A DNA stretch of 64,000 nucleotides, taken from NCBI GenBank assembly GCA_902791695.1, contig CADAWR010000002.1:124001-188000 (forward strand), in the 5' to 3' direction. How positions within the stretch are numbered: position 1 is the first letter of the stretch; every line of letters begins with the position of its first letter. The translations under genes and the position numbers were made by a program. Source of the stretch: an uncultured Bacteroidota bacterium. Its GTDB lineage: Bacteria > Bacteroidota > Bacteroidia > Bacteroidales > P3. Shown here piece by piece: positions 1-64,000 of the stretch. Under the pieces are notes generated by a model that worked only from the letters and a program-made list of their open reading frames with translations, ran no database searches and was not told the origin of the DNA.

Positions 1-10
1 AGGGCAAAAC

Positions 11-42
11 AAATGCCTGCACTGGAGACGGTGCAGGCATTT
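11..42 (+). terminator. Hairpin, probable terminator of an upstream gene
   Basis: Perfect 12-bp inverted repeat (AAATGCCTGCAC at 11-22, GTGCAGGCATTT at 31-42) around an 8-nt loop, followed by only a short T stretch. It argues against an ATG at 13 being used as a start codon, because that ATG lies inside the stem. Confidence 0.55.
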
Positions 43-57
43 CTAAAGCACAATGCT

Positions 58-624
58 ATGAAATCCCTCCTTGCAGGAACGCTTCTTCTTTGCATAACGA
101 GCCTTGCCGCAATGACATTGGCCAAGTGCAACAAAGACAGCGGACACCCAGTCAAACACGACTGGCCTGCCGACACTGCCCACCACGAAGGCTATGTCGA
201 CCTGGGACTTATCAGTATGACATTGTGGAAGAGTAACAACGAAATCAACCCTGCCGACACCAATAACCTGTTCACCTACGACGAAGCGGTCGCTCTCTTC
301 GGCAACCAACTCCCTACCATGATGCAGTTCCAAGAGTTAATGCGTTCGTGCCATTGGCAATGGATTAGCGTGGGCTTCTATAGAGTAACCGGACCGAGTG
401 GGAGATACATCATACTGCCAGCTGCCGGCAGCCGCGACTGCAATGGAAACTACGCATACAATAGAACCTACGGCTTTTACTGGTCCTCTACTCCCGACGG
501 GGACACGAAAGCATGGTACCTGAACTTCTATTCTAACGAGATACTCATGTACAACTACAACCGATGCTACGCCAACTCCGTCAGGCTCGTCAAAAATGAA
601 CAGGATAATCAACATAAACAATGA
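58..624 (+). CDS. Exported FISUMP/DUF1566-like protein
   Basis: About 188 residues starting at the ATG at 58, which opens a clear signal peptide ([12 protein letters not shown], then a hydrophobic stretch). The upstream in-frame ATG at 13 lies in a hairpin stem. The mature part follows the pattern of the Fibrobacter succinogenes major paralogous domain and related Lcl/DUF1566 domains: a GYVDLGL opening, [11 protein letters not shown], a YWSSTP motif and a C-terminal SVRLVK. These domains occur on surface or secreted proteins of Bacteroidota and Fibrobacteres; their function is largely unknown. A Cys follows the hydrophobic stretch (LAKC), but it is a poor lipobox. The stop overlaps the obgE start by 4 nt (ATGA), so the gene is probably translationally coupled to obgE, which is an odd partner for an exported protein. 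Confidence 0.75.
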
Positions 625-1616
625 CATCCAACTTTGTAGACTACGTTAAAATACTTGTCCGTTCGGGCAAGGGCGGCGCCGGAAGCGCCCACCTGCTGAG
701 GGTGAAGTACAACGCCAAAGCCGGTCCCGACGGTGGCGACGGCGGCCGTGGCGGCCACGTGATACTGCGCGGCACCACGCAGCGCTGGACGCTATTACAC
801 CTGAAGTACACCAAACACGTAATTGCCGAAGACGGCGAACACGGCGGCGAGAACCTCTGCACCGGCCGCACCGGTAAAGACCAAGTGCTGGAAGTGCCGC
901 TGGGATGCGTCTGCCGCGATGCGGAGAGTGGCGAAGTGCTGGGCGAAGTGACCGAAGAGGGACAGGAGCTCATCATCGCCAAAGGCGGACGCGGTGGTTT
1001 GGGCAACGACCACTTCAAGAGCGCCACCAACCAGACACCGCGCTATGCGCAGCCCGGTGAACCCGCCGAAGAACGTTGGGTAATCATTGAGCTAAAAGTG
1101 TTGGCCGACGTGGGATTGGTGGGCTTCCCGAATGCCGGCAAAAGCACATTCCTCAGTGTGGTGAGTGCCGCCAAGCCGGAGATTGCCGACTACCCCTTCA
1201 CCACCCTGGTTCCGAATCTTGGCATTGTGAAATACCGCGACGACAAGTCGTTCTGCATAGCCGACATACCAGGCATCATTGAGGGTGCCGCCGAAGGTAA
1301 GGGTTTAGGGTTGCGTTTTTTGCGTCACATAGAGCGCAACTCGATACTGCTGTTCATGGTTAGCTGTGAGCAATTGGAGATTGCAAAAGAGTATCATGTG
1401 CTGCTCGACGAGCTGAAGAAGTACAACCCAGAACTGCTCGACAAGCAACGTATTCTGGCTGTAACCAAGTGCGACATGATGGACGAAGAGATGCAGAAGC
1501 AGCTGAAGCGCAGACTGCCAAAGGGCGTGGAAAGCGTGTTCATCAGCGCCGTGAGCGGACAGAATATAGACGTGCTTAAAGACATGATATACAGGAAGCT
1601 TACCGCTGATGCTTGA
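621..1616 (+). CDS. obgE: Obg family GTPase ObgE/CgtA
   Basis: 331 residues. The Obg fold with glycine-rich turns covers about residues 1-158 (for example [11 protein letters not shown] near 35-45), followed by a GTPase domain. The P-loop GFPNAGKS is at 168-175, G3 DIPG at 215-218, G4 TKCD at 282-285 (in place of the usual NKxD) and G5 SAVS at 309-312. Obg proteins bind the 50S ribosomal subunit and act in ribosome assembly and (p)ppGpp responses in the cytoplasm. The protein ends soon after the G domain, so the variable C-terminal extension of longer homologues is missing. It overlaps the FISUMP-like gene by 4 nt upstream and the PAP2 gene by 8 nt downstream. Confidence 0.97.
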
Positions 1617-2190
1617 GACACTCAACAATCTGGACACACAATGGTTCTGGTGGATCAACAGCCATCACTGCACGGCGATGGACTGGGTGATGTGGTCGTT
1701 GAGCCAGCATTGGTGTATGGCGGCAGTGATTGTTCTTGCCTTCTGCCTGTTGACGCTGCGCTATGAACCACGCCGCTGGTGGGTTGTATTGATAGGCATT
1801 GCGCTGTGCTTCCTTCTTGCCGACCAGGGCAGCGTGCAGCTGTTCAAGAACACTGTAGGCCGACTGCGCCCTTGCCACGCGCTGGAAGATGTCCGCATGT
1901 TCCGCACTGGCTGTGGCGGACAATACGGCTTTGTAAGTTCACATGCCGCCAATATGTTCGCCGTAGCCATGTTTCTGATGCTACGCTATTGGAAGCGTGT
2001 GAAACGGCAATGGCCACTGCTGCTGATTGCGCTGTGGGCCATAGCGACATGCTACAGCCGCCCCTACCTGGGTAAGCACTATCCGGGAGACGTGATATGC
2101 GGAGCTGTTTTCGGTGCGATTATTGCGCTGATAGTGTGGTGGGTAACAGCAGTGATTGAAAAAAAGTTTTGCAAGAGTGAAACAAAATGA
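1609..2190 (+). CDS. PAP2-family membrane phosphatase
   Basis: 193 residues with several membrane segments. All three PAP2 signature motifs are visible: K80 x6 R87-P88 (KNTVGRLRP), a FVSSHAAN block at 108-115 that holds the catalytic His in a variant of PSGH, and [12 protein letters not shown] at 150-161. Family members dephosphorylate lipid phosphates such as undecaprenyl pyrophosphate, phosphatidylglycerol phosphate or lipid A phosphates at the outer face of the inner membrane. The substrate cannot be fixed from sequence. The start overlaps the obgE end by 8 nt, so the two are co-translated. An LpxE-like or BacA-independent UndPP phosphatase role are both possible. Confidence 0.9.
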
Positions 2191-2223
2191 GAAAAGTTGC
2201 GTTATATATGGCGTGCTTGCTTA

Positions 2224-2295
2224 TTTCTATCGTTAGTGATAGAAAAAGAAAATGTGTTATTCGAGCGTCTTGCCAGTGCTGACAAGGCGCTTTTT
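2224..2295 (+). terminator. Hairpin pair with T-run between the PAP2 gene and cvpA
   Basis: A first hairpin is TTTCTATC (2224-2231) with GATAGAAA (2238-2245). A second is GCGTCTTG (2265-2272) with CAAGGCGC (2283-2290), one G-T pair, followed at once by five T (2291-2295). This fits an intrinsic terminator for the obgE operon, only 14 nt before the cvpA start. Partial read-through or attenuation into cvpA is possible. Confidence 0.6.
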
Positions 2296-2309
2296 CTTAA
2301 TTGCAAAGG

Positions 2310-2828
2310 ATGAACATACTGGATATAATACTCGCTGTGCCAATGTGCTACTTCATCTTTCAGGGATGGAGGCGGGGGATAGTGCGCGAGGTGGCGACGC
2401 TGGTGGGAGTGCTGGCCGGCATCTGGGCGGCGGTGCACCTGTCGCAAGAGGTGGCAGAACTGTTGGGGCTGAAGAGTGAGAATGCCGTGCTGGTGGCATT
2501 TTTTGTGTGCTTCGTCGGAGCACTGGTGCTGGCATGGTTGCTTGGGCGGATGGTAGAGGGACTGCTGAAGGCTGCTCACATCAGCACCATGAACCGGGTG
2601 CTCGGCGCGGCATTGGGCATGCTGAAGGCATTGTGCATACTGGCCGTAGTGCTCAACTACGCAGTGATGCTTGACCAGAAAGAGACGGTGCTGAAACCGG
2701 ATGTAAAAGAGAAAAGCCTGCTATACAAGCCTGTATATGATACTGGCAACAAACTGACTGCATCGCTTAAGCAATTTATCGCCGACCACAAAGAAGATTG
2801 GGAAAAAACCATTAAAGATTGCAGATGA
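2310..2828 (+). CDS. cvpA: CvpA family membrane protein
   Basis: About 172 residues from the ATG at 2310; an in-frame TTG at 2301 is less likely. It begins MNILDIILAV and has four predicted membrane segments plus the conserved GWRRGIVREV stretch after the first, typical of CvpA/colicin V production proteins. In Proteobacteria the family affects colicin V export and envelope stress; in Bacteroidota the role is undefined. The C-terminal 40 residues are polar and probably cytoplasmic. The stop overlaps the next start by ATGA at 2825-2828, coupling it to the dihydrouridine synthase gene. Confidence 0.85.
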   Translation: MNILDIILAVPMCYFIFQGWRRGIVREVATLVGVLAGIWAAVHLSQEVAELLGLKSENAVLVAFFVCFVGALVLAWLLGRMVEGLLKAAHISTMNRVLGAALGMLKALCILAVVLNYAVMLDQKETVLKPDVKEKSLLYKPVYDTGNKLTASLKQFIADHKEDWEKTIKDCR

Positions 2829-3784
2829 TACTGGCACCGATGCAAGGATTGACAGAGTTGCTCTTCAGACGGGTGTATGAGGAGTGCTTCCCTGGCGCCA
2901 TAAAGTTGGCGATAACGCCCTTCCTGTCGCTGACACATAACCTGCACAACCTTCTGAACGACAAGAGCCAGTCGGCGACCCTAAGGCACTACCTGCGCGA
3001 CGTGTTGCCAGAAGCAAACAATGGCTCAATACCAATAACGCCACAGATACTCGGCAAAGAGCCGGAAGAGTTCATTGCACTCGCCAACAGACTGTACGAC
3101 ATGGGCTACAGCGAGGTGAACTGGAACATAGGCTGTCCGATGCGAAACATCACGGGGAAGCACCGAGGGAGCGGCATACTACCCTACCCTGAGGAAGTGA
3201 GGGCTGTGCTCGATGCCGTGATGCCGGAACTGAAGCCCAAGCTGAGTATAAAGATGCGCATAGGGCTGAGGCATAAAGAAGAGATATTCCAACTGGTTCC
3301 TGTGCTTAACGACTATCCGCTGGCGTCGGTGACAATCCACCCACGCCTCGGTCGGCAGCAATACACTGGGGTGCCTGACATGGAAACCTTTGGAGAGGTG
3401 CTGCCGCTGATAAAGCATCCGGTGATATACAACGGCGACATCAAGACGATGGCCGACATACAACAGATAAAGGAGAAGTACCCCACAGTAGCCGACATAA
3501 TGGTGGGGCGTGGGATACTATACAACCCGACGCTGGCGATTGAGAGTGGGAAGTGCGAAGTGCTGAAGAATGGTAAAGAGCATTTGACGAAGCACTTCAT
3601 AGGCCGCCTTATGGATGAGATACGGAGGACAGCGCTGACAGAAGAGAGTGCTTTGAGGAAAACAAAAGAATACTGGTGCCTGCTGTGGAGAGCGCTGCCA
3701 ATAAGCGAGGCAGAAGCACGCAAAGTGCTGAGAGAACAAGAATTGACAGCTGTTGATAAAATGATTTGCACTTTTATACAATAA
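2825..3784 (+). CDS. dus: tRNA-dihydrouridine synthase
   Basis: 319 residues from the ATG at 2825, opening with MILAPMQGLTE, the FMN-binding start typical of Dus proteins. The NIGCP motif (about residue 105) carries the probable catalytic Cys. SIKMRIGL, TIHPR and the NGDI / MVGRGIL segments match the TIM-barrel FMN and tRNA sites. The enzyme reduces specific uridines of tRNA to dihydrouridine with NADPH. The exact position modified cannot be assigned, although the overall pattern is closest to the DusC-like branch. It is co-translated with cvpA (ATGA overlap). Confidence 0.92.
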   Translation: MILAPMQGLTELLFRRVYEECFPGAIKLAITPFLSLTHNLHNLLNDKSQSATLRHYLRDVLPEANNGSIPITPQILGKEPEEFIALANRLYDMGYSEVNWNIGCPMRNITGKHRGSGILPYPEEVRAVLDAVMPELKPKLSIKMRIGLRHKEEIFQLVPVLNDYPLASVTIHPRLGRQQYTGVPDMETFGEVLPLIKHPVIYNGDIKTMADIQQIKEKYPTVADIMVGRGILYNPTLAIESGKCEVLKNGKEHLTKHFIGRLMDEIRRTALTEESALRKTKEYWCLLWRALPISEAEARKVLREQELTAVDKMICTFIQ

Positions 3785-3809
3785 AAAAAGAAAAGTTGCG
3801 TAATAGAAA

Positions 3810-4718
3810 ATGATGAAGAACAGATACGCCATATACCTCACGATGATGCTTGCCGCCCTGATAGCAACGGGATGCAGACAGCAGGTTGTGACTGACGATA
3901 TGACTGACGCAGAGAAGCTTGAGGTGCTGGACTTGCAGATAGAGAAGCATCCGAACGATGCTGCGCTGCTGGCACAGAGGGCTGAGGTGCTGTTGAAGCT
4001 GGGGCGCGCAAAGGAAGCCTCGTACGACATAAACAAAGCCGTGAAAGAAGAGCCGGATAATGAAAAATACCTAATGCTGCAGGCCGACATATACTTTGCC
4101 AACGGCGACGTGAGCAACAGCTACAGTGCCCTCACTGCTGCAGAGAAGCTATCGCCGGAGAGCAAAGAAGTGCAGCTGAAGATGGGCGAGCTGACATTCT
4201 ACAACCGCGACTACGACCGATCACTCAAACACTTGACAAAGGTCACCGAGACGGAGCCCGACAACCGCACGGCACTATTCATGAAGGGCTTTATATACAA
4301 AGAGACCGGCGACACCATGAGCGCAGTGACGTTGCTACGCAAGGTGTGCGACCTCTATCCCGACTATGCACCGGCCTATGAAGAGCTGGGCATACTATAT
4401 GCCACCCACCACGACCCGATGGCTGTCGAGTATCTGTCGACCACATTGCGCCTTGAGCCGAACAACACCAACGCCATGTACGCGATGGCCATGTACTACC
4501 AAGAGACAGAGAACTATGCTGAAGCAGAGAAACTGTACCGGCAGATGCTGGAAGTGAACCCCAACAGTTCGGATGCACTGAACAATCTGGGCTGGCTGGA
4601 GAAAGAGGTGTACGGTGACATGGACCAGGCAATGGAATATTTCACAAAAGCGCTGGAAGCCAATCCCAACAACGAAGAGGCGCAAAAGAACTTAGCCATA
4701 TTCACAGAAAACAAATAA
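3810..4718 (+). CDS. TPR-repeat lipoprotein
   Basis: About 302 residues. The N-terminus is a lipoprotein signal with lipobox LIATGC, so a lipid-anchored envelope location is expected. The rest is a string of about six to seven tetratricopeptide repeats, with recurring patterns such as A-x3-Y-x2-A and NPNNEEAQKNLA at the end. TPR proteins are scaffolds; no catalytic motif is present. Two adjacent ATG codons (3810 and 3813) could both serve. The gene lies 21 nt before pyrB on the same strand but has no obvious functional tie to it. Confidence 0.85.
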   Translation: MMKNRYAIYLTMMLAALIATGCRQQVVTDDMTDAEKLEVLDLQIEKHPNDAALLAQRAEVLLKLGRAKEASYDINKAVKEEPDNEKYLMLQADIYFANGDVSNSYSALTAAEKLSPESKEVQLKMGELTFYNRDYDRSLKHLTKVTETEPDNRTALFMKGFIYKETGDTMSAVTLLRKVCDLYPDYAPAYEELGILYATHHDPMAVEYLSTTLRLEPNNTNAMYAMAMYYQETENYAEAEKLYRQMLEVNPNSSDALNNLGWLEKEVYGDMDQAMEYFTKALEANPNNEEAQKNLAIFTENK

Positions 4719-4738
4719 ACATAAATATACACAACATC

Positions 4739-5656
4739 ATGAGCACATTAAAAGGACGCAACCTCATCTCCATCACGGACTTCTCGAAAGAGGAGTACAT
4801 CGAGGTGTTGGACATCGCCGAGGAGTTCGAGAAGAACCCGAAGCAGAAAATATTGTCGGACAAGGTGGTAGCCACACTGTTCTTTGAGCCTTCCACACGT
4901 ACGCGCCTGAGCTTTGAGAGCGCCGCCAATCAGCTTGGCGCACGCATCATAGGTTTCAGCGACCCCGGCGGAACGAGCGTCCAGAAAGGAGAATCGCTAC
5001 ACGACACCATAGTGATGGTATCTTCGTACAGCGACCTTATTGTGATGCGCAATCCCAAGGAGGGCTCATCGCGTTACGCTTCCGAAGTAGCCTCAGTGCC
5101 CGTGATCAATGCCGGTGATGGAGCCAACCAGCACCCCACACAGTGCATGCTCGACCTGTACAGTATACGCAAAACACAAGGCAAGCTCGACAACCTGAAC
5201 ATCGCCATGGTGGGCGACTTGAAATACGGCCGCACGGTGCACTCGCTGGTGCAGGCCATGTGTAACTTCAACGCCACGTTCCACCTGGTGTCACCCATAG
5301 AGTTGAAGCTCCCGTCGAGTGTGAAGATGAGCATCAAGGATGCCGGTTTGAAATACTACCAGTATACCGACTTGAAGGACGTCATACCCACTGCAGACAT
5401 CATCTATATGACCCGCGTGCAGCGTGAGCGCTTCCCGGACCAGATGGAGTATGAGCGCGTGAAAGACAGTTGCATCCTCACGGCAAGCATGCTGCAGGGC
5501 TGCAAACCAAACATGCGCATACTGCATCCGCTGCCTCGTGTGAACGAAATCACCACCGATGTTGACAGCACTCCGTACGCTTACTACTTCCAGCAGGCAC
5601 AGAATGGCGTGTATGTGCGTCAGGCACTCATGGCTGCAATACTCGGTGTTAGATAA
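4739..5656 (+). CDS. pyrB: Aspartate carbamoyltransferase catalytic subunit
   Basis: 305 residues, the normal length for PyrB. The carbamoyl-phosphate loop FFEPSTRTR is at 48-56, HPTQCMLD near 132 and HPLPRVNE near 265, all diagnostic for aspartate transcarbamoylase. It catalyses carbamoyl phosphate plus L-aspartate to N-carbamoyl-L-aspartate, the committed step of pyrimidine synthesis. pyrI follows after 32 nt, so the enzyme is probably the regulated class B dodecamer. The spacer contains TTAA-rich short repeats but no terminator. Confidence 0.98.
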   Translation: MSTLKGRNLISITDFSKEEYIEVLDIAEEFEKNPKQKILSDKVVATLFFEPSTRTRLSFESAANQLGARIIGFSDPGGTSVQKGESLHDTIVMVSSYSDLIVMRNPKEGSSRYASEVASVPVINAGDGANQHPTQCMLDLYSIRKTQGKLDNLNIAMVGDLKYGRTVHSLVQAMCNFNATFHLVSPIELKLPSSVKMSIKDAGLKYYQYTDLKDVIPTADIIYMTRVQRERFPDQMEYERVKDSCILTASMLQGCKPNMRILHPLPRVNEITTDVDSTPYAYYFQQAQNGVYVRQALMAAILGVR

Positions 5657-5688
5657 AGGTTAATGTTTAACGGTTAAAGCTTAAAGAA

Positions 5689-6150
5689 ATGGAAAACAAG
5701 AAAGAGATGGTCGTTTCCGCTATCGAGAACGGCACAGTCATTGACCATATCCCCACAGAATCAGTCTATCAGGTAATCCGAATACTCGGGCTTGAGAAAT
5801 ACAAGGATGAGGTGCTCATAGGAAACTACCTAAACAGTGGGAAACTGGGAAAGAAAGGCATTGTGAAGATTAAGAACAAACACTTCACCAAGGAAGAGGT
5901 GAGCAAGATTGCCCTCGTGGCGCCTTTCGCTTCAATAATAGACATAGCCGACTACAAAGTGGTTGACAAATTCAAGGCCGAGATTCCCGACCACATAGAG
6001 AACTTTGTGCGCTGCGCCAATCCCAAGTGCATCACCAACGCCGAGGTGGTACCCACCAAGTTCGACATTGTCGACAAAGAGAACCTGAAGCTTCGTTGCC
6101 ACTACTGCGAGAAGTTCACCACCAAGGAAACCATGAAGTTCACCGAATAG
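5689..6150 (+). CDS. pyrI: Aspartate carbamoyltransferase regulatory subunit
   Basis: 153 residues. The N-terminal allosteric nucleotide-binding domain is followed by a C-terminal zinc domain with C109-x4-C114 and C137-x2-C140, the four zinc ligands that hold the interface with PyrB. The regulatory subunit binds CTP, UTP or ATP and confers feedback control. It directly follows pyrB in the same operon, as in other Bacteroidota. Confidence 0.97.
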   Translation: MENKKEMVVSAIENGTVIDHIPTESVYQVIRILGLEKYKDEVLIGNYLNSGKLGKKGIVKIKNKHFTKEEVSKIALVAPFASIIDIADYKVVDKFKAEIPDHIENFVRCANPKCITNAEVVPTKFDIVDKENLKLRCHYCEKFTTKETMKFTE

Positions 6151-6151
6151 T

Positions 6152-6535
6152 ATGCGACGCTACTATATTTCATTATTGGTTGTCAGCCTAATCTTAGTGC
6201 TGACAACCTTTATCATTATGTGGGCGGCCCCTCATTTGTTTATCATCGCAATGCCGCTGCTGGTGCTTTATTTCGCCGCGCTGACAATGGTGCAGCACAA
6301 CATTGTGGTAAAAGCGATGAACCGTTCACCGAAGACCTTTGTGCAAATCTTCCTTGGCTCGACGGTTGGTGTGCTGTTCATCCACCTGATAGTGCTCACC
6401 ATATTCCTGCTTACCAATCCCGGACAGGGACGCCGTTTCCTCATTGCATTCTGCATAGGCTACGTGGTGTACCTCGTCTTTGAGACGGTGGCGCTTGTAC
6501 GCTTCGTTGACAGGGCGAAGAAAGGAAAGAATTAA
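6152..6535 (+). CDS. Small integral membrane protein of unknown function
   Basis: 127 residues with four predicted membrane helices (roughly 7-27, 30-47, 66-88 and 95-116) and short charged ends (MRRYY at the start, DRAKKGKN at the end). No family was recognised; the size and topology would suit a DUF-type helper or an AtpI-like protein, but no specific motif supports this. It starts 2 nt after the pyrI stop, so it is expressed with pyrBI. It converges on the TonB receptor gene with a 4-nt overlap of stops. Confidence 0.7.
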   Translation: MRRYYISLLVVSLILVLTTFIIMWAAPHLFIIAMPLLVLYFAALTMVQHNIVVKAMNRSPKTFVQIFLGSTVGVLFIHLIVLTIFLLTNPGQGRRFLIAFCIGYVVYLVFETVALVRFVDRAKKGKN

Positions 6536-8997
6536 AAGAGAACCGTCAGTTTTAAATTGACTTGACGTGCTGTAAGATAATTCGGCACGCGATAAGGGTG
6601 GTTGTCATAGTCTGTTACCCACAGATATGACACCACATTTTGTTTATCGAAGAGGTTGAACACCTCTACACCAACCTGTATGTCTTCCACATACCGGAAC
6701 ACTTTCCAGTGCTTCAGGCTCTCAAAACGTGCCAACTGTACGGTATTACCCCAATCCACGCGTAGATAGTACGGCAGGCGCAGCGCCACCTCCTGGCGCC
6801 CATAGGGCGCTGTCACTGGCATACCTGTGGCGTATACGGCGCTGAGACTCATACGCCACCAGGGTATCATAGGTATGTAATCCTGCACAAAAACCTTCAC
6901 AGAGAAGCGCTGGTCTGTGGGCCGGTCGAGCCAGCCGAACTGGTCGCCAGCAATGTCTTCCTGAGTTTTCATCAGCGAGATACTTGCCCACGACTCCAAT
7001 CCTTCAATGAATTCGCCATTGATTCGCAGACTGACGCCTGTTGCATATGCCACCGCCTGCTCATCGGGGTGATAGGTGACGCGTAAATTATCCACGGTAT
7101 AAGGCACTAAATCAGTGATGTATTTGTAATAGATGTCTGCCGTTATCTTGAACGGTCGCTCCCACAACTTTACGTTCCAGTCGGCAGTTGTCGTCACCTG
7201 GTATGATGTCTGCGGCTTCAGGTTCATGTTCAAACTGCCGTCCTCACGACGGTATTCGCGGTAGAAAGGTGCCTGCTGATATATGCCCGTAGCTAGCTTG
7301 AACAACAGGTCCCGTTCCCATCTGGGCTTGTAGGCAACGCTCGCCCTCGGGCTTATCGTCCCCCTCGTAACATTGTCAGCCGCTGCCGTCACCCCGGATA
7401 TTCCACCTCGCACTCCGGCCAGTATCTTAAGGTCGGCGCCACTGCGCGTTTCAATGTTTATTTCCCGTTGTGCAAAGCCTGTCACTCGCACGGTATGCAG
7501 CCCACCTTTGGTGTTGGCGTACTGCTGCAGTATTGGGTTCACCGGAGCATTATTCGTATCTCCAGCCACCGGCATCAGCGTAGGCAACGCATAACCGGCC
7601 GAGTCAACCCAGCGCCATTCGCGCAGTCGGTCGTTGATATTCTCATACTGTATCTTTGTTCCAAACTGCCAGCTGCCGAGAGTCGCCTGCCTTGTGGCCT
7701 TTAAATCAAGAGCATAAATACCCGTGGAAAGGCGGTTGCGCGCATGCTCCAGGAATGTGCCAACACCGCGGTCAAACCTTTCAGTCTCGCCTACTACCTC
7801 ACCTAATCCCACTTGATAAAGCCAATACTGGCTCTGTATGTCGTAGCGCTCGCTTTCTGCAATATCCTGTGCCGAAAGGCTGCCTGTCACACGCCAGTCA
7901 TCGTTCGGGCGCCAATCCATGGTCAACGCACCAAGCAGCGTGCGGTACTTATCCTCTTCTGCACCGTCGAAGTAGATGTCTATCTCCATCGTGCGTTGGT
8001 TGAAGGCTGTCGTCTGACTCTTGGGCACAAGCCCGTAGATATTGTTTGTCCATATGGCCAACAGCCCCAAATCAAGCTTGTCGCTGGCTTTATAGCCCAA
8101 CAGCATCTGCAGGTCTGTGTAACGCGTGGTATATCTACCCTTGGTGTCCAGAGTACGCAGCAGATAGCTGTTCCTATGGTGGCGCAATGCTGCCGCATAG
8201 CTCCACTTCTCCCCCACTCTCCCCTGTACCGATGCGGCACCGCCAAGCATGCTGGCACTCACCCTGCCCTTGAATTCAACCGGTCGGCTGTAGGTTATGT
8301 CCAACACCGACGACATCTTGTCGCCATATGAGGCCTCGAAGCCACCGGGCGAAAACAGTATGTAGTCAACCAAGTCAGGGTTTATGATACTCATACCCTC
8401 CTGCTGTCCACTGCGTATCAACATCGGGCGGAACACCTCAACGCCGTTGATGTACACCAAGTTCTCGTCGAACGAACCGCCGCGCACCGAATACTGGCTG
8501 CTTAGCTCGTTGTTCGAATTCACATCCGGCAGCGTTTTCAGCAGTCCCTCCACCCCTCTTGTCGGTCCTACGGCATCGTCAAGCTTCTGTACGTCGATAT
8601 GCGTGAAACTACTCTGACGTGTTTTATCGTCGCTGATTTCAACCTCGTCGAGCCTTTTGGCCACTGGCTTCAGCGACACATTATTCCATACCTCGCCGAC
8701 AATCTTCAGCCGCACCTCCTTGCTTTCGTATCCGGTGAAGGAGTAGCGCACTGTCACACTATCGGTTCTTTTTATTTCAATCTTGTAATAGCCTTTGTTA
8801 TTGGTGACACCTCCAATACCTGTGCCGGGAACGCCGACATTGACAAACTCCAATGGACCACCCGTAGCAGCGTCGGTGACCCTGCCTGACAAAACTCCTT
8901 GCCCCGCCGCATACAGTGGCAGAGCAAGGAGTATCAATGTTTGGATGAGCGTCTTTTTCAGCTTACTGAGCTTTCTGTATCTCGTCCATGCGGGCAT
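6532..8997 (-). CDS. TonB-dependent outer membrane receptor
   Basis: 821 residues. A signal peptide (LIQTLILLALPLYAAGQ) leads into a carboxypeptidase-regulatory-like beta domain (about 35-115), then a plug domain with an SVRGGSFDENLVYINGVE-type segment (about 165-190), then a 22-strand barrel ending in Phe. Such receptors import large ligands (siderophores, cobalamin, glycans) with TonB-ExbBD energy. No SusD gene follows, so it is not a standard glycan PUL pair; the substrate is unknown. The only ATG lies 35 nt inside the end of the upstream TPR gene; a CTG or TTG further in (near residue 13) could be the true start. Confidence 0.9.
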   Translation of the reverse strand: MPAWTRYRKLSKLKKTLIQTLILLALPLYAAGQGVLSGRVTDAATGGPLEFVNVGVPGTGIGGVTNNKGYYKIEIKRTDSVTVRYSFTGYESKEVRLKIVGEVWNNVSLKPVAKRLDEVEISDDKTRQSSFTHIDVQKLDDAVGPTRGVEGLLKTLPDVNSNNELSSQYSVRGGSFDENLVYINGVEVFRPMLIRSGQQEGMSIINPDLVDYILFSPGGFEASYGDKMSSVLDITYSRPVEFKGRVSASMLGGAASVQGRVGEKWSYAAALRHHRNSYLLRTLDTKGRYTTRYTDLQMLLGYKASDKLDLGLLAIWTNNIYGLVPKSQTTAFNQRTMEIDIYFDGAEEDKYRTLLGALTMDWRPNDDWRVTGSLSAQDIAESERYDIQSQYWLYQVGLGEVVGETERFDRGVGTFLEHARNRLSTGIYALDLKATRQATLGSWQFGTKIQYENINDRLREWRWVDSAGYALPTLMPVAGDTNNAPVNPILQQYANTKGGLHTVRVTGFAQREINIETRSGADLKILAGVRGGISGVTAAADNVTRGTISPRASVAYKPRWERDLLFKLATGIYQQAPFYREYRREDGSLNMNLKPQTSYQVTTTADWNVKLWERPFKITADIYYKYITDLVPYTVDNLRVTYHPDEQAVAYATGVSLRINGEFIEGLESWASISLMKTQEDIAGDQFGWLDRPTDQRFSVKVFVQDYIPMIPWWRMSLSAVYATGMPVTAPYGRQEVALRLPYYLRVDWGNTVQLARFESLKHWKVFRYVEDIQVGVEVFNLFDKQNVVSYLWVTDYDNHPYRVPNYLTARQVNLKLTVLF

Positions 8998-10189
8998 TGA
9001 CAGCCTTCAGCTCGTCATACATCTCCAGACGGGCGTAGACGGTCTTCAATGCAGAGAGGCAGTTGAAGAGATTGGGACGCTGTGCAGCTTTGGCGTTGGC
9101 AGGCAGAGCGTCGATAAAGGCGATGGCAGCCTGGAAGTATTGCACCGACTGACGGAAGAAGCCGTTGCTCTCCTCAAGCAGGCGGTCATACAGACCGGTC
9201 TCGTCCTCGGGAGGCACTGCATTGGCAGCATCCAGCTTGTCGACACCACGGTTGAAAATCATCTTACCCATGCCGAAGTTGGCCTCAAACTGGTTGGGCG
9301 ACAGGGTCAGGCTTTCCTGATACTTGGCCTCGGCACCGGCATAGTCCTGCATGCTCTCCAGGATGGCGGCAGCCAGACCCAGAATCTGCGGATACAGCGT
9401 CACGCTGTCCTTCGTCAGGTCAAGGGCCGAGTTAATCATCTCCTTGCCTTTTTCAAGGTTGTTGTTCAACAGGTAACCCTCAGCCATCAGCAGATAGGCG
9501 TTGTAGTCGTTCTTGCGATTCTTCATATAGCTCGTAGCCACCTTCATGGCACCGTCGTTGTTGCCCTCTTCCTTGTTGATGTTGAAGAGCGTGCGGTACA
9601 CATACTGCTTGTCGGTGCGCTTGCGGATGAGCTGGTTGAAATACTTCTTGGTATTCTCATTGTCGTTCAAAGCCTTTGCGCTAATACCGGCAATGTAGAG
9701 GCTCTCTCCGGCAAACTTGGCATCACCGCTGTTGTTGAACATCTCCACAGCCTTCTCGGCATTCTGCAGGCCTTCGTTGTAACGCTTGGCATTGTAAGCC
9801 TCGGTGGCACGGCTGTAGTACTCGTTGCCGACAAAACGGAACACAGAGTTGTTCTCCTCGGCATACTCGTTCTTAGTGTCCAGGCGCTTGCATTCCAGAG
9901 CGGCGGCATAAGCCTCCTCGGCCCAGTTGGGGGCAAGGTCTTTGAACTTCGACTTGGGATTGCTGACCTCACCGCCGATACGGGCATAAATGAGTCCCTT
10001 GTAGCACCATGTCTTGGCGTCATCCTTGGTACTCTCGTGCTCACAGGCCAGGTCAATCTCTGCCTTTGCCTTTTTCAGGTAGTTTTTCTTCAAGTCCTGA
10101 ATGGCGCTCTGCACGTTCACTGTTTGGGCACTGGCGCCAAAGGTTATTGCCGCAAGGGCCAAAATCATGCTGATTTTCTTCAGTTTCAT
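8963..10189 (-). CDS. Periplasmic TPR-repeat protein
   Basis: 408 residues with a cleavable signal peptide (ending FGASAQ) and helical repeats through most of the length, recognisable as TPRs around 95-165 and 220-310. Long TPR proteins of this type are common in Bacteroidota and probably act as envelope scaffolds. It lies 12 nt downstream of gyrA on the same strand and overlaps the start of the TonB receptor gene, so the three may share transcripts. No enzymatic motif was seen. Confidence 0.8.
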   Translation of the reverse strand: MKLKKISMILALAAITFGASAQTVNVQSAIQDLKKNYLKKAKAEIDLACEHESTKDDAKTWCYKGLIYARIGGEVSNPKSKFKDLAPNWAEEAYAAALECKRLDTKNEYAEENNSVFRFVGNEYYSRATEAYNAKRYNEGLQNAEKAVEMFNNSGDAKFAGESLYIAGISAKALNDNENTKKYFNQLIRKRTDKQYVYRTLFNINKEEGNNDGAMKVATSYMKNRKNDYNAYLLMAEGYLLNNNLEKGKEMINSALDLTKDSVTLYPQILGLAAAILESMQDYAGAEAKYQESLTLSPNQFEANFGMGKMIFNRGVDKLDAANAVPPEDETGLYDRLLEESNGFFRQSVQYFQAAIAFIDALPANAKAAQRPNLFNCLSALKTVYARLEMYDELKAVNARMDEIQKAQ

Positions 10190-10201
10190 ATCTTTGTCTT
10201 T

Positions 10202-12775
10202 TTATTGGTTGTTTTCTATATTAGTATCGTTGCTCTCAATATTATTGCTCATCTCACCATCATTATTCACATTATTTCCTTCACCCTCTTCTTCATCCTC
10301 GGTGGGAACCTTGGTGATGGAGGCTATGTAGTCCTTGCCACGCAAGTCTATCAGCTTCACACCCTGTGTGGCGCGGCCGAGCACGCGCAGGTCGGCCACC
10401 TTCATGCGGATGGTGATGCCCGAACGGTTGATAATCATCAGGTCGTGGTCTTCAGTGACGTTGGTCACAGCCACCAGCGGACCTGTCTTCTCGGTGATCT
10501 GCATGGCCTTCACGCCCTTGCCGCCGCGATGCAGCGTGGCACGGTAGTCGGCCAGAGCCGAGCGCTTGCCGTAGCCATGCTCGGTGACCACCAGCAGGTT
10601 CTCGTCCTCGCTGGGCAGGCACAGCATGTCGATGGCAGCATCGTCGTTCGGATCCAACTCCATACCCTTCACGCCGCTGGCGCCACGTCCCATGGTGCGG
10701 AATTCCTTCTCCGGGCAAATCATCACCTTGCCCTTCTTCGAGGCTATCAGCATGTAGCTCTCCCCGTCGGTCAGACAGGCGGTCAGCAGCTCGTCGCCTT
10801 CGCGGATACCGATGGCTATTATACCATTGGTTCTCGGGCGCGAATAAGCCTCCAGCGTGGTCTTCTTCACTATGCCGTTCTTCGTGCACATCACTATGTA
10901 GTGGTTGCCCACATACTCGGCGTCGCTCAGCGTCTCCACGTTCACGTATGCCTTCACCTTGTCGTCAGGCTCGATGTTGATGCAGTTCAGTATCGGACGT
11001 CCCTTGGTGTTCTTCTCGCCCTCGGGCACCTCGAAGGCACGCATCCAGTAGCAGCGGCCCTTCTCGGTGAAGAACAGCAGGTAGTTGTGGTTAGTGCAGG
11101 TGAAGATATGCTCCACGAAGTCCTCGCTGCGCACTGCGCTGCCCTTCGAGCCCACACCTCCGCGGCTCTGCGTACGGTATTCCACAAGCGGCGTGCGCTT
11201 GATGTATCCCTTGTGGCTGATGGTGATGACCACCTGCTCGTCGGGGATGGTGTCCTCGATGCGGAAGCCCGCGGCGTCGTACTTGATGGCCGTGCGGCGG
11301 TCGTCGCCGTACTTCTCGCGCAACTCCTTGAGCTCGTCCTTGATGACCTGCATCAGCACATTGTGGTTGCCGAGAATCTCTTTGCAGCGCTCGATGAAGC
11401 GCATCTTCTCGTCGTACTCGTCCTGCAGCTTTTGGTGCTGCAGGCCGGTGAGCTGTGCCAGACGCATGTCGACAATGGCGCGTGCCTGCAGGTCGCTGAA
11501 CTGGTAGCGGTCCACCAGTCCCTGGCGGGCCTCGTCGGGCGTCTTGCTGGCGCGTATCAGGGCCACTATCTCGTCGATGATGTCTATGGCACGCAGCAAG
11601 CCTGCCAGTATGTGGGCGCGCTTCTCGGCCTCGTTCATATCGAACTGGGTGCGGCGGGTCACCACCTCTTCGCGGTGCTCCACGAAATACTGTATCAGCT
11701 GCTTCAGGTTCAGCAACTGCGGGCGGCCGTGTACCAGTGCGATGTTGTTCACCGCAAACGAACTCTGCAGTTCGGTGAGCTGGAACAGTTTGTTCAATAT
11801 CACATTGGGCACCACGTCGTTCCTCAGCACATACACCACACGGATGCCGTCCTTGTCGCTCTCGTCGCGGATGTCCAGTATGCCCTCAATCTTGCCCTCC
11901 TTGGCCAAATTGGCGGTCTTCTTGATCATCTCGCTCTTGTTCACACCGTAGGGTATCGTGGTGGCCACAATCACATTGTGCCCCTTCGAGTCCTCCTCAA
12001 TGCAGGTGTCGGCTCGCAGAATGATGCTGCCGCGACCCGTGGTGTAGGCCTCCTTCACACCGTTGTAGCCGTAAATGATGCCACCCAGCGGGAAATCGGG
12101 AGCCTTGATGTACTCCATCAGTCCCTCCACGGTGATGTCGCTCTCCCACTTTCCGCTGACCGTCGACAAGTGGCCGTTATCGATGTACGCCATGCAGCCG
12201 TCGAGCACCTCGCGCAGATTGTGCGTCGGCATATTGGTGGCCATACCCACGGCGATACCGTTCGAGCCGTTGATGAGCAGGTTGGGCAGCTTGGCGGGCA
12301 GCACGCTGGGCTCCTCGCCCTCGTTGTCGTAGGTGGGCACCATGTCCACGGTGTCCTTGTCGATGTCGGCCACCAGCTCATTGCTTATCTGCTTCAGGCG
12401 AGCCTCGGTGTAACGCATGGCTGCCGGCGAGTCGCCGTCGATGGAGCCGAAGTTACCCTGGCCGTCCACCAGCGTGTAGCGCATGCTCCAGTCCTGTGCC
12501 AGACGCACCAAGGCGCCGTAGATGGAGCTGTCGCCGTGCGGGTGGTACTTACCCATGACGTCACCCACGATGCGGGCGCTCTTCTTCGTAGGAGTGTTGT
12601 ACAGGATGCCGTTCTCGTTCATCGAGTACAGGATGCGGCGGTGCACCGGCTTGAAGCCGTCGCGCACATCAGGCAGCGCTCGAGCCACGATGACGGACAT
12701 AGCATAGTCTATATAGGCAGTCTTCATCGTCTGCTCTATATCGACCCTCGTAATCTTTTCGTTGTCCGAAACCAT
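10202..12775 (-). CDS. gyrA: DNA gyrase subunit A
   Basis: 857 residues. The catalytic Tyr falls at 122 (AAMRYTE), the same number as in E. coli, inside a well-conserved winged-helix core ([15 protein letters not shown] near 35-49). The quinolone pocket reads GDSSIYG at 81-87: Ser83 is kept but position 87 is Gly rather than Asp. The C-terminal beta-pinwheel has a GyrA-box variant (HRGGKG), which supports gyrase rather than topoisomerase IV. The acidic Asn/Glu-rich tail (last about 35 residues) is typical. GyrA with GyrB introduces negative supercoils using ATP. The promoter box is at 12843-12850. Confidence 0.97.
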
Positions 12776-12842
12776 TGGTAGTATCTATTATATTATTGTA
12801 TACTAAAATATTATACGCACATCACACGTGCATGTCAAAATA

Positions 12843-12850
12843 CAAAGATA
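12843..12850 (-). promoter_or_regulatory. gyrA promoter -7 box
   Basis: Reads TATCTTTG on the minus strand, a perfect match to the Bacteroidota sigma-ABfr -7 consensus TAnnTTTG, about 68 nt upstream of the gyrA ATG. No convincing -33 TTTG is seen at the usual spacing. Confidence 0.7.
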
Positions 12851-12910
12851 CAACTTTTTTTCATATACGCCACACCTGTCGGCACTTTTTTCACCATTTC
12901 TTCAACATCT

Positions 12911-13043
12911 CACCGTACCTCCTCCGTCCCCTCTCCGTCTGTTTAACGGTTGTTCACCGGTTGTTTAACGGTTTAAACCATTAAACAACCGGTGAACAGT
13001 GGTAGAACAGACGGAGGGGGTACGTAGAGGCTATGTAGAGGTG
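12911..13043. repeat. 11-nt-period palindromic element, copy A
   Basis: Fills most of the 282-nt gap between gyrA and the yfcC-type gene. An 80-bp imperfect palindrome (12935-13014) is centred on TTT|AAA at 12974/12975. Each arm is built from 11-nt units such as TAACGGTTGTT and CACCGGTTGTT. The left flank (CACCGTACCTC, CTCCGTCCCCT) and right tail (ACGGAGGGGGT, ACGTAGAGGCT, ATGTAGAGGTG) keep the same 11-nt phase. Homologous copies are at 21412, 54171 and 63181. No ORF or transposase is inside. Confidence 0.85.
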
Positions 13044-13057
13044 CCTATGGAAAGTTG

Positions 13058-14460
<1,403 letters not shown>

Positions 14461-14464
<4 letters not shown>

Positions 14465-14922
14465 TTAGATGCGAGATAGCTGTTACGATAATGTGGGTCT
14501 GCACTTACATCCTCACCGAACCATGAGGGCGGGATGAATGCGTCGGCGGCTTCGATGGAGGGAAATTCCACCTCGACGAGACGGAGGCCTTCATGGGCAC
14601 CGTGGAAGAGGTCGAGCTCGGCTGTAAGGCCGCCGTCGGCAAGGGGTATGCGGTAGCGTGTCTTGCTGACGAGGTTGCCGTCGCACTTGACCTTCAGGCG
14701 CTCGTAGCTGTTGCGCGGCATGGTGAATTCCTCCTCGCGGTTCTGTATCGCCGTGGATGTACCGGCAAGATGTTCTTTGACGGTCAGAACAAAAACATCG
14801 CCCATCCTGCGGATGCGCAGAGTGGGCGATGTGCATAAATATCCTTGTTCTATCTCTGTGTGCGGGTAGCTGTCGAGGTTCTTCGGCAGTTCGCTGACAA
14901 GGTATTTGCGTTCAATCTCCAT
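14461..14922 (-). CDS. CYTH domain protein (triphosphate tunnel metalloenzyme family)
   Basis: 153 residues forming a single CYTH domain. The signature EIERK at 2-6 gives the metal-binding ExExK motif. Alternating charged strands follow (LRIRRMG, LTVKE, KTRYRIPL, ELDLF, LVEVEF), as in tunnel metalloenzymes. Family members hydrolyse tripolyphosphate or inorganic polyphosphate, or bind them; the bacterial short form is often a tripolyphosphatase. The gene is packed between purC (1-nt overlap) and the carrier gene (4-nt overlap), so it is in the same operon. Confidence 0.88.
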
Positions 14923-15869
14923 CAGAGCGAACGCAGATAGTCGGTGACGTTTTTCTCGATGCGGGCAGCGACATCGGCGCAGTCGTCGGCTTTCTGGAAG
15001 CGTTCGCCGGTGATGTGCTCATAGAGCTCAATGTAGCGGTCGCTGATGCTATTGACAATCTCGTCGGTCATCTCGGGCACCTGCTGGCCTTCCTTACCCT
15101 GGAAGCCGTTATCCATGAGCCATTCGCGCACAAACTCCTTGCTGAGCTGACGCTGGTGTTCGCCCTTGGCAAGACGCTCCTCGTAGCCATCGGCGTAGAA
15201 GTAGCGGCTGCTGTCGGGAGTGTGTATCTCGTCGATGAGGTATATCTTGCCGTCGCGCTTGCCGAACTCGTACTTGGTGTCGACAAGGATGAGGCCTTTC
15301 TCGGCGGCAATCTCGGTGCCGCGCTGGAAGAGCTGCAGGGCGTATTTCTCAAGCTGGTCGTAGTCCTCTTTTGCAACGAGGCCGGTGCGGATGATCTCCT
15401 CGCGGCTGATGTTCTCATCGTGTCCCTCGTCGGCCTTGGTGGTGGGAGTGACGATAGGCGTGGGGAACTTCTGGTTCTCCACCATGCCCTCGGGCAGTTG
15501 CACACCGCAGAGAGTACGGGCACCGGCTTTATACTCACGCCAGGCGCTGCCGGCGAGATAGCCGCGCACGATCATCTCCACACGGAAGCCTTCGCACTTG
15601 AGGCCCACAGTGACCATGGGATCGGGAGTGGCGAGCTTCCAGTTGGGCAGAATGTCGGCGGTAGCATCAAGGAACTTGGCGGCAATCTGGTTGAGCACCT
15701 GTCCCTTGTAGGGGATGCCCTTGGGGAGCACCACGTCAAAGGCCGAGATACGGTCGCTGACGACCATGGCCATGTACTTGTCGTCGATGTTGTAGACATC
15801 GCGCACCTTGCCCACATAGAGGCTCTTTTGCTTCGGGAAGTTGAAGTTGGTTTTTACGATTGCGTTCAT
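14922..15869 (-). CDS. purC: SAICAR synthase (PurC)
   Basis: 315 residues, the longer form seen in Bacteroidota. N-terminal [14 protein letters not shown] carries the ATP-binding GKVRD motif, and [29 protein letters not shown] and [14 protein letters not shown] are all PurC hallmarks. It joins CAIR and aspartate with ATP to give SAICAR in purine synthesis. Two hairpins lie in the 76-nt leader between rsmD and purC. The downstream CYTH gene overlaps by one base. Confidence 0.97.
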
Positions 15870-15886
15870 AACTTTTTCATTTGTTT

Positions 15887-15932
15887 CCCCACACTTGCGT
15901 GTGGGGTTATTGAAAGGTACTCCCTTCGGGAG
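15887..15932 (-). promoter_or_regulatory. Two hairpins in the purC leader
   Basis: On the minus strand, CTCCC-GAA-GGGAG (15920-15932) is followed by CCCCACAC-GCAA-GTGTGGGG (15887-15906), a perfect 8-bp stem with a GNRA tetraloop ending 17 nt before the purC ATG. There is no T-run after either hairpin, so they look more like leader or mRNA-stability structures than an intrinsic terminator. No known purine riboswitch core is visible. Confidence 0.5.
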
Positions 15933-15945
15933 ATTATTGATTTTG

Positions 15946-16491
15946 TTATTCTTCTAGTTTATTGGCAAAGAAAGTGAAGTTGACCTTGCCGTAGTTGCGG
16001 TGCTGCCAGAAATGCGGATGCTCCTCGAAGGAATACTCGCGGGGATGTTCAAGGATGAAGATGCCGTCGTCGGTGAGCACGTCGCGCTCGAAGAGAAGGT
16101 CAGGAAGCGTTGCAAGACCCTCAAGGGCATATGGCGGGTCGGCAAAGACAATGTCGAACTTGCGGTTGGCACGCTTCAGGAGGTCGAAGACGTCGGCCCG
16201 CACCACATGCAGGTTCTTCACACCCATACGGCCGCTCTCAGCCTTGATATAGTCGGTGCACTGGGCGTTGATGTCGATACTCGTCACCTCGCGCACACCG
16301 CGTGAAATAAACTCAAAGGATACAGCCCCTGTGCCTGCAAAAAGATCCATAACAGAGCACTCCTCGAAGTCCACATAGTTGTTCAGGATATTGAAGAGGC
16401 TCTCGCGGGCCATGTCGGTGGTGGGACGCACCGGCAGGTTCTGTGGCGGATTGAGCCGCCGTCCTCTCAACGATCCTGCAATAATCCTCAT
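15946..16491 (-). CDS. rsmD: 16S rRNA (guanine966-N2)-methyltransferase
   Basis: 181 residues. N-terminal [13 protein letters not shown] and [15 protein letters not shown] are the RsmD substrate-side motifs, [14 protein letters not shown] is the SAM-binding motif I and FADPPYAL is the DPPY catalytic motif. It methylates G966 of 16S rRNA during 30S assembly. The DUF3822 gene lies immediately upstream (2 nt gap), a pairing common in Bacteroidota. Confidence 0.96.
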
Positions 16492-16493
16492 AC

Positions 16494-17306
16494 CTACATA
16501 AGAATTAGTGCGTACCTGTAGGTGCGCAACTTCTTGAACTCGGAATTAGCACAGCGGGTTACCTCGCCACCATAGAGCGTGGTCTTTGGGAAATAAGGAC
16601 GCATCATGGCGTACACATCACGGTCTACGTCGCCACAGAGCATCAGCTCGGCGGTGCCGTCGTCCAGTCCATACGTCTTCATCACCTCGACGAGACGGAA
16701 CATGGCCTCTTCCCTACCCTTATACTTGAGGCTATTGCCGAATAGGTATTTGCCGTCCTTGCATGCAGCAACGTCGACAATGCCTTTACGCCAATAGGCA
16801 AAAAGCACGGGATGGCTGCGGGTCATATCCTTCACACAGACCATCTTGGCATGCTGGTTGATTACCGACAGGCCCGGCAAAGCCACCTTGAAGGCCATCG
16901 CCAACTGTTCGTTACCAGCAAACACCGCCGTTGAGCCTAACGCGCTGCTGTGGCATGTCATCACAGAAACAGCATTGCAGCCCACGAGTTTCAGATACTG
17001 ACGATTGGCCGTCATAGTGTACAGTTCATCGGGGACCCAGGTGCTGGCATCGCTCATCACGATAAGTTCCATCGTTTTATATCCCAATGGCCGCACCCCT
17101 GCATCCAAGAAGAACGCCTTAACATCGCGCGTAGCATCGGTGATGCTTGCGGCATGCGCCCCTTCGGCCACACCAAAGGTCAGCAACTCTCCCGACGGCG
17201 TCGTCTCCGAAAAAGAAAATCCATTGGCCTCAAGGCAAATGGATAATCTTTTCTCCTGCGAAACATGGTCGCCCTCGGTGGCAATCAGTGTCTTGCAAGT
17301 ATACAT
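16494..17306 (-). CDS. DUF3822 family protein
   Basis: 270 residues with an ASKHA-like two-lobe look but no clear ATP site. Recognised as DUF3822 mainly by its position next to rsmD and by overall pattern (SICLEANGFSF near the start, SVINQHAKMV mid-protein, ending LRTYRYALIL). The function is unknown; the constant link to rsmD suggests a role in ribosome maturation or a shared operon only. It sits 3 nt downstream of the anchored protein gene at 17310-18008. Confidence 0.7.
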   Translation of the reverse strand: MYTCKTLIATEGDHVSQEKRLSICLEANGFSFSETTPSGELLTFGVAEGAHAASITDATRDVKAFFLDAGVRPLGYKTMELIVMSDASTWVPDELYTMTANRQYLKLVGCNAVSVMTCHSSALGSTAVFAGNEQLAMAFKVALPGLSVINQHAKMVCVKDMTRSHPVLFAYWRKGIVDVAACKDGKYLFGNSLKYKGREEAMFRLVEVMKTYGLDDGTAELMLCGDVDRDVYAMMRPYFPKTTLYGGEVTRCANSEFKKLRTYRYALILM

Positions 17307-17309
17307 TGT

Positions 17310-18008
17310 TTACTCGAAATTACCGTCAGTAACGGGCTGAGTCATATCACCAACCTTCCAACCAGCATAGCGGCCGGCGACCTTTTCAATCTCAGCAATC
17401 TTGTTGACCACCTGCTGATGGTCCATGTCACTAAGCAGCATGCTCAACGGCACCTTGCACTCGAACACAGGCACAAGGAAGCCGCTCTTGTCAACCATAC
17501 CGGCCTGCAGATCAAACTCGTTCGTCTCACCCTTGGGATAAGGAACATAACGCAGGTTGATAATCTGATCGTCGGTCATCTGCACCGTGTGGCCAGTGGC
17601 GTCGATGGTGGGAAGCTTCTTGTCCTCGCGCAGTTTGGCGACAGGGTTGATGAACACTTCCTGACGTGTCACATAGCCTTTCTCCACAGCCTCTTTCTCA
17701 GGCACCTCATTGATGTCGACGTCGGCGGGAATCTTGTCGTAGTTGGTCACCTTGACGACAGTCTTCATGCTGTCCTCATTCATCAGGCGGTTAATCAGCG
17801 TATCAAAACTGCCGGTATAGCTACCGTAGGTCACTTTGTAGGCCTCCTCAAGTGTGCGGATGGCTTTCAGTTTCTCTGCGCAAGCGTCGCGGCGCTTGTT
17901 GTACTCGTTCTCGAAACGCACAGGTTTCATAATGCTGTTGTACAGCAAAAACGCTAAGGCGACTATAACGACGCCCAACACAATCTGAATGATGGTTTTG
18001 CCTTTCAT
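17310..18008 (-). CDS. N-terminally anchored protein, conserved hypothetical
   Basis: 232 residues. One N-terminal membrane segment (IIQIVLGVVIVALAFLLYNSI) leads into a coiled region (about 30-55) and a mixed periplasmic domain. No named domain was recognised. It begins the rsmD-purC gene string, with its own promoter box at 18050-18057. The pseudopilin-like layout (short basic head, one helix, then an alpha segment) resembles type IV pilin-like proteins, but no prepilin cleavage motif is present. Confidence 0.75.
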   Translation of the reverse strand: MKGKTIIQIVLGVVIVALAFLLYNSIMKPVRFENEYNKRRDACAEKLKAIRTLEEAYKVTYGSYTGSFDTLINRLMNEDSMKTVVKVTNYDKIPADVDINEVPEKEAVEKGYVTRQEVFINPVAKLREDKKLPTIDATGHTVQMTDDQIINLRYVPYPKGETNEFDLQAGMVDKSGFLVPVFECKVPLSMLLSDMDHQQVVNKIAEIEKVAGRYAGWKVGDMTQPVTDGNFE

Positions 18009-18049
18009 CTTTTATTTCTTTTTTGTTTTTTCAATCAAAAATTCGAGTG

Positions 18050-18057
18050 CAAAGATA
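18050..18057 (-). promoter_or_regulatory. -7 box for the 18008-to-13058 gene string
   Basis: TATCTTTG on the minus strand, perfect TAnnTTTG, 42 nt upstream of the ATG at 18008. It could drive the co-oriented genes down to the YfcC-type carrier. Confidence 0.7.
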
Positions 18058-18147
18058 CGAAGAAAAAATCAATCCGCGTACATTATTTTACAAAAAAACT
18101 TCCCCAAGGTCACGACCGCACTGTCGCACAGCGATATATACCAATGC

Positions 18148-18906
18148 TCAATGCGACGCTCCGGCGACGTCGTGAAGTTCAACGGTGCCGCTCGTCGGGT
18201 TGAATACGGCATAGTTGCGGTTCATCAGCCAATCGCCCGTATTGACATACATGCATCCGTCGGCGATCTCTCTGATGAGCGGCGTGTGCCTGTGGCCGAA
18301 GATGCAGTAGTCGAGATGCTCCTTTTTGAGGCGCTCCTTACAATATATCACTATCCCCTCGCGGTCGTCACCCATATAGCGCAGGCAGTCTTCTTTTGCA
18401 TGCTTCACCTTGTTGCTGTCGCTCCATCGGTTGGCAATGGGGAATGTCCACGACGGCGGAAGCATGGCGAAGAGACGCTGGTTGAGTCTGCATCGGAACA
18501 CCTTGCGCAGCATGTCGAACTTGCGGTCAAGATGCCCGAGTCCGTCGCCATGCCCTATCAGGAAGCGTTTCCCGCCCATCTCGAACACCTCCGGTTCGTC
18601 GTGCATCCTCACCCCTATCTCCTTCTCCAGATAGTCGAACATCCACATATCGTGGTTGCCGATAAAGAAGTGTATCTCCACACCCATGTCGCTCAGTTCC
18701 GCCAACTTGCCTAACAGTCTCACATGGCCGCGCGGCACTACATAACGGTAGGTAAACCAAAAATCAAACATATCGCCCAGCAGGAACAGTGCCTTGCAGT
18801 CGCCCTTGATGCTGTCGAGCCAGCGACACAGTTGCCTTTCCCGCTCTCGCGAGTCGGCACCGCTACCCAGATGTGAGTCCGACACAAAATATACTACCTC
18901 AGCCAT
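18148..18906 (-). CDS. lpxH: UDP-2,3-diacylglucosamine hydrolase-like phosphoesterase
   Basis: 252 residues from the ATG at 18906; an upstream ATG at 18939 adds 11 non-conserved residues. Calcineurin-like metallophosphoesterase: D10-x-H12 (SDSHLG), LLGDMFDFW near 42-50, FIGNHD near 82-87, IGHGDGLG and FGHRHTPL. The overall arrangement fits the LpxH/LpxH2 family, which removes UMP from UDP-diacylglucosamine in lipid A synthesis at the inner membrane. The LpxH assignment rests on pattern and on Bacteroidota lipid A need; other phosphatases of this fold are possible. It overlaps the EnvC-like gene end by 13 nt. Confidence 0.82.
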   Translation of the reverse strand: MAEVVYFVSDSHLGSGADSRERERQLCRWLDSIKGDCKALFLLGDMFDFWFTYRYVVPRGHVRLLGKLAELSDMGVEIHFFIGNHDMWMFDYLEKEIGVRMHDEPEVFEMGGKRFLIGHGDGLGHLDRKFDMLRKVFRCRLNQRLFAMLPPSWTFPIANRWSDSNKVKHAKEDCLRYMGDDREGIVIYCKERLKKEHLDYCIFGHRHTPLIREIADGCMYVNTGDWLMNRNYAVFNPTSGTVELHDVAGASH

Positions 18907-20090
18907 GTGCGGGGGTTTTGCGACGAGGTTCCTTTCCACAGCTGGAAGCTAAAGTCGGCGCTGCCGTCACTGTTAGTATACACAGTGCCAAGGTTCTGCT
19001 TGGTGCTCACCTTGGCGCCCTCGTTGACTGTCACTGTGCCCATGTTCGTGTAAACCGACATGTACTCTCCGTGACGCACAATGATGCCCTTGGTGCCGTT
19101 GGGGCATGTGAACACGCGGCTCACCGTGCCGTCAAACACGCACTGCACAGATGTTCCGCTCTTGCACTGCAGGTCTATGCCGTTGTTCATGTTCTGACCG
19201 CCCGACGAGTGTGTGTAGCGCCCATATTCGCGAACCACCTTGGTGTAATACACCGGCCACGGTAGCTTGCCTTTGTTGCCGGCAAAGTCGTTGCTCAGCG
19301 CCACGTCCACGGTGGTGCGGTTCGTCGTGCCGCCTCCAGTGGTTGCAGCCTTGCGACTCTTAGCAACTTCTTCGTTGATAATCTTCTGTATCTGCTGCTG
19401 CAGCTGCCTCTTCTGCTTCTCCTTCTTGTTTATCTGCGTCTGCAGGTCTTTCTCCTGTTGCTTGCTCTTCTTCAGGCTTTGCTGGCGCTCTTTCTGCTCG
19501 CGTGCCAGCTGGTCCTTCTGCTTTTTCTCCTGTGCAAGCAGTGTGGTAGTCTCGCGCTGCTGACGCGCCAGGTCCACACCGGCATCATGCAGCTCTTCCT
19601 CCTTCTGGCGTATGTGTGCTGCCTGGCGCCTGCGGTAGCGGCTGTAGTCGCGGAAGTACTTCATCCGCAGATAGGCGGTGTTGTAGCTCTTGGTGTCGAG
19701 CACAAGCACCGTCTTGTCGATGTTGCCGCGCTCGCCATAGAGCGTGCGCACCACCGCGGCGTACTCCCTCTTCATGGAGTCCACCTGATTTTGCATCAGC
19801 CTCATGCTGTCCTGCGTCTGCTCCATCTGCATTCCCAGCAGGTTCAGCTGTCCGCTGATGTTGTTGATAAGCTTGGTGCGTTCACCAATCTTCTTGTCCA
19901 ACAGCTGTATCTGCTGCTGGTTGGCCTTGCTGTTCTTCTTGGCCTTGCTAAGGTCGCCCGAGAGCTTCTTCAGCTCCTGCTCAACCTTGGCCTTGTCCTT
20001 CTCCAGCTGCGCCTTGGTTTGTGCTGCTGCTGGCGGCACAGCCGCCAGCAGCAGTAGCAAACTACCAATTAAGAATCTTCTTGAAGTCAT
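18894..20090 (-). CDS. EnvC-like murein hydrolase activator
   Basis: 398 residues: signal peptide (to about 23), long coiled-coil (about 25-250, rich in Lys/Gln/Glu), then a LytM/M23 domain (about 285-398). In the LytM domain the zinc ligands are lost: the usual HxxxD position reads NNGIDL and the HLHFE position reads FSFQLW. A degenerate LytM domain behind a coiled coil is the EnvC/NlpD design, which activates amidases at the division septum rather than cutting peptidoglycan itself. The start overlaps the end of the phosphofructokinase gene by 29 nt. Confidence 0.88.
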   Translation of the reverse strand: MTSRRFLIGSLLLLLAAVPPAAAQTKAQLEKDKAKVEQELKKLSGDLSKAKKNSKANQQQIQLLDKKIGERTKLINNISGQLNLLGMQMEQTQDSMRLMQNQVDSMKREYAAVVRTLYGERGNIDKTVLVLDTKSYNTAYLRMKYFRDYSRYRRRQAAHIRQKEEELHDAGVDLARQQRETTTLLAQEKKQKDQLAREQKERQQSLKKSKQQEKDLQTQINKKEKQKRQLQQQIQKIINEEVAKSRKAATTGGGTTNRTTVDVALSNDFAGNKGKLPWPVYYTKVVREYGRYTHSSGGQNMNNGIDLQCKSGTSVQCVFDGTVSRVFTCPNGTKGIIVRHGEYMSVYTNMGTVTVNEGAKVSTKQNLGTVYTNSDGSADFSFQLWKGTSSQNPRTWLR

Positions 20091-21291
20091 ATGCCTCGGG
20101 GTTGGGCAGGTACTTCTTCGCTGCCTCGTAGTCGGCGGGCGTGATGTAGTCCATGATGTCGTTCACGTAGCTCTGCACCTTGTTGCTGTTGACGTTGACC
20201 AGGCGCGGCGGTATCTTGCCGGTCTCCGGATCCTGCAGGTCCTTCAGGTACAGAGGGCTCACGTTGCCCTGCTGGTCCACATACACCATGCAGCCTGTGC
20301 AGCCCTGGTTGAACAGCGTGTGCACGCCCATACCCATCAGCGAGCAGTAGGTCAGGTCGAAGGCGATGGGAGTGTGGCAGCGTATCTCGTAGCCTATCTC
20401 CACGGGGCGCGTCTTCACCTTCAGACCTATCTCCTTGGCCTTGCGCTCCAGCAGGTCGTTGAAGATGTGGGCCTTGCTGACCTTGCCGAGCTCGGGGTGG
20501 CCGTGCTCGTCGTAGCTGAAGTGGATGCCGCTGTTCTTGATCTCCTCGTCGCTCAGCGAGTGGAACACACCCTCCGAGATCATGGCGGCGCCGTAGTTGA
20601 TGCCCATCAGCTTGCGCTTCACGATGCAGCTGACAACCATGTTGATGATCTTGTCGACGGTGATCTCAGTCTTGTTGAAGAACTCCGGTATGATGACCAT
20701 CGGGTAGTGGCAGGCGCCGGCGATGCCGAGGGCCAGATGGCCGGCCGAGCGGCCCATGGCGCTCACCACGAACCAGTTCTCGCTGGTGCGGGCATCTTCC
20801 ATCACGGCGGTGGCCAGCACACACCCCTGCGCCTTCGCCGAGTTGTAGCCGAAGGTGGGACTGCTGTTGGGCAGAGGCAGGTCGTTGTCGATGGTCTTCG
20901 GCACGTGGATGTTGGCTATCGGATAGTGCTTGTCGGCCAGGAACTTGGCTATGCGGTTAGCTGTAGAGGCGGTGTCGTCGCCACCGACAGTGACAAGCAA
21001 CTTGATCTCGTTCTCCGTGAAGAGCTTCAGGTTGAAGCGCTGCTCGAAGTCTTCGGGCGTCGGTTTGAAGCGGCTCATCTTCAAGATGCTGCCACCTTTG
21101 TTGAAAATCTCGTCCGCCGTCAGGAAGTCGAGGTCCTGCATGCGAGGCTTGTCAGTAAACAGGGCGCTGTAGCCGCCGTGCAGACCTATCACGCGATAGC
21201 CGTCACGCAAAAAAGTCTTGGCCACCGAGGCCACCACAGTGTTCATTCCCGGCGCAGGACCGCCACCAGTGAGTATTGCTATGCTTTTCAT
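20062..21291 (-). CDS. pfp: Diphosphate-dependent 6-phosphofructokinase
   Basis: 409 residues from the ATG at 21291; the open frame extends 19 codons further without conservation. GGGPAPGMN at 9-17 is the nucleotide/PPi loop, GGDDT at 103-107 has Asp at the position where ATP enzymes have Gly, and PKTIDND at 131-137 has the Lys typical of PPi enzymes. MGRSAGHLAL and an EIRCHTPIAFD segment complete the site. These residues indicate PPi rather than ATP as donor, making the step reversible. Bacteroidota often carry such enzymes. Its end overlaps the EnvC-like gene. Confidence 0.9.
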   Translation of the reverse strand: MKSIAILTGGGPAPGMNTVVASVAKTFLRDGYRVIGLHGGYSALFTDKPRMQDLDFLTADEIFNKGGSILKMSRFKPTPEDFEQRFNLKLFTENEIKLLVTVGGDDTASTANRIAKFLADKHYPIANIHVPKTIDNDLPLPNSSPTFGYNSAKAQGCVLATAVMEDARTSENWFVVSAMGRSAGHLALGIAGACHYPMVIIPEFFNKTEITVDKIINMVVSCIVKRKLMGINYGAAMISEGVFHSLSDEEIKNSGIHFSYDEHGHPELGKVSKAHIFNDLLERKAKEIGLKVKTRPVEIGYEIRCHTPIAFDLTYCSLMGMGVHTLFNQGCTGCMVYVDQQGNVSPLYLKDLQDPETGKIPPRLVNVNSNKVQSYVNDIMDYITPADYEAAKKYLPNPEAYDFKKILNW

Positions 21292-21411
21292 ACCTTTATA
21301 ATTAAAATTTATGTCTTTAACGCCACTGGATATATAATATTGTGTCAACCTTCAAAAAAAAAATCAACACCAACTTTCCTCCCTTTCCATACGCCCTCGA
21401 TATGGAGTTGG

Positions 21412-21533
21412 TACGGCATTTCTTCAGTAGTTCTTCAGTAGTATTTCAGTGGTCCACTGAAGAAATACTGAAGAAATACTGAAGAACTACTGAAGAAATG
21501 ACGGAGGGGATACGGTGGGGAGACGGAGGGACG
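21412..21533. repeat. 11-nt-period palindromic element, copy D
   Basis: Lies in the 376-nt divergent gap between pfp (-) and the tolC-type gene (+). The arms are 11-nt units TTCTTCAGTAG / CTACTGAAGAA with a centre at CAGTGG-T-CCACTG (about 21453); the right arm has one extra unit (palindromic part 21417-21500). A tail of 11-nt units ACGGAGGGGAT, ACGGTGGGGAG, ACGGAGGGACG follows. The arm sequence differs from copies A-C but the architecture and tail are shared. The rest of the gap holds T/A-rich promoter sequence. Confidence 0.85.
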
Positions 21534-21636
21534 CCGAGAAGAGGCTGTAAGATGTCAGTCGGGACTGACATCCTGTCATGCAACAGTTAAAAAAAATTAA
21601 TGTTATCTTTTGGCATGATTTTTGTTAAAAAAAGCG

Positions 21637-21644
21637 TATCTTTG
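21637..21644 (+). promoter_or_regulatory. -7 box of the efflux operon
   Basis: TATCTTTG, perfect TAnnTTTG, 23 nt upstream of the ATG at 21668. TTTTG stretches upstream (21608-21612, 21620-21624) are not at the standard spacing. Confidence 0.7.
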
Positions 21645-21667
21645 CAATCCGATTTTAACATTTGACT

Positions 21668-23131
21668 ATGGTAAAGAAAACACATTTACTAATTGGCATA
21701 CTGTTACTTGCAACGACGGCAAGTGCGCAGCAACCACTAACAATAGAGAAATGTCGCGAGCGCGCCCTGCAGAACAACCGCGCACTGAAGCAGGCAGAGA
21801 TGAAGCGCGAGCAGACTGACGCTATGGAGAAGGTGGCCCTGATGCAGATGTTCCCTAAGGTGAGCGCCAACGGCGGTTACACGTGGATGGAGAAGAGCGT
21901 CAACCTCCTCAGCGATGAGCAGAAGGAACGCATCAACCACATGGGCGACAAGGTGCAGAGCGACATCAGCGCCTCACTGCACGAGCAGCTGGGTACCCTG
22001 CCCATCGGCGGCGACCTGCTGGCCAACCGCCTCGACGGTGTGCTGGCAAACAGCAGTCTCTCCACCAACCTCAACAACGTGGGCAGCGAGATTGTGCAGG
22101 GCCTCGAGACCGACACTCGCAACGCTGGCTTCGGCGTGGTCACCCTCACACAACCTATTTATATGGGCGGCAAGCTTCTCGCTGCCTACCGCACTGCCCG
22201 CCTCCTCGACGAGCTCAGCGGCATAGAGTACGACAAGAAACGCGAGGAGACGCTAGTGGCCGTCGACGAGGCCTACTGGCAGGTGGTGAGCGTGCAGCAC
22301 AAGCAGCAGCTGGCCACCCAGTATGCAGCCCTGCTCGACACCCTCGAGCACAACGTGCAGATGGCCGTCGATGCCGAGGTGGCCACAAACGGCGACCTGG
22401 CGAAGGTGCGTGTGAAGCGTAACGAGGCCCAGATGTCGCTGACGAAGGCCAACAACGGCCTGCGCCTCTCGAAGATGCTCCTGGCACAGCGCTGCGGAAT
22501 GCCGCTGGACACTGTGTTCGATGTGGCAGAGTCGCAAAACGGGAACCTCGGCGAGTATTCCAAGGTGGAGTACAACATGGATGAGGTCTACGCCCACCGT
22601 AGTGAGATGCGGATGCTGCGCATAGCCGACAGCATCGCCGGTGAGGGTGTGCGTATGGCAGCAAGCACGCTGAAACCCAATATCGTGGTTACTGGCGGCT
22701 ACCTGTTCAGCAACCCCAATGTTTTCGACGGCTTCAGCAACACGTGGGGCGGCACCTGGATGGCAGGTGTGGCGGTCAACGTGCCGCTGGTACATCCGGG
22801 CGGCATCTTCGCCGTGAAGGCGGCAAAGGCCAAACGCCGCGAGGCCGAGTACAAGCGCCAGGAGGCCGAAGAGCTGATAGAGCTGCAGGTGAACAAGCTG
22901 AGCTGTGAGCTCGAGTTGGCCTACAAGCATCTTGCCGAAGCGGAGAGCAACATCGATATGGCCAACAGAAACCTCGAGCTCGCCGACGAGAGCTTCAAGG
23001 CCGGCCTCTGCAGCAGCAGCGACGTGATGGCGGCTCAGACGGCATGGATGAAGGCTCAGAGTGAAGTGATCGACGCCAAAATAGAGATTGAGATGAGCAA
23101 GGTGTACCTCAATCAGGCGCTGGGAAAGTAA
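21668..23131 (+). CDS. TolC-family outer membrane efflux protein
   Basis: About 487 residues from the ATG at 21668; the frame opens two codons earlier at a TTG. The signal peptide ends at TTASAQ. The mature part shows the OEP pattern LTIEKCRERALQNNRALKQAE near the N-terminus and a second copy with long amphipathic helices (AEYKRQEAEELIELQVN) near 385-400, as expected for two alpha-barrel repeats. It forms the outer membrane exit channel of a tripartite pump. It is first in an operon with a HlyD adaptor and ABC-2 permease. Confidence 0.92.
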   Translation: MVKKTHLLIGILLLATTASAQQPLTIEKCRERALQNNRALKQAEMKREQTDAMEKVALMQMFPKVSANGGYTWMEKSVNLLSDEQKERINHMGDKVQSDISASLHEQLGTLPIGGDLLANRLDGVLANSSLSTNLNNVGSEIVQGLETDTRNAGFGVVTLTQPIYMGGKLLAAYRTARLLDELSGIEYDKKREETLVAVDEAYWQVVSVQHKQQLATQYAALLDTLEHNVQMAVDAEVATNGDLAKVRVKRNEAQMSLTKANNGLRLSKMLLAQRCGMPLDTVFDVAESQNGNLGEYSKVEYNMDEVYAHRSEMRMLRIADSIAGEGVRMAASTLKPNIVVTGGYLFSNPNVFDGFSNTWGGTWMAGVAVNVPLVHPGGIFAVKAAKAKRREAEYKRQEAEELIELQVNKLSCELELAYKHLAEAESNIDMANRNLELADESFKAGLCSSSDVMAAQTAWMKAQSEVIDAKIEIEMSKVYLNQALGK

Positions 23132-23132
23132 A

Positions 23133-23155
23133 GTTTAAAGTTTAAGGTTTAAAGA
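23133..23155 (+). repeat. 7-nt direct repeats, AGTTTAA type
   Basis: Three near-identical heptamers (AGTTTAA, AGTTTAA, GGTTTAA) fill the start of the 38-nt spacer between the tolC-type gene and the HlyD-type gene. A looser version (GGTTAATGTTTAACGGTTAAAG) lies at 5661-5682 in the pyrB-pyrI spacer. Their function is unknown. Confidence 0.6.
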
Positions 23156-23169
23156 TTATAGAAAAGAAG

Positions 23170-24159
23170 ATGAAAGAGACGAACAAATCGCTTTTGGCAG
23201 GATTGGCAGTTCTGATAGCCACAGTGGCTATTGTGGCCATTGTGGGCCTCTTGGCCATCAAGCCGCAGAAGGAGATGATTACCGGCGAAGCCGACGCTTC
23301 GGAGTACAGGGTGAGCAATATGGTTCCCGGCCATATCGACAGCATCTATGTGAAAGAGGGCGACCGCGTGCGTCGCGGAGACACCTTGGCGCATATCGGC
23401 AGCAAGCAGGTGAATGCCAAGATGATGCAGGCCACTGCCGCCCACGATGCCGCCAGTGCACAGAACCGCAAAGCCATTCACGGCGCCCGCTCGCAGCAGG
23501 TGCAGATGGCTTATCAGGTGTGGCAGAAGGCTCAGGCTGCCGAAGAGGTGTACCGCAAGAGCTACGAGCGTGTGAAAGGCCTGAAGGAGAAAGGTGTGGT
23601 GAGCGCACAGCAGTACGACGAGGTGGAGGCCAAATACAAGGTGGCACAGGCCGACTGTGCCGCTGCCGAGCAGCAGTACCTGATGGCCAAAGAGGGCGCA
23701 CAGGTAGAGGACAAGGACGCTGCCGCCGCCCTCGTGGGCAGAGCCACAGGTGCTGTGGCCGAGGTGCAGAGCTATCTCGACGACAGCTACCTCATTGCCC
23801 CGTGCGACGGTGAGGTGGTGGAGATTTTCGCCAAACTGGGCGACCTGATTGGTACCGGAAGCCCCGTGCTCTCCATTCTCGACATGAGCGACTGCTGGTT
23901 CTTCTTCGCAGTGCGCGAGGATATGCTGGGCGACATCAAGACAGGCCAGACGGTGATGGTGCGCATTCCGGCTCTCGGTGAGCAGACCTACCCCTGTGCC
24001 GTCAGCCGCGTGCAGGCTATGGCCAGCTACGCCACTTGGCGCGCCACCAAGACAAACGGACAATACGACGTGAAGAGCTTCGACGTGAAGGTGGTGCCGC
24101 TGCTGAACATCGAAGGGCTGCGTCCCGGAATGACAGCAATAATTGTTGACAACGAATGA
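23170..24159 (+). CDS. HlyD-family membrane fusion protein
   Basis: 329 residues: one N-terminal membrane anchor (LLAGLAVLIATVAIVAIVGL), a biotinyl-lipoyl-like half (VPGHIDSIYVKEGDRVRRGD near 53-74), a helical hairpin (about 95-190) and a second lipoyl half plus beta-barrel (YLIAPCDGEVVEIFAKLGD near 205-223). This is the periplasmic adaptor between an inner membrane transporter and TolC. It overlaps the ABC-2 permease gene by 4 nt (ATGA), so they are co-translated. Confidence 0.93.
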   Translation: MKETNKSLLAGLAVLIATVAIVAIVGLLAIKPQKEMITGEADASEYRVSNMVPGHIDSIYVKEGDRVRRGDTLAHIGSKQVNAKMMQATAAHDAASAQNRKAIHGARSQQVQMAYQVWQKAQAAEEVYRKSYERVKGLKEKGVVSAQQYDEVEAKYKVAQADCAAAEQQYLMAKEGAQVEDKDAAAALVGRATGAVAEVQSYLDDSYLIAPCDGEVVEIFAKLGDLIGTGSPVLSILDMSDCWFFFAVREDMLGDIKTGQTVMVRIPALGEQTYPCAVSRVQAMASYATWRATKTNGQYDVKSFDVKVVPLLNIEGLRPGMTAIIVDNE

Positions 24160-26519
24160 TTCGTGTATTCAAACGTGAACTGAGCCTCATCTGGCACAAT
24201 CCCCGCTATGTGATACTGCTCACATTGGGGGTGGTGCTGGCGTTCACTTTCTTTGCCACATTGACGCGAGAAGGGATGCCGGAGAAGCTGCCGGTGGCTG
24301 TGGTGGATATGGACCACACCTACCTTTCGCGCCGCTTGTGCCACGAGCTAGAGGCCACACAGGGAGTCTCTGTGGTCGCCGTCTACGACAACCACACGCA
24401 GGCCCGCCAGGCGATACAACGGGGCGAGATTTTCGCCTTCTACGAAATACCGAAAGGCACGTACAACGAGCTGCTGCAATTCCACGCCCCGCATTTCGGC
24501 CTCTACACCAACACCTCGTACCTGCTGGCCGGAATGCTGAGCTACAAGCAGTTGGCCACCATGGGCATGCTGGCTGCCGGCGCCGTACAGCGCGAGGTGT
24601 TCCGCAAGAAGGGCTACGACGAGGAGAAGGTCATGGGTCTGATAATGCCGGTGGAATTCGACACCCACCTCGTGGGCAACCCACTCTCAAGCTACAAGAT
24701 ATACTTGATGACGACCCTCATACCGGCCCTCATCTCGTTTATTGCTTTGCAGCACTCTATATATGTACTTGTGCGCGAACGCGAGAAACGCACAGTACGC
24801 AACCTGATGCGGAAAGCCAAAGGTAACCGCCTGCACGCATTCATGGGGAAACTGCTGCCCTACACGATACTCTATAGCCTGCTGCTACTGATTGCCAACC
24901 TGCTGATGTTCGGCCCGATGCACTTCCCATTCGAGGGCAGCTGGCTGATGATGATGGCCAACTCGGTGATGCTTATCGCCGCCGTACAGTGTGCAGCGGT
25001 GCTCATCGTGAGTCTCGTACCGGAGATAGCCCTAGGTATCGGCGCCGTCTATGGAGCTCTGTGCTTCTCGCTGAGCGGCTTCTCGTTCCCCATAGAGGCG
25101 ATGCCGCGAGTCTTTACGGGTATCAGCTGGCTCTACCCTATCCGCCACTACTACCTGAACTATTGCGACATAGCCATCTTCGGCAACGGACTCGAGCACA
25201 CGTGGCCGCACTTTGTGGCGCTGCTCGCCTTTGGGCTTGCCGGGCTTGCGGGAGTATGGGCCGGCAGGCATTACTCGGAGGATCCCGTGGAGGATGAAGG
25301 TTTTAAGAGTATGCAACCTCCGACCGGAAGTATCAAATCGAGACTGTCGATACTGGTGGACATCTGGGATGTCTTCACGGCCGAGATACGGCGTGTCTTC
25401 AGCAACAAGATGGTGATGCTGGCCTTCTTTGTGGCCACGGTGCTCTACCCTGTAGTCTTCTGCCTGATATACAGTACCGAATACATGCACAACATGCCGG
25501 TTGCGGTGGTCGACGAGAGTCATTGTGAAGCGAGCAAGCGCTTCGCCCACAAGATAGACGCCACGCCGGAAGTCGACGTGCACTACCGCTGCAATACGCT
25601 GGCGGAGGCTCAACAGCTGATGCGCGACCACAAGATACACGCCATCTACTATATACCGGCCGACTTCAGCGAGAAGATTGCAGAGATGCGTACCGCCCGT
25701 ATAGGAGTGTTCTGCGACATGAGCTCGTTCTACTATTACAAGAGTGCGGCCACTGGCGGCAGCTTTGTGCTAATAGACGAGATGCACACCATAGAGCTGG
25801 AACGCATGGGGATGGCCGGCACCACTGGGCAGCAGGCTGTCGACATGATGCAGCCGGCCGTCTATGACGACATCAGGATGTACAACCCCAGCGGCGGCTT
25901 TGCGTCGTTCTTTGTGCCGGCGCTACTGATACTGGTGATACACCAGTCACTCTTCTTCGGTATCACCATCCTGTGTGGCGAGTCGAACGAAAACAAGAAG
26001 GCGCTGAGGCTGATACCGGCGCGCCTGCGGTCGCGCAGTATCCACCGCGTCACCGTAGGGCGCACGCTCTGCTTCCTGATGCTGTATGTGCCGATAACAC
26101 TGATGGACCTGTGGATAATACCGCGCCTCTTCGGGCTGCCGCAGTTGAGCAACCTGCACGACATACTGCTGTTCATCCTGCCGCTGCTCATCGCTGTGGT
26201 GAGCATGGGGCTGACGATAGGCAACTTCTTCGTCCGCGAGCAGTTCTCCGGACTGTTGGGACTACTGTGGTTCAGTGTGTTGCTATTCTTCATGAGTGGC
26301 ATCGTGTGGCCACACAGCAACATGCCTACCTTCTGGAACGCCCTCTCCTATCTCTTCCCGTCGACGCCAGGAATACAGGGATTTGTAGGGATAACCTCTA
26401 TGGGAGCCACTTTAGCCGAAGTGCGCCAGCACTACCTCACCCTGTGGATACAGGCTGGAGCATGGTTCACAGCAGCGTGCCTGTCGTTGAGATTCATCAA
26501 GAAGTTCCGCAAACCCTGA
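24156..26519 (+). CDS. Fused double ABC-2-type permease
   Basis: 787 residues made of two tandem ABC-2 membrane modules, about 1-385 and 400-787. Each opens with a basic head plus membrane helix (FKRELSLIWHNPRYVILL; FTAEIRRVFSNKMVMLAF), has a large extracytoplasmic domain starting LPVAVVDMDH or MPVAVVDESH, and closes with five helices. This is a fused pair of YhhJ/YbhS/YbhR-like subunits. The operon has no ATP-binding gene, so an ATPase must come from elsewhere or the module works in another way. Genes follow the TolC-HlyD order of drug or toxic-compound exporters. Confidence 0.88.
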   Translation: MIRVFKRELSLIWHNPRYVILLTLGVVLAFTFFATLTREGMPEKLPVAVVDMDHTYLSRRLCHELEATQGVSVVAVYDNHTQARQAIQRGEIFAFYEIPKGTYNELLQFHAPHFGLYTNTSYLLAGMLSYKQLATMGMLAAGAVQREVFRKKGYDEEKVMGLIMPVEFDTHLVGNPLSSYKIYLMTTLIPALISFIALQHSIYVLVREREKRTVRNLMRKAKGNRLHAFMGKLLPYTILYSLLLLIANLLMFGPMHFPFEGSWLMMMANSVMLIAAVQCAAVLIVSLVPEIALGIGAVYGALCFSLSGFSFPIEAMPRVFTGISWLYPIRHYYLNYCDIAIFGNGLEHTWPHFVALLAFGLAGLAGVWAGRHYSEDPVEDEGFKSMQPPTGSIKSRLSILVDIWDVFTAEIRRVFSNKMVMLAFFVATVLYPVVFCLIYSTEYMHNMPVAVVDESHCEASKRFAHKIDATPEVDVHYRCNTLAEAQQLMRDHKIHAIYYIPADFSEKIAEMRTARIGVFCDMSSFYYYKSAATGGSFVLIDEMHTIELERMGMAGTTGQQAVDMMQPAVYDDIRMYNPSGGFASFFVPALLILVIHQSLFFGITILCGESNENKKALRLIPARLRSRSIHRVTVGRTLCFLMLYVPITLMDLWIIPRLFGLPQLSNLHDILLFILPLLIAVVSMGLTIGNFFVREQFSGLLGLLWFSVLLFFMSGIVWPHSNMPTFWNALSYLFPSTPGIQGFVGITSMGATLAEVRQHYLTLWIQAGAWFTAACLSLRFIKKFRKP

Positions 26520-27095
26520 TTATATCGAATAGACTATCAATCCCACAAGGCCCGATGCCACAATCAGTAGTATCGGGCTTTTCTTATAGCGCCAACTGAA
26601 TATGAAGACCGCTGCAAAGATGGCCACAGAGACGATAAACTGTTTGTTTAAGCCGACGCTACCAAAGCTCTCTACACCAACAAGTCCCAGAGCGGCAGCG
26701 GCAATTAGGCCTACTACAGCCAGTCGCACCACCTTCATCAATGTGGCCACTCGCGGCTCCTCCTTGTGGCTCAGCAGCCAGCTGCCGACGAGCATCACCA
26801 GCGTCACCGGAATGATGATGACGGCCAGCGAAGCTAGCAGCGATCCGCACACTCCGGCCCATGCTGGGTATCCGGCATTCACGACGGCGGTGTATCCAGC
26901 ATAGGTGGCGGTGTTGATGCCTACGGGGCCGGGCGTCATCTGGCTAACGGCCAGCAGGTCGGTGAACTCCTGCGCCGTCATCCAGCCCCAATGGCCAACC
27001 ACCTCGCCCTGTATCAGCGCTATCATCGAGTAGCCCCCGCCGAAGGTGAAGGCGCCTATGATGAGGAAAGTGTAGAAAAGCTGGAAGAATATCAT
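26520..27095 (-). CDS. chrA: Chromate transporter half (ChrA family), second
   Basis: 191 residues from the ATG at 27095; the longer frame to 27209 overlaps the other half and is not conserved. The core pattern GAFTFGGGYSMIALIQ near 14-29 and QMTPGPVGINTATYAGY is the chromate ion transporter (CHR) motif. It is a single-domain CHR protein that pairs with the next gene; together they match the two halves of a long ChrA. Family members export chromate, although many single-domain pairs have no tested substrate. It overlaps its partner by 4 nt. Confidence 0.9.
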   Translation of the reverse strand: MIFFQLFYTFLIIGAFTFGGGYSMIALIQGEVVGHWGWMTAQEFTDLLAVSQMTPGPVGINTATYAGYTAVVNAGYPAWAGVCGSLLASLAVIIIPVTLVMLVGSWLLSHKEEPRVATLMKVVRLAVVGLIAAAALGLVGVESFGSVGLNKQFIVSVAIFAAVFIFSWRYKKSPILLIVASGLVGLIVYSI

Positions 27096-27634
27096 GAATT
27101 GCGAGTTATGAGTGAATAGATATAGCCGAGGAGCGCTGCTACCAACACGACGACTATGGGGCTGACGCCGAAGAGCCAGATGAGCAGGGCGCTGGCCACG
27201 GGTATCCACACGTTGCTCCAGCCGACCTTGGCGTTGCGGGCCATAGTGAATACCGGGGCCGCTATCAGCGCCACCACCGCGGGACGCAAGCCCATGAAGA
27301 TGCGATCCACAATGGGGTTCTCGCGGAAGGTGCGGAAAAACATCGCCAACAGAAGTATGAACACTATAGGCACCAGCACGTTGCCAACTATAGCCACAGC
27401 TGCACCACCCTTGCCGCGCAGGCGGTAGCCCGTCATTGTGGCCATATTGACGGCAAAGACTCCAGGCATCGCTTGACTCAGGGCCACCTGGTCCATAAAC
27501 TCCTCCTCGCCCATCCAGCCGTGCTTCGTCACCAACTCGCGCTGCATAAGCGGTATCATTGCGTAGCCGCCGCCGACGGTGAACGCACCCACCTTCAGAA
27601 AACTCCAGAATATATCACAATATTTCGGCTGCAT
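27092..27634 (-). CDS. chrA: Chromate transporter half (ChrA family), first
   Basis: 180 residues from the ATG at 27634, preceded by 13 weakly plausible codons. GAFTVGGGYAMIPLMQ and QAMPGVFAVNMATMTGY are CHR-family motifs parallel to those of the partner gene. About six membrane segments. Two short CHR proteins encoded side by side are thought to assemble as a heterodimer. The promoter region is shared with the divergent terC gene (39 nt between starts). Confidence 0.9.
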   Translation of the reverse strand: MQPKYCDIFWSFLKVGAFTVGGGYAMIPLMQRELVTKHGWMGEEEFMDQVALSQAMPGVFAVNMATMTGYRLRGKGGAAVAIVGNVLVPIVFILLLAMFFRTFRENPIVDRIFMGLRPAVVALIAAPVFTMARNAKVGWSNVWIPVASALLIWLFGVSPIVVVLVAALLGYIYSLITRNS

Positions 27635-27673
27635 TATCGTTATTAACAGCAAACTAAGCAAAATATTGTGCAA

Positions 27674-28627
27674 ATGAACACTTTATTCTTCTCTCTCTTC
27701 ATGGTCTTTGTGGTGGTCATGCTAACCCTCGACCTCTTTGTATTTCACAAGAAAGACCACATTGTCAGCGCCAAAGAGGCCGGCATCTGGACCGCCATCT
27801 GGGTAGCGTTGGCTATGGGGTTCGCCGTGCTCATTCTCTTCTTCGGCGACTGGATGATGCCACCTCATGAGGCTGTCACCGACCTCGCCGCCTACCGCCG
27901 CGAGATGATGTCCGAGTACCTCGCCGGTTACTTCCTCGAGGAAAGCCTCTCCATCGACAACATCTTCGTGATGATTATGATATTCGTCTCCTTCGGCATC
28001 AAAAAGGAGTACTACCACCGCGTCCTCTTCTGGGGCATCTTCGGTGCCATAGTGCTCCGCTTCATCTTCATCTTCGCCCTCGGAGCGCTTGTCACCAAAT
28101 TCTCCTGGCTGCTGGCAGTCTTCGGCGTCATACTCATCTACAGCGGCATCAAGATGTTCCGCCCGCAGAGCGAAGAGCAGATAGACACCGCCAACCACCC
28201 CGTCGTACGTTTCGCCTCCAAACACTTCCCCGTCACCTCCGAGAGCCATGGGCACGACTTCTTCCACGCCGGCAAAATGACTCCTCTCTTCCTTGTCCTG
28301 CTGGTCATTGAGTTCAGCGACATCATCTTCGCCGTCGACTCCATCCCCGCCGTCTTCTCCGTCACCAAGAACCCTGTCATCGTCTACACATCCAACATCT
28401 TCGCCATCATGGGCCTCCGCTCCCTCTTCTTCCTCCTCTCCAACATCGCCGACCGCTTCTGGCTCCTCCACTACGGCCTCGGTGCTCTCCTTTGCTTCAT
28501 CGGTATCAAAATGATAGGAGGCGAGTTCTTCGGCTGGCATGTGCCGACTCTCGCCTCCCTCGCCGTCATTCTCGGCATCCTCGTCGTCTCCGTCTTGCTC
28601 TCTATGGTTATCAAGAAGCGCGCTTAG
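27674..28627 (+). CDS. TerC/Alx-family membrane protein
   Basis: 317 residues from the ATG at 27674, with about nine membrane segments. The two conserved acidic motifs of the family are present: EESLSIDNIFVMIMIF near 90-105 and VIEFSDIIFAVDSIPAV near 213-229. TerC/Alx proteins are linked to tellurite resistance, manganese export or metalation of exported enzymes. The length and RxxxFWGIFGA segment are closest to the Alx branch. No yybP-ykoY riboswitch fits in the 39-nt upstream gap. Its end overlaps the convergent MATE gene by 17 nt. Confidence 0.92.
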   Translation: MNTLFFSLFMVFVVVMLTLDLFVFHKKDHIVSAKEAGIWTAIWVALAMGFAVLILFFGDWMMPPHEAVTDLAAYRREMMSEYLAGYFLEESLSIDNIFVMIMIFVSFGIKKEYYHRVLFWGIFGAIVLRFIFIFALGALVTKFSWLLAVFGVILIYSGIKMFRPQSEEQIDTANHPVVRFASKHFPVTSESHGHDFFHAGKMTPLFLVLLVIEFSDIIFAVDSIPAVFSVTKNPVIVYTSNIFAIMGLRSLFFLLSNIADRFWLLHYGLGALLCFIGIKMIGGEFFGWHVPTLASLAVILGILVVSVLLSMVIKKRA

Positions 28628-29951
28628 ACAACAGCTGCGGCGCATAGCGTACTATCAGTATCGCCGACAGCAACAGCGAGAGCACCTCGCTGATTGGCCA
28701 CGAGAGCCAGATGCCGTCGATGCCCATCAATGCCGGCAGTGTCCACACGCACGCCAGCTCGAACACCAGCGTCCGCGCAAATGCAGCCACAGCGCTCACC
28801 ACTCCGTTATTCATTCCCGTGAACAGGGCCGACACAAACATGTTGCAGCCGCTGATGAGGAACGCCAGCATGTAGATTCTCATCGCTTTCACCGTCAACT
28901 CCGTCAGCGCCGCGTCGTATCCCACAAACACCCGTGCCAGTGGCTCTGCAAAGATTTCCGCCGTCAGCGTCATCAGCACTCCCAGCACTCCCAGTATCGT
29001 GAACGACTTGAGCATCAGCGACCGCTGCTCTTTCACGTCGCCCGCACCGTAGTGGTAGCCTATCACCGGTGTGATGCCTATGTTGTAGCCGATAAACACC
29101 GCCGCGAAGATGAACGCCACATACATCATCACCCCGTAGGCCGACACACCGTCTTCACCCAGATAGCGCATCAGCTGCATGTTGTAGCAGATGGTCACTA
29201 TGTTCAGCGCAATGTTCGCCACGTATTCCGACAGCCCGTTCGTGCATGCCTTCCCTATGTAGGGCCATATCATTCGCGTAGGCCTGAGGTGCAGGCTACC
29301 TCTATTGCGCCGCGAGGCAAAGTAGTAGACCGGGAACAGACCGCCAACCAGGCAGCCGGCCGACGTGGCCAGCGCCGCACCGGCAACTCCCATGCCGCAC
29401 AGCCACACCAATATGGCGTCGAGCACTATGTTCGTCACCCCCGCCACCACGCTCATCACCGTCCCCAGCTGCGGCCGCTCCGCAGCCATGTAGAACGACT
29501 GGAAGGCACACTGCAGCACAAAACCCGGCATCCCTATCATGTTCAGCCGTATGTACTCTATGCACTCCTCCATCATCGGCTCGTCGGCTCCCAGCCACCG
29601 CGCCACCGCCGGTGCGCCCACTGCCAATGCAACGCCCAGCGCCACTCCCAGCAGCAACCCGAACTGCACCAACATCGTGAACACCCGGTCGGCCTTCTTC
29701 GGATACCCCTCCCCTTTTATCTTGGCCACCAGCGCTCCGCCGCCGCTGCCTATCATCAGACCCAGCGCCCCTATCATCATGATCACCGGGAACGTCAGGT
29801 TGATGGCGGCAAAACCAGTCTTCCCGGCAAAGTTCGCCACAAAAAATCCGTCTACTATCGAGTAGACGGATGTTATCAGTACCATGCCGATGCTCGGCAG
29901 CACCGAGCGCACTATACGGCTATGGCTGTAGTGTCCCGACAGTTCTACCAC
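28611..29951 (-). CDS. MATE-family efflux transporter
   Basis: 446 residues with 12 predicted membrane segments. YSIVDGFFVANFAG near 29-42 and a GSGGGALVAKIKGEG segment near 67-81 are typical of the MepA/DinF-like MATE branch (NorM fold). These antiporters expel cationic drugs using Na+ or H+. It overlaps the end of the upstream M13 peptidase gene by 7 nt and is probably co-transcribed with it. Confidence 0.92.
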   Translation of the reverse strand: MVELSGHYSHSRIVRSVLPSIGMVLITSVYSIVDGFFVANFAGKTGFAAINLTFPVIMMIGALGLMIGSGGGALVAKIKGEGYPKKADRVFTMLVQFGLLLGVALGVALAVGAPAVARWLGADEPMMEECIEYIRLNMIGMPGFVLQCAFQSFYMAAERPQLGTVMSVVAGVTNIVLDAILVWLCGMGVAGAALATSAGCLVGGLFPVYYFASRRNRGSLHLRPTRMIWPYIGKACTNGLSEYVANIALNIVTICYNMQLMRYLGEDGVSAYGVMMYVAFIFAAVFIGYNIGITPVIGYHYGAGDVKEQRSLMLKSFTILGVLGVLMTLTAEIFAEPLARVFVGYDAALTELTVKAMRIYMLAFLISGCNMFVSALFTGMNNGVVSAVAAFARTLVFELACVWTLPALMGIDGIWLSWPISEVLSLLLSAILIVRYAPQLLSKRAS

Positions 29952-32002
29952 AGCACCACTCTCTTCTCAGGTGCCAGCCACATGCCGTCACCCTCCTTGA
30001 TGCCGAAAGCATCGATGAATTCCGTCACCTGCGGCAGGGCCACATTCACACGGTTGCGACCCAGCGAGTGCACATCCATCTGCGTCAGCTGCAGCGCAGC
30101 GGCCGGACGTATGTTGCTTGCCCACACTGCCGCGTAAGCCAGGAAGAAGCGCTGCTCCGGCGTGAAGCCGTCCATCTCCTCCTTGTTCACCTGCTTCTTC
30201 GCCATAGCGTTCTGCATGGCCAGGTAGCTCACGTGCAAGCCGCCGTTGTCGGCTATGTTCTCACCCAGCGTCAGCTCGCCGTTGCCGTTCATCTTGCCAA
30301 GCTCCGGGTCGTCGAGGGCCACGCAGTTGTTGAAGGCCTCTATCAGGCACTGCTTGTTGGCGTCGAAATTCTTGGCGTCCTCTTCGGTCCACCAGTCGTT
30401 CAGGTTGCCGTTCTCGTCATACTGACGGCCCTGATCGTCGAAGCCGTGCGTCAGCTCGTGGCCGATCACCACACCGATGGCACCGTAGTTCGCGGCATCG
30501 TCAGCGTCAAACTGGAAGAATGGCGGCTGCAGGATGGCGGCCGGGAAGCATATCTCGTTGGTCGTGGGATTGTAGTAGGCGTTCACGGTCTGCGGAGTCA
30601 TCAGCCACTCGTCTTTGTCGACGGGCTTGTTGATCTTGCTCATCATGTAGGCCACATCAAACTCGTTGCTGCGCACCACATTGGCATAGTAACTGTCGTT
30701 CTTGATTTCCAAGCCGCTATAGTCGCGCCACTTGTTGGGATAGCCAATCTTCACATAGATGGTGCTGAGTTTCTTGTGGGCATTGGCCTTGGTCTGGTCG
30801 GTCATCCATTCGGCCATGTCGATGCGCTGACCAAGGGCGGTGATGAGGTTCTGCACAAGGGTCTCCATGCGGGTCTTGGCCTCGGCGGGGAAGTACTTCT
30901 CGACATACAGCTGGCCAAGGGCCTCGCCCATGGCACCCTCAACGGTGCTGGTGACGCGTTTCCAGCGAGGACGGATTTCCTCGCGGCCGCTCATCAGCTT
31001 GCCGAAGAAGTCGAATTCTGCATTCACGAAGTCGTCGCTCAGGTAGTTGGCGGCACTGGTAATCTGTTGCCATGCAAAGTAGGCCTTCAGGGTCTCAATG
31101 TCGGCATCGGCTAGCACCTTGTTTACCTCCTCGAAATACTTGGGCTGGGCAATGTTGAAGCTCTTCATGCCCTCCATGATGTTCATGGTCTCGAAGTAAC
31201 CCTTCCAGTCAATGTTGGGGTATACGGCATTGGCGCTGTCGACCGTGAAACGGTTGAAGGTAGCCTGCGGGTTACGGTTCTCAAGCTTGGTGTTCATGGC
31301 TTTGGCCAAACGGGTCTCGAAGGCCATCACCGTCTGAGCCAGCTTGTCGGCTTTCTTGCCGCTCATCTTGTCGTAGCCGGCCATAGCGAACTCCTTCTCC
31401 ATCAGCTCCACATAGCCCTTGCGGATGTTCTTGTTGTTGCCCTCGTCGAGCAGATAGTAGTCGCGGTCCCCCAGACCGAGGCCGCTTTGCCAAGCCCAAG
31501 CAATGCACATGTTGGCATCGTCCTTGTCGGCTTCGCCCATCACACCAAAGAGCACACCATAGCCGCGACGGTGCATCTTCAGCAGCTGAGCCCACACATC
31601 CTCGCGGGTCTTCAGGTTGTTGATTTCCTCCAAATAGGGCATCAGCGGGGCGGCGCCCTGCTCCTGCAGCTTCACGCTGTCCATGCCGATGTTGTACATC
31701 GTGGCGATCTTGTCGGCCAGCGAGCCGGCCTCGTTCTCATTCTTGCTGACGCTGTCGATGATGTCGTTGACGTTCTTCAGAGCGTTCTCAGCCAGCACGT
31801 CGAAAGCACCGTAGCGCGAGTGCTCGGCGTCGAGGGGGTTCTTGGCCATCCAGCCGCCGCAGGCGAACTGGTAGAAATCGTCCTCCAAACGGACCGTAGT
31901 GTCAAAGTTGTCCAGATTCACACCCGATTTCAACTCGGCCTTGTGCTGGCAACCAGTAGCGATAACTGCCATAGTAGCAATGCTTAATAAGGTTTTTTTC
32001 AT
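29945..32002 (-). CDS. pepO: M13-family metalloendopeptidase lipoprotein
   Basis: 685 residues. A lipoprotein signal with lipobox VIATGC puts it at the envelope. The catalytic HELTH zinc motif is at 515-519 and ENIADNGG, holding the third ligand, lies about 55 residues later; a late NVALPQVTEF/DAFGI segment is also as in neprilysin-type M13 enzymes. It cleaves small peptides outside the cytoplasm. Its promoter box lies at 32040-32047, between the gene and the left boundary repeat of the accessory island. Confidence 0.94.
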   Translation of the reverse strand: MKKTLLSIATMAVIATGCQHKAELKSGVNLDNFDTTVRLEDDFYQFACGGWMAKNPLDAEHSRYGAFDVLAENALKNVNDIIDSVSKNENEAGSLADKIATMYNIGMDSVKLQEQGAAPLMPYLEEINNLKTREDVWAQLLKMHRRGYGVLFGVMGEADKDDANMCIAWAWQSGLGLGDRDYYLLDEGNNKNIRKGYVELMEKEFAMAGYDKMSGKKADKLAQTVMAFETRLAKAMNTKLENRNPQATFNRFTVDSANAVYPNIDWKGYFETMNIMEGMKSFNIAQPKYFEEVNKVLADADIETLKAYFAWQQITSAANYLSDDFVNAEFDFFGKLMSGREEIRPRWKRVTSTVEGAMGEALGQLYVEKYFPAEAKTRMETLVQNLITALGQRIDMAEWMTDQTKANAHKKLSTIYVKIGYPNKWRDYSGLEIKNDSYYANVVRSNEFDVAYMMSKINKPVDKDEWLMTPQTVNAYYNPTTNEICFPAAILQPPFFQFDADDAANYGAIGVVIGHELTHGFDDQGRQYDENGNLNDWWTEEDAKNFDANKQCLIEAFNNCVALDDPELGKMNGNGELTLGENIADNGGLHVSYLAMQNAMAKKQVNKEEMDGFTPEQRFFLAYAAVWASNIRPAAALQLTQMDVHSLGRNRVNVALPQVTEFIDAFGIKEGDGMWLAPEKRVVLW

Positions 32003-32039
32003 GTTTTATTTAATTTATTATTGTTTCCAAAACAAGGTG

Positions 32040-32047
32040 CAAAAATA
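32040..32047 (-). promoter_or_regulatory. -7 box of the M13 peptidase gene
   Basis: TATTTTTG on the minus strand, matching TAnnTTTG, 38 nt upstream of the ATG. The left island repeat begins 38 nt further upstream, so the island edge does not disrupt this promoter core. Confidence 0.6.
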
Positions 32048-32085
32048 CGAAAAAAATAGAAAACAGGAATTAGAAATTTGAATTT

Positions 32086-32114
32086 GCGCCAAACAGGCGC
32101 AGAACAAACGCCAT
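32086..32114 (+). repeat. Left 29-bp boundary repeat
   Basis: Begins GCGCCAAACAGGCGC (a 5-bp stem with AAACA loop) and continues AGAACAAACGCCAT. Its reverse complement recurs at 40706-40734 with one mismatch (A for G at the sixth base). No other copy was noticed in the window. Confidence 0.85.
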
Positions 32115-32699
32115 AAAAAACAAATAAATTCCTTACTGAAGAAAAAAAGGGGGGGGATAGAAATACATAATGTTCCGATAGTCCTATGAGTGCGCTTGGC
32201 GCACGGCAGCCCGCTCCAAGGGAGGCTTTATTCTCCTGCTCGCTGCGCGAGCGAAATCTGGTAAATCTTGTAGATTACTGCCGCCTGCGGCGGGGATTCC
32301 GGGTGCGGGGCTGGGTGAATCTCGTAGATTTTTCTAAGGTATCGCTGCGGGGCGCGATGGTTATGTTTGAGTGTAAAAAACGCTTGAATATACCGTATAC
32401 TGTATACTCTTGTATAAAAGACCGCCGGTTTGCCTTGTGCAAGTCCCTTGTCCTTAGTAAGAACGGCAAAGAAAAGCGTCCGGCGTTCGGTTGGGAATGT
32501 TTTTAAATTGTGTGATTAACACCGCGTTTTTTCACCTCGACAAAGCCTAAACTAGTTTAGCTCTGCGCTCGGCTTACGAAACGGTCGAGATTTCGGTCCA
32601 CCGAAGCAGGACGCTAATGTTACTTCTTCTAAACGTGAATTATCGTTAATGCACAGAACAGGGGATTACCCCCTGTCCACATACACCTCAAAAGATGAT
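32115..32699. other. Non-coding island end with short palindromes
   Basis: 585 nt with no convincing gene. It holds an A7G8 tract (32142-32156), several small GC hairpins (for example CCGCC-TGC-GGCGG near 32281), two related AATCT(T/C)GTAGATT words (near 32265 and 32319), the 20-mer at 32381-32400, a copy of the AACGTGAATTA-type word near 32634, and an ACAGGGG/CCCCTGT hairpin at 32658-32676 just past the WYL gene stop. A 106-codon frame at 32186-32506 has repeat-derived, low-complexity composition and was not accepted. Confidence 0.6.
32381..32400 (+). repeat. 20-mer island-end repeat, left copy
   Basis: CGCTTGAATATACCGTATAC, identical in reverse complement to 40547-40566. Longer relatives with extra GTATACC heptamers form an inverted pair at 40117-40143 and 40224-40250. 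Confidence 0.8.
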
Positions 32700-33407
32700 T
32701 TATGTGAGGTATTTCATCCATAGACTCTTATTCTCCTTCCAGAATTTATCAGGCGAAAATCCTAAGGCTGGTCGATAAACGACATCTGTTATCTTAATAT
32801 CAGTCAGCATATTCAAAGGCCATATCTTTTCTATACGATAGTTTGTATGACCCAGAACATACCAGACGTAATCCTTCAAAACCAAGCCCCTCGGCTCAAA
32901 ATGCTCTTGAAAATATGGAAATCTGTTCTTCGGGTCATGGTAGTATAAATCAACACACTTCTGCTGGCGGATGGCATCCATCAGGATATTCACATTCTCC
33001 ACTCCAGTGGACTTGCAATCGATGTACATATACTTCTTGTCCTCTTCCGAATCCTGAAACTGCCTCATTGCCGCCGATGCCTCAAAAGCCATAAGGAACG
33101 GCATTGTCCAAGGATTGCTATCGCTCTTCGGCTCTTCCACTAGCCGATAGCGATACCTTCTGTTTTCTTCCGACAATGCTTTCCTTCCCACCTCGTGTTG
33201 AAGGCGATTGTCGCATTCTATCTTGATGCCAAATCTGTCACGGAGTTCTTTCAGATAGTTGTGAAACGTCCTCTTGGGCAGAATTTTCTCCATATTCGGC
33301 TCATCGACAAGTTTATCTATCAATTGGTCGAATGTGATGCCAGTCTCTCCGGCTCTGCGGAACTGTGCAACCAGCCAAGAAAGCATTTCCAAATTTTTGT
33401 AGTCCAT
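32700..33407 (-). CDS. WYL-domain transcriptional regulator
   Basis: 235 residues. The N-terminal part (1-80) has a winged-helix look (ITFDQLIDKLVDE, KRTFHNYLKELRDRFG). The C-terminal part (about 130-235) matches a WYL domain: MDAIRQQKCVDLYYHD, then FEPRGLVLKDYVWYVLGH and an IWPLNMLTDIKIT segment. WYL regulators bind small or nucleic-acid ligands and often control phage-defence or DNA-damage genes. It is transcribed divergently from the Pol III alpha-like gene across a 195-nt gap, the usual layout for regulator and target. The gene is AT-richer than the core genes around the island. Confidence 0.85.
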   Translation of the reverse strand: MDYKNLEMLSWLVAQFRRAGETGITFDQLIDKLVDEPNMEKILPKRTFHNYLKELRDRFGIKIECDNRLQHEVGRKALSEENRRYRYRLVEEPKSDSNPWTMPFLMAFEASAAMRQFQDSEEDKKYMYIDCKSTGVENVNILMDAIRQQKCVDLYYHDPKNRFPYFQEHFEPRGLVLKDYVWYVLGHTNYRIEKIWPLNMLTDIKITDVVYRPALGFSPDKFWKENKSLWMKYLT

Positions 33408-33428
33408 TTGATATTATGTTTCTCGGTG

Positions 33429-33436
33429 CAAAGGTA
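33429..33436 (-). promoter_or_regulatory. -7 box of the WYL regulator gene
   Basis: TACCTTTG on the minus strand, perfect TAnnTTTG, 22 nt upstream of the ATG at 33407. Confidence 0.65.
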
Positions 33437-33602
33437 CGAAAAACAATCCGTATGTAAAATAAATGTCATACAAGTGTTAAAGTATCAAACCATCAAATAT
33501 TTATAAATCAACAATCTAACCACCTTCAAAAAAGATAATAAAAAGACCTCTTCGTATTACTAATGTAGAGCTCTCCCAAAATAACATCAAAAATTAAACA
33601 AT

Positions 33603-35228
33603 ATGAAAACCGACAAAAAACAAATTTCAGAGCCTACAACCAACAACAAGGTGGAGGCGAAAAACAACAGTCAGTCGCCGAAGATTCCACCGACTCCCAT
33701 CCCCATCGAGCTGTCAGACGTAGTGAAAAACGAGAATGAGTATCTGGAGTATCTCGTCTGGAAGGGAGCGGACGACCGTTATGGGTTTGATTTGAGTGAG
33801 GAGATAGAAGGGCGAATCACTTATGAACTCAATGTGATTAAGAAAAAGGGTGTTGCAGGATATTTCCTGATGTTTTGGAACATCGTCAGAACTGCTCGTG
33901 GGGAACTGGGCGTGCTTGTGGGACCAGGAAGAGGACGCACACCTGGCTCCATCGTGGCTTACTGTCTACGCATCACCGACATTGACCCGATACGATATGG
34001 ATTGCTTTTTGAGCGTTTCTATAGCACTCAGAGCAAGGGGCTTCCAGACATGGCCATAGACGTTGAAAGCGAAGGCAGGCAGAAAGTAATCACATGGTTA
34101 AAAAACTATTATGGCGAGAAATGCGTTGCACATATCATTACCCAAGGAACAACAGGCTTAAAGTATACTATGGCAGACTTACAGCGAATGGAGAGGATGC
34201 CTATCGAGATGTACAACGCCCGTCAACGGTATATTCCAGAAAATGAACGGCACATTGGCATCGGTGCGATTAGTATTATCATTGCGCCTGAAGACATTAG
34301 CAACATAGTGCCTGTATTCGAGGTATTTGACAAATCGAGCGGAGAGAAACTGCGCGCCATCGCAAATGATGACAGTGCTATTAAGGATGCCGGACTTGTA
34401 AGAATAGGACTACTTGGGCTTAACGTGCTGTCTGTTATAAAGAGTTGTGTGTCCAGGATAAAGAAAACCACAGGCAAGGAAATCGATATGAAAGCCATTC
34501 CTCTCGATGACGAAGCCACCTTAAAAATCTTCAACGAAGGGAATACTATCGGCGTATTTCTGTTTGAGAGTACGGGTATGCGTATGAAACTACGCAGATT
34601 GAAGTCTCTGTCCTTCAATGACCTTATTGCAGCCGAAGCCCTCTATCGGCCTGGGACAATGGGTTTATTCGGAAAATTTATAGACAGAATAAACAGAGAG
34701 GAAGATATAACATACCTCTTGCCGGAAATGGAGCAATGCCTGGGAAGTACCTACGGCCTAACTATCTATCAAGAGCAAATCATCCAGTTAAGCCAGATAC
34801 TGGCCGGTTTCACCCCAGGTGAGAGTGCTGTTTTAATCAGAGCAATCTGCCTCAGAAAAAAGGACATTCTCGACTGGTTGGAAATACAATTCATGGATGG
34901 GGGAATGAAGAAAGGACATCCCAAAGATATCCTTGAACAGATATGGAACCAATGGAAAACGGAAGGGTGTAAAATATTCTATAAAAGCCACTCAACATGT
35001 TACACAATGATGGCATTCCAGACAGCATACCTCAAGGCACACTATCCGGCAGAATTTATGGAAATATTGATAAACCAAGCCCGAGACGATGAAGCCCGAA
35101 TGAATGAACTGATAGCTGATTGCCAAGCCAACGGACTTATCGTAGAGGATGAGACTGCCAAGGTTAATATTGGAGATGGCATTGTTGTAAATATTGATAG
35201 AAAGAAGGTCAGAAATGCAAACCAATAA
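33603..35228 (+). CDS. Truncated, catalytically altered DNA polymerase III alpha-like protein
   Basis: 541 residues. After a polar N-tail (1-40) the protein aligns by eye with the palm, thumb and fingers of DnaE: GPGRG near 106, LFERF near 134, LPDMAIDVE near 145-153, LLGLNVLS, FESTGMRMKL, LYRPGTMG, YGLTIYQEQI, FYKSHSTCYTMMAFQTAYLKAHYPAEFM. The PHP domain and everything after the fingers (clamp-binding, OB fold) are absent. Of the three catalytic aspartates, the PDFDVDF motif reads PDMAIDV (first Asp is Ala) and the FDFLGL motif reads IGLLGL (Asp is Gly). Polymerase activity is therefore unlikely; a template-binding or regulatory role is inference. Full-length DnaE must be elsewhere. Confidence 0.85.
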   Translation: MKTDKKQISEPTTNNKVEAKNNSQSPKIPPTPIPIELSDVVKNENEYLEYLVWKGADDRYGFDLSEEIEGRITYELNVIKKKGVAGYFLMFWNIVRTARGELGVLVGPGRGRTPGSIVAYCLRITDIDPIRYGLLFERFYSTQSKGLPDMAIDVESEGRQKVITWLKNYYGEKCVAHIITQGTTGLKYTMADLQRMERMPIEMYNARQRYIPENERHIGIGAISIIIAPEDISNIVPVFEVFDKSSGEKLRAIANDDSAIKDAGLVRIGLLGLNVLSVIKSCVSRIKKTTGKEIDMKAIPLDDEATLKIFNEGNTIGVFLFESTGMRMKLRRLKSLSFNDLIAAEALYRPGTMGLFGKFIDRINREEDITYLLPEMEQCLGSTYGLTIYQEQIIQLSQILAGFTPGESAVLIRAICLRKKDILDWLEIQFMDGGMKKGHPKDILEQIWNQWKTEGCKIFYKSHSTCYTMMAFQTAYLKAHYPAEFMEILINQARDDEARMNELIADCQANGLIVEDETAKVNIGDGIVVNIDRKKVRNANQ

Positions 35229-35395
35229 AGATTGCAAGTTTAGTATTATGCGCAAAATAAATGTAATGCAAAAGTTAATGTACCCTTGCGGAAAATTCGC
35301 ACAAAACACTCATTGATAGCAAAATGTAATTTTGACAAAAAGTTCTTGTTGGAAGTCATTCGTATTATATAAGTAGATAAAATTTGCAACACGAT

Positions 35396-35926
35396 ATGAA
35401 AACGACAAAGGAAAACACCCAGAAAAAGAGCCTCGACGAGGCCATCGCCAACGCCGCCAACGCGTGCAAAGTTATCTGCACCATCAACGCCCGCTTCGCT
35501 CAGAATGGAATCACCATGCTTGTAATGGGCGACACCCACTGCAAAATCGGCGAGAAAGGCAAGCGCTCCCTATGCATTGACCGCGACGATCTGGCCCTCT
35601 TCAACGCCATCAGTATGCGCGAGGCATTGCAAATCGCTGACTTGGCTGTCAAAATCAAGCAGCGCGGCAACAATCCCTACCCTCCTATCAATGTAATTCT
35701 CAGCGGCGACACCCGCAGGGGAATGTATTGGGCAAATCTGCTGGACGAGCTGCTAACCCTCCACCTCAAGAGCCTGCCGTTCTCCGCGCTCTACAGCGGC
35801 AAGCACTATGAGGGTAAGGGCCTCTTCATCATCGCCTCCGACCTGCCGGTGGACGAGCTGAAAAGGGGTTTCCCGAAACCGTACTCTGATGTCATACTCC
35901 TGGAGGAAACTCCTTCGGGAGTATGA
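35396..35926 (+). CDS. Orphan protein of the island
   Basis: About 176 residues from the ATG at 35396; the frame opens at a TTG 12 nt earlier. Soluble, with a charged N-terminus (MKTTKENTQKKSLDEA) and a mixed alpha/beta sequence. No family was recognised. Features worth noting are MGDTHCKIG (about 44-52), ILSGDTRRGMYW (about 101-112) and an overall pattern in which hydrophobic strands alternate with loops. Its base composition is GC-richer than the neighbouring Pol III-like and nuclease genes, so the island is a mosaic. The last codons form part of a hairpin that may be its terminator. Confidence 0.7.
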   Translation: MKTTKENTQKKSLDEAIANAANACKVICTINARFAQNGITMLVMGDTHCKIGEKGKRSLCIDRDDLALFNAISMREALQIADLAVKIKQRGNNPYPPINVILSGDTRRGMYWANLLDELLTLHLKSLPFSALYSGKHYEGKGLFIIASDLPVDELKRGFPKPYSDVILLEETPSGV

Positions 35927-35951
35927 CATTGGAGATTATATTGGTTTTTTT
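35889..35951 (+). terminator. Hairpin and T-run at the orphan gene end
   Basis: ATGTCATACTCC (35889-35900) pairs perfectly with GGAGTATGACAT (35918-35929), with an inner GGAG-GAAA-CTCC pairing inside the loop. The stem contains the stop codon. A run of eight T follows at 35945-35952 after a short spacer. It separates the orphan gene from the nuclease operon promoter. Confidence 0.55.
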
Positions 35952-35954
35952 TCG

Positions 35955-35962
35955 TAAATTTG
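35955..35962 (+). promoter_or_regulatory. -7 box of the nuclease operon
   Basis: TAAATTTG, perfect TAnnTTTG, 46 nt upstream of the ATG at 36008. Its position excludes the upstream TTG at 35960 as translation start. Confidence 0.7.
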
Positions 35963-36007
35963 CATTTTAAAAATTGTAATTGTCATCTTTTAATATCCAA
36001 AGAAAAA

Positions 36008-36901
36008 ATGGGAAAATACACACAAGTCGAAGATAACTTGCTAGATATCAGCAATCCAATTTATGACATCCTGTCATCAGCAAATGCCCCTGTTTGGTGG
36101 CACAATGTCAAAAACGATGATTCCCTATATATTGAGATTCGAAAAGACAACTATCTAGATGTTTATTTTAAAGGAGGTTGCGTCGCAAAAATAAGTTACA
36201 ATCAAAGAAAAAAACAATTTGTTGTTGTGACACATCCGAAATATTTGAACAGAAAAGAAAAAAATAATTCCGCGTGGTTTAAAAAAAGGGTTAAAGACGG
36301 GAAAATAGTGTATGAAGCAATTTACCAAGACTGCACAGAGTGGCTTGAAAACCCATCAAAGTTAGAAATACTCAAAAACAATGTTACTGAGAACTATTCT
36401 GGAAATGAAGAGGGTGAAAATACCTCCGAAAAATTAATTCAAAGCAAACTCATCATTAACCACAGAAATAAATATCTTGACTCCGAGTTTGCTTATCGAT
36501 TCTATGACAACCATAGAAATACAATACGCATTGACCTTGTTAGAATTGAAAATGACCTGTTTGTTTTCGAAGAACTAAAAAGAATCATAGATTGCCGTTT
36601 GAGGACAACAAAGGGTGACCCGGAGATTTATACACAGATGAACAATTATGAGGGTTTTATACGTCAAAACCAAAAAGCTTTGACAACCTATTACCAGACA
36701 CTGTATAAAATCAAGATAAAATTGGGATTGCCTGTGCCACCAGTCGAAAACATTGAGTCTATTTGCGTAAACCCTCAACCGACACTGCTTATTATCAACA
36801 ATTATGATGAGATTAGTACAGGAAAAGCAGACCGGATTTCTTCAATAACCAGTTTTTTAGAGCAGAAACATATTAATTTCGATATAAGAACGGAGATATG
36901 A
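36008..36901 (+). CDS. Predicted PD-(D/E)xK nuclease
   Basis: 297 residues from the ATG at 36008. The C-terminal half carries a nuclease-like core: E160 in a helix (LDSEFAYRF), D176 in a strand (IRIDLV), E189-x-K191 (FVFEELK) and then Q210-x3-Y214 (QMNNY), the order of motifs in RecB/Cas4-like PD-(D/E)xK enzymes. The N-terminal half (1-125) is a separate unrecognised domain, perhaps for substrate recognition. The gene is AT-rich, unlike the core genes. Its stop overlaps the start of the RNase J-like gene (ATGA at 36898-36901). The nuclease call is from motif reading, not a family match. Confidence 0.65.
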   Translation: MGKYTQVEDNLLDISNPIYDILSSANAPVWWHNVKNDDSLYIEIRKDNYLDVYFKGGCVAKISYNQRKKQFVVVTHPKYLNRKEKNNSAWFKKRVKDGKIVYEAIYQDCTEWLENPSKLEILKNNVTENYSGNEEGENTSEKLIQSKLIINHRNKYLDSEFAYRFYDNHRNTIRIDLVRIENDLFVFEELKRIIDCRLRTTKGDPEIYTQMNNYEGFIRQNQKALTTYYQTLYKIKIKLGLPVPPVENIESICVNPQPTLLIINNYDEISTGKADRISSITSFLEQKHINFDIRTEI

Positions 36902-38175
36902 CTATCACCATTCATCGCGGAATTGACCAAATTGGTGGGTGCATCACGGAAATTGCATCCGCTAATGGGACGAAGATCTTGATTGACCTTGGCCACAACT
37001 TGCCGTCGGGCGACGAGCCGACAGTAGACAAATACGAGGATGATGCCACTATTGACGACCTGCTGAAGGGTGTCAATGCCATCTTCTACACCCATCCCCA
37101 CGGCGACCATGTGGGCTTCGAAACACAAGTGTCGAAAAGAGGTATTCCTCAATACATCGGCTCCGTCAGCAAGGAACTGATGCTCCTGCTCAAAGAGCAT
37201 CTGGCTTTCACAGGCAACCCTAAACACAAAGCCGAGTTGGATGCTTTTAAGGAGTTCCATACTTTTGTTGCGAAAGATAAAATCCCCATCAAAGACATCA
37301 CCGTTACGCCTTATTTTGTCAGTCATTCGGCTCCCGACGCATACATGTTTGTCATCGAATGCGATGGCAAAAAAGTGCTTCACACGGGCGATTTCCGCGA
37401 CCACGGATACCGCGGCAAGGGGTTGTTGCCCACCATCAGCAAATATATTGTGCGTCGAAAAATCGATGTTCTTATCACCGAAGGTACAATGCTCTCGCGC
37501 GATGATAGTCGTCTGATGACGGAGAATGAATTAAAACACAATGCGATAGAATTGTTTCGCAACCACCGTAACCTTTTTGTTATGTGCTCTTCGATGGATG
37601 CCGATAGGTTGGCATCTTTTTATCAGGCGGCTCTGGCTACTGGGAAAATGTTTGTTGTGGACGGCTACCAGTGGAAAGTCCTCGAAACCGTTGAAAACAC
37701 CCTCGGCACCCATAGTAGCCTCTATCGCTTCCCGGCACGAAGATATTTTGCAAAACATCTAGAGGAGATTCAAAATGCGGCACAAAATAAGGGAGTCGTC
37801 ATGATGGTTCGCAACAACCAGAAATGCCGCGAATTCATAGACACTATATATCCGACACTGAGACCCGAAGAAACATGCTTCCTCTACTCCCAGTTCCTCG
37901 GATATATTATGAAAGAACACAGCGCATTCCAGCAGAGCACCTACGACTTCGTCCACTCGCGCGACTGGCATTTTGAGTATCTGCACACCTCGGGACATGC
38001 TTCGCGCGAGGCGCTGGCGATGGTGTGCAACAAAGTCAATCCTCGATTGGCCATCATTCCGATCCACCGTGAAGCCGAAAGCGACTTTCGAAGCCTCGAT
38101 ATTACTCAAGAACTGAAAGACAAAGTGCATACCGAAAGCACAACCATCGAAGGTGTGAAAATCATCATCAAATGA
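36898..38175 (+). CDS. RNase J-like beta-CASP metallo-beta-lactamase protein
   Basis: 425 residues. Metallo-beta-lactamase motif 2 is HPHGDH at 66-71, motif 3 His at 143 (SHSAPD), motif 4 Asp at 165 (HTGDFRDHG). The beta-CASP part has ITEGT at 193-197 (acidic motif A), HTSGHAS at 363-369 and IPIHREAE at 387-394 (motif C His390). This is the active-site set of RNase J and related RNA/DNA 5' exonucleases or endonucleases. The protein is shorter than housekeeping RNase J (about 550 residues) and lacks its C-terminal domain. It is coupled on both sides by ATGA overlaps. Confidence 0.9.
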   Translation: MTITIHRGIDQIGGCITEIASANGTKILIDLGHNLPSGDEPTVDKYEDDATIDDLLKGVNAIFYTHPHGDHVGFETQVSKRGIPQYIGSVSKELMLLLKEHLAFTGNPKHKAELDAFKEFHTFVAKDKIPIKDITVTPYFVSHSAPDAYMFVIECDGKKVLHTGDFRDHGYRGKGLLPTISKYIVRRKIDVLITEGTMLSRDDSRLMTENELKHNAIELFRNHRNLFVMCSSMDADRLASFYQAALATGKMFVVDGYQWKVLETVENTLGTHSSLYRFPARRYFAKHLEEIQNAAQNKGVVMMVRNNQKCREFIDTIYPTLRPEETCFLYSQFLGYIMKEHSAFQQSTYDFVHSRDWHFEYLHTSGHASREALAMVCNKVNPRLAIIPIHREAESDFRSLDITQELKDKVHTESTTIEGVKIIIK

Positions 38176-38771
38176 AGATTCTTCATCTCTCCGACACCCA
38201 CGGGAAACACCGAGAAATCACTACTATGCCACCCGCCGATGTGCTGGTGCATAGTGGCGATTTCACTATGGCTGGCGGTGATATGGAAGCCCTCGACTTC
38301 ATAGAATGGCTCTGTGATTTACCCTACAAGCACAAGATTTTCATTGCCGGCAACCATGATGATTGTATGCTGGATGCCACATTGGAAGGTCTGCCGGATG
38401 ATGTGCATTATCTTTCCGATAACGGTATCACCATTGACGGTGTATCATTCTATGGCGCACCGATGTTTGTCACATTCGAGGGTGAGGATTTGAAAGAGAT
38501 AGAACATTACGAACAGGTACCAGATAACATCGATATTCTGATAACCCACCGCCCTCCTCTTGGTATACTGGACAGCATCGACGATAAACTACACTACGGC
38601 AGTTCCTTTCTACTGAATAAGGTCTCCAAAATCAAACCAAAGATGCACCTGTTCGGACACGTTCATGATGCATACGGAACAATGGTCTGGAAAGGAATAA
38701 CATTCAGCAATGCCGGTGTAACTGACTGGATGTATAATGTTCGGTATTATCCACGACTGCTGATATACTAA
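38172..38771 (+). CDS. Calcineurin-like metallophosphoesterase
   Basis: 199 residues. Metal-site motifs in order: LSDTHGKH at 6-13, HSGDF near 27-31, AGNHDD near 59-64, ITHRPPLGILD near 123-133, and FGHVHDAYG near 158-166. The THRPPLGILD segment and small size fit the MPPED/239FB-type branch (UPF0046-like) of phosphodiesterases. Substrates may be cyclic nucleotides, nucleic-acid ends or nucleotides. It overlaps the RNase J-like gene by 4 nt, making it the third gene of the operon. Confidence 0.9.
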   Translation: MKILHLSDTHGKHREITTMPPADVLVHSGDFTMAGGDMEALDFIEWLCDLPYKHKIFIAGNHDDCMLDATLEGLPDDVHYLSDNGITIDGVSFYGAPMFVTFEGEDLKEIEHYEQVPDNIDILITHRPPLGILDSIDDKLHYGSSFLLNKVSKIKPKMHLFGHVHDAYGTMVWKGITFSNAGVTDWMYNVRYYPRLLIY

Positions 38772-38929
38772 AAAATTTCTGGATTAGCAAAAAATTGGTT
38801 GGGAGGGGCACAGTGGAGGTGAAAGGTGGGGGCTATTGAAAGAGATGCCCTACGGGCAAAAGGGAGGGTTATAGGTGAGTTGATGCCCACGGCTAAAAAC
38901 TGGCGCCCTTACAGGGCTGGGGGGATACG

Positions 38930-38962
38930 AAAAAAGGCCCCACGGATGGAAATCCGAGGGGC
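38930..38962 (-). terminator. Intrinsic terminator of the DUF6266-like gene
   Basis: On the minus strand GCCCC-T-CGGAT, loop TTCC, ATCCG-T-GGGGC (38937-38962), one bulge-like mismatch, followed by C and six T (38930-38935). A textbook intrinsic terminator, 46 nt past the stop codon of the gene at 39009. The rest of the gap from 38772 holds only small GC hairpins (GCCC-TAC-GGGC near 38855) and no gene. Confidence 0.85.
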
Positions 38963-39008
38963 TGACACTTGGAAGATACTGTAGGATGGGTAGTGGTGGT
39001 AGTTGGGG

Positions 39009-39662
39009 TTAGCCGATGACGCCGGTGCCGATGTAGCTGCTGTCGCTAATCTTGCCCTGGTTTTCGCGGCCGTCGCCGATGGCGAAGCCGTAGACGTGTA
39101 CGGTGAGACCAGTCCAGCTGCCGGGGACGCGCACATCCGCGCTGCCGGTGGTACGCAGAGATGGAGCCGAGAGGATACCCTGCTTGGTGTCGGGCTGATA
39201 GATGAACATGTACACCTTGTCCTGAGCGTCAGAACCGGGCATGTCGGCACTGGTGCTGTAGGTGACGGTGACGCGCTGAGGCTCGGCGAAGGAGGCGTTG
39301 CCGAAGCCTGCCTGCGGCAGGTTACCGAGGGCGCACTTGAGGCTGCCGTAGTCGACCTCAGCCTCACCACCCATGACACTGACAGCGCCCTGGTTGGCCT
39401 TCATGAAGGCGTCGCAGATGGTCACCAGAGGACCGTACTGTTTGGCCTTGTTCTTGAGACCGATGTTGCTGGCGCCAATGAAAGCGGCAGCGAGCTGGGC
39501 GAGAGTCTTGAAACGCTCGCGGTTGTCCATCTGGGCGCTGGTGCGCGGATTGCGGACACCGGCAGGAAGGCCTTTGAGGATGTTCACGCCGTGAACGATG
39601 GAAGCAGTGTTCAGACCGAGACGGCCTTTGAATGCAAAGTTGGATTTTTTGATAATTGCCAT
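39009..39662 (-). CDS. DUF6266-like protein
   Basis: 217 residues, no signal peptide or membrane segment. The opening MAIIKKSNFAFKGRLG, the NPRTSAQMDNRERF block (about 38-51) and the ending DSSYIGTGVIG match the layout of DUF6266 proteins common in Bacteroidota, whose function is unknown. The likely promoter lies more than 250 nt upstream (39925), giving a long leader that contains 11-nt direct repeats. A strong terminator follows the gene. Such genes occur in many variable copies in gut Bacteroidota. Confidence 0.65.
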   Translation of the reverse strand: MAIIKKSNFAFKGRLGLNTASIVHGVNILKGLPAGVRNPRTSAQMDNRERFKTLAQLAAAFIGASNIGLKNKAKQYGPLVTICDAFMKANQGAVSVMGGEAEVDYGSLKCALGNLPQAGFGNASFAEPQRVTVTYSTSADMPGSDAQDKVYMFIYQPDTKQGILSAPSLRTTGSADVRVPGSWTGLTVHVYGFAIGDGRENQGKISDSSYIGTGVIG

Positions 39663-39761
39663 AGTAGTTGAGTTTTAGGTGGTTAATAGATGTGTGAGTT
39701 GTATTTTATATCGTGGCCGTGATATACTTGATTGACAATTAAATTATTATATATTTTTAGG

Positions 39762-39805
39762 ACGGAGTGTGGACGGACTGTAGACGGAGTGTAGACGGAC
39801 AAACC
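39762..39805. repeat. 11-nt direct repeat, copy E
   Basis: Four consecutive 11-mers: ACGGAGTGTGG, ACGGACTGTAG, ACGGAGTGTAG, ACGGACAAACC. The unit length and the ACGGA core match the tails of palindromic elements A-D, but no inverted arm is present here. Confidence 0.8.
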
Positions 39806-39924
39806 ACGTTAGTAGAGACCAGCTGCTGTTGAACAAGAGACAGCAAGATAGCCGGCGCCCGCAAAGAGATAAAAAGGTTACTTTTCCCATTTTGAGTTGA
39901 TTTAGTTGGTTGCTTTTCTGGTTG

Positions 39925-39932
39925 CAAAAATA
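39925..39932 (-). promoter_or_regulatory. Possible -7 box for the DUF6266-like gene
   Basis: TATTTTTG on the minus strand fits TAnnTTTG but lies 263 nt upstream of the ATG. No closer match was found, so the leader may be unusually long. Confidence 0.35.
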
Positions 39933-40116
39933 TAGCGAAAATTCCAACTAAATCGGAAAATGGAAAAAACAACACCCCTTTTGGCTGGAAATCAACTACC
40001 TGCGAGAGATATTATAATATATATAGTCTCGGAGGTCGTTGACGAACTTGCTGCCGTTGGAATAGATTAAGCAAGCGAATGCAAGATATGAAAAAAACGA
40101 ATGGTAGATGGAAGAG

Positions 40117-40250
40117 GGTATACGGTATACGGTATATTCTAGCAAAAATGGAGTGCGTTTTCTGCTTTTTATATTAAGATATAAATGATTATCTCTTATT
40201 TAATATAATATCTCCCACAAATCGCTGGAATATACCGTATACCCTATACC
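40117..40250. repeat. Inverted repeat pair of the GTATACC family
   Basis: A 27-bp arm at 40117-40143 (GGTATACGGTATACGG... with 7-nt units) and its reverse complement at 40224-40250 differ at two positions and enclose 80 nt of AT-rich DNA. Six T follow at 40251-40256. The inner part matches the island-end 20-mer with one change each. Confidence 0.75.
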
Positions 40251-40290
40251 TTTTTTCCAGTTTTGGAAATCGGGCTTTTTTACAGACACA

Positions 40291-40683
40291 ATGAAAAATT
40301 ACAAGAGAGAAAACCTGGACGTTTCCATTCTGACCCAGCGCGGTGCACCGCACATGTGGGTCATGAACGGGAAAGCCTTACTTGATGAAGAGAGTAAGGA
40401 CATGAAGTTTGTAGAGAATGCCCCGCGCGGCGAGAGATCTGTGGAGGTCGGCAGAACTGCACATTCAAGGTATGTGCGCCGTCCGGACGGAATGTACACC
40501 ATCACTTTGAGGCTGGATGGTTCCTGTTTTCAACAGAGGGTAGACGGTATACGGTATATTCAAGCGAATTTTATGGTAGACGACACGACCGCTACCGCGA
40601 TAGCAAGCGAAGTGCGCAGCCCCCCCCTTTTTTTGATGAAACTTATTATAGGTGGAGACGTATCATGGTACGTCTCTACATGA
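40291..40683 (+). CDS. Short hypothetical protein, 3' end in a repeat
   Basis: 130 residues; not firmly recognised. The first 80 residues read like a real protein (HMWVMNGKALLDEES, RGERSVEVGRTAHS, RRPDGMYTITLRLDG), soluble and with no signal peptide. From about residue 84 the frame runs through the island-end 20-mer and the C9T7 tract, so the tail looks like translated repeat. The gene may be a truncated version of a longer or differently ended Bacteroidales gene. It lies 22 nt inside the right boundary repeat. Confidence 0.45.
   Translation: MKNYKRENLDVSILTQRGAPHMWVMNGKALLDEESKDMKFVENAPRGERSVEVGRTAHSRYVRRPDGMYTITLRLDGSCFQQRVDGIRYIQANFMVDDTTATAIASEVRSPPLFLMKLIIGGDVSWYVST
40547..40566 (-). 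repeat. 20-mer island-end repeat, right copy
   Basis: Exact reverse complement of 32381-32400, lying inside the short gene at 40291-40683 and 54 nt before the C9T7 tract (40620-40635). Confidence 0.8.
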
Positions 40684-40705
40684 GCGGAGAGAAATGGAGC
40701 GTCAG

Positions 40706-40734
40706 ATGGCGTTTGTTCTGCGCCTGTTCGGCGC
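40706..40734 (-). repeat. Right 29-bp boundary repeat
   Basis: Reverse complement of 32086-32114 except one base. It ends exactly before the stop codon (CTA on the plus strand, 40735-40737) of the next minus-strand gene, so the island edge abuts the 3' end of a core-side gene. Confidence 0.85.
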
Positions 40735-41643
40735 CTAGCGGAGGGAATGCTTCATGACGTTCTGGTAGCCGTTGAAGCTCTTGGAGGTGCCGTCGGTGAA
40801 ATAAAAGGTGATGCTGTTGATGCGCATGTATTTTATACGCGATTTGTCGTCCCAGAAAAGCTCGTCGAAGGTGTACTGCGCCGGATGGTCGGGGCGGATG
40901 GGTCCCATGCAACGCATGGTGCGCACCGTGCGGTGGAACTTGTCCTCCTGCAGACGGCCGCGGTCGTTGTAGGGGGCCACGTTGAACTCGAGCATCGAGA
41001 CAGTCTTGTCGAAGCAGTTGTAGAGGTTTATCTCAAGGCCGAACATGTACTGCGAGCGCGCCGAGCGGATGTTGAGAAAGAAAATCTGGTCGCGTTTCAT
41101 GCGCTGCTTGGTGCGCTCGAGGCCCTGCCGCTGCTGCTCGTCGGCAAAGGCTATCGAGTCGGCCATCAGCACCGCCTCCATCGAATCGATGAAGGATGTG
41201 TGATGCACGATGTATGACGTGTCGTCCGATGCGCCAGCCATCTCTTCGGCCATCCTCCGGAGCTCCTCGTCGACGAGCCGCCGGTAGTCCTCGTTGGTGT
41301 AGAAGGCCCCCCACTGGGCCAGCTGCTCGAGGGCCGGCAGGGTCAGCGTCTGCGGGTCGCCGTCGCCGATGGCAACATCGAAGACAACCGGCCACTGGTC
41401 CGAGGGCTGGAAGGTGTAGCCGTACCACGCAATACGCTGATAGGTAGACAGCGGCAGCGCCGCTTCTTGAATAGGCTCTGTGGTGTCGGGGGCGAGGTAG
41501 AGATTGCTGAGCGAAGTGTCGACGTAGGTCCACCGGAGCAGCTGCAGAAACCGGTTGTTCCAGTAGGCCGAGTCGTTCTGGGCCATCAGCGGCAGTACTA
41601 TATGGAGTGCTATGAGTATTAAAAAAAGTTTCCTGGTTTTCAT
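40735..41643 (-). CDS. Exported protein of unknown function
   Basis: 302 residues from the ATG at 41643, which opens a signal peptide (LFLILIALHIVLPLMAQ); the longer upstream frame overlaps polA and is not coding. The mature part is soluble, with a Trp/Tyr-rich N-terminal region (ALPLSTYQRIAWYGYTF) and a conserved-looking C-terminus (MRINSITFYFTDGTSKSF). No domain recognised. It follows polA by 31 nt on the same strand. Confidence 0.75.
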   Translation of the reverse strand: MKTRKLFLILIALHIVLPLMAQNDSAYWNNRFLQLLRWTYVDTSLSNLYLAPDTTEPIQEAALPLSTYQRIAWYGYTFQPSDQWPVVFDVAIGDGDPQTLTLPALEQLAQWGAFYTNEDYRRLVDEELRRMAEEMAGASDDTSYIVHHTSFIDSMEAVLMADSIAFADEQQRQGLERTKQRMKRDQIFFLNIRSARSQYMFGLEINLYNCFDKTVSMLEFNVAPYNDRGRLQEDKFHRTVRTMRCMGPIRPDHPAQYTFDELFWDDKSRIKYMRINSITFYFTDGTSKSFNGYQNVMKHSLR

Positions 41644-41674
41644 TTCTGACTCCTGATTTCCAATTCCTGATTCT

Positions 41675-44266
41675 TTAGTGGGCGTCGAGCCAGTTGTCGG
41701 CAATGCCCACCGACACCTCCACCGGCAATCCCTTGAGCGGCAGCGCGTCGCGCATGTGCCGCGTAACAAGCTCTTTGACAACCTCCTCCTCCGGCCGGTA
41801 GAGGTCGAAGACAAGCTCGTCGTGCACCTGCAGCAGCAACCGCGAACGCAGCCCCAGCCTGCGTATCTCGTCATGGATACGTATCATGGCAATCTTGATC
41901 ATGTCGGCCGAGGTGCCCTGAATGGGCATGTTGACGGCGTTGCGCTCGGCGAAAGAACGCGCGGCAGCGTTGCGCGAGTTGATGTCGGGCAGATAGCGGC
42001 GGCGACCGAGAAGCGTACGCGCATAGCCGTGCGTACGGGCGAACTCTTTACTCTGCTCTATATAGGCGGCCATAGCGGGATGGGCGCTGAAGTAATTGTC
42101 TATGAGCGCAGCAGCCTCCTTGCGCGGGATGCCGAGTTGCTGACTGAGGCCGAAAGCCGAGATACCGTAGACGATGCCGAAGTTGACGGTCTTTGCCGCA
42201 CGGCGCTGGTCGGGGGTGACCTCACCGATGGGGATGCCGCCGATGCGGGCCGCTGTGGCGGCGTGGATATCCTGACCACTGTTGAAGGCGGCGAGCAGGT
42301 TCTCATCCTGCGACAGCGACGCTATGATGCGGAGCTCTATCTGCGAATAGTCGGCGGCTAGGATGAGGTGGTCGCTGTCGGCAGGCACGAAAGCGCGCCG
42401 TATCTCGCGCCCGAGGTCGGTGCGGATGGGTATGTTCTGCAGGTTGGGGTTCGACGACGAGAGACGCCCCGTGGCGGTGACGGTCTGGTTGTAGACGGTG
42501 TGCAGCCGGTGATCGACGGGACTGATGAGCTTGGGCAGCGTGTCCAGATAGGTGGAGACGAGCTTGGAGAGGGTGCGATAGTTGAGAATGAGCGGTATGA
42601 CGGGGTGCGACGAGGCAAGCGAGCGGAGGGTCTCTTCGGCAGTGGAGTACTGCTTGGTGGCCGTCAACGGCGGCTTGTCGGTGACGCGGAGCTCCTCATA
42701 AAGCAACTGGCCGAGCTGGCGCGGCGAGTTGATATTCAGCGGATGACCTGCGAGCTCGGTAATCCGGCGCTCGATGTCGTCACGCTGCGCCGAGAGCTGT
42801 GCGGCATAGTCGTTGAGGGCCTGGGTGTCGATGCGAATGCCGGCAGACTCCATATCGATGAGCACGTCGACGAGCGGCAGCTCAACGTCGGAATAGAGCT
42901 GCTCGAGCCCGGCGTCGCGCATACGTGCCGAGAACTGCGGATACAGCAACCACAAAGCAGTGGGCTCTGTAGCGGAACAGACGCTGTCGAGGGTGTGCGG
43001 CAGTTCGGGGTCGAGCAGGTAGTGCGCCAGCTGCACATCAAAGATGTTGCCACGAAGGGGAGCGTCGATTTCGGCAAGGAAATAGCGCAAACCCTTGAGG
43101 TCGAAGACAAGCTTGGTGGTGGTGTCGTCGGCAAGGATGCTGCGCAGCAGCGGCAGGTCGATGTCGGCGATTGGAGCGGAGAAGAGCGTGTCGGCGTCTG
43201 GGGCGATGGATACCTTGGGGCCCTCGACGAGGATGGCCACATCGCGGCCAGCGAGATTCTGCAGCGACGTTTCATGGAACGTCTCCTTGCCGGCATTGGT
43301 ATCCTCGTGTGCCGTTTCATGTGACGGCTCCACGGCCGAAAAGAGGGTGTTTCCCACTGGCGGCGCCGGTTGCTGAACCATCGGCACCGAATAGACGTTG
43401 GCGATGCGCTTGGGGAGCTGGCGGAACTCCAGCGTCTCGCATATCTCGGCCAGCTGCTGGAAGTCGGGCTTCTGCAGCAGGAGCGTGTCGGGCTCGAACG
43501 GCACCGGTGCATCGAGGCGTATGGTAGCGAGCTGCTTGGAGAAAATGGCGTCGTCGGCATTGGCGCGAATCTTCTCACGGATGCGGTCGTTGGGGACCTC
43601 ATCGACATGGGCGACAAGGTTTTCAACGGAACCGAACTGGTGAATGAGCTTCTGCGCCGTCTTCTCCCCCACCCCCTGCACGCCGGGGATATTGTCGGCA
43701 GTGTCGCCCCAGAGCCCCAGGAGGTCTATCACCTGACATGGGGTGTCGACGCCGAAGTGCTCACAGACCTCGGCGACACCGAGGATGGAATCTGGAGTCT
43801 TGCCGCGACCATGGCGATAGATAGCTATATGATTGGTTACCAACTGCGCAAGATCCTTGTCTGGGGTAACGATAACGATGCTTTCGAAACCGCCCAACTC
43901 GGCAGCATGGGCAATGGTGCCGATGACGTCGTCGGCCTCGAACCCCTCGGCGGTGAGCTGAGGTATGCGGAGTGCGTCGATGATACGGCGAATCCAGGGG
44001 AGGTTCGAGAGGATCTCCTCGGGCATCGGGTCGCGGTGGGCCTTGTACTCGGGGTAAATCTCGTGGCGGAAAGTCGGCGCCGGCAGGTCGAAAGCAACGG
44101 CCATATGGGTGGGCTGCTGCGAACGTATGAGGTCGAGTAGCCCGTTGGCGAAGCCGAGAGCCGCCGAAGTGTTGAGGCCCTTTGAGTTGAGGCGAGGAGT
44201 GCGGCTGAGGGCGTAGTAACCCCTATACACCGCCGCCATTCCGTCGATTAAGAGGAGTTTCTTCAT
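41675..44266 (-). CDS. polA: DNA polymerase I
   Basis: 863 residues from the ATG at 44266. The 5' nuclease domain covers about 1-290 (LLLIDGMAAVYRGYYAL, FEADDVIGT, LWGDTADNIPGVQGVGEKTA). The polymerase domain covers about 480-863 with motif A ADYSQIELR, motif B RRAAKTVNFGIVYG and motif C QVHDELVFD. The middle 3'-5' exonuclease domain is short: the DxE of exo I is not seen (AILVEGPKVSIAP instead), and exo III also lacks its Tyr-x3-Asp. Proofreading is therefore probably absent, as in Taq polymerase. The start overlaps the pdxA stop by 4 nt. Confidence 0.95.
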   Translation of the reverse strand: MKKLLLIDGMAAVYRGYYALSRTPRLNSKGLNTSAALGFANGLLDLIRSQQPTHMAVAFDLPAPTFRHEIYPEYKAHRDPMPEEILSNLPWIRRIIDALRIPQLTAEGFEADDVIGTIAHAAELGGFESIVIVTPDKDLAQLVTNHIAIYRHGRGKTPDSILGVAEVCEHFGVDTPCQVIDLLGLWGDTADNIPGVQGVGEKTAQKLIHQFGSVENLVAHVDEVPNDRIREKIRANADDAIFSKQLATIRLDAPVPFEPDTLLLQKPDFQQLAEICETLEFRQLPKRIANVYSVPMVQQPAPPVGNTLFSAVEPSHETAHEDTNAGKETFHETSLQNLAGRDVAILVEGPKVSIAPDADTLFSAPIADIDLPLLRSILADDTTTKLVFDLKGLRYFLAEIDAPLRGNIFDVQLAHYLLDPELPHTLDSVCSATEPTALWLLYPQFSARMRDAGLEQLYSDVELPLVDVLIDMESAGIRIDTQALNDYAAQLSAQRDDIERRITELAGHPLNINSPRQLGQLLYEELRVTDKPPLTATKQYSTAEETLRSLASSHPVIPLILNYRTLSKLVSTYLDTLPKLISPVDHRLHTVYNQTVTATGRLSSSNPNLQNIPIRTDLGREIRRAFVPADSDHLILAADYSQIELRIIASLSQDENLLAAFNSGQDIHAATAARIGGIPIGEVTPDQRRAAKTVNFGIVYGISAFGLSQQLGIPRKEAAALIDNYFSAHPAMAAYIEQSKEFARTHGYARTLLGRRRYLPDINSRNAAARSFAERNAVNMPIQGTSADMIKIAMIRIHDEIRRLGLRSRLLLQVHDELVFDLYRPEEEVVKELVTRHMRDALPLKGLPVEVSVGIADNWLDAH

Positions 44267-45306
44267 TTCAAAGGGTTGGCGGTAAGTTCGTCGTACTCCT
44301 GACGGTTGCGGTAGATATTGCAAGCCAGGTAGACGGCGGAGCGCATAGACTGCTCCGAGGCCTTATCCTTTCCGGCAATGTCGTAGCCGGTTCCATGGGC
44401 GGGCGAGGTGCGGACATAAGGCAGACCGGCGGTGTAGTTGACACCTTCGGTGAAGGACATCAGCTTGAACGGTATGAGACCCTGGTCGTGGTAGAGGGCG
44501 AGCACGCCGTCGAAGTTGTTGAACTGCGACGAGCCGAAGAAGCCGTCCGACGGGAAGGGACCGTAGGCGAGGATGCCGCTCTCCTGCGCCTTCTCTATCA
44601 CCGGGGTGATAACCTTGGCGTCGAAGTCGCCGATGACGCCGTTGTCGCCAGCATGCGGGTCGAGAGCGAGGACGGCAATCTTGGGACGCGTGATGCGGAA
44701 GTCGCGACGGAGGCTCTGGTCGAGGATTGTGAGCTTCTCGAGCAGCAGTTCTGGAGTGAGAGCGGTGGGAACATCCTTGAGGGCCAAGTGGTTGGTGACG
44801 ATACCGATGCGGATACGGTCGCAGACCATTAGCATCAGCGACGAGCAGCCGAACTGGTGTGAAAGGTACTCAGTGTGGCCCGGGAAGTCGAAGTCGGCGG
44901 CCTGTATGTTGCGCTTGTTGATGGGGGCTGTGACGAGAACGTCGACCTTACCGGCCTTGAGGTCGGCACAGGCGCGGTTCAGGCTCTCGCGGCTCAGCGC
45001 TCCTGCCACTTCGGTGCTTTTACCAAGGTCTATCTTTATCTCATCCTGTGTAAGGTTCACCACATTGTAGCGGCGGTCCTGAGCCTCACTGGCATCGCGC
45101 AGGGAGAGGAAGTTCATCTCCTGCGGCACCGAGGTGAGGAGCTTCTTGTGGTAGGATGCCACCTTGGAGGAGCCGTAGAGCACGGGGGTGCAGACGTCAA
45201 ACATGCGAGCATCGCTGAAGGTCTTGATGATAACCTCGTAGCCAACACCGTTGAGGTCGCCGTGGGTAATGGCGACGCGTATTTTTTTATCTTCGTTGTT
45301 ATTCAT
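44263..45306 (-). CDS. pdxA: 4-hydroxythreonine-4-phosphate dehydrogenase
   Basis: 347 residues. ITHGDLNGVGYEVI at the start, PGHTEYLSHQFG with a metal-binding His near 145, LDPHAGDNGVIG near 216-227, and ALYHDQGLIPFK near 271-282 with the other metal-binding His residues are all PdxA motifs. The enzyme oxidises 4-phosphohydroxy-L-threonine with NAD in the DXP-dependent pyridoxal 5'-phosphate pathway. The gene is coupled to polA by ATGA; the two products have no known functional link. Confidence 0.96.
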   Translation of the reverse strand: MNNNEDKKIRVAITHGDLNGVGYEVIIKTFSDARMFDVCTPVLYGSSKVASYHKKLLTSVPQEMNFLSLRDASEAQDRRYNVVNLTQDEIKIDLGKSTEVAGALSRESLNRACADLKAGKVDVLVTAPINKRNIQAADFDFPGHTEYLSHQFGCSSLMLMVCDRIRIGIVTNHLALKDVPTALTPELLLEKLTILDQSLRRDFRITRPKIAVLALDPHAGDNGVIGDFDAKVITPVIEKAQESGILAYGPFPSDGFFGSSQFNNFDGVLALYHDQGLIPFKLMSFTEGVNYTAGLPYVRTSPAHGTGYDIAGKDKASEQSMRSAVYLACNIYRNRQEYDELTANPLK

Positions 45307-45350
45307 TGTCTTAATATTATATTGACATATTGACTCAATGGCTTATTGAC

Positions 45351-46799
45351 TCACATGCCCTTAGCCATCATATCTTGCATTTGGAGGAAAGCGTAAAGGA
45401 GGCGTATACCGTAGCCGGAGGCACCATAACGGTAGTAGTGCTGCGGTTTGGAGAAGTAGGCCACACCGGCGATGTCGAGGTGTATGAAGGGTGTGCCGTG
45501 AGCGAAGTGGGCGAGGAACTTGCCGGCGGTGATGGTGCCGGCTTGAGGTGAGGAGGTGCTGTTGCGCAGGTCAGCCACCTTACTCTTGATCATCTCGTCG
45601 TACTCTTCCCACATGGGGAACTCCACCAGACGCTCATAGACCTGCTTGCCGACAAGCGAAAGCATCGTGTAGGGATTGTCGGCGTTCTCTTGCATTGCAG
45701 CGATACCGAAGGTGGAGATGGCGCGGACAGCGGCGCCGGTAAGGGTGGCAGCGGTGATGATGAGCGCAGGGTCGTAGTTCTTCTGCGCATAGGCAATAGC
45801 GTCGGCGAGGATAAGGCGCCCCTCGGCGTCGGTGTTGACAACCTCCACGGTGGTGCCGTCATACATGGTGAGGATGTCGTCGGGGGTAAGAGCGTTGTAT
45901 CCCGGACGGTTGTCGGTCATTGGCAACAGCGCCACAAGGTGCACCGGCAGCCGGTTGTCGGCGGCGGCGAAGAGCACACTCGCCATCGTGGCCGCACCCG
46001 CCATATCGCTCTTCATCTCTTCCATGTAACTGCCGGGCTTGATGTTCAGGCCGCCAGTGTCGAACATCACTCCTTTGCCAACAAGGCAGAGCGGAGCCTG
46101 CTTCGAGCCCTTGTATTCAAGCACCACAAAGCGGGGTTCGTCAACCGAGCCACGGTTCACACCCAACAGGCCGCCCATCCTGAGGCTTTCTATCTTCTTC
46201 TTGTCCATCACCGTGCAGCTCACGCCCTCGAGGTCGGCGGCTATCGAGGCCAGCTCGTCGGCAAAACCCGCGGCGTTGAGGTCCTGCACCGGCAGGTTGA
46301 CCCACTCGCGGCACCACTGTATGCGGTTCCACAGTTTCTGGTTGGCCTCGAGCTCTTCGGGCTTGAGATATATGGAGTCGATAACGAGGCTGTCGAGGTG
46401 CCACATGTCGGCCGTACGGTAGCGGTCGAAACTGTAGTCGGCCAGCGTCAGTCCTTCCACGAATGCCGCCACCTCTTCGGGCAACACTCCCTCGCCGCTG
46501 AGGGCCACGGAGCTAACTTTGTCAGCCTCCAGTCGGAGCAGCAACTCCATAGCCTTGCGGCGCAACTTCTCCTGGGTCAGCGGCGCTTCAAGCTCGCTGT
46601 CGAACGAGACTACATAAAGGTGATACGGTAGGCGGTCGAAGACGAGGAGTTGGTCTCTCTTCTCCTCGCGGCGGGCGCCGAGGAGCTCCAACTCTTTCTT
46701 GCCAAGCGGCAAATCACGTGAGGCTGCCTCGTCGCCGTAAAGGAACACGAGGTCGCCGTTGTAGGTTTTGGCATTTATCGGTTCAAGCGTGTATTTCAT
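45351..46799 (-). CDS. M17 leucyl aminopeptidase
   Basis: 482 residues. The two M17 signatures are clear: GKGVMFDTGGLNIKPG with the metal-binding Asp and a nearby SDMAGAA Lys/Asp region, and NTDAEGRLILADA, the diagnostic NTDAEGR. The enzyme is a cytosolic hexameric two-metal peptidase that removes N-terminal residues. Between it and the upstream ABC exporter gene is a 5-nt gap, so they share a transcript. Confidence 0.95.
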   Translation of the reverse strand: MKYTLEPINAKTYNGDLVFLYGDEAASRDLPLGKKELELLGARREEKRDQLLVFDRLPYHLYVVSFDSELEAPLTQEKLRRKAMELLLRLEADKVSSVALSGEGVLPEEVAAFVEGLTLADYSFDRYRTADMWHLDSLVIDSIYLKPEELEANQKLWNRIQWCREWVNLPVQDLNAAGFADELASIAADLEGVSCTVMDKKKIESLRMGGLLGVNRGSVDEPRFVVLEYKGSKQAPLCLVGKGVMFDTGGLNIKPGSYMEEMKSDMAGAATMASVLFAAADNRLPVHLVALLPMTDNRPGYNALTPDDILTMYDGTTVEVVNTDAEGRLILADAIAYAQKNYDPALIITAATLTGAAVRAISTFGIAAMQENADNPYTMLSLVGKQVYERLVEFPMWEEYDEMIKSKVADLRNSTSSPQAGTITAGKFLAHFAHGTPFIHLDIAGVAYFSKPQHYYRYGASGYGIRLLYAFLQMQDMMAKGM

Positions 46800-46804
46800 A
46801 ATCG

Positions 46805-48427
46805 TTATGCGTGTGTTATGATGAGTATTATCTTGTCATGTTTTATCTTCTCTATTGTGGCGTTGAAATGCTCGCGCGCCGCAATGTCGATCCAAGCCAC
46901 AGGCTCGTCGAAGACCATCACCGGAGCGCCGGTGTGCAGCAGTCGCGCCATCGCCACCCGCTGCCACTGACCCATGCTGAGCTCGGCACCGTCGTCGAAG
47001 GTGCGTCCCAGCATGTTCGAATAGCCATGCGGCAGTCGCTCTATTATCGAGTCAGCATCGGCAAGTATGGCGGCATCCGTAACATCGGCAGTTTCATTGA
47101 AGCTTATATTCTCTTTGGCCGTAAGGCTGTAGCGGCCAAAATCCTGGAACATCACTCCTACCTTGCCACGCAGCTCGTCGAGCGAGAATCGGCGTATATT
47201 GATGCCGTTTATTAGCACTGCGCCGCCCTGCGGGTCGTAGAGACGCAACAGCAGCTTGACGAGCGTGCTCTTACCGTAGCCGTTCTCACCATCGATGCGG
47301 GTCACCTCCCCCACCCTTGCGGTGAGGCTATAGTGGGATAGCACATCATGCTTCATGTCGGGATAGCGGAACGTGATGTCGCGAAACTCGACGGTGTCTA
47401 TCCTCTCCGGCATAGGCAGCGGTTCTTTGGGCGACACAATCTGCGGTTCGAAGTCGAGGAAGTCGAACAGGTTGCCCACGAAGAGACGGTTGTCGTAGAG
47501 CGCCGCAACCGAGGCAACCAGTGACGTAAGGTAGCCCTGTCCGCGGCGGAAAGCCTCGAAGAGCATCACGAAAGTACCCACCGTGATGGCTGCTGCGAAA
47601 GCCTGACGGATAAGGAGCCACACGACGGCAAACATCGCCGCCGCCTCTATGATGCCACATAGCACATCGAGCGTACCGAGACGGCGCGATATGCGCAGCA
47701 GGTCTGCAACCAGAAGCTTGCGGCTCTCGACAAAGCGGCTGCGGAAAAAGCTGGTAAGATTATAGGCGCGCAATTCTTTGGCGTAGTCGCGCGAGGAAAG
47801 CAGTGCGGAATAGTAGCCTGTGCGGCGGTAGAGCTGTGTGTTCTCGCGCCGGAAGCGGTAGATACGGCGAGCCTTGTAGAGACGAACGACGAAGCCCGGC
47901 ACCACAGCCACCACCATCACCACAATGACCCACCACGAAGCCGAAGCCAACATCACCACAATACCGGCGATAGAGAGCAGGGAGCCGAAGAGCGACATAA
48001 AGTTGCCCAGTATCACCAACGGCCGCGATGAGGCCTCCTGCTGGGCGCGGTGTAGCGAGTCGTAGTACTCTGGATTGTCGTAGTAGGCCATATCAAGCCG
48101 TGCGGCCTGTCGCTGCATCACGTCGGCCATATAGTCCACCAGCCGCTGGCCGAGTATGTCGTTATTGATTCCGTTCAAGGCACTGACAATGCGGTTGAGC
48201 AGGAACACACCCACCATCAGCAATAGCAGCAGCATCGTGGACTGTAGCGACGTTTCTCGAAACACCTCTACCGTTGCGGCTTTTGTCACACTGTCCACCA
48301 GCAGTTTCAATATATAGAGGTTCACCAGCGGCAGCACACTCTGCAGAGTGACATATAACAGACGCAAGCGGAACGACCTCCGGTCGCAGCGCCTCACCAG
48401 CATCAGTGCCTGCCACAGTTTCTTCAT
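46805..48427 (-). CDS. ABC exporter, fused permease and ATPase
   Basis: 540 residues: about six membrane helices (1-300) followed by a nucleotide-binding domain. Walker A is GENGYGKST, the signature is LSMGQWQRV, Walker B is VMVFDEP. The D-loop is unusual (AWID rather than SALD). The protein stops three residues after the Thr-His of the H-loop (IITHA), so the usual 25-30 C-terminal residues are missing although the key His is kept. The substrate is unknown; the helices resemble lipid or peptide exporters. It overlaps the DciA-like gene by 4 nt. Confidence 0.88.
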   Translation of the reverse strand: MKKLWQALMLVRRCDRRSFRLRLLYVTLQSVLPLVNLYILKLLVDSVTKAATVEVFRETSLQSTMLLLLLMVGVFLLNRIVSALNGINNDILGQRLVDYMADVMQRQAARLDMAYYDNPEYYDSLHRAQQEASSRPLVILGNFMSLFGSLLSIAGIVVMLASASWWVIVVMVVAVVPGFVVRLYKARRIYRFRRENTQLYRRTGYYSALLSSRDYAKELRAYNLTSFFRSRFVESRKLLVADLLRISRRLGTLDVLCGIIEAAAMFAVVWLLIRQAFAAAITVGTFVMLFEAFRRGQGYLTSLVASVAALYDNRLFVGNLFDFLDFEPQIVSPKEPLPMPERIDTVEFRDITFRYPDMKHDVLSHYSLTARVGEVTRIDGENGYGKSTLVKLLLRLYDPQGGAVLINGINIRRFSLDELRGKVGVMFQDFGRYSLTAKENISFNETADVTDAAILADADSIIERLPHGYSNMLGRTFDDGAELSMGQWQRVAMARLLHTGAPVMVFDEPVAWIDIAAREHFNATIEKIKHDKIILIITHA

Positions 48428-48708
48428 ATTATCACTATCTTTTTTATCACGTCGCCGTGAAGTTCGCCGTTCATCTTCTGGCGGAGGCTCTCGCGACGCA
48501 TCGTCATTTCATGTCTCAAAGCAGCGGCAGCGAAGCGCAGGCGCAGGGTGCCGTTGCGGTAGGTTATGGTCGGCGTAAGCTTATAGATCAGGTCGCCAGC
48601 CAGCAGACGGTAGGCGCGCTGCACCTCCATCTCGGTGGCGAACTCGGCTTTGTCCAACTGCTTGAACAGCCGGTCGATGTAGTAGTCCAACGGCCTATCT
48701 GGTTGCAT
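48424..48708 (-). CDS. DciA/DUF721-like protein
   Basis: 94 residues, almost the size of the DUF721/DciA KH-like domain alone. The pattern LAGDLIYKLTPTITYRNGTLRLRF with an ALRHEM segment matches DUF721. DciA proteins load the DnaB helicase during replication initiation. Its position directly after recF, overlapping by 14 nt, supports a replication role. It is shorter than most DciA proteins, so some regions are missing. Confidence 0.75.
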   Translation of the reverse strand: MQPDRPLDYYIDRLFKQLDKAEFATEMEVQRAYRLLAGDLIYKLTPTITYRNGTLRLRFAAAALRHEMTMRRESLRQKMNGELHGDVIKKIVII

Positions 48709-49792
48709 CTGTCACCTCCCCTGCTTTTACGTCGAACAATCTGTGTTCAAGCGTGGGCAGCTCATCGAAGATAGCCTGCACACGCCCCTGTTGTGTGTCG
48801 GTGAGGAGCACCTGGCCGAAGCGCTCGCTGCCCACAAGGGCTATCAACTGCTTCACCCTCAGCATGTCGAGCTTGTCAAAGATGTCGTCGAGCAGCAGTA
48901 TGGGCTTCTGTCCACACATGTTCTCCATGTACTGGAACTGTGCCAGCTTGAGTGCAAGTGCAAAACTCTTCTGCTGTCCCTGCGAACCGAAACGCTTGAC
49001 GCTCATATCCTCGGTAAGGTTGAGCGTGAGGTCGTCCTTATGCGGTCCCACGGTGGTGTACTGCGCGTATTTGTCGGCCTGACGGGCAGTGGCAAGCTGG
49101 TCAGCCAGCGGACGGGGGTCGCTGTTATAGCCAATCTCGCCCGGCTCGCCGCTACCGGCTATCCAGTGGTAGTATTCCTCAAACAGCGGACGGAATCCGC
49201 CGATAAAACGCCGACGGGCAGCATATAGGGCTTCTCCGTGTATTGTAAGCTGCGAATCATAAACACCGACCAAGCCTTCATCCCACATGCGGTCGTCCCA
49301 CATCTGCTTCAGTATCTTATTGCGCATCTCGAGGGCCTTGTTGTAACTCAGCAGATGCTGCAGGTAATCGCTGTCGGTCTGCGAGAGCACGCCGTCCATG
49401 AAGCGGCGCCTCACCTCGCTGCCGCCTGTGATAATCTGCTGGTCTCCTGGCGACACCATCACCAGCGGCACCTTGCCGATATGCTCTGCGAGGGTTTTGT
49501 AGGGCTTCTTGTTCCAGCGCATCTCCTTGCCCTTACCGCGTCGGACAACACAGGAAGCGATGTCGGCGCCATAGTGTCCGTGAACGGCAAAGAAGTCCTC
49601 GCCGACGCGGATATTCTGGAGGTCGACGGGGTTGAAATAGCTCTTGCAGAAAGAGAGGTAGTAGACGGCATCGAGCAGGTTGGTCTTACCGGCGCCGTTG
49701 TTACCGACGAAGCAGTTGACATTGCCGCAGAGGGAGATATCGGCCTCTGCGTAGTTCTTGAAGTTGGTGAGTATCAGTCTATCGAGAGTCAT
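48695..49792 (-). CDS. recF: DNA replication and repair protein RecF
   Basis: 365 residues from the ATG at 49792; the longer frame covers ispH and is not coding. GNNGAGKTNLLDA is the Walker A motif (about residues 30-42), GSQGQQKSFALALKL is the ABC signature, and ILLLDDIFDKLD is Walker B. RecF is an SMC-like ATPase that loads RecA at gaps with RecO and RecR. The start overlaps the ispH stop by ATGA. Confidence 0.96.
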   Translation of the reverse strand: MTLDRLILTNFKNYAEADISLCGNVNCFVGNNGAGKTNLLDAVYYLSFCKSYFNPVDLQNIRVGEDFFAVHGHYGADIASCVVRRGKGKEMRWNKKPYKTLAEHIGKVPLVMVSPGDQQIITGGSEVRRRFMDGVLSQTDSDYLQHLLSYNKALEMRNKILKQMWDDRMWDEGLVGVYDSQLTIHGEALYAARRRFIGGFRPLFEEYYHWIAGSGEPGEIGYNSDPRPLADQLATARQADKYAQYTTVGPHKDDLTLNLTEDMSVKRFGSQGQQKSFALALKLAQFQYMENMCGQKPILLLDDIFDKLDMLRVKQLIALVGSERFGQVLLTDTQQGRVQAIFDELPTLEHRLFDVKAGEVTDATR

Positions 49793-50640
49793 AATGCTGC
49801 TGCTACTTGTTCCATAAGCCAGCGGGGCGTTGATGTTGCTCCGCTGATGCCCACGCGCTGAGCACCTTCGAGCCACTGGGGCTGCACCTCGGCGGCACTG
49901 CCCACGAGGTAGGTCTTCGGCTGCACGCTGCGGCAGTATTCATACAGGTAGTGTCCGTTGCTGCTGTTGGCTCCCGCCACAAAGAGCAGCACATCAACGG
50001 AGCTTGCGAAGTCGGCAAGAGCTTTTGTGCGACCGGCCACACTGTTGCAGATAGTGTCGTAGGCGATGAAGTCGGCCCCTTGTGGCAAGCGAGCCTGAAT
50101 GTTCTGAATCAGGCGGCGGTAGTCCTCGCGGCTCTTGGTGGTCTGCGAATAGAGACGTATGGGGCGTGAGAAGTCTATGGCGTCAATCTCGTCGGGGTTG
50201 CTGACAATGATAGCAGTGCCGTCGGTCTGGCCGTTAAGGCCGATGACCTCAGCGTGACCCTGCTTGCCGAAGATAACAATTTGGCCACCGCATCGGCCAA
50301 TCTCCTCGTAGCCGCGCTTAATGCGGCTCTGTAGAGCGAGCACAATGGGGCAAGTGGCGTCGACAAGATGAATACCCAACTGTTCAGCCGTGCGGTAGGT
50401 CGACGGCGGCTCGCCGTGGGCTCGGATGAGCACCTTGCTGCCCTGCGGCAAAGACTGGAGGTCGGCGTGGTCGATAACCTTGAGGCCGCTGCGCGACAGG
50501 CGCTCCACCTCAGCGCTGTTGTGCACAATGTCGCCCAAACAGTAGAGGCTGCCGGCGCGCTGCAGCTCCTCTTCGGCAGTGCCGATGGCTTTCACAACGC
50601 CGAAACAATAGCCAGCCTTATCGTCAATCCTTATATCCAC
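49789..50640 (-). CDS. ispH: 4-hydroxy-3-methylbut-2-enyl diphosphate reductase
   Basis: 283 residues. The three Fe-S ligand cysteines are C12 (GYCFGV), C97 (DATCPIV) and C198 (DTICNSV), at the positions expected for IspH/LytB, and conserved His residues lie in IVHN and RAHGEPP. The enzyme makes IPP and DMAPP in the last step of the MEP pathway. It is the first gene of the ispH-recF-dciA-ABC exporter-aminopeptidase run. Confidence 0.97.
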   Translation of the reverse strand: MDIRIDDKAGYCFGVVKAIGTAEEELQRAGSLYCLGDIVHNSAEVERLSRSGLKVIDHADLQSLPQGSKVLIRAHGEPPSTYRTAEQLGIHLVDATCPIVLALQSRIKRGYEEIGRCGGQIVIFGKQGHAEVIGLNGQTDGTAIIVSNPDEIDAIDFSRPIRLYSQTTKSREDYRRLIQNIQARLPQGADFIAYDTICNSVAGRTKALADFASSVDVLLFVAGANSSNGHYLYEYCRSVQPKTYLVGSAAEVQPQWLEGAQRVGISGATSTPRWLMEQVAAAL

Positions 50641-50670
50641 CTTTCAACTTATCAATCCTAACACTTAACA

Positions 50671-51654
50671 CTAACTCATCGATTGATTCTCCTGACGTGC
50701 CAACTCGAGCACCTCCTCGTATTCCTCTGGCGTAAGGTCGCCGCCGAAATAGTAGACGGGGTCGACCTTCCTGTCGTTAACAATCACCTCGTAGTGGAGA
50801 TGGGCTCCGGCGCTCATACCGGAACTGCCCACTGTGCCAATCTGCTCGCCGCGCTTCACCTTCTGTCCCACCCTGACCTTTACACCCTGCATGTGGGCGT
50901 AGAGAGTCTGGAAACCGAAGCCGTGGTCAATCACCGCCACCACACCGTAGCCTGCATAGCCCTGGGGGTTGCGGCCGGCGACACGCACAATGCCGTCGCC
51001 AGTGGCGTAGATGGGGGTACCGGGACGCGCCGTGATGTCGATGCCTGCATGCAGGCGGCGGTACTTGAGAATGGGGTGGTAGCGCATACCGTAACCGCTG
51101 ATCACCTTGCCCTGTGTTTTGGCCACAGGCATGATGGCGGGCATCGAGGCCATTCGCTCATTCTTGGTGCGGGCCATACTGTAGAGCTCGTCCATCGACT
51201 TCGACTCCACATAGAGGCGCTTGGTGAGGTCATCGACCATCATGGTGGTCTGCTTCAGCAGCTGGCCGTTGTCCATACGGTCGAACTCCGCATAGCGCTC
51301 CACGCCGCCGATGCCGCTGCGACGGGTAGCTTCGCTTACCGGCTCGCTCTCGAAGATGGTGCGGTAGAGCACGTCGTCGCGCTCCTCAAGGTCGGCAAGC
51401 ACCGCTTCCGCCCTCTCCACACGGTCGCCCAGCACACGCAGCTGGCGCTTGTACTGCGCCACCTCGCGCTGCAAGGCCCGCTCCTTGGGAGCCTCCATGA
51501 ACTGGAGCCCCACAATGACAGCCACCACACCGATCACAATACCCAGCAGCACGTTGAAGCTGATGCGCTTCACGCGGTCACGCAACGACACGAACACCTT
51601 CTCGTAGCGCAGCGTGTGGGGGTTGAACCGGTATGTATGTCTCTGTTTCTTCAC
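50671..51654 (-). CDS. M23-family peptidase with N-terminal anchor
   Basis: 327 residues: a basic cytoplasmic head (1-30), one membrane segment (about 35-52), a coiled linker (55-110) and an active-looking M23 domain (about 190-300). HAGIDI and HLHYEV supply the zinc ligands, and TLYAHM holds a further His. It should cut peptidoglycan cross-bridges or peptides in the periplasm. Unlike the EnvC-like protein at 18894, the active site is intact. Confidence 0.92.
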   Translation of the reverse strand: MKKQRHTYRFNPHTLRYEKVFVSLRDRVKRISFNVLLGIVIGVVAVIVGLQFMEAPKERALQREVAQYKRQLRVLGDRVERAEAVLADLEERDDVLYRTIFESEPVSEATRRSGIGGVERYAEFDRMDNGQLLKQTTMMVDDLTKRLYVESKSMDELYSMARTKNERMASMPAIMPVAKTQGKVISGYGMRYHPILKYRRLHAGIDITARPGTPIYATGDGIVRVAGRNPQGYAGYGVVAVIDHGFGFQTLYAHMQGVKVRVGQKVKRGEQIGTVGSSGMSAGAHLHYEVIVNDRKVDPVYYFGGDLTPEEYEEVLELARQENQSMS

Positions 51655-51675
51655 TAACCTGTAAATCTGTAACCT

Positions 51676-52647
51676 CTACAATGTCTCCTGCAACTCCTCG
51701 TAGGCACCAATGAAGTGCATGATGGGGCGCACATGGTTGAAATACCACGTCAGGTTCATCTCAGGTATACGCACCATGCTCGCGGCGTCGCCCAGACGGC
51801 TGTTGATAACCTCCACAGTCTCCTGTATGGCCAGTTCCTGGCACACGATGGTGAGGTTCTTGAGCGGCACAAGGTCAAAGTCCACCGTGTCGCGGGCCAC
51901 TATCATGTGGGTGGGCAGCAGATAGTAGGTCACTCCCCGCGAGTCGCGCGCTATGGGCAGTAAATTGTCAGAACGTATGAAGTCGAATATACCCATATCA
52001 AAGAACACCTGCTGGTACACCTCGCGCGACTTCTCGTTGTTGAACCACACACGGCGACAACCAGCCACCTTCTCGAAGGCTTCACACATCTTCAGGTAGG
52101 CCTCGTACTGCTCGGGTTCGCATATATCCTTCACATTCAGCTGCACCGAGCGCATATCGTGCCCCAGCTGGTTTATCTTGTTCTTGTAGTGGCTCATCAC
52201 GCTCACCAGGAACTTATTGCTCTTGTGACCTATCTTGTCCTTGATGCCGCGGACTATGCGTTCGATGCGCTCCTCGTTGGCTCCCACATGCAAGGCATTG
52301 ACGTAGCAGTCCAGTATCTGTCGCTTCAGGGGGTCGCTGGCTTGCGCCAAAGCCTTTTGAGCACGTTCCAGTTCTTTCTTGTAGCTGGGTTCCTTGCCCA
52401 AAAGCAGGCGCCAATAACTGGGTTTCTGTTTGGCGACGAGCTTGCGCACATACTGGTGGTAACTGTGGCTCTCGCTCTCGCGCTCGATAAAGCCTGTGCC
52501 GGGCACACCGGTGCAGATATAGCGACGGCCGCTGTGGCCGTGGGTGGCAGTGTCGCGCACACCGAAATCGCTGTAGAAGAAGTGTTCCGAGCGCTTGATA
52601 TACAAGCCTTCGGTCACCTTCACTCTCTTATATGGAAATATCGCCAT
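51676..52647 (-). CDS. DUF4236-like N-terminus, hypothetical protein
   Basis: 323 residues. The start (residues 1-55: FPYKRVKVTEGLYIKRSE, then GRRYICTGVPGTGF) resembles the DUF4236 domain, a short beta domain with a GVPGTG motif. The remaining 270 residues are helical and unrecognised, with a basic segment (YKKELERAQKALAQ) around 90. No signal peptide, so probably cytoplasmic. It lies between lpd (12 nt gap) and the M23 peptidase gene (21 nt gap) on the same strand. Confidence 0.55.
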   Translation of the reverse strand: MAIFPYKRVKVTEGLYIKRSEHFFYSDFGVRDTATHGHSGRRYICTGVPGTGFIERESESHSYHQYVRKLVAKQKPSYWRLLLGKEPSYKKELERAQKALAQASDPLKRQILDCYVNALHVGANEERIERIVRGIKDKIGHKSNKFLVSVMSHYKNKINQLGHDMRSVQLNVKDICEPEQYEAYLKMCEAFEKVAGCRRVWFNNEKSREVYQQVFFDMGIFDFIRSDNLLPIARDSRGVTYYLLPTHMIVARDTVDFDLVPLKNLTIVCQELAIQETVEVINSRLGDAASMVRIPEMNLTWYFNHVRPIMHFIGAYEELQETL

Positions 52648-52659
52648 AGTTCAATTGTT

Positions 52660-54039
<1,380 letters not shown>

Positions 54040-54080
54040 AATGTGTAAGTTCTGTATTTTATATGAATATTTACAAAATG

Positions 54081-54088
54081 CAAAGATA
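54081..54088 (-). promoter_or_regulatory. -7 box of lpd
   Basis: TATCTTTG on the minus strand, perfect consensus, 42 nt upstream of the lpd ATG. Confidence 0.7.
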
Positions 54089-54170
54089 CACTTTTTTTCC
54101 CATTCTACAAAAAAAAGCGCACAAAAAACGCACAATGAAGCCTGCCCCGCACGGGTGCAGGCCAACTCTT

Positions 54171-54303
54171 CAACGTACCCTCTCCGGCTCTTCTCCGTCT
54201 GTTCACCGGTTGTTCACCGGTTGTTTAACGGTTTAAACAGTCGAACAATCGGTGAACAACCGGTGAACAGACGGAGCGGGTACGGAGGGGGTACGGAGAG
54301 GCT
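54171..54303. repeat. 11-nt-period palindromic element, copy B
   Basis: Lies in the 371-nt divergent gap between lpd (-) and the GroES-like gene (+). The 80-bp palindrome (54195-54274) is centred on TTT|AAA at 54234/54235. Left units: CTCCGTCTGTT, CACCGGTTGTT twice, TAACGGTTTAA. The right tail repeats ACGGAGCGGGT, ACGGAGGGGGT, ACGGAGAGGCT. A separate GCCTGC/GCAGGC hairpin with inner CCCG/CGGG pairing is at 54140-54162. Confidence 0.85.
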
Positions 54304-54378
54304 ATGGCAAGTGTGCCACGGAATCGCATCTAAGATGACATTTTTCAACTTTCGTTTTCCGATTATCAATTATTTTCG

Positions 54379-54386
54379 TATCTTTG
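54379..54386 (+). promoter_or_regulatory. -7 box of the GroES-like gene
   Basis: TATCTTTG, perfect TAnnTTTG, 25 nt upstream of the ATG at 54411; it also supports that start over the in-frame TTG at 54384. Confidence 0.7.
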
Positions 54387-54410
54387 CAAACTGATAGATA
54401 CAATAGTAAA

Positions 54411-54770
54411 ATGCAGAACGCAAACATAGACAAGCTGATAGTGATTGGCGACCGCGTGCTGGTGGAGCCCGCTGTGGCGACACACAAGACGAAGGGTGGC
54501 TTGTTGCTGCCAGCGGGTTATCAGGAGAAGGAGGAGATACAGACGGGCTACATCGTGAAGTGCGGTCCCGGCTATCCCCTACCCTCCACCGACGGCGACG
54601 AGAGCTGGAAGCCGTCGGACGGAGAGCCGAAGTACCTGCCGCTGCAGGTGCGGCCGGGTGATATGGCCATCTTCATGCTCAAGAATGCCGTAGAGCTCAA
54701 GTACGACGGCAAGAAATACTTTATCGTGCCGCAGAACGGCATACTTATGGTTGAACGTGACGAATTCTAA
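54411..54770 (+). CDS. Stand-alone GroES-like co-chaperonin
   Basis: 119 residues from the ATG at 54411. VIGDRVLVEPAVATHKTKGGLLLP is the Cpn10 opening with the mobile-loop region, and the C-terminus (YFIVPQNGILMVERDEF) closes the beta-barrel. A central insert (GYPLPSTDGDESWKPSD) departs from canonical GroES. No groEL is nearby, so this is probably a second GroES paralogue rather than the main one. It is 8 nt upstream of alaS and probably co-transcribed with it. Confidence 0.82.
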   Translation: MQNANIDKLIVIGDRVLVEPAVATHKTKGGLLLPAGYQEKEEIQTGYIVKCGPGYPLPSTDGDESWKPSDGEPKYLPLQVRPGDMAIFMLKNAVELKYDGKKYFIVPQNGILMVERDEF

Positions 54771-54778
54771 CAAACGAT

Positions 54779-57361
54779 ATGACAAGCAACGAAATACGCA
54801 AAGCCTTTTTAGACTATTTTGAGAGCAAGGACCACCATGTGGTGCCGAGTGCACCGATGGTCATCAAGAACGACCCGACGCTGATGTTCACCAACGCCGG
54901 CATGAACCAGTTCAAGGATATTTTCCTTGGCAACCAGCAACGCCAGTGGCCACGCGCCACCGACAGCCAGAAGTGCCTGCGCGTCAGCGGCAAGCACAAT
55001 GACCTGGAGGAGGTGGGACACGACACCTACCACCACACGATGTTCGAGATGCTGGGCAACTGGAGCTTCGGCGACTATTTCAAGAAGGAGGCCATCGCCT
55101 ACGGCTGGGAGTTTCTGACCGAGGTGATGAAGATAAACAAGGACTGGCTCTACGTCACCGTCTTCGGCGGCGACGAGAAGGAGGGTCTGGAGATGGACAT
55201 GGAGGCCTACAACTACTGGAAGGAGCACATCAGCGAGGACCGCATTCTGCGCGGCTCCAAGAAGGATAACTTCTGGGAGATGGGCGACCAAGGCCCCTGC
55301 GGCCCCTGCTCGGAGATACACGTGGACATACGTCCCGACGAGGAGAAGGCCAAGGTGCCGGGCAAGGACTTGGTGAACAAGGACAACCCGCAGGTGATAG
55401 AGATATGGAACCTGGTGTTCATGCAGTTCAACCGCAAGGCCGACGGCAGCCTGGAGCCGCTGAAGGCCAAGCACATCGACACCGGCATGGGCTTCGAGCG
55501 CCTCTGCATGGTGATGCAGGGCAAGCGCTCCAACTACGACACCGACGTGTTCCAGCCCCTCATTCAGGAGATTGCCGCCAAGTGCGGCAAGCGCTACGGC
55601 GAGAACGAGGAGGCCGACATCGCCATGCGCGTCTGTGCCGACCACCTGCGCGCCGTGAGCTTCAGCATAGCCGACGGCCAGTTGCCCAGCAACGTGAAGG
55701 CCGGATATGTGATACGCCGTATCCTGCGCCGCGCAGTGCGTTACGGCTATACCTTCCTCGGCTTCACCGAGCCTTTCATCAATAGCCTTGTCCCCACTCT
55801 CGTGGGCCAGATGGGACATCAGTTCCCCGAGCTCAAGAAGCAGCAGGAGCTGATACAGCGCATCATCCTCGAAGAGGAACAGGCATTCCTGCGCACCCTC
55901 GCAGGCGGCATCAAGCGCTTCGAGGACTACGCCGCCAAGTGCAAGGACAAGGTTGTCGACGGCGCCTTTGCATTCGAGCTGTTCGACACATATGGCTTCC
56001 CCATAGACCTCACCCAGCTGATAGCCTCGGAGAAAGGCATCAGTGTCGACATGGAGGGCTTCAACCGCGGTCTCGCCGAGCAGAAAGAGCGCAGCCGTGG
56101 TGCCGCAAAGGTGGAGAGCGACGACTGGCAGGAGCTGCTTCCGGGTGTGGAGGAGGAATTCGTCGGCTACGACCTCCTTGAGGCTGATGTGCGCATTGCC
56201 CGCTACCGTAGAGTGAAAGCCAAAGATAAAGAGTTCTACCAGCTGGTGTTCGACCGCACCCCCTTCTACGGCGAGAGCGGCGGCCAGGCAGGCGACACCG
56301 GCAAATTGGGTAATCTTGAAATCAAGAACACAAAGAAGGAAAACGGCCTTATCGTGCATATCGTCGACGAACTGCCTGAAGACCTTACGGCCACCTTCCA
56401 CGCCAGTGTGGATGCCGACAAGCGCCAGGCTACAGCCTGCAACCACTCGGCCACCCACCTTATGCACCACGCTCTGCGCCAGGTGCTCGGCGACCATGTG
56501 GAGCAAAAAGGCTCGAGCGTGGACCCGCAGCGCCTGCGCTTCGACTTCAGCCACTTTGCGAAGTTGTCGCATGAGGAGATACGCGACGTGGAGCGCCGTG
56601 TGAATATTATGATACGCCAGTGCCTGCCTCTGGAGGAGCACCGCGCAATGCCCATCGCTGAAGCGCAGAAGCTAGGCGCAATGGCCCTCTTCGGCGAGAA
56701 ATACGGCGACAAGGTGCGCGTGGTGAAGTACGGCCCCAGCATTGAGTTCTGCGGCGGTACGCATGTGCAGAACACCGGCATGATCGGTAGCTTCCGCATT
56801 GTCAGCGAAGGCGCCATTGCCGCCGGCATGCGCCGCATAGAAGCCGTGACGGCAGCCGCTGCAGAGCGATATGCCGACGAGCAGCAGGAACAGATAATGG
56901 CTCTCACCGAAATGTTCAAGGGCACCAAAGACCTTGGAGCCTCCATCGCCAAACTGCAGGAGGACAACACATCCCTTAAGGCCACCGTGGAGCAGCTACA
57001 GAAAGAGAAAGCCGCCGGTGTGGCACGTGCTGTCGCCGAAAAGCTTCACTCCTCACCCATTCTCGTGGAGCGTATGGACAGTGACGTCACTACGCTCAAA
57101 GATGCCCTTATAGCGCTCCGCAACGAGAACCCCGATATGGCAGTGGTGCTGGGCAGCGTCACCGCCGGCAAGCCTGCTCTCCTCATTGTACTTGGCGACA
57201 ACCGCATCGCCGCAGGCCTCAACGCCGGCCAGATGGTGCGCACACTCGGCAAGGAGATACAGGGCGGCGGCGGCGGACAGCCGTTCTTTGCCACTGCAGG
57301 CGGCAAGAATCCAGACGGCCTCGATAAAGCCCTAAATATGGCCAAAGACCTTATCAAATAA
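54779..57361 (+). CDS. alaS: Alanyl-tRNA synthetase
   Basis: 860 residues. The class II core shows TNAGMNQFKDIFLG and FEMLGNWSFGDYF near the N-terminus, and GPCGPCSEIH. The editing domain has the HSATHLMHH zinc motif (about 558) and CGGTHVQNTG (about 659). A C-terminal coiled coil and DHHA1-like domain end with GGGGGQPFFATAGG. It charges tRNA-Ala and removes mischarged Ser or Gly. It follows the GroES-like gene. Confidence 0.98.
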   Translation: MTSNEIRKAFLDYFESKDHHVVPSAPMVIKNDPTLMFTNAGMNQFKDIFLGNQQRQWPRATDSQKCLRVSGKHNDLEEVGHDTYHHTMFEMLGNWSFGDYFKKEAIAYGWEFLTEVMKINKDWLYVTVFGGDEKEGLEMDMEAYNYWKEHISEDRILRGSKKDNFWEMGDQGPCGPCSEIHVDIRPDEEKAKVPGKDLVNKDNPQVIEIWNLVFMQFNRKADGSLEPLKAKHIDTGMGFERLCMVMQGKRSNYDTDVFQPLIQEIAAKCGKRYGENEEADIAMRVCADHLRAVSFSIADGQLPSNVKAGYVIRRILRRAVRYGYTFLGFTEPFINSLVPTLVGQMGHQFPELKKQQELIQRIILEEEQAFLRTLAGGIKRFEDYAAKCKDKVVDGAFAFELFDTYGFPIDLTQLIASEKGISVDMEGFNRGLAEQKERSRGAAKVESDDWQELLPGVEEEFVGYDLLEADVRIARYRRVKAKDKEFYQLVFDRTPFYGESGGQAGDTGKLGNLEIKNTKKENGLIVHIVDELPEDLTATFHASVDADKRQATACNHSATHLMHHALRQVLGDHVEQKGSSVDPQRLRFDFSHFAKLSHEEIRDVERRVNIMIRQCLPLEEHRAMPIAEAQKLGAMALFGEKYGDKVRVVKYGPSIEFCGGTHVQNTGMIGSFRIVSEGAIAAGMRRIEAVTAAAAERYADEQQEQIMALTEMFKGTKDLGASIAKLQEDNTSLKATVEQLQKEKAAGVARAVAEKLHSSPILVERMDSDVTTLKDALIALRNENPDMAVVLGSVTAGKPALLIVLGDNRIAAGLNAGQMVRTLGKEIQGGGGGQPFFATAGGKNPDGLDKALNMAKDLIK

Positions 57362-57391
57362 CGTTTATAACAACCTTTAACAATAAATATC

Positions 57392-57637
57392 ATGGACTTA
57401 CAGACCATCACCTCGCTGATGCTTTCGAGCGACTACAAGGACAGAATGAAAGCCGAATACTATCATCTGCTGAACCGCAAGGAGAACCTTGAGGCGGTGC
57501 TTAAACTGTGGGACGGCGGCAAGCTGACCTTCACACCCGACTGCCCCCGCAGCATCTACGACCTGCAGCTGCGCGCCATGAACGACTACAAAGCCGTTCT
57601 CGAGGCAAGAGCCAAGATTGAGAAGATTACACTCTAA
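57392..57637 (+). CDS. Small conserved protein, crAss001_48-like
   Basis: 81 residues, soluble, helical. The opening SSDYKDRMKAEYYHLLNRKENLE and the ending YKAVLEARAKIEKITL resemble a small Bacteroidota and phage family described as crAss001_48-related; this similarity is from memory of the pattern. The function is unknown. It lies 30 nt after alaS on the same strand and converges on the S41 peptidase gene. Confidence 0.65.
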   Translation: MDLQTITSLMLSSDYKDRMKAEYYHLLNRKENLEAVLKLWDGGKLTFTPDCPRSIYDLQLRAMNDYKAVLEARAKIEKITL

Positions 57638-57642
57638 GGGCG

Positions 57643-59226
57643 TCAGCCTTTTCTGATAGCTTCCAGTGCACGCTGATAGCCATCGTCGACCTCTTTCATC
57701 ACCTTGTAGTAATACTCGATGCCGAAGAGGTTACGGGCTATTTGTGCTTTGAGCATGAGCCGCATGTAGCGGTCACTGTGTGCCGTGCGTTTCGGCTCGG
57801 CAGCCTCTTTCTCCGCATCACGCACCACACCTTTCTCCACAGCTACTGCCTCCAATATGCTGTCGAGGCCGAATGAGTCGTAGTTGGCCAGGTAGGTGTC
57901 GAAGTCCTTAACCTTCGGATCTCGGCGATGCTGGTCGGCCCACTGCATGGGGAACGTGTTGAGAATACCTTTTCCTCGCAGCGAAATGTAGAAGTCGCTG
58001 AGCCTCATTGTGTCCATGGGCACAAAGATGTCTGGCATCACACCGCCCCCACCGTATACGGTACGGCCGTGCGCCGTAGTGTATTTGAGGCTGTCGGCGA
58101 AATGTATGGAGTCGGCATTGACGAGCTCACCGTGACGGTAGCGTTCGTTGACATCCTGCCGGTAGGCATCCGTCCCTTCGTCATAGGGGCGCTGGATACA
58201 ACGTCCCGAAGGTGTGTAATAGCGCGCCGTTGTGAGGCGTATCTGTCCGCCGTCCTGCAAGGGGAACATGCGCTGCACCAATCCCTTGCCGTATGAGCGG
58301 CGCCCCACCAAAGTACCGCGGTCCCAATCCTGCACAGCACCGCTGACAATCTCGCTGGCGCTGGCTGAACCTTCGTCAATCATCACCACAAGACGCCCCT
58401 CACGCCAGTTGCCGCGACCGTTGGCGGTAAAGTTGTGGCGGGGTGACTTGCGGCCTTGTGTATACACTATCAGCTGCCCACGCTCAAGGAACTCGTTGGC
58501 CATGCCGTTGGCGATATCCAGAAAGCCGCCGGTATTGCCACGCAGGTCGAGCATCAAAGCCGTCATACCCTGCCTCTTCAATTCCTTAAGAGCTTTGCGG
58601 AACTCATCCACCGACGTGCGGGCAAAACGCGTGAGGCGTATGTAGCCAACGCTGTCGTCAGCCATGAAGTAGGTGTCTATCGAGTAGATGGGCACCTTGT
58701 CGCGTATAATATGGAACGTGTACTCGGTACCCGAGCGCAATATGTCTATCACCACTTCGGTGCCTTTCTTGCCGCGCAAGCGCTTAAAGACGAAGTTGTT
58801 GTTGATGGTGTCGCCAGTGGCCGCTTCGCCGTCAATACGCAGCAGCTTGTCACCCACCATCACGCCCACCTTCTCGCTGGGACCGCCCTCGATAACCGAC
58901 TGCACCACAATGGTGTCGCTGACTATCTGGAACGATATGCCAACCCCTTCGAAGTTGCCCTGCAGCCCCTCGTTGGCGCGCTCGACGTCCTTGGCGGCGA
59001 TATAGACGCTGTGGGGGTCGAGAGCCTTGAGCATCGCGTTGATGGCCTCGGTGCTCATCTTGTCCATATCCGGCCCTTCGGTGTAGTTGCCGTCGATAAG
59101 CTTCATCACCTCGTCCACCCTCGCCTGCCCCGCTGTTATGGTGTCTGGGATAAAAGGCTTCTGCGCGCTAGCTACAGTGACGATAGAGATAATAGAAACA
59201 ATAGATAGAATAGACTTGATAGACAT
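57643..59226 (-). CDS. S41-family C-terminal processing peptidase
   Basis: 527 residues: signal peptide (to VASAQ), an N-terminal helical part (25-85), a PDZ domain (about 90-180; GVGISFQIV, VGVMVGDKLLRIDG) and a tail-specific protease domain. The catalytic Ser lies in DEGSASASEI and the Lys in RRSYGKGLV, with RGNTGGFLDIANGMA in between. It degrades periplasmic proteins marked by nonpolar C-termini. It is 26 nt downstream of the agmatine deiminase gene on the same strand. Confidence 0.95.
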   Translation of the reverse strand: MSIKSILSIVSIISIVTVASAQKPFIPDTITAGQARVDEVMKLIDGNYTEGPDMDKMSTEAINAMLKALDPHSVYIAAKDVERANEGLQGNFEGVGISFQIVSDTIVVQSVIEGGPSEKVGVMVGDKLLRIDGEAATGDTINNNFVFKRLRGKKGTEVVIDILRSGTEYTFHIIRDKVPIYSIDTYFMADDSVGYIRLTRFARTSVDEFRKALKELKRQGMTALMLDLRGNTGGFLDIANGMANEFLERGQLIVYTQGRKSPRHNFTANGRGNWREGRLVVMIDEGSASASEIVSGAVQDWDRGTLVGRRSYGKGLVQRMFPLQDGGQIRLTTARYYTPSGRCIQRPYDEGTDAYRQDVNERYRHGELVNADSIHFADSLKYTTAHGRTVYGGGGVMPDIFVPMDTMRLSDFYISLRGKGILNTFPMQWADQHRRDPKVKDFDTYLANYDSFGLDSILEAVAVEKGVVRDAEKEAAEPKRTAHSDRYMRLMLKAQIARNLFGIEYYYKVMKEVDDGYQRALEAIRKG

Positions 59227-59252
59227 AACGCTTAACTCTTAACTTTTAACTC

Positions 59253-60326
59253 TTAACTGGCAGCTGGCATTTGCTGGCTGAGGCAGTGGAAGGACCCCAA
59301 GCCCCATATGATGTCGGTAGAATCTATGCCTATCACCTCGCGGTCGGGGAAGCAGGCCTCCAGTATGTAGGCTGCCTCATTGTCCGTCAGGCAGCGGTAG
59401 GTGGGGAATATCACCTTGCCGTTGGCAATATAGAAGTTGGCGTACGAAGCCGGCAGGCGCTGGCCGTCGTAGAAGACCACATCTGGCATCGGCAGCTCCA
59501 CGATTGTGGGTTGCTTGCCGTTGGCCAGACGGCAACGGTTCAGCATCTTGAGGTTCTTCTGCAGCGGCTCGTAGTTCTCGTCCCACATATCCTCTTCCAC
59601 CGCAGTGATGATAGTGTCCTCGCTCACAAAGCGGCTCAGGTCGTCGACATGGCCGTCGGTGTCGTCGCCCACGATGCCGTCGCCGAGCCATATAATATTG
59701 TCCACGCCGTAGTAGTCGCGCAGGTAACCTTCGATCTGGTCCTGGTTGAGCTGCGGATTACGGTTGGGGTTGAGCAGGCATGAGGTGGTGGTGAGCAGGT
59801 CGCCGCAACCGTTGACGTCTATCGAGCCGCCTTCCATCACTATGCCGGGCTCGAAGAGCACCGTCTCGGGCATCAGGTCGTGGATGCGCACCGGCACCTG
59901 CGTGTCGAGCTCGTAGGGGTACTTGCCGCCCCATGCGTTGTGGTTCCAGTTGACAATGGCGCGCTTCGCAACATGGCAGTTCACTCCCTGCCGGTCGTGG
60001 TCCGCCATATTGCGGTTGAGCAGGAACGCCGGGCCATGGTCACGGCACCAGGCGTCGTTGCTCGGTATCACATGCAGGCAGATGTTGCCCATATTGGTGC
60101 CTATAGCCTCAAGTTCGCGGTGCACATGCGCCAGCATCTGCTCGTCGTCCACGTTGATGTGCACCTGCTCGCCCTCGGCGAGGGTCTTCACAAAGAGGTG
60201 GTACGACGGGTATATGGTCTCAATCTTTCCCGGCCACGAGTCAGGGTTCTTCGGGTACGTGAGCCACGTGGCCTCATGCTTTGCCCACTCGGCGGGCATA
60301 TAGTAGCCTTGTTCCTTTGGAGTCAT
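59253..60326 (-). CDS. aguA: Agmatine deiminase
   Basis: 357 residues. The guanidino-group hydrolase fold shows NDAWCRDHGPAF (about 89-100; Asp of the substrate site), NAWGGKYPYE, FEPGIVMEGGSIDVNG (about 153-168; Glu), GDDTDGHVDDLSRF (about 215-228; His-Asp) and the catalytic Cys348 in SFHCLSQQ. The reaction is agmatine plus water to N-carbamoylputrescine plus ammonia. It shares one base (TGATG) with aguB, its pathway partner. Confidence 0.94.
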   Translation of the reverse strand: MTPKEQGYYMPAEWAKHEATWLTYPKNPDSWPGKIETIYPSYHLFVKTLAEGEQVHINVDDEQMLAHVHRELEAIGTNMGNICLHVIPSNDAWCRDHGPAFLLNRNMADHDRQGVNCHVAKRAIVNWNHNAWGGKYPYELDTQVPVRIHDLMPETVLFEPGIVMEGGSIDVNGCGDLLTTTSCLLNPNRNPQLNQDQIEGYLRDYYGVDNIIWLGDGIVGDDTDGHVDDLSRFVSEDTIITAVEEDMWDENYEPLQKNLKMLNRCRLANGKQPTIVELPMPDVVFYDGQRLPASYANFYIANGKVIFPTYRCLTDNEAAYILEACFPDREVIGIDSTDIIWGLGSFHCLSQQMPAAS

Positions 60327-61192
60327 CAGTCAATGTATCTTTTGGTTATGTCACCGTAGCTGTCAATGCGGCGGTCGCGCAGGTAGGGCCAGTGGCGGCG
60401 GTAGTGGTCGGTCTCGTCCAGATCGAGCGTCTGGATGTGCAGCGCTTCATCGTAGTGCGGTGCCTGCCAGAGCACGCGCCCGAAGGCGTTGGTCACAAAC
60501 GAGCCGCCCCAGAACTGCATACCGCCCTCCAATCCAGTGCGGTTCACGCTGACCACCGGCACCCCGTTGGCCACAGCGTGGCTGCGCTGGATGGTCTGCC
60601 AGGCGGCATACTGCTCGCGGTTGTCCTTCTCCTTCTGCCGCACATCCCAGCCGATGGCCGTGGGGTAGAACAATATCTGTGCGCCCTTGAGCGCCGTGAT
60701 GCGGCTTGCCTCCGGGTACCACTGGTCCCAGCATATCAGCACGCCCACGGTGGCGAACTTGGTCTTGAACACCTTGTAGCCCAAGTCGCCCGGCGTGAAG
60801 TAGAACTTCTCATAGTAACCCGGGTCATCCGGAATGTGCATCTTGCGGTACTTGCCCAGGTAGCTGCCGTCGGCGTCGATCACCGCCGTCGTGTTGTGGT
60901 ACAAGCCCTCGGCGCGTTTCTCGAACATCGAGCATATCAGCACTACGCCCAGCTCCTTGGCCAGCGCCATGAAGTGCTGGGTCGTGGGCCCTTCGGGTAT
61001 GGGTTCCGCCAGTTTGAAGTTCTCGTAGCGCTCCTCGTCGCAGAAATAGAGCGACGCGAACAGCTCCTGCAAGCATATAATCTGTGCGCCACCTGCGGCC
61101 AGCTCGCGCACCTTTTCTGTGTAGCGCTCAATGTTTTGCGCCTTATCCTCGACGCAGCTCATCTGCGCTACGCCCACTTTCACTTTGTTCAT
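60326..61192 (-). CDS. aguB: N-carbamoylputrescine amidase
   Basis: 288 residues, nitrilase fold. The Glu-Lys-Cys triad is E43 (LQELF), K117 (YRKMHIP) and C154 (LICWDQW). The YYEKFYFTPG segment and overall length fit AguB, which converts N-carbamoylputrescine to putrescine, CO2 and ammonia. The gene comes first, followed by aguA, giving the two-step agmatine route to putrescine. A promoter box lies at 61215-61222. Confidence 0.95.
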   Translation of the reverse strand: MNKVKVGVAQMSCVEDKAQNIERYTEKVRELAAGGAQIICLQELFASLYFCDEERYENFKLAEPIPEGPTTQHFMALAKELGVVLICSMFEKRAEGLYHNTTAVIDADGSYLGKYRKMHIPDDPGYYEKFYFTPGDLGYKVFKTKFATVGVLICWDQWYPEASRITALKGAQILFYPTAIGWDVRQKEKDNREQYAAWQTIQRSHAVANGVPVVSVNRTGLEGGMQFWGGSFVTNAFGRVLWQAPHYDEALHIQTLDLDETDHYRRHWPYLRDRRIDSYGDITKRYID

Positions 61193-61214
61193 TCTCTACG
61201 TAGGTTTTGGACTG

Positions 61215-61222
61215 CAAAGATA
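61215..61222 (-). promoter_or_regulatory. -7 box of the aguBA operon
   Basis: TATCTTTG on the minus strand, 23 nt upstream of the aguB ATG; TTTG lies directly adjacent rather than at -33. Confidence 0.7.
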
Positions 61223-61269
61223 CAAACTTTTTTTCAATCCCAAAGAAAAAAACAACATGTCAAAGAACA

Positions 61270-61298
61270 CACCCACCTCCTGTTTCAGGAAGTGGGTG
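61270..61298 (-). terminator. Probable terminator of the T9SS-cargo gene
   Basis: CACCCA (61270-61275) pairs with TGGGTG (61293-61298), with an inner TCCTG/CAGGA stem and a 3-nt loop. The U-tract on the minus strand is weak (GTGTTCTTTG), so termination may be partial. Confidence 0.45.
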
Positions 61299-61361
61299 CA
61301 TATAATATAAGGCCTTTTGAGCGGAAAATCGTTTTTTAACCATACTTTAACACCTGCCGGC

Positions 61362-62588
61362 TTACTCAACAGCCAGCTTCCTCGCCGCTGTGCCCTGTGC
61401 CGTTGTGATTTGCACAATATACAGACCCTTGGCAAGACCTCCGAGGTCAAGCGTGCATGTCTTTTCGCCAGCCATATCATAGCACTGTATTCTCTCACCT
61501 TTCACCGTCAGCAGCTCCACGCTCCTGATACCCTCCTCACACTGCACCGTGGCGCTCCCGTGCGCGGGGTTCGGCGTCAGGCTCACCTCGGGCGAATATT
61601 CCATATGACGTATACCCACACCGCCAGTGTCGGGCTCATGTTCGCCCACATAGAACAGCGTCGGAGCGCCCCAATCGCTCCACACCACCGTGTCGGCGTG
61701 TATGTGGCAGCGGTGGTGGCACTGCGTCCGCAGCCGTGCGACATAATAGATGCCTGTGCTGAGGCCTGTGGCAGTGTAGTTGTTGTCGGTGAGGTCGACC
61801 ACCGCCGCCGAGTCGACAGGCTGATTGTATGGCACCACAGACAACTGGCAACTGTCGCCATCCATATCCCACGCCAGCACAGCGTAGTCCTCGCCTCTCT
61901 CGTTCACCTCGGCCACCGCCGCCCCGCACCCTATCCGCTCCGGCTGGATGATAGGGAAATATCCTCCCCAGTAAGCTGACAAGCCACTGTTATATTGGGG
62001 TGGGGTATTATCGCCAAAGAAATTGATCCAGTGTTGATTGTGGTTCCTGTCAATGGCAGAACACCGTGGGTCAGTAACACAATTATCGTTATTGCCAACC
62101 CATCTTGCACCCAAATAAACAGCTCCACTCAAGACATGTGGAGTGGAAAAGAAATATTCATAGCAGGGTGCTGCCGAATTGATTATTTCTCCCCCTTCCA
62201 TTGCCGAATACATATAATAGGTCGCCCTCGAATAACTTGTGATGCTGTCTATGCAAACCAAGTCTTTGTCATTCACAATTGTGTATAGCAACATTGTATA
62301 ACCAGCAGAATCGATGTCATTTTCATCAATTCTGAATAATGTTGCCGCCACTCCGTAAACAGTTGTCTCTGTTGGCAGAATATACTCATAACCTCTCATA
62401 AAACAGCCGTGTCGATAATAAGCGCAAGGGTTATAATTCAGAAAACTTTGTCGAGACACCTGACAATCAGCAGTATTGATTGGATTGAACAGATAGCACG
62501 AATCACCATAACGCACAGTATCACCCATCGCATACACTACGCTTGAGAAGATATTAAATGCCAAAAAGAGTATAATTGTTTTTTTCAT
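61362..62588 (-). CDS. Secreted protein with T9SS C-terminal sorting domain
   Basis: 408 residues. Signal peptide (to VVYAM), a Cys-rich N-terminal region (10-120), a fibronectin-like part (about 225-300), then a type A CTD (about 335-408): SLTPNPAHGSATVQ, then GLAKGLYIVQITTAQG and an ending KLAVE. The CTD directs passage through the outer membrane by the type IX secretion system. The N-terminal region has no recognised domain, so the extracellular role is unknown. It lies downstream of the small exported protein gene on the same strand (80 nt gap). Confidence 0.85.
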   Translation of the reverse strand: MKKTIILFLAFNIFSSVVYAMGDTVRYGDSCYLFNPINTADCQVSRQSFLNYNPCAYYRHGCFMRGYEYILPTETTVYGVAATLFRIDENDIDSAGYTMLLYTIVNDKDLVCIDSITSYSRATYYMYSAMEGGEIINSAAPCYEYFFSTPHVLSGAVYLGARWVGNNDNCVTDPRCSAIDRNHNQHWINFFGDNTPPQYNSGLSAYWGGYFPIIQPERIGCGAAVAEVNERGEDYAVLAWDMDGDSCQLSVVPYNQPVDSAAVVDLTDNNYTATGLSTGIYYVARLRTQCHHRCHIHADTVVWSDWGAPTLFYVGEHEPDTGGVGIRHMEYSPEVSLTPNPAHGSATVQCEEGIRSVELLTVKGERIQCYDMAGEKTCTLDLGGLAKGLYIVQITTAQGTAARKLAVE

Positions 62589-62668
62589 ATTATATTACCA
62601 TTTATTGGTTTTCACATTCAATATTAAACGAGTATGGATTAAGACCAAGCGTGTCCGGATCTGGCACG

Positions 62669-62947
62669 CTAGTGGTTGCGACATTGAACGAACATATCAT
62701 ATATTTCAATGCCCGGAGCAAGCTCCCTGTTGTACACATCATGCGTCGATATCTCCACAAAGTCGATATATGTTTTCCCATTTAATGAATAAGCTGTTAT
62801 ATCGTGGTCTCTGTCGTAGCAACGAGTAATGGTATTGCTGCCATATTCCCCTGTGCTTTCCGTTGCCTGTAGGCTTATGGCCAACTGTCCCGACATCGGT
62901 ATTGAAACCGACATAAAAAACAATACAAGTAATAGTGTCTTTTTCAT
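62669..62947 (-). CDS. Small exported protein
   Basis: 92 residues with a signal peptide (MKKTLLLVLFFMSVSIPMSGQ) and about 70 mature residues, acidic, with no domain recognised. It ends MFVQCRNH, without a sorting domain. A promoter box at 62980-62987 is 33 nt upstream, so the gene is probably real. It may form a unit with the T9SS-cargo gene that follows. Confidence 0.65.
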   Translation of the reverse strand: MKKTLLLVLFFMSVSIPMSGQLAISLQATESTGEYGSNTITRCYDRDHDITAYSLNGKTYIDFVEISTHDVYNRELAPGIEIYDMFVQCRNH

Positions 62948-62979
62948 AATTATATTTTTTGATGGTTAGATTTTGATTG

Positions 62980-62987
62980 CAAATATA
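62980..62987 (-). promoter_or_regulatory. -7 box of the small exported protein gene
   Basis: TATATTTG on the minus strand, perfect TAnnTTTG, 33 nt upstream of the ATG. Confidence 0.65.
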
Positions 62988-63130
62988 CACATTATTCTTT
63001 ATATGACCAAATTGTTTCGTCAATATATTGATAATCATAACGTAATTTTGCATCAATCTATAATATTCATACCATCTCGGTCTAAAGGCCGTCCAAAATG
63101 GAGATGGCAGGAGTGGGAAGGGGGGCTTGG

Positions 63131-63151
63131 TCATTTATGGTAATTCGCGTT
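63131..63151 (-). repeat. 20-mer GAATTACC repeat, inverted copy
   Basis: Minus strand reads AACGCGAATTACCATAAATG, closely matching the plus-strand copies at 63691-63710 and 63711-63730 and a looser one near 32634. Confidence 0.75.
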
Positions 63152-63180
63152 CAAAATAAAACACTGGAGTGCAGGTAGAG

Positions 63181-63313
63181 CCTCGGTGCCTCTCCGTACC
63201 CGCTCCGACTGTTCTACGGTTGTTCACCGGTTGTTTAACGGTTTAAACCGTCAAACAGTCGTAGAACAACCGTAGAAATGACGGGGAGGGGGCGAAGAGG
63301 GGGCGAAGAAAAT
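63181..63313. repeat. 11-nt-period palindromic element, copy C
   Basis: Lies in the 403-nt divergent gap between the small exported protein gene (-) and yajC (+). The 80-bp palindrome (63205-63284) is centred on TTT|AAA at 63244/63245. Left units: CTCCGACTGTT, CTACGGTTGTT, CACCGGTTGTT, TAACGGTTTAA; the outer unit of the right arm also reads CTACGG, a paired change relative to copies A and B. Tail: ACGGGGAGGGG, GCGAAGAGGGG, GCGAAGAAAAT. Confidence 0.85.
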
Positions 63314-63350
63314 ACGTTTTTTTTATATTTCTATACAATAATATTGCGGG

Positions 63351-63683
63351 ATGGACGTTAAAGATAATTCAAGAAAACAAAAAAACAGTAAAGATATGGT
63401 ATTATTAGACATTGCAAACGGCTGGAAGACAGCCATCATGGTGGTGGCGATGATTGCCGTGTTCTATTTCTTCCTCATCAAGCCGCAGAGCGACAAGACC
63501 AAGAAAGAGGCCGCTTACCGCGACAGCCTGAAGGCCGGCGACGAGCTGATGACCGCCGGCGGCATCCACGTGAAGTTCGTGAGCCGCGACGGCGCCTATG
63601 CCGTGGTGGAGGCCGCCCCGGGAGTGAAGATGAAGGTGCAGATAGCCACGCTGCAGCCTGTCCCCGAGAGAAAAAGCAAATAG
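63351..63683 (+). CDS. yajC: Preprotein translocase subunit YajC
   Basis: 110 residues: a polar head (1-25), one membrane helix (TAIMVVAMIAVFYFFLIKPQ, about 27-46, with the diagnostic FFLIKPQ), then a small cytoplasmic domain (GDELMTAGGIHVKFVS). YajC associates with SecDF and YidC at the translocon. A start at the ATG at 63396 (MVLLDIANG) is also possible. The 25-nt gap to the next gene suggests an operon. Confidence 0.9.
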   Translation: MDVKDNSRKQKNSKDMVLLDIANGWKTAIMVVAMIAVFYFFLIKPQSDKTKKEAAYRDSLKAGDELMTAGGIHVKFVSRDGAYAVVEAAPGVKMKVQIATLQPVPERKSK

Positions 63684-63690
63684 TTTTTTT

Positions 63691-63730
63691 AACGCGAATT
63701 ACCGTAGATGAACGTGAATTACCGTAGATT
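63691..63730 (+). repeat. Tandem 20-mer repeat across the tolC start codon
   Basis: AACGCGAATTACCGTAGATG (63691-63710) is followed directly by AACGTGAATTACCGTAGATT (63711-63730), two mismatches. The ATG of the next gene is the end of the first copy, so the second copy is the first 20 nt of coding sequence. Confidence 0.85.
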
Positions 63731-64000
63731 GTTATTGACAGCCGCCTGCCTGTGCGCCGCTTTCGCCGCCACAGCGCAGTCGACGATGCGGCTGAGCCTG
63801 GAGGAGGCGCAGCGCTACGCCGTGGAGCACAACGCGGCGATGCAGAACGCGAGCCTCGAAGTGAAGAAGGCCGAAGCCGACAAATGGAAGACGCTGAGCT
63901 CGATGCTGCCGAGTGTGAAGGCAGGCTTCGACTACCAGAACATGCTGGGCTATGAGATGAAGATGGGCAGCGGCGCGATGAACATTAAAATACCTATGGA
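63708..64000 (+). CDS. TolC-family efflux protein, N-terminal part
   Basis: Runs off the window end; 97 complete codons are visible. The ATG at 63708 opens a signal peptide (RRLLLTAACLCAAFAATAQ), followed by the OEP start pattern MRLSLEEAQRYAVEHNAAMQNA, as in outer membrane efflux proteins. It is a second TolC-type gene besides that at 21668. The next genes, outside the window, probably include an adaptor and transporter. The first residues (NVNYR) are encoded by a tandem repeat copy. Confidence 0.85.
   Translation, partial: MNVNYRRLLLTAACLCAAFAATAQSTMRLSLEEAQRYAVEHNAAMQNASLEVKKAEADKWKTLSSMLPSVKAGFDYQNMLGYEMKMGSGAMNIKIPM

Follow-up and report, generated by a model that had tools for sequence, protein, structure and literature searches.

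An 8.65-kb accessory-gene island with inverted ends and a nested, probably anti-phage cassette in an uncultured Bacteroidales bacterium

Results

Inverted 29-mers at the borders of the island

In an uncultured Bacteroidales bacterium (genome G000), inverted 29-mers frame an 8.65-kb region of accessory genes, which we read, with moderate confidence, as a non-autonomous mobile island carrying a nested, modular and probably anti-phage cassette. The window, i.e. the whole stretch of DNA that was analysed, comprises 64,000 nucleotides. The left 29-mer (32086-32114, plus strand), which forms the outer part of an L-type end and reads outwards on the minus strand as ATGGCGTTTGTTCTGCGCCTGTTTGGCGC, returns inverted at 40706-40734 (minus strand) with one mismatch, exactly as the preliminary description had claimed. 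A chance origin of this pair is excluded, and 100 shuffles of the window gave an expectation of 0.00 matches to the 29-mer at ≤3 mismatches. The mirror order of two inner features was borne out as well: the A7G8 tract at 32142-32156 faces C8T7 at 40620-40634 with 15/15 identity, and the 20-mer CGCTTGAATATACCGTATAC (32381-32400, plus strand) has an identical inverted copy at 40547-40566 (minus strand). This 20-mer belongs to an inverted pair of 37 nt (86%), and in the G000 stretches examined a 15-base segment of it (≤2 mismatches) occurs nowhere outside the island. Homology with the closest relative, G097, ends on the left at 32078, 7 bases outside the 29-mer, and restarts on the right at 40735, the first base outside the other copy; by this alignment the 29-mers mark the borders of the island relative to G097. 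On the right, the 29-mer directly adjoins the g301 stop codon, a point at which normal intergenic divergence would likewise end homology. The left flank is an M13-type peptidase gene (29945-32002, named from the sequence in the preliminary description), and g301, which has no Pfam family, is followed on the right by a polA-like gene identified by eye.

A family of asymmetric ends

The 29-mer is the outer portion of a longer end module composed of a C/T tract, a spacer and ATGGCGTTTGTTYTG. Eleven such ends were found, eight of them in G000 (two on C2, two on C17, and one each on C5, C10, C12 and C28) and three in G097 (C6:95029, C6:243706 and C20). The inner part of the L-type end (32115-32186, minus strand) consists of the A7G8 tract and a TATCGGAACATTATGT-like segment, the latter common in alignment to C5, C28 and C17 (27.2 kb). 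The inner part of the R-type end (40603-40705, plus strand; GCAAGCG(A/G)AGYGCGCAG-C8T7-GA) recurs at C17:8143 and G097 C20 and, from the tract onward, at G097 C6:95029. Left ends and right ends each keep their own spacing, and the two window ends are the shortest of the set. A C/T tract lies just inside the end in 8/11 cases and a half-palindrome outside it in 7/11; G097 C6:243706 shows a remnant of the latter, and none is present at either window end or at G097 C6:95029. At two other C/T tracts, C9:82485 and C26:421, the end motif is missing. The DNA inside the C10 end is lost at a contig end. At C5, C28, C17 (27.2 kb) and C12, conservation runs on past the 29-mer for about 100 bp, so that the actual terminus at these loci is not the 29-mer. 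The earlier view of the 29-mers as element termini is sustained in that they are members of a dispersed end family, and has to be amended in that they are just the outer part of a longer L or R module.

The distribution of the 29-mer is restricted. A third copy with one mismatch lies at C10:413, and weaker copies of its 17-base core occur at C12, C17, C5 and C28 (0, 1, 2 and 2 mismatches, respectively), giving three places in G000 for the 29-mer (≤3 mismatches) and seven for the core; the scattering over many intergenic sites that would speak against an element was not found. Of 61 genomes, G000 alone contains the full 29-mer (≤3 mismatches). The exact 15-mer CAGAACAAACGCCAT, which is absent from five of the 11 ends and was searched for in exact copies across the genus, has four copies in G000, two in G097 and none in the other 118 genomes. 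With these frequencies (1/61 and 2/120), a generic dispersed intergenic repeat is an unlikely description of the 29-mer.

Empty and occupied sites, and a second element

Empty sites, which the preliminary description had suggested looking for, exist: in 5 of 16 loci fetched from relatives only about 170-430 bp separate the two flanking genes, and gene order is accordingly not fixed, all occupied/empty comparisons being between species. Neither an excision product nor a circle nor an insertion differing between strains came to light. The same sites in G097 hold different DNA, and several relatives have palindromes of 11-bp period immediately after g301. The target duplication that had been sought is not visible at the island, and the bases directly outside the 29-mers (CTAG... 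and AAATTC...) have no direct repeat in common.

A second element with these ends (element 2, C5 plus C17, the join being drawn from synteny across an assembly gap) has one L-type and one R-type end. It is situated inside an intergenic palindrome of about 100 bp that is intact in G097, and the corresponding site in G023 holds a different, intact palindrome. Element 2 carries an MmeI-like enzyme and a BT4734-like primase, whose match to BT4734-like_N is weak (Pfam E 0.0017, below cut-off). The primase gene is intact, and 15 other genomes of the genus contain matches to it at 68-85% identity; the viral scan found no relatives of it. Family scans of ten chosen neighbouring proteins returned one resolvase (L210), and several restriction-type genes are among the primase neighbours scanned. 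Decay is evident in the C12 copy, where about 110 residues of the primase and a C-terminal part of DUF6266 are all that is left. At one further locus, upstream of a gene that by eye is peroxiredoxin-like, an L-end in G000 and an R-end in G097 adjoin the same orthologous half-palindrome.

The statement that the island has no recognised recombinase holds in four library scans: its ORFs gave no transposase, integrase or relaxase match in Pfam, PADLOC, NCBIfam or PHROGs. No recombinase was found among the six proteins of element 2 that were scanned, C5-C17 containing the assembly gap. As regards a DDE-type transposon, terminal inverted repeats are present, and target-site duplication and transposase are absent. 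The features of a non-autonomous element were found, namely related ends at several loci and sites that are occupied or empty (between species).

A modular cassette shared with a phage contig

The nested cassette (32690-38774) is delimited by the outermost DNA homology to a copy on a phage contig (L188). Its operon is preceded by a divergent gene for a putative WYL-domain regulator (32700-33407, minus strand; Pfam E 3.7e-7), which matches CRISPR-associated regulators in PADLOC (WYL, E 1.3e-11). DnaEx (33603-35228, plus strand, 541 aa; Pfam DNA_pol3_alpha and DNA_pol3_finger; PDB relatives including 2hpi and 2hnh) is a DNA polymerase III alpha core devoid of PHP and C-terminal domains. In alignment, two of its three catalytic Asp positions are substituted, and all five aligned DnaEx proteins lack at least one such Asp (four of five lack two); on this sequence evidence, DnaEx appears to be a catalytically degenerate pseudo-polymerase. 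The following u176 (35396-35926, plus strand) has no family match in the four libraries, and its AF2 model (mean pLDDT 84.4) has no PDB match at E≤0.001, the best being 0.03.

The next gene, u297 (36008-36901, plus strand), occupies a variable, putative effector position, as judged by grouping ORFs across loci: 15 ORFs picked from 14 loci fall into seven groups. An EELK motif in u297 hints, by eye, at PD-(D/E)XK. A regular expression for PD-(D/E)XK matched three of the 15 variable ORFs, u297 not among them, and gave no consistent result. The variable ORF of the phage contig matches DUF6946 (E 1.1e-21) and, below cut-off, PDDEXK_4 (0.0032); among nine other middle ORFs, eight lack a Pfam match at 0.05 and the remaining one weakly matches DUF4369. 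The cassette is completed by a metallo-beta-lactamase/RNase J-like protein (36898-38175, plus strand; Pfam Lactamase_B_2, Lactamase_B and RMMBL; TIGR00649 at E 4.9e-17, below that model's cut-off) and a metallophosphoesterase (38172-38771, plus strand; Pfam Metallophos; PADLOC PDC-S10, E 6.1e-72). Homology to defence families is thus found for the phosphoesterase (candidate PDC-S10) and for the WYL protein; the other six proteins scanned with PADLOC gave no match.

The cassette is present at 12 genome loci and on the one phage contig, where it sits between tail-protein and tape-measure genes with 94.9% DNA identity to the island over 3,238 bp and with its middle (u297 and the metallo-beta-lactamase gene) replaced. 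A viral scan with the phosphoesterase returned the same phage contig only. In G009, core genes flank the cassette, which has a tRNA-like sequence (by eye) next to it and lacks such ends. From this distribution of sequences, the cassette is a separately mobile unit, nested in the island and also occurring elsewhere. The earlier picture of one cargo element is upheld by ends that coincide with the borders, and is revised in that the cargo is itself such a cassette. Candidates of the PDC series are reported to be abundant in rumen genomes (PMC13356809); PDC-S10 is not named in the passages of that article considered here, and its text nowhere mentions DnaE. Among the open-licence papers listed, titles and abstract openings pointed to no published work on these ends or on the cassette.

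Genes beside the cassette

A DUF6266 gene (39009-39662, minus strand; Pfam scan and structure model) lies inside the right end, and related genes adjoin the ends at C5, C28, C17 (27.2 kb) and C12. Over 300 bp, the copies at C5 and C28 share 98.7% identity despite differing flanks, which suggests recent spread; gene conversion could also be the source of this identity. The model has an Fn3-like C-terminal half, its best PDB match being an interleukin chain (E 6.7e-4), followed by Fn3 domains (E 2e-3 and above). Three G000 copies (C1, C3 and C5:20819) are solitary, with other genes on either side, and the surrounding 19-kb stretches contain no C/T tract. In view of the Fn3-like half and these solitary copies, DUF6266 is unlikely to be a mobilising enzyme. 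The viral scan found no relatives of it, and the word has no match in the open-licence papers searched. A 130-aa ORF (40291-40683, plus strand) has no family and may not be a gene.

Discussion

The proposal of an element is supported by the end family, the borders, the empty sites and the lack of a recombinase, and departs from the preliminary description in the target duplication. We propose that DNA would be moved between L and R ends either by a putative recombinase acting in trans or by recombination that palindromes assist. The cassette may be a modular system of anti-phage defence or of competition between phages, in which the DnaE core would act as a decoy or sense replication intermediates and the effector would be the exchangeable protein, possibly nuclease-like at least in the phage-contig version.

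Homologous recombination alone could have brought in the islands, with ends and palindromes acting as dispersed intergenic repeats that provide homology; this is the most serious alternative, albeit an unlikely one. It would account for the lack of a recombinase in the island and of a target duplication, for ends that look pieced together from several small repeats and palindromes, for the different DNA at the same sites in G097 and for the G009 cassette. However, the spacing is kept within each end type and element 2 has one of each, CAGAACAAACGCCAT is found in just two of 120 genus genomes, and near-identical units of DUF6266 plus end occur at different loci.

Slightly less likely again is a bolder form of the favoured reading: a new class of recombinase-less islands with anti-phage cargo, inserted centrally into long intergenic palindromes of 11-bp period, perhaps via hairpin or cruciform processing, and bearing a new phage-shared conflict module with a dead polymerase and an exchangeable effector. 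It is improbable that the present copies are all fossils of a transposon that lost its own recombinase. The decayed C12 copy and the shorter window ends are in line with it, but the near-identity of C5 and C28 makes recent spread likely, and the element 2 primase is intact with matches in other genomes of the genus; the resolvase found among the ten neighbouring proteins scanned weighs the other way. That the 29-mers are two arms of one old intergenic palindrome split by the island is very improbable: relatives do have periodic palindromes after g301, the 29-mer contains an 11-bp-like repeat and element 2 did divide a palindrome, but its sequence is unlike the relatives' palindromes, and at other loci the 29-mer or core stands single, in most cases accompanied on its inner side by the same tract and spacer, which a local palindrome arm would not carry.

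If the ends and the palindrome target are borne out, defence-type genes would be seen to spread between intergenic sites in uncultured Bacteroidales without an obvious integrase, and the two end types together with the palindrome target would offer a search handle. The cassette itself is a candidate defence system with a phage-borne relative and a replicative polymerase core apparently turned non-catalytic.

The island resembles non-autonomous transposons and MITE-bounded cargo elements in its inverted ends, its cargo, its lack of an own recombinase and the related ends at several loci. It differs from them in its asymmetric L/R modules with a C/T tract and in having no target duplication, and no autonomous partner was found (six element 2 proteins scanned). 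IMEX and Xer-dependent elements integrate by host recombinases, without an integrase of their own; the likeness lies in this lack and in the replication-type gene (primase) of element 2, whereas the ends described here occupy several intergenic places and not one site. Group IIC introns and REP- or terminator-targeting insertion sequences insert at intergenic hairpins, which is a common trait, but the island has multi-gene cargo and no reverse transcriptase or transposase match. The BT4734-like (VirE-type) primase genes of Bacteroidales have HU and amidase neighbours; element 2 encodes a protein with a weak match to this type, and its scanned neighbours are partly restriction-type. Finally, PDC-S10 is, judging by its name, presumably a single-gene defence candidate, whereas the phosphoesterase described here is one component of a multi-gene cassette.

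Borders of the island and its site in relatives

The inverted repeats claimed for the 8.65-kb accessory island at 32086-40734, which lies between g301 and the M13-type peptidase gene, were confirmed: the 29-mer GCGCCAAACAGGCGCAGAACAAACGCCAT occurs at 32086-32114 and, inverted and with one mismatch, at 40706-40734, the expected number of matches at ≤3 mismatches being 0.00 (100 shuffles). The inner features reported in mirror order, the C8T7 tracts (15/15) and a 20-mer, were likewise recovered. Against the nearest relative found, G097 (g301 86% over 295 residues, M13 99%), DNA homology extends over 151651-156078 of the window's own contig C2 and resumes from 164735; in window coordinates it stops at 32078 and restarts at 40735. 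It thus breaks off 7 bases short of the left 29-mer and returns directly after the last base of the right one (40734), so that the 29-mers mark the island borders. At the same place, G097 carries an unrelated 4-kb insert (L088:3499-7462) with genes for a BspA/InlB-repeat protein and a zeta-toxin-like ATPase, which places its g301 and M13 genes 4 kb apart and makes this gap a repeated insertion site.

Matches to g301 were found in 37 of the 119 genus genomes searched, our own included, and stretches around it, some ending at contig ends, were taken from 16 of the other 36. The check for empty sites proposed in the preliminary description gave them between species: the flanking genes are adjacent, with ~170-430 bp between hit ends, in five of the 16 (G019, G008, G023, G141 and G101). 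The ten stretches remaining besides that of G097 have M13 elsewhere or contain no M13 match, and none of the 16, some shortened by contig ends, contains a match to the cassette proteins. A target duplication was also looked for, and no direct repeat flanks the island. The absence of a recognised recombinase was borne out by scans of the island proteins with Pfam (10 proteins, g301 and a short ORF among them), PADLOC (8), NCBIfam (9, again with g301) and PHROGs (8), which returned no recombinase or relaxase.

A family of ends and a probable second element within a palindrome

The 17-base core ATGGCGTTTGTTCTGCG (≤2 mismatches) occurs at seven places in the genome of the window (G000). A search for AGC8T7 (≤2 mismatches) located tracts at four core-bearing ends (both ends on contig C2, C5 and C17:8143) and at C17:27211, where the adjoining end is diverged; the tracts that it located at C9:82485 and C26:421 lack an accompanying end motif. 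By sequence reading, 11 ends were recognised, eight in G000 (C2 left, C2 right, C5, C28, C10, C12, C17:8205 and C17:27.2 kb) and at least three in G097, where only an exact 15-mer was searched for (C6:95029, C6:243706 and C20). L-type ends consist of a TATCGGAACATTATGT-like segment, a C/T tract, 24-27 bp and GGCGTTTGTT; R-type ends consist of a C/T tract, GA, ~44-45 bp in all and ATGGCGTTTGTT, with a longer spacer at C2 right. The C/T tract is present in eight of the 11, being missing at C10, C12 and G097 C6:243706. Among 120 genus genomes, the exact 15-mer CAGAACAAACGCCAT was found solely in G000 (4) and G097 (2). DUF6266 genes lie just inside the C5, C28, C17:27.2 kb and C12 ends and also within the island; their C-terminal parts are 98.7% identical between C5 and C28 (300 bp), 94% between C17 and both of these, and 88% between C12 and the island.

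The 767-aa primase gene, carried by the second element described below, is spread more widely than the ends: 47 of 119 genus genomes have a match, and in 16, counting our own, identity is ≥68%. In 12 stretches from 11 genomes, the primase (12/12) is accompanied by p130 (11), p150b (7), p240 (5) and p150a (5). Ten hand-picked neighbours scanned with Pfam comprised EcoO109I and a C5 methylase (G097), an N6 methylase, an N6/N4 methylase, Cas1, a helicase with a PLD/NgoFVII-like domain, two AAA_14/DUF4143 proteins, a resolvase (L210) and one protein with no hit. Among the 12, only the stretch from G097 has a C/T tract, and the ends therefore look lineage-specific. In G023 (L216:3030-6410), the region immediately upstream of the primase block contains a Cas1 gene (Pfam) and, recognised by eye, an ORF resembling Cas2 and a CRISPR-like array of repeats.

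Contig C5 begins with an L-end adjoining an M16-type peptidase gene, and C17:1-8221 closes with an R-end adjoining a 334-aa gene and gmk. Because M16 lies next to gmk in G097 and G023 (the two genes are on separate contigs in G019), we infer that C5 and C17 hold opposite ends of a single second element, interrupted by an assembly gap; its C17 part carries an MmeI-like enzyme, a protein weakly matching BT4734-like primases, and small ORFs. The M16-gmk gap of G097 contains an intact ~100-bp palindrome with 11-bp periodicity, and that of G023 a palindrome of different sequence. In G000, one palindrome half, containing a small extra hairpin, lies outside the L-end, and the palindrome centre with the other half lies outside the R-end. 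A half-palindrome is found outside seven of the 11 ends (C5, C28, both C17 ends, C12, C10 and G097 C20) and a remnant outside G097 C6:243706; none was seen outside C2 left, C2 right or G097 C6:95029. One and the same half-palindrome, preceding a gene that by eye resembles a peroxiredoxin gene, adjoins the L-end in G000 C28 and the R-end in G097 C20.

In 179.6 kb of C2, ten long hairpins were counted; two versions of it shuffled in simple dinucleotide blocks had none. Eight belong to the main palindrome family; averaged over these, self-identity peaks at lag 11 (0.59), followed by lag 22 (0.43) and lag 8 (0.38), and stays within 0.19-0.33 at the remaining lags. By ORF calls, the C2 hairpins occupy divergent, convergent and tandem gaps and are thus not just terminators.

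Intergenic palindromes or palindrome units with 11-bp periodicity were seen at window positions 12925-13024, 21417-21500, 54174-54295 and 63254-63272, and several relatives have palindromes of similar form and different sequence. Upstream of the island's DUF6266 gene, a tandem 11-bp unit (GACGGAGTGTA-like, 39761-39800) resembles palindrome arms. A 4-kb insert in G097 (C6:239787-243781, L160) has a 29-mer-like end and encodes a 509-aa radical-SAM-like protein (by eye, cysteine motif); its G000 counterpart is only a palindrome (C2 120724-120819).

A modular cassette with a copy in a phage contig

The cassette nested in the island has the order WYL (divergent), DnaEx, u176, variable gene, MBL and MPE. 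DnaEx aligns to DnaE, the PHP and C-terminal parts being absent; of the three Asp positions that we take to be catalytic, two are lost in four of five aligned DnaEx proteins and one in the fifth. MPE matches PDC-S10 (PADLOC). When genome contigs were searched with u176, 12 loci were obtained, most of them from MAGs and all listed under Bacteroidales or Bacteroidetes; four correspond to G009, G035, G111 and G008. Adding the window and the phage contig makes a set of 14, all containing u176 by construction, in which WYL is present in 14, MPE in 13 (the remaining locus is truncated where its contig stops), MBL in 10 and DnaEx in six; in G008, u176 precedes DnaEx. The 15 variable ORFs picked from these loci fall into seven groups (blastp E≤1e-3).

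In a 103.6-kb IMG/VR phage contig, the cassette (L188:5295-9937) is flanked on one side by a tail protein gene (phrog_6305, E 2.9e-53) and on the other by a tape-measure-like gene, whose product matches tape-measure family phrog_9959 at E 4.4e-52 and scores best against a family without assigned function. This copy shares 94.9% DNA identity with the window over 3,238 bp and, at the MPE gene, 88.4% over 602 bp, with window positions 32690 and 38774 as the outermost points of homology; a DUF6946/PDDEXK-like ORF stands in place of the middle part. The cassette is thus able to move on its own, apart from the island.

Mechanism and probable role

The borders, the family of ends, the presence and absence between species, the placing of the second element inside a palindrome and the phage-contig copy are observed. 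We favour the proposal that the island was moved by a recombinase acting in trans; alternatively, homologous recombination through the repeats may have moved it. It is doubtful that palindrome-nested islands constitute a distinct class. The region is a real recombinase-less island bearing the marks of a mobile element, with a nested modular cassette that is probably anti-phage. This role is suggested by the PDC-S10 match, the WYL regulator, the position of the variable gene and the restriction-type cargo of the second element, and the DnaE core could serve as a putative sensor or decoy of replication forks.
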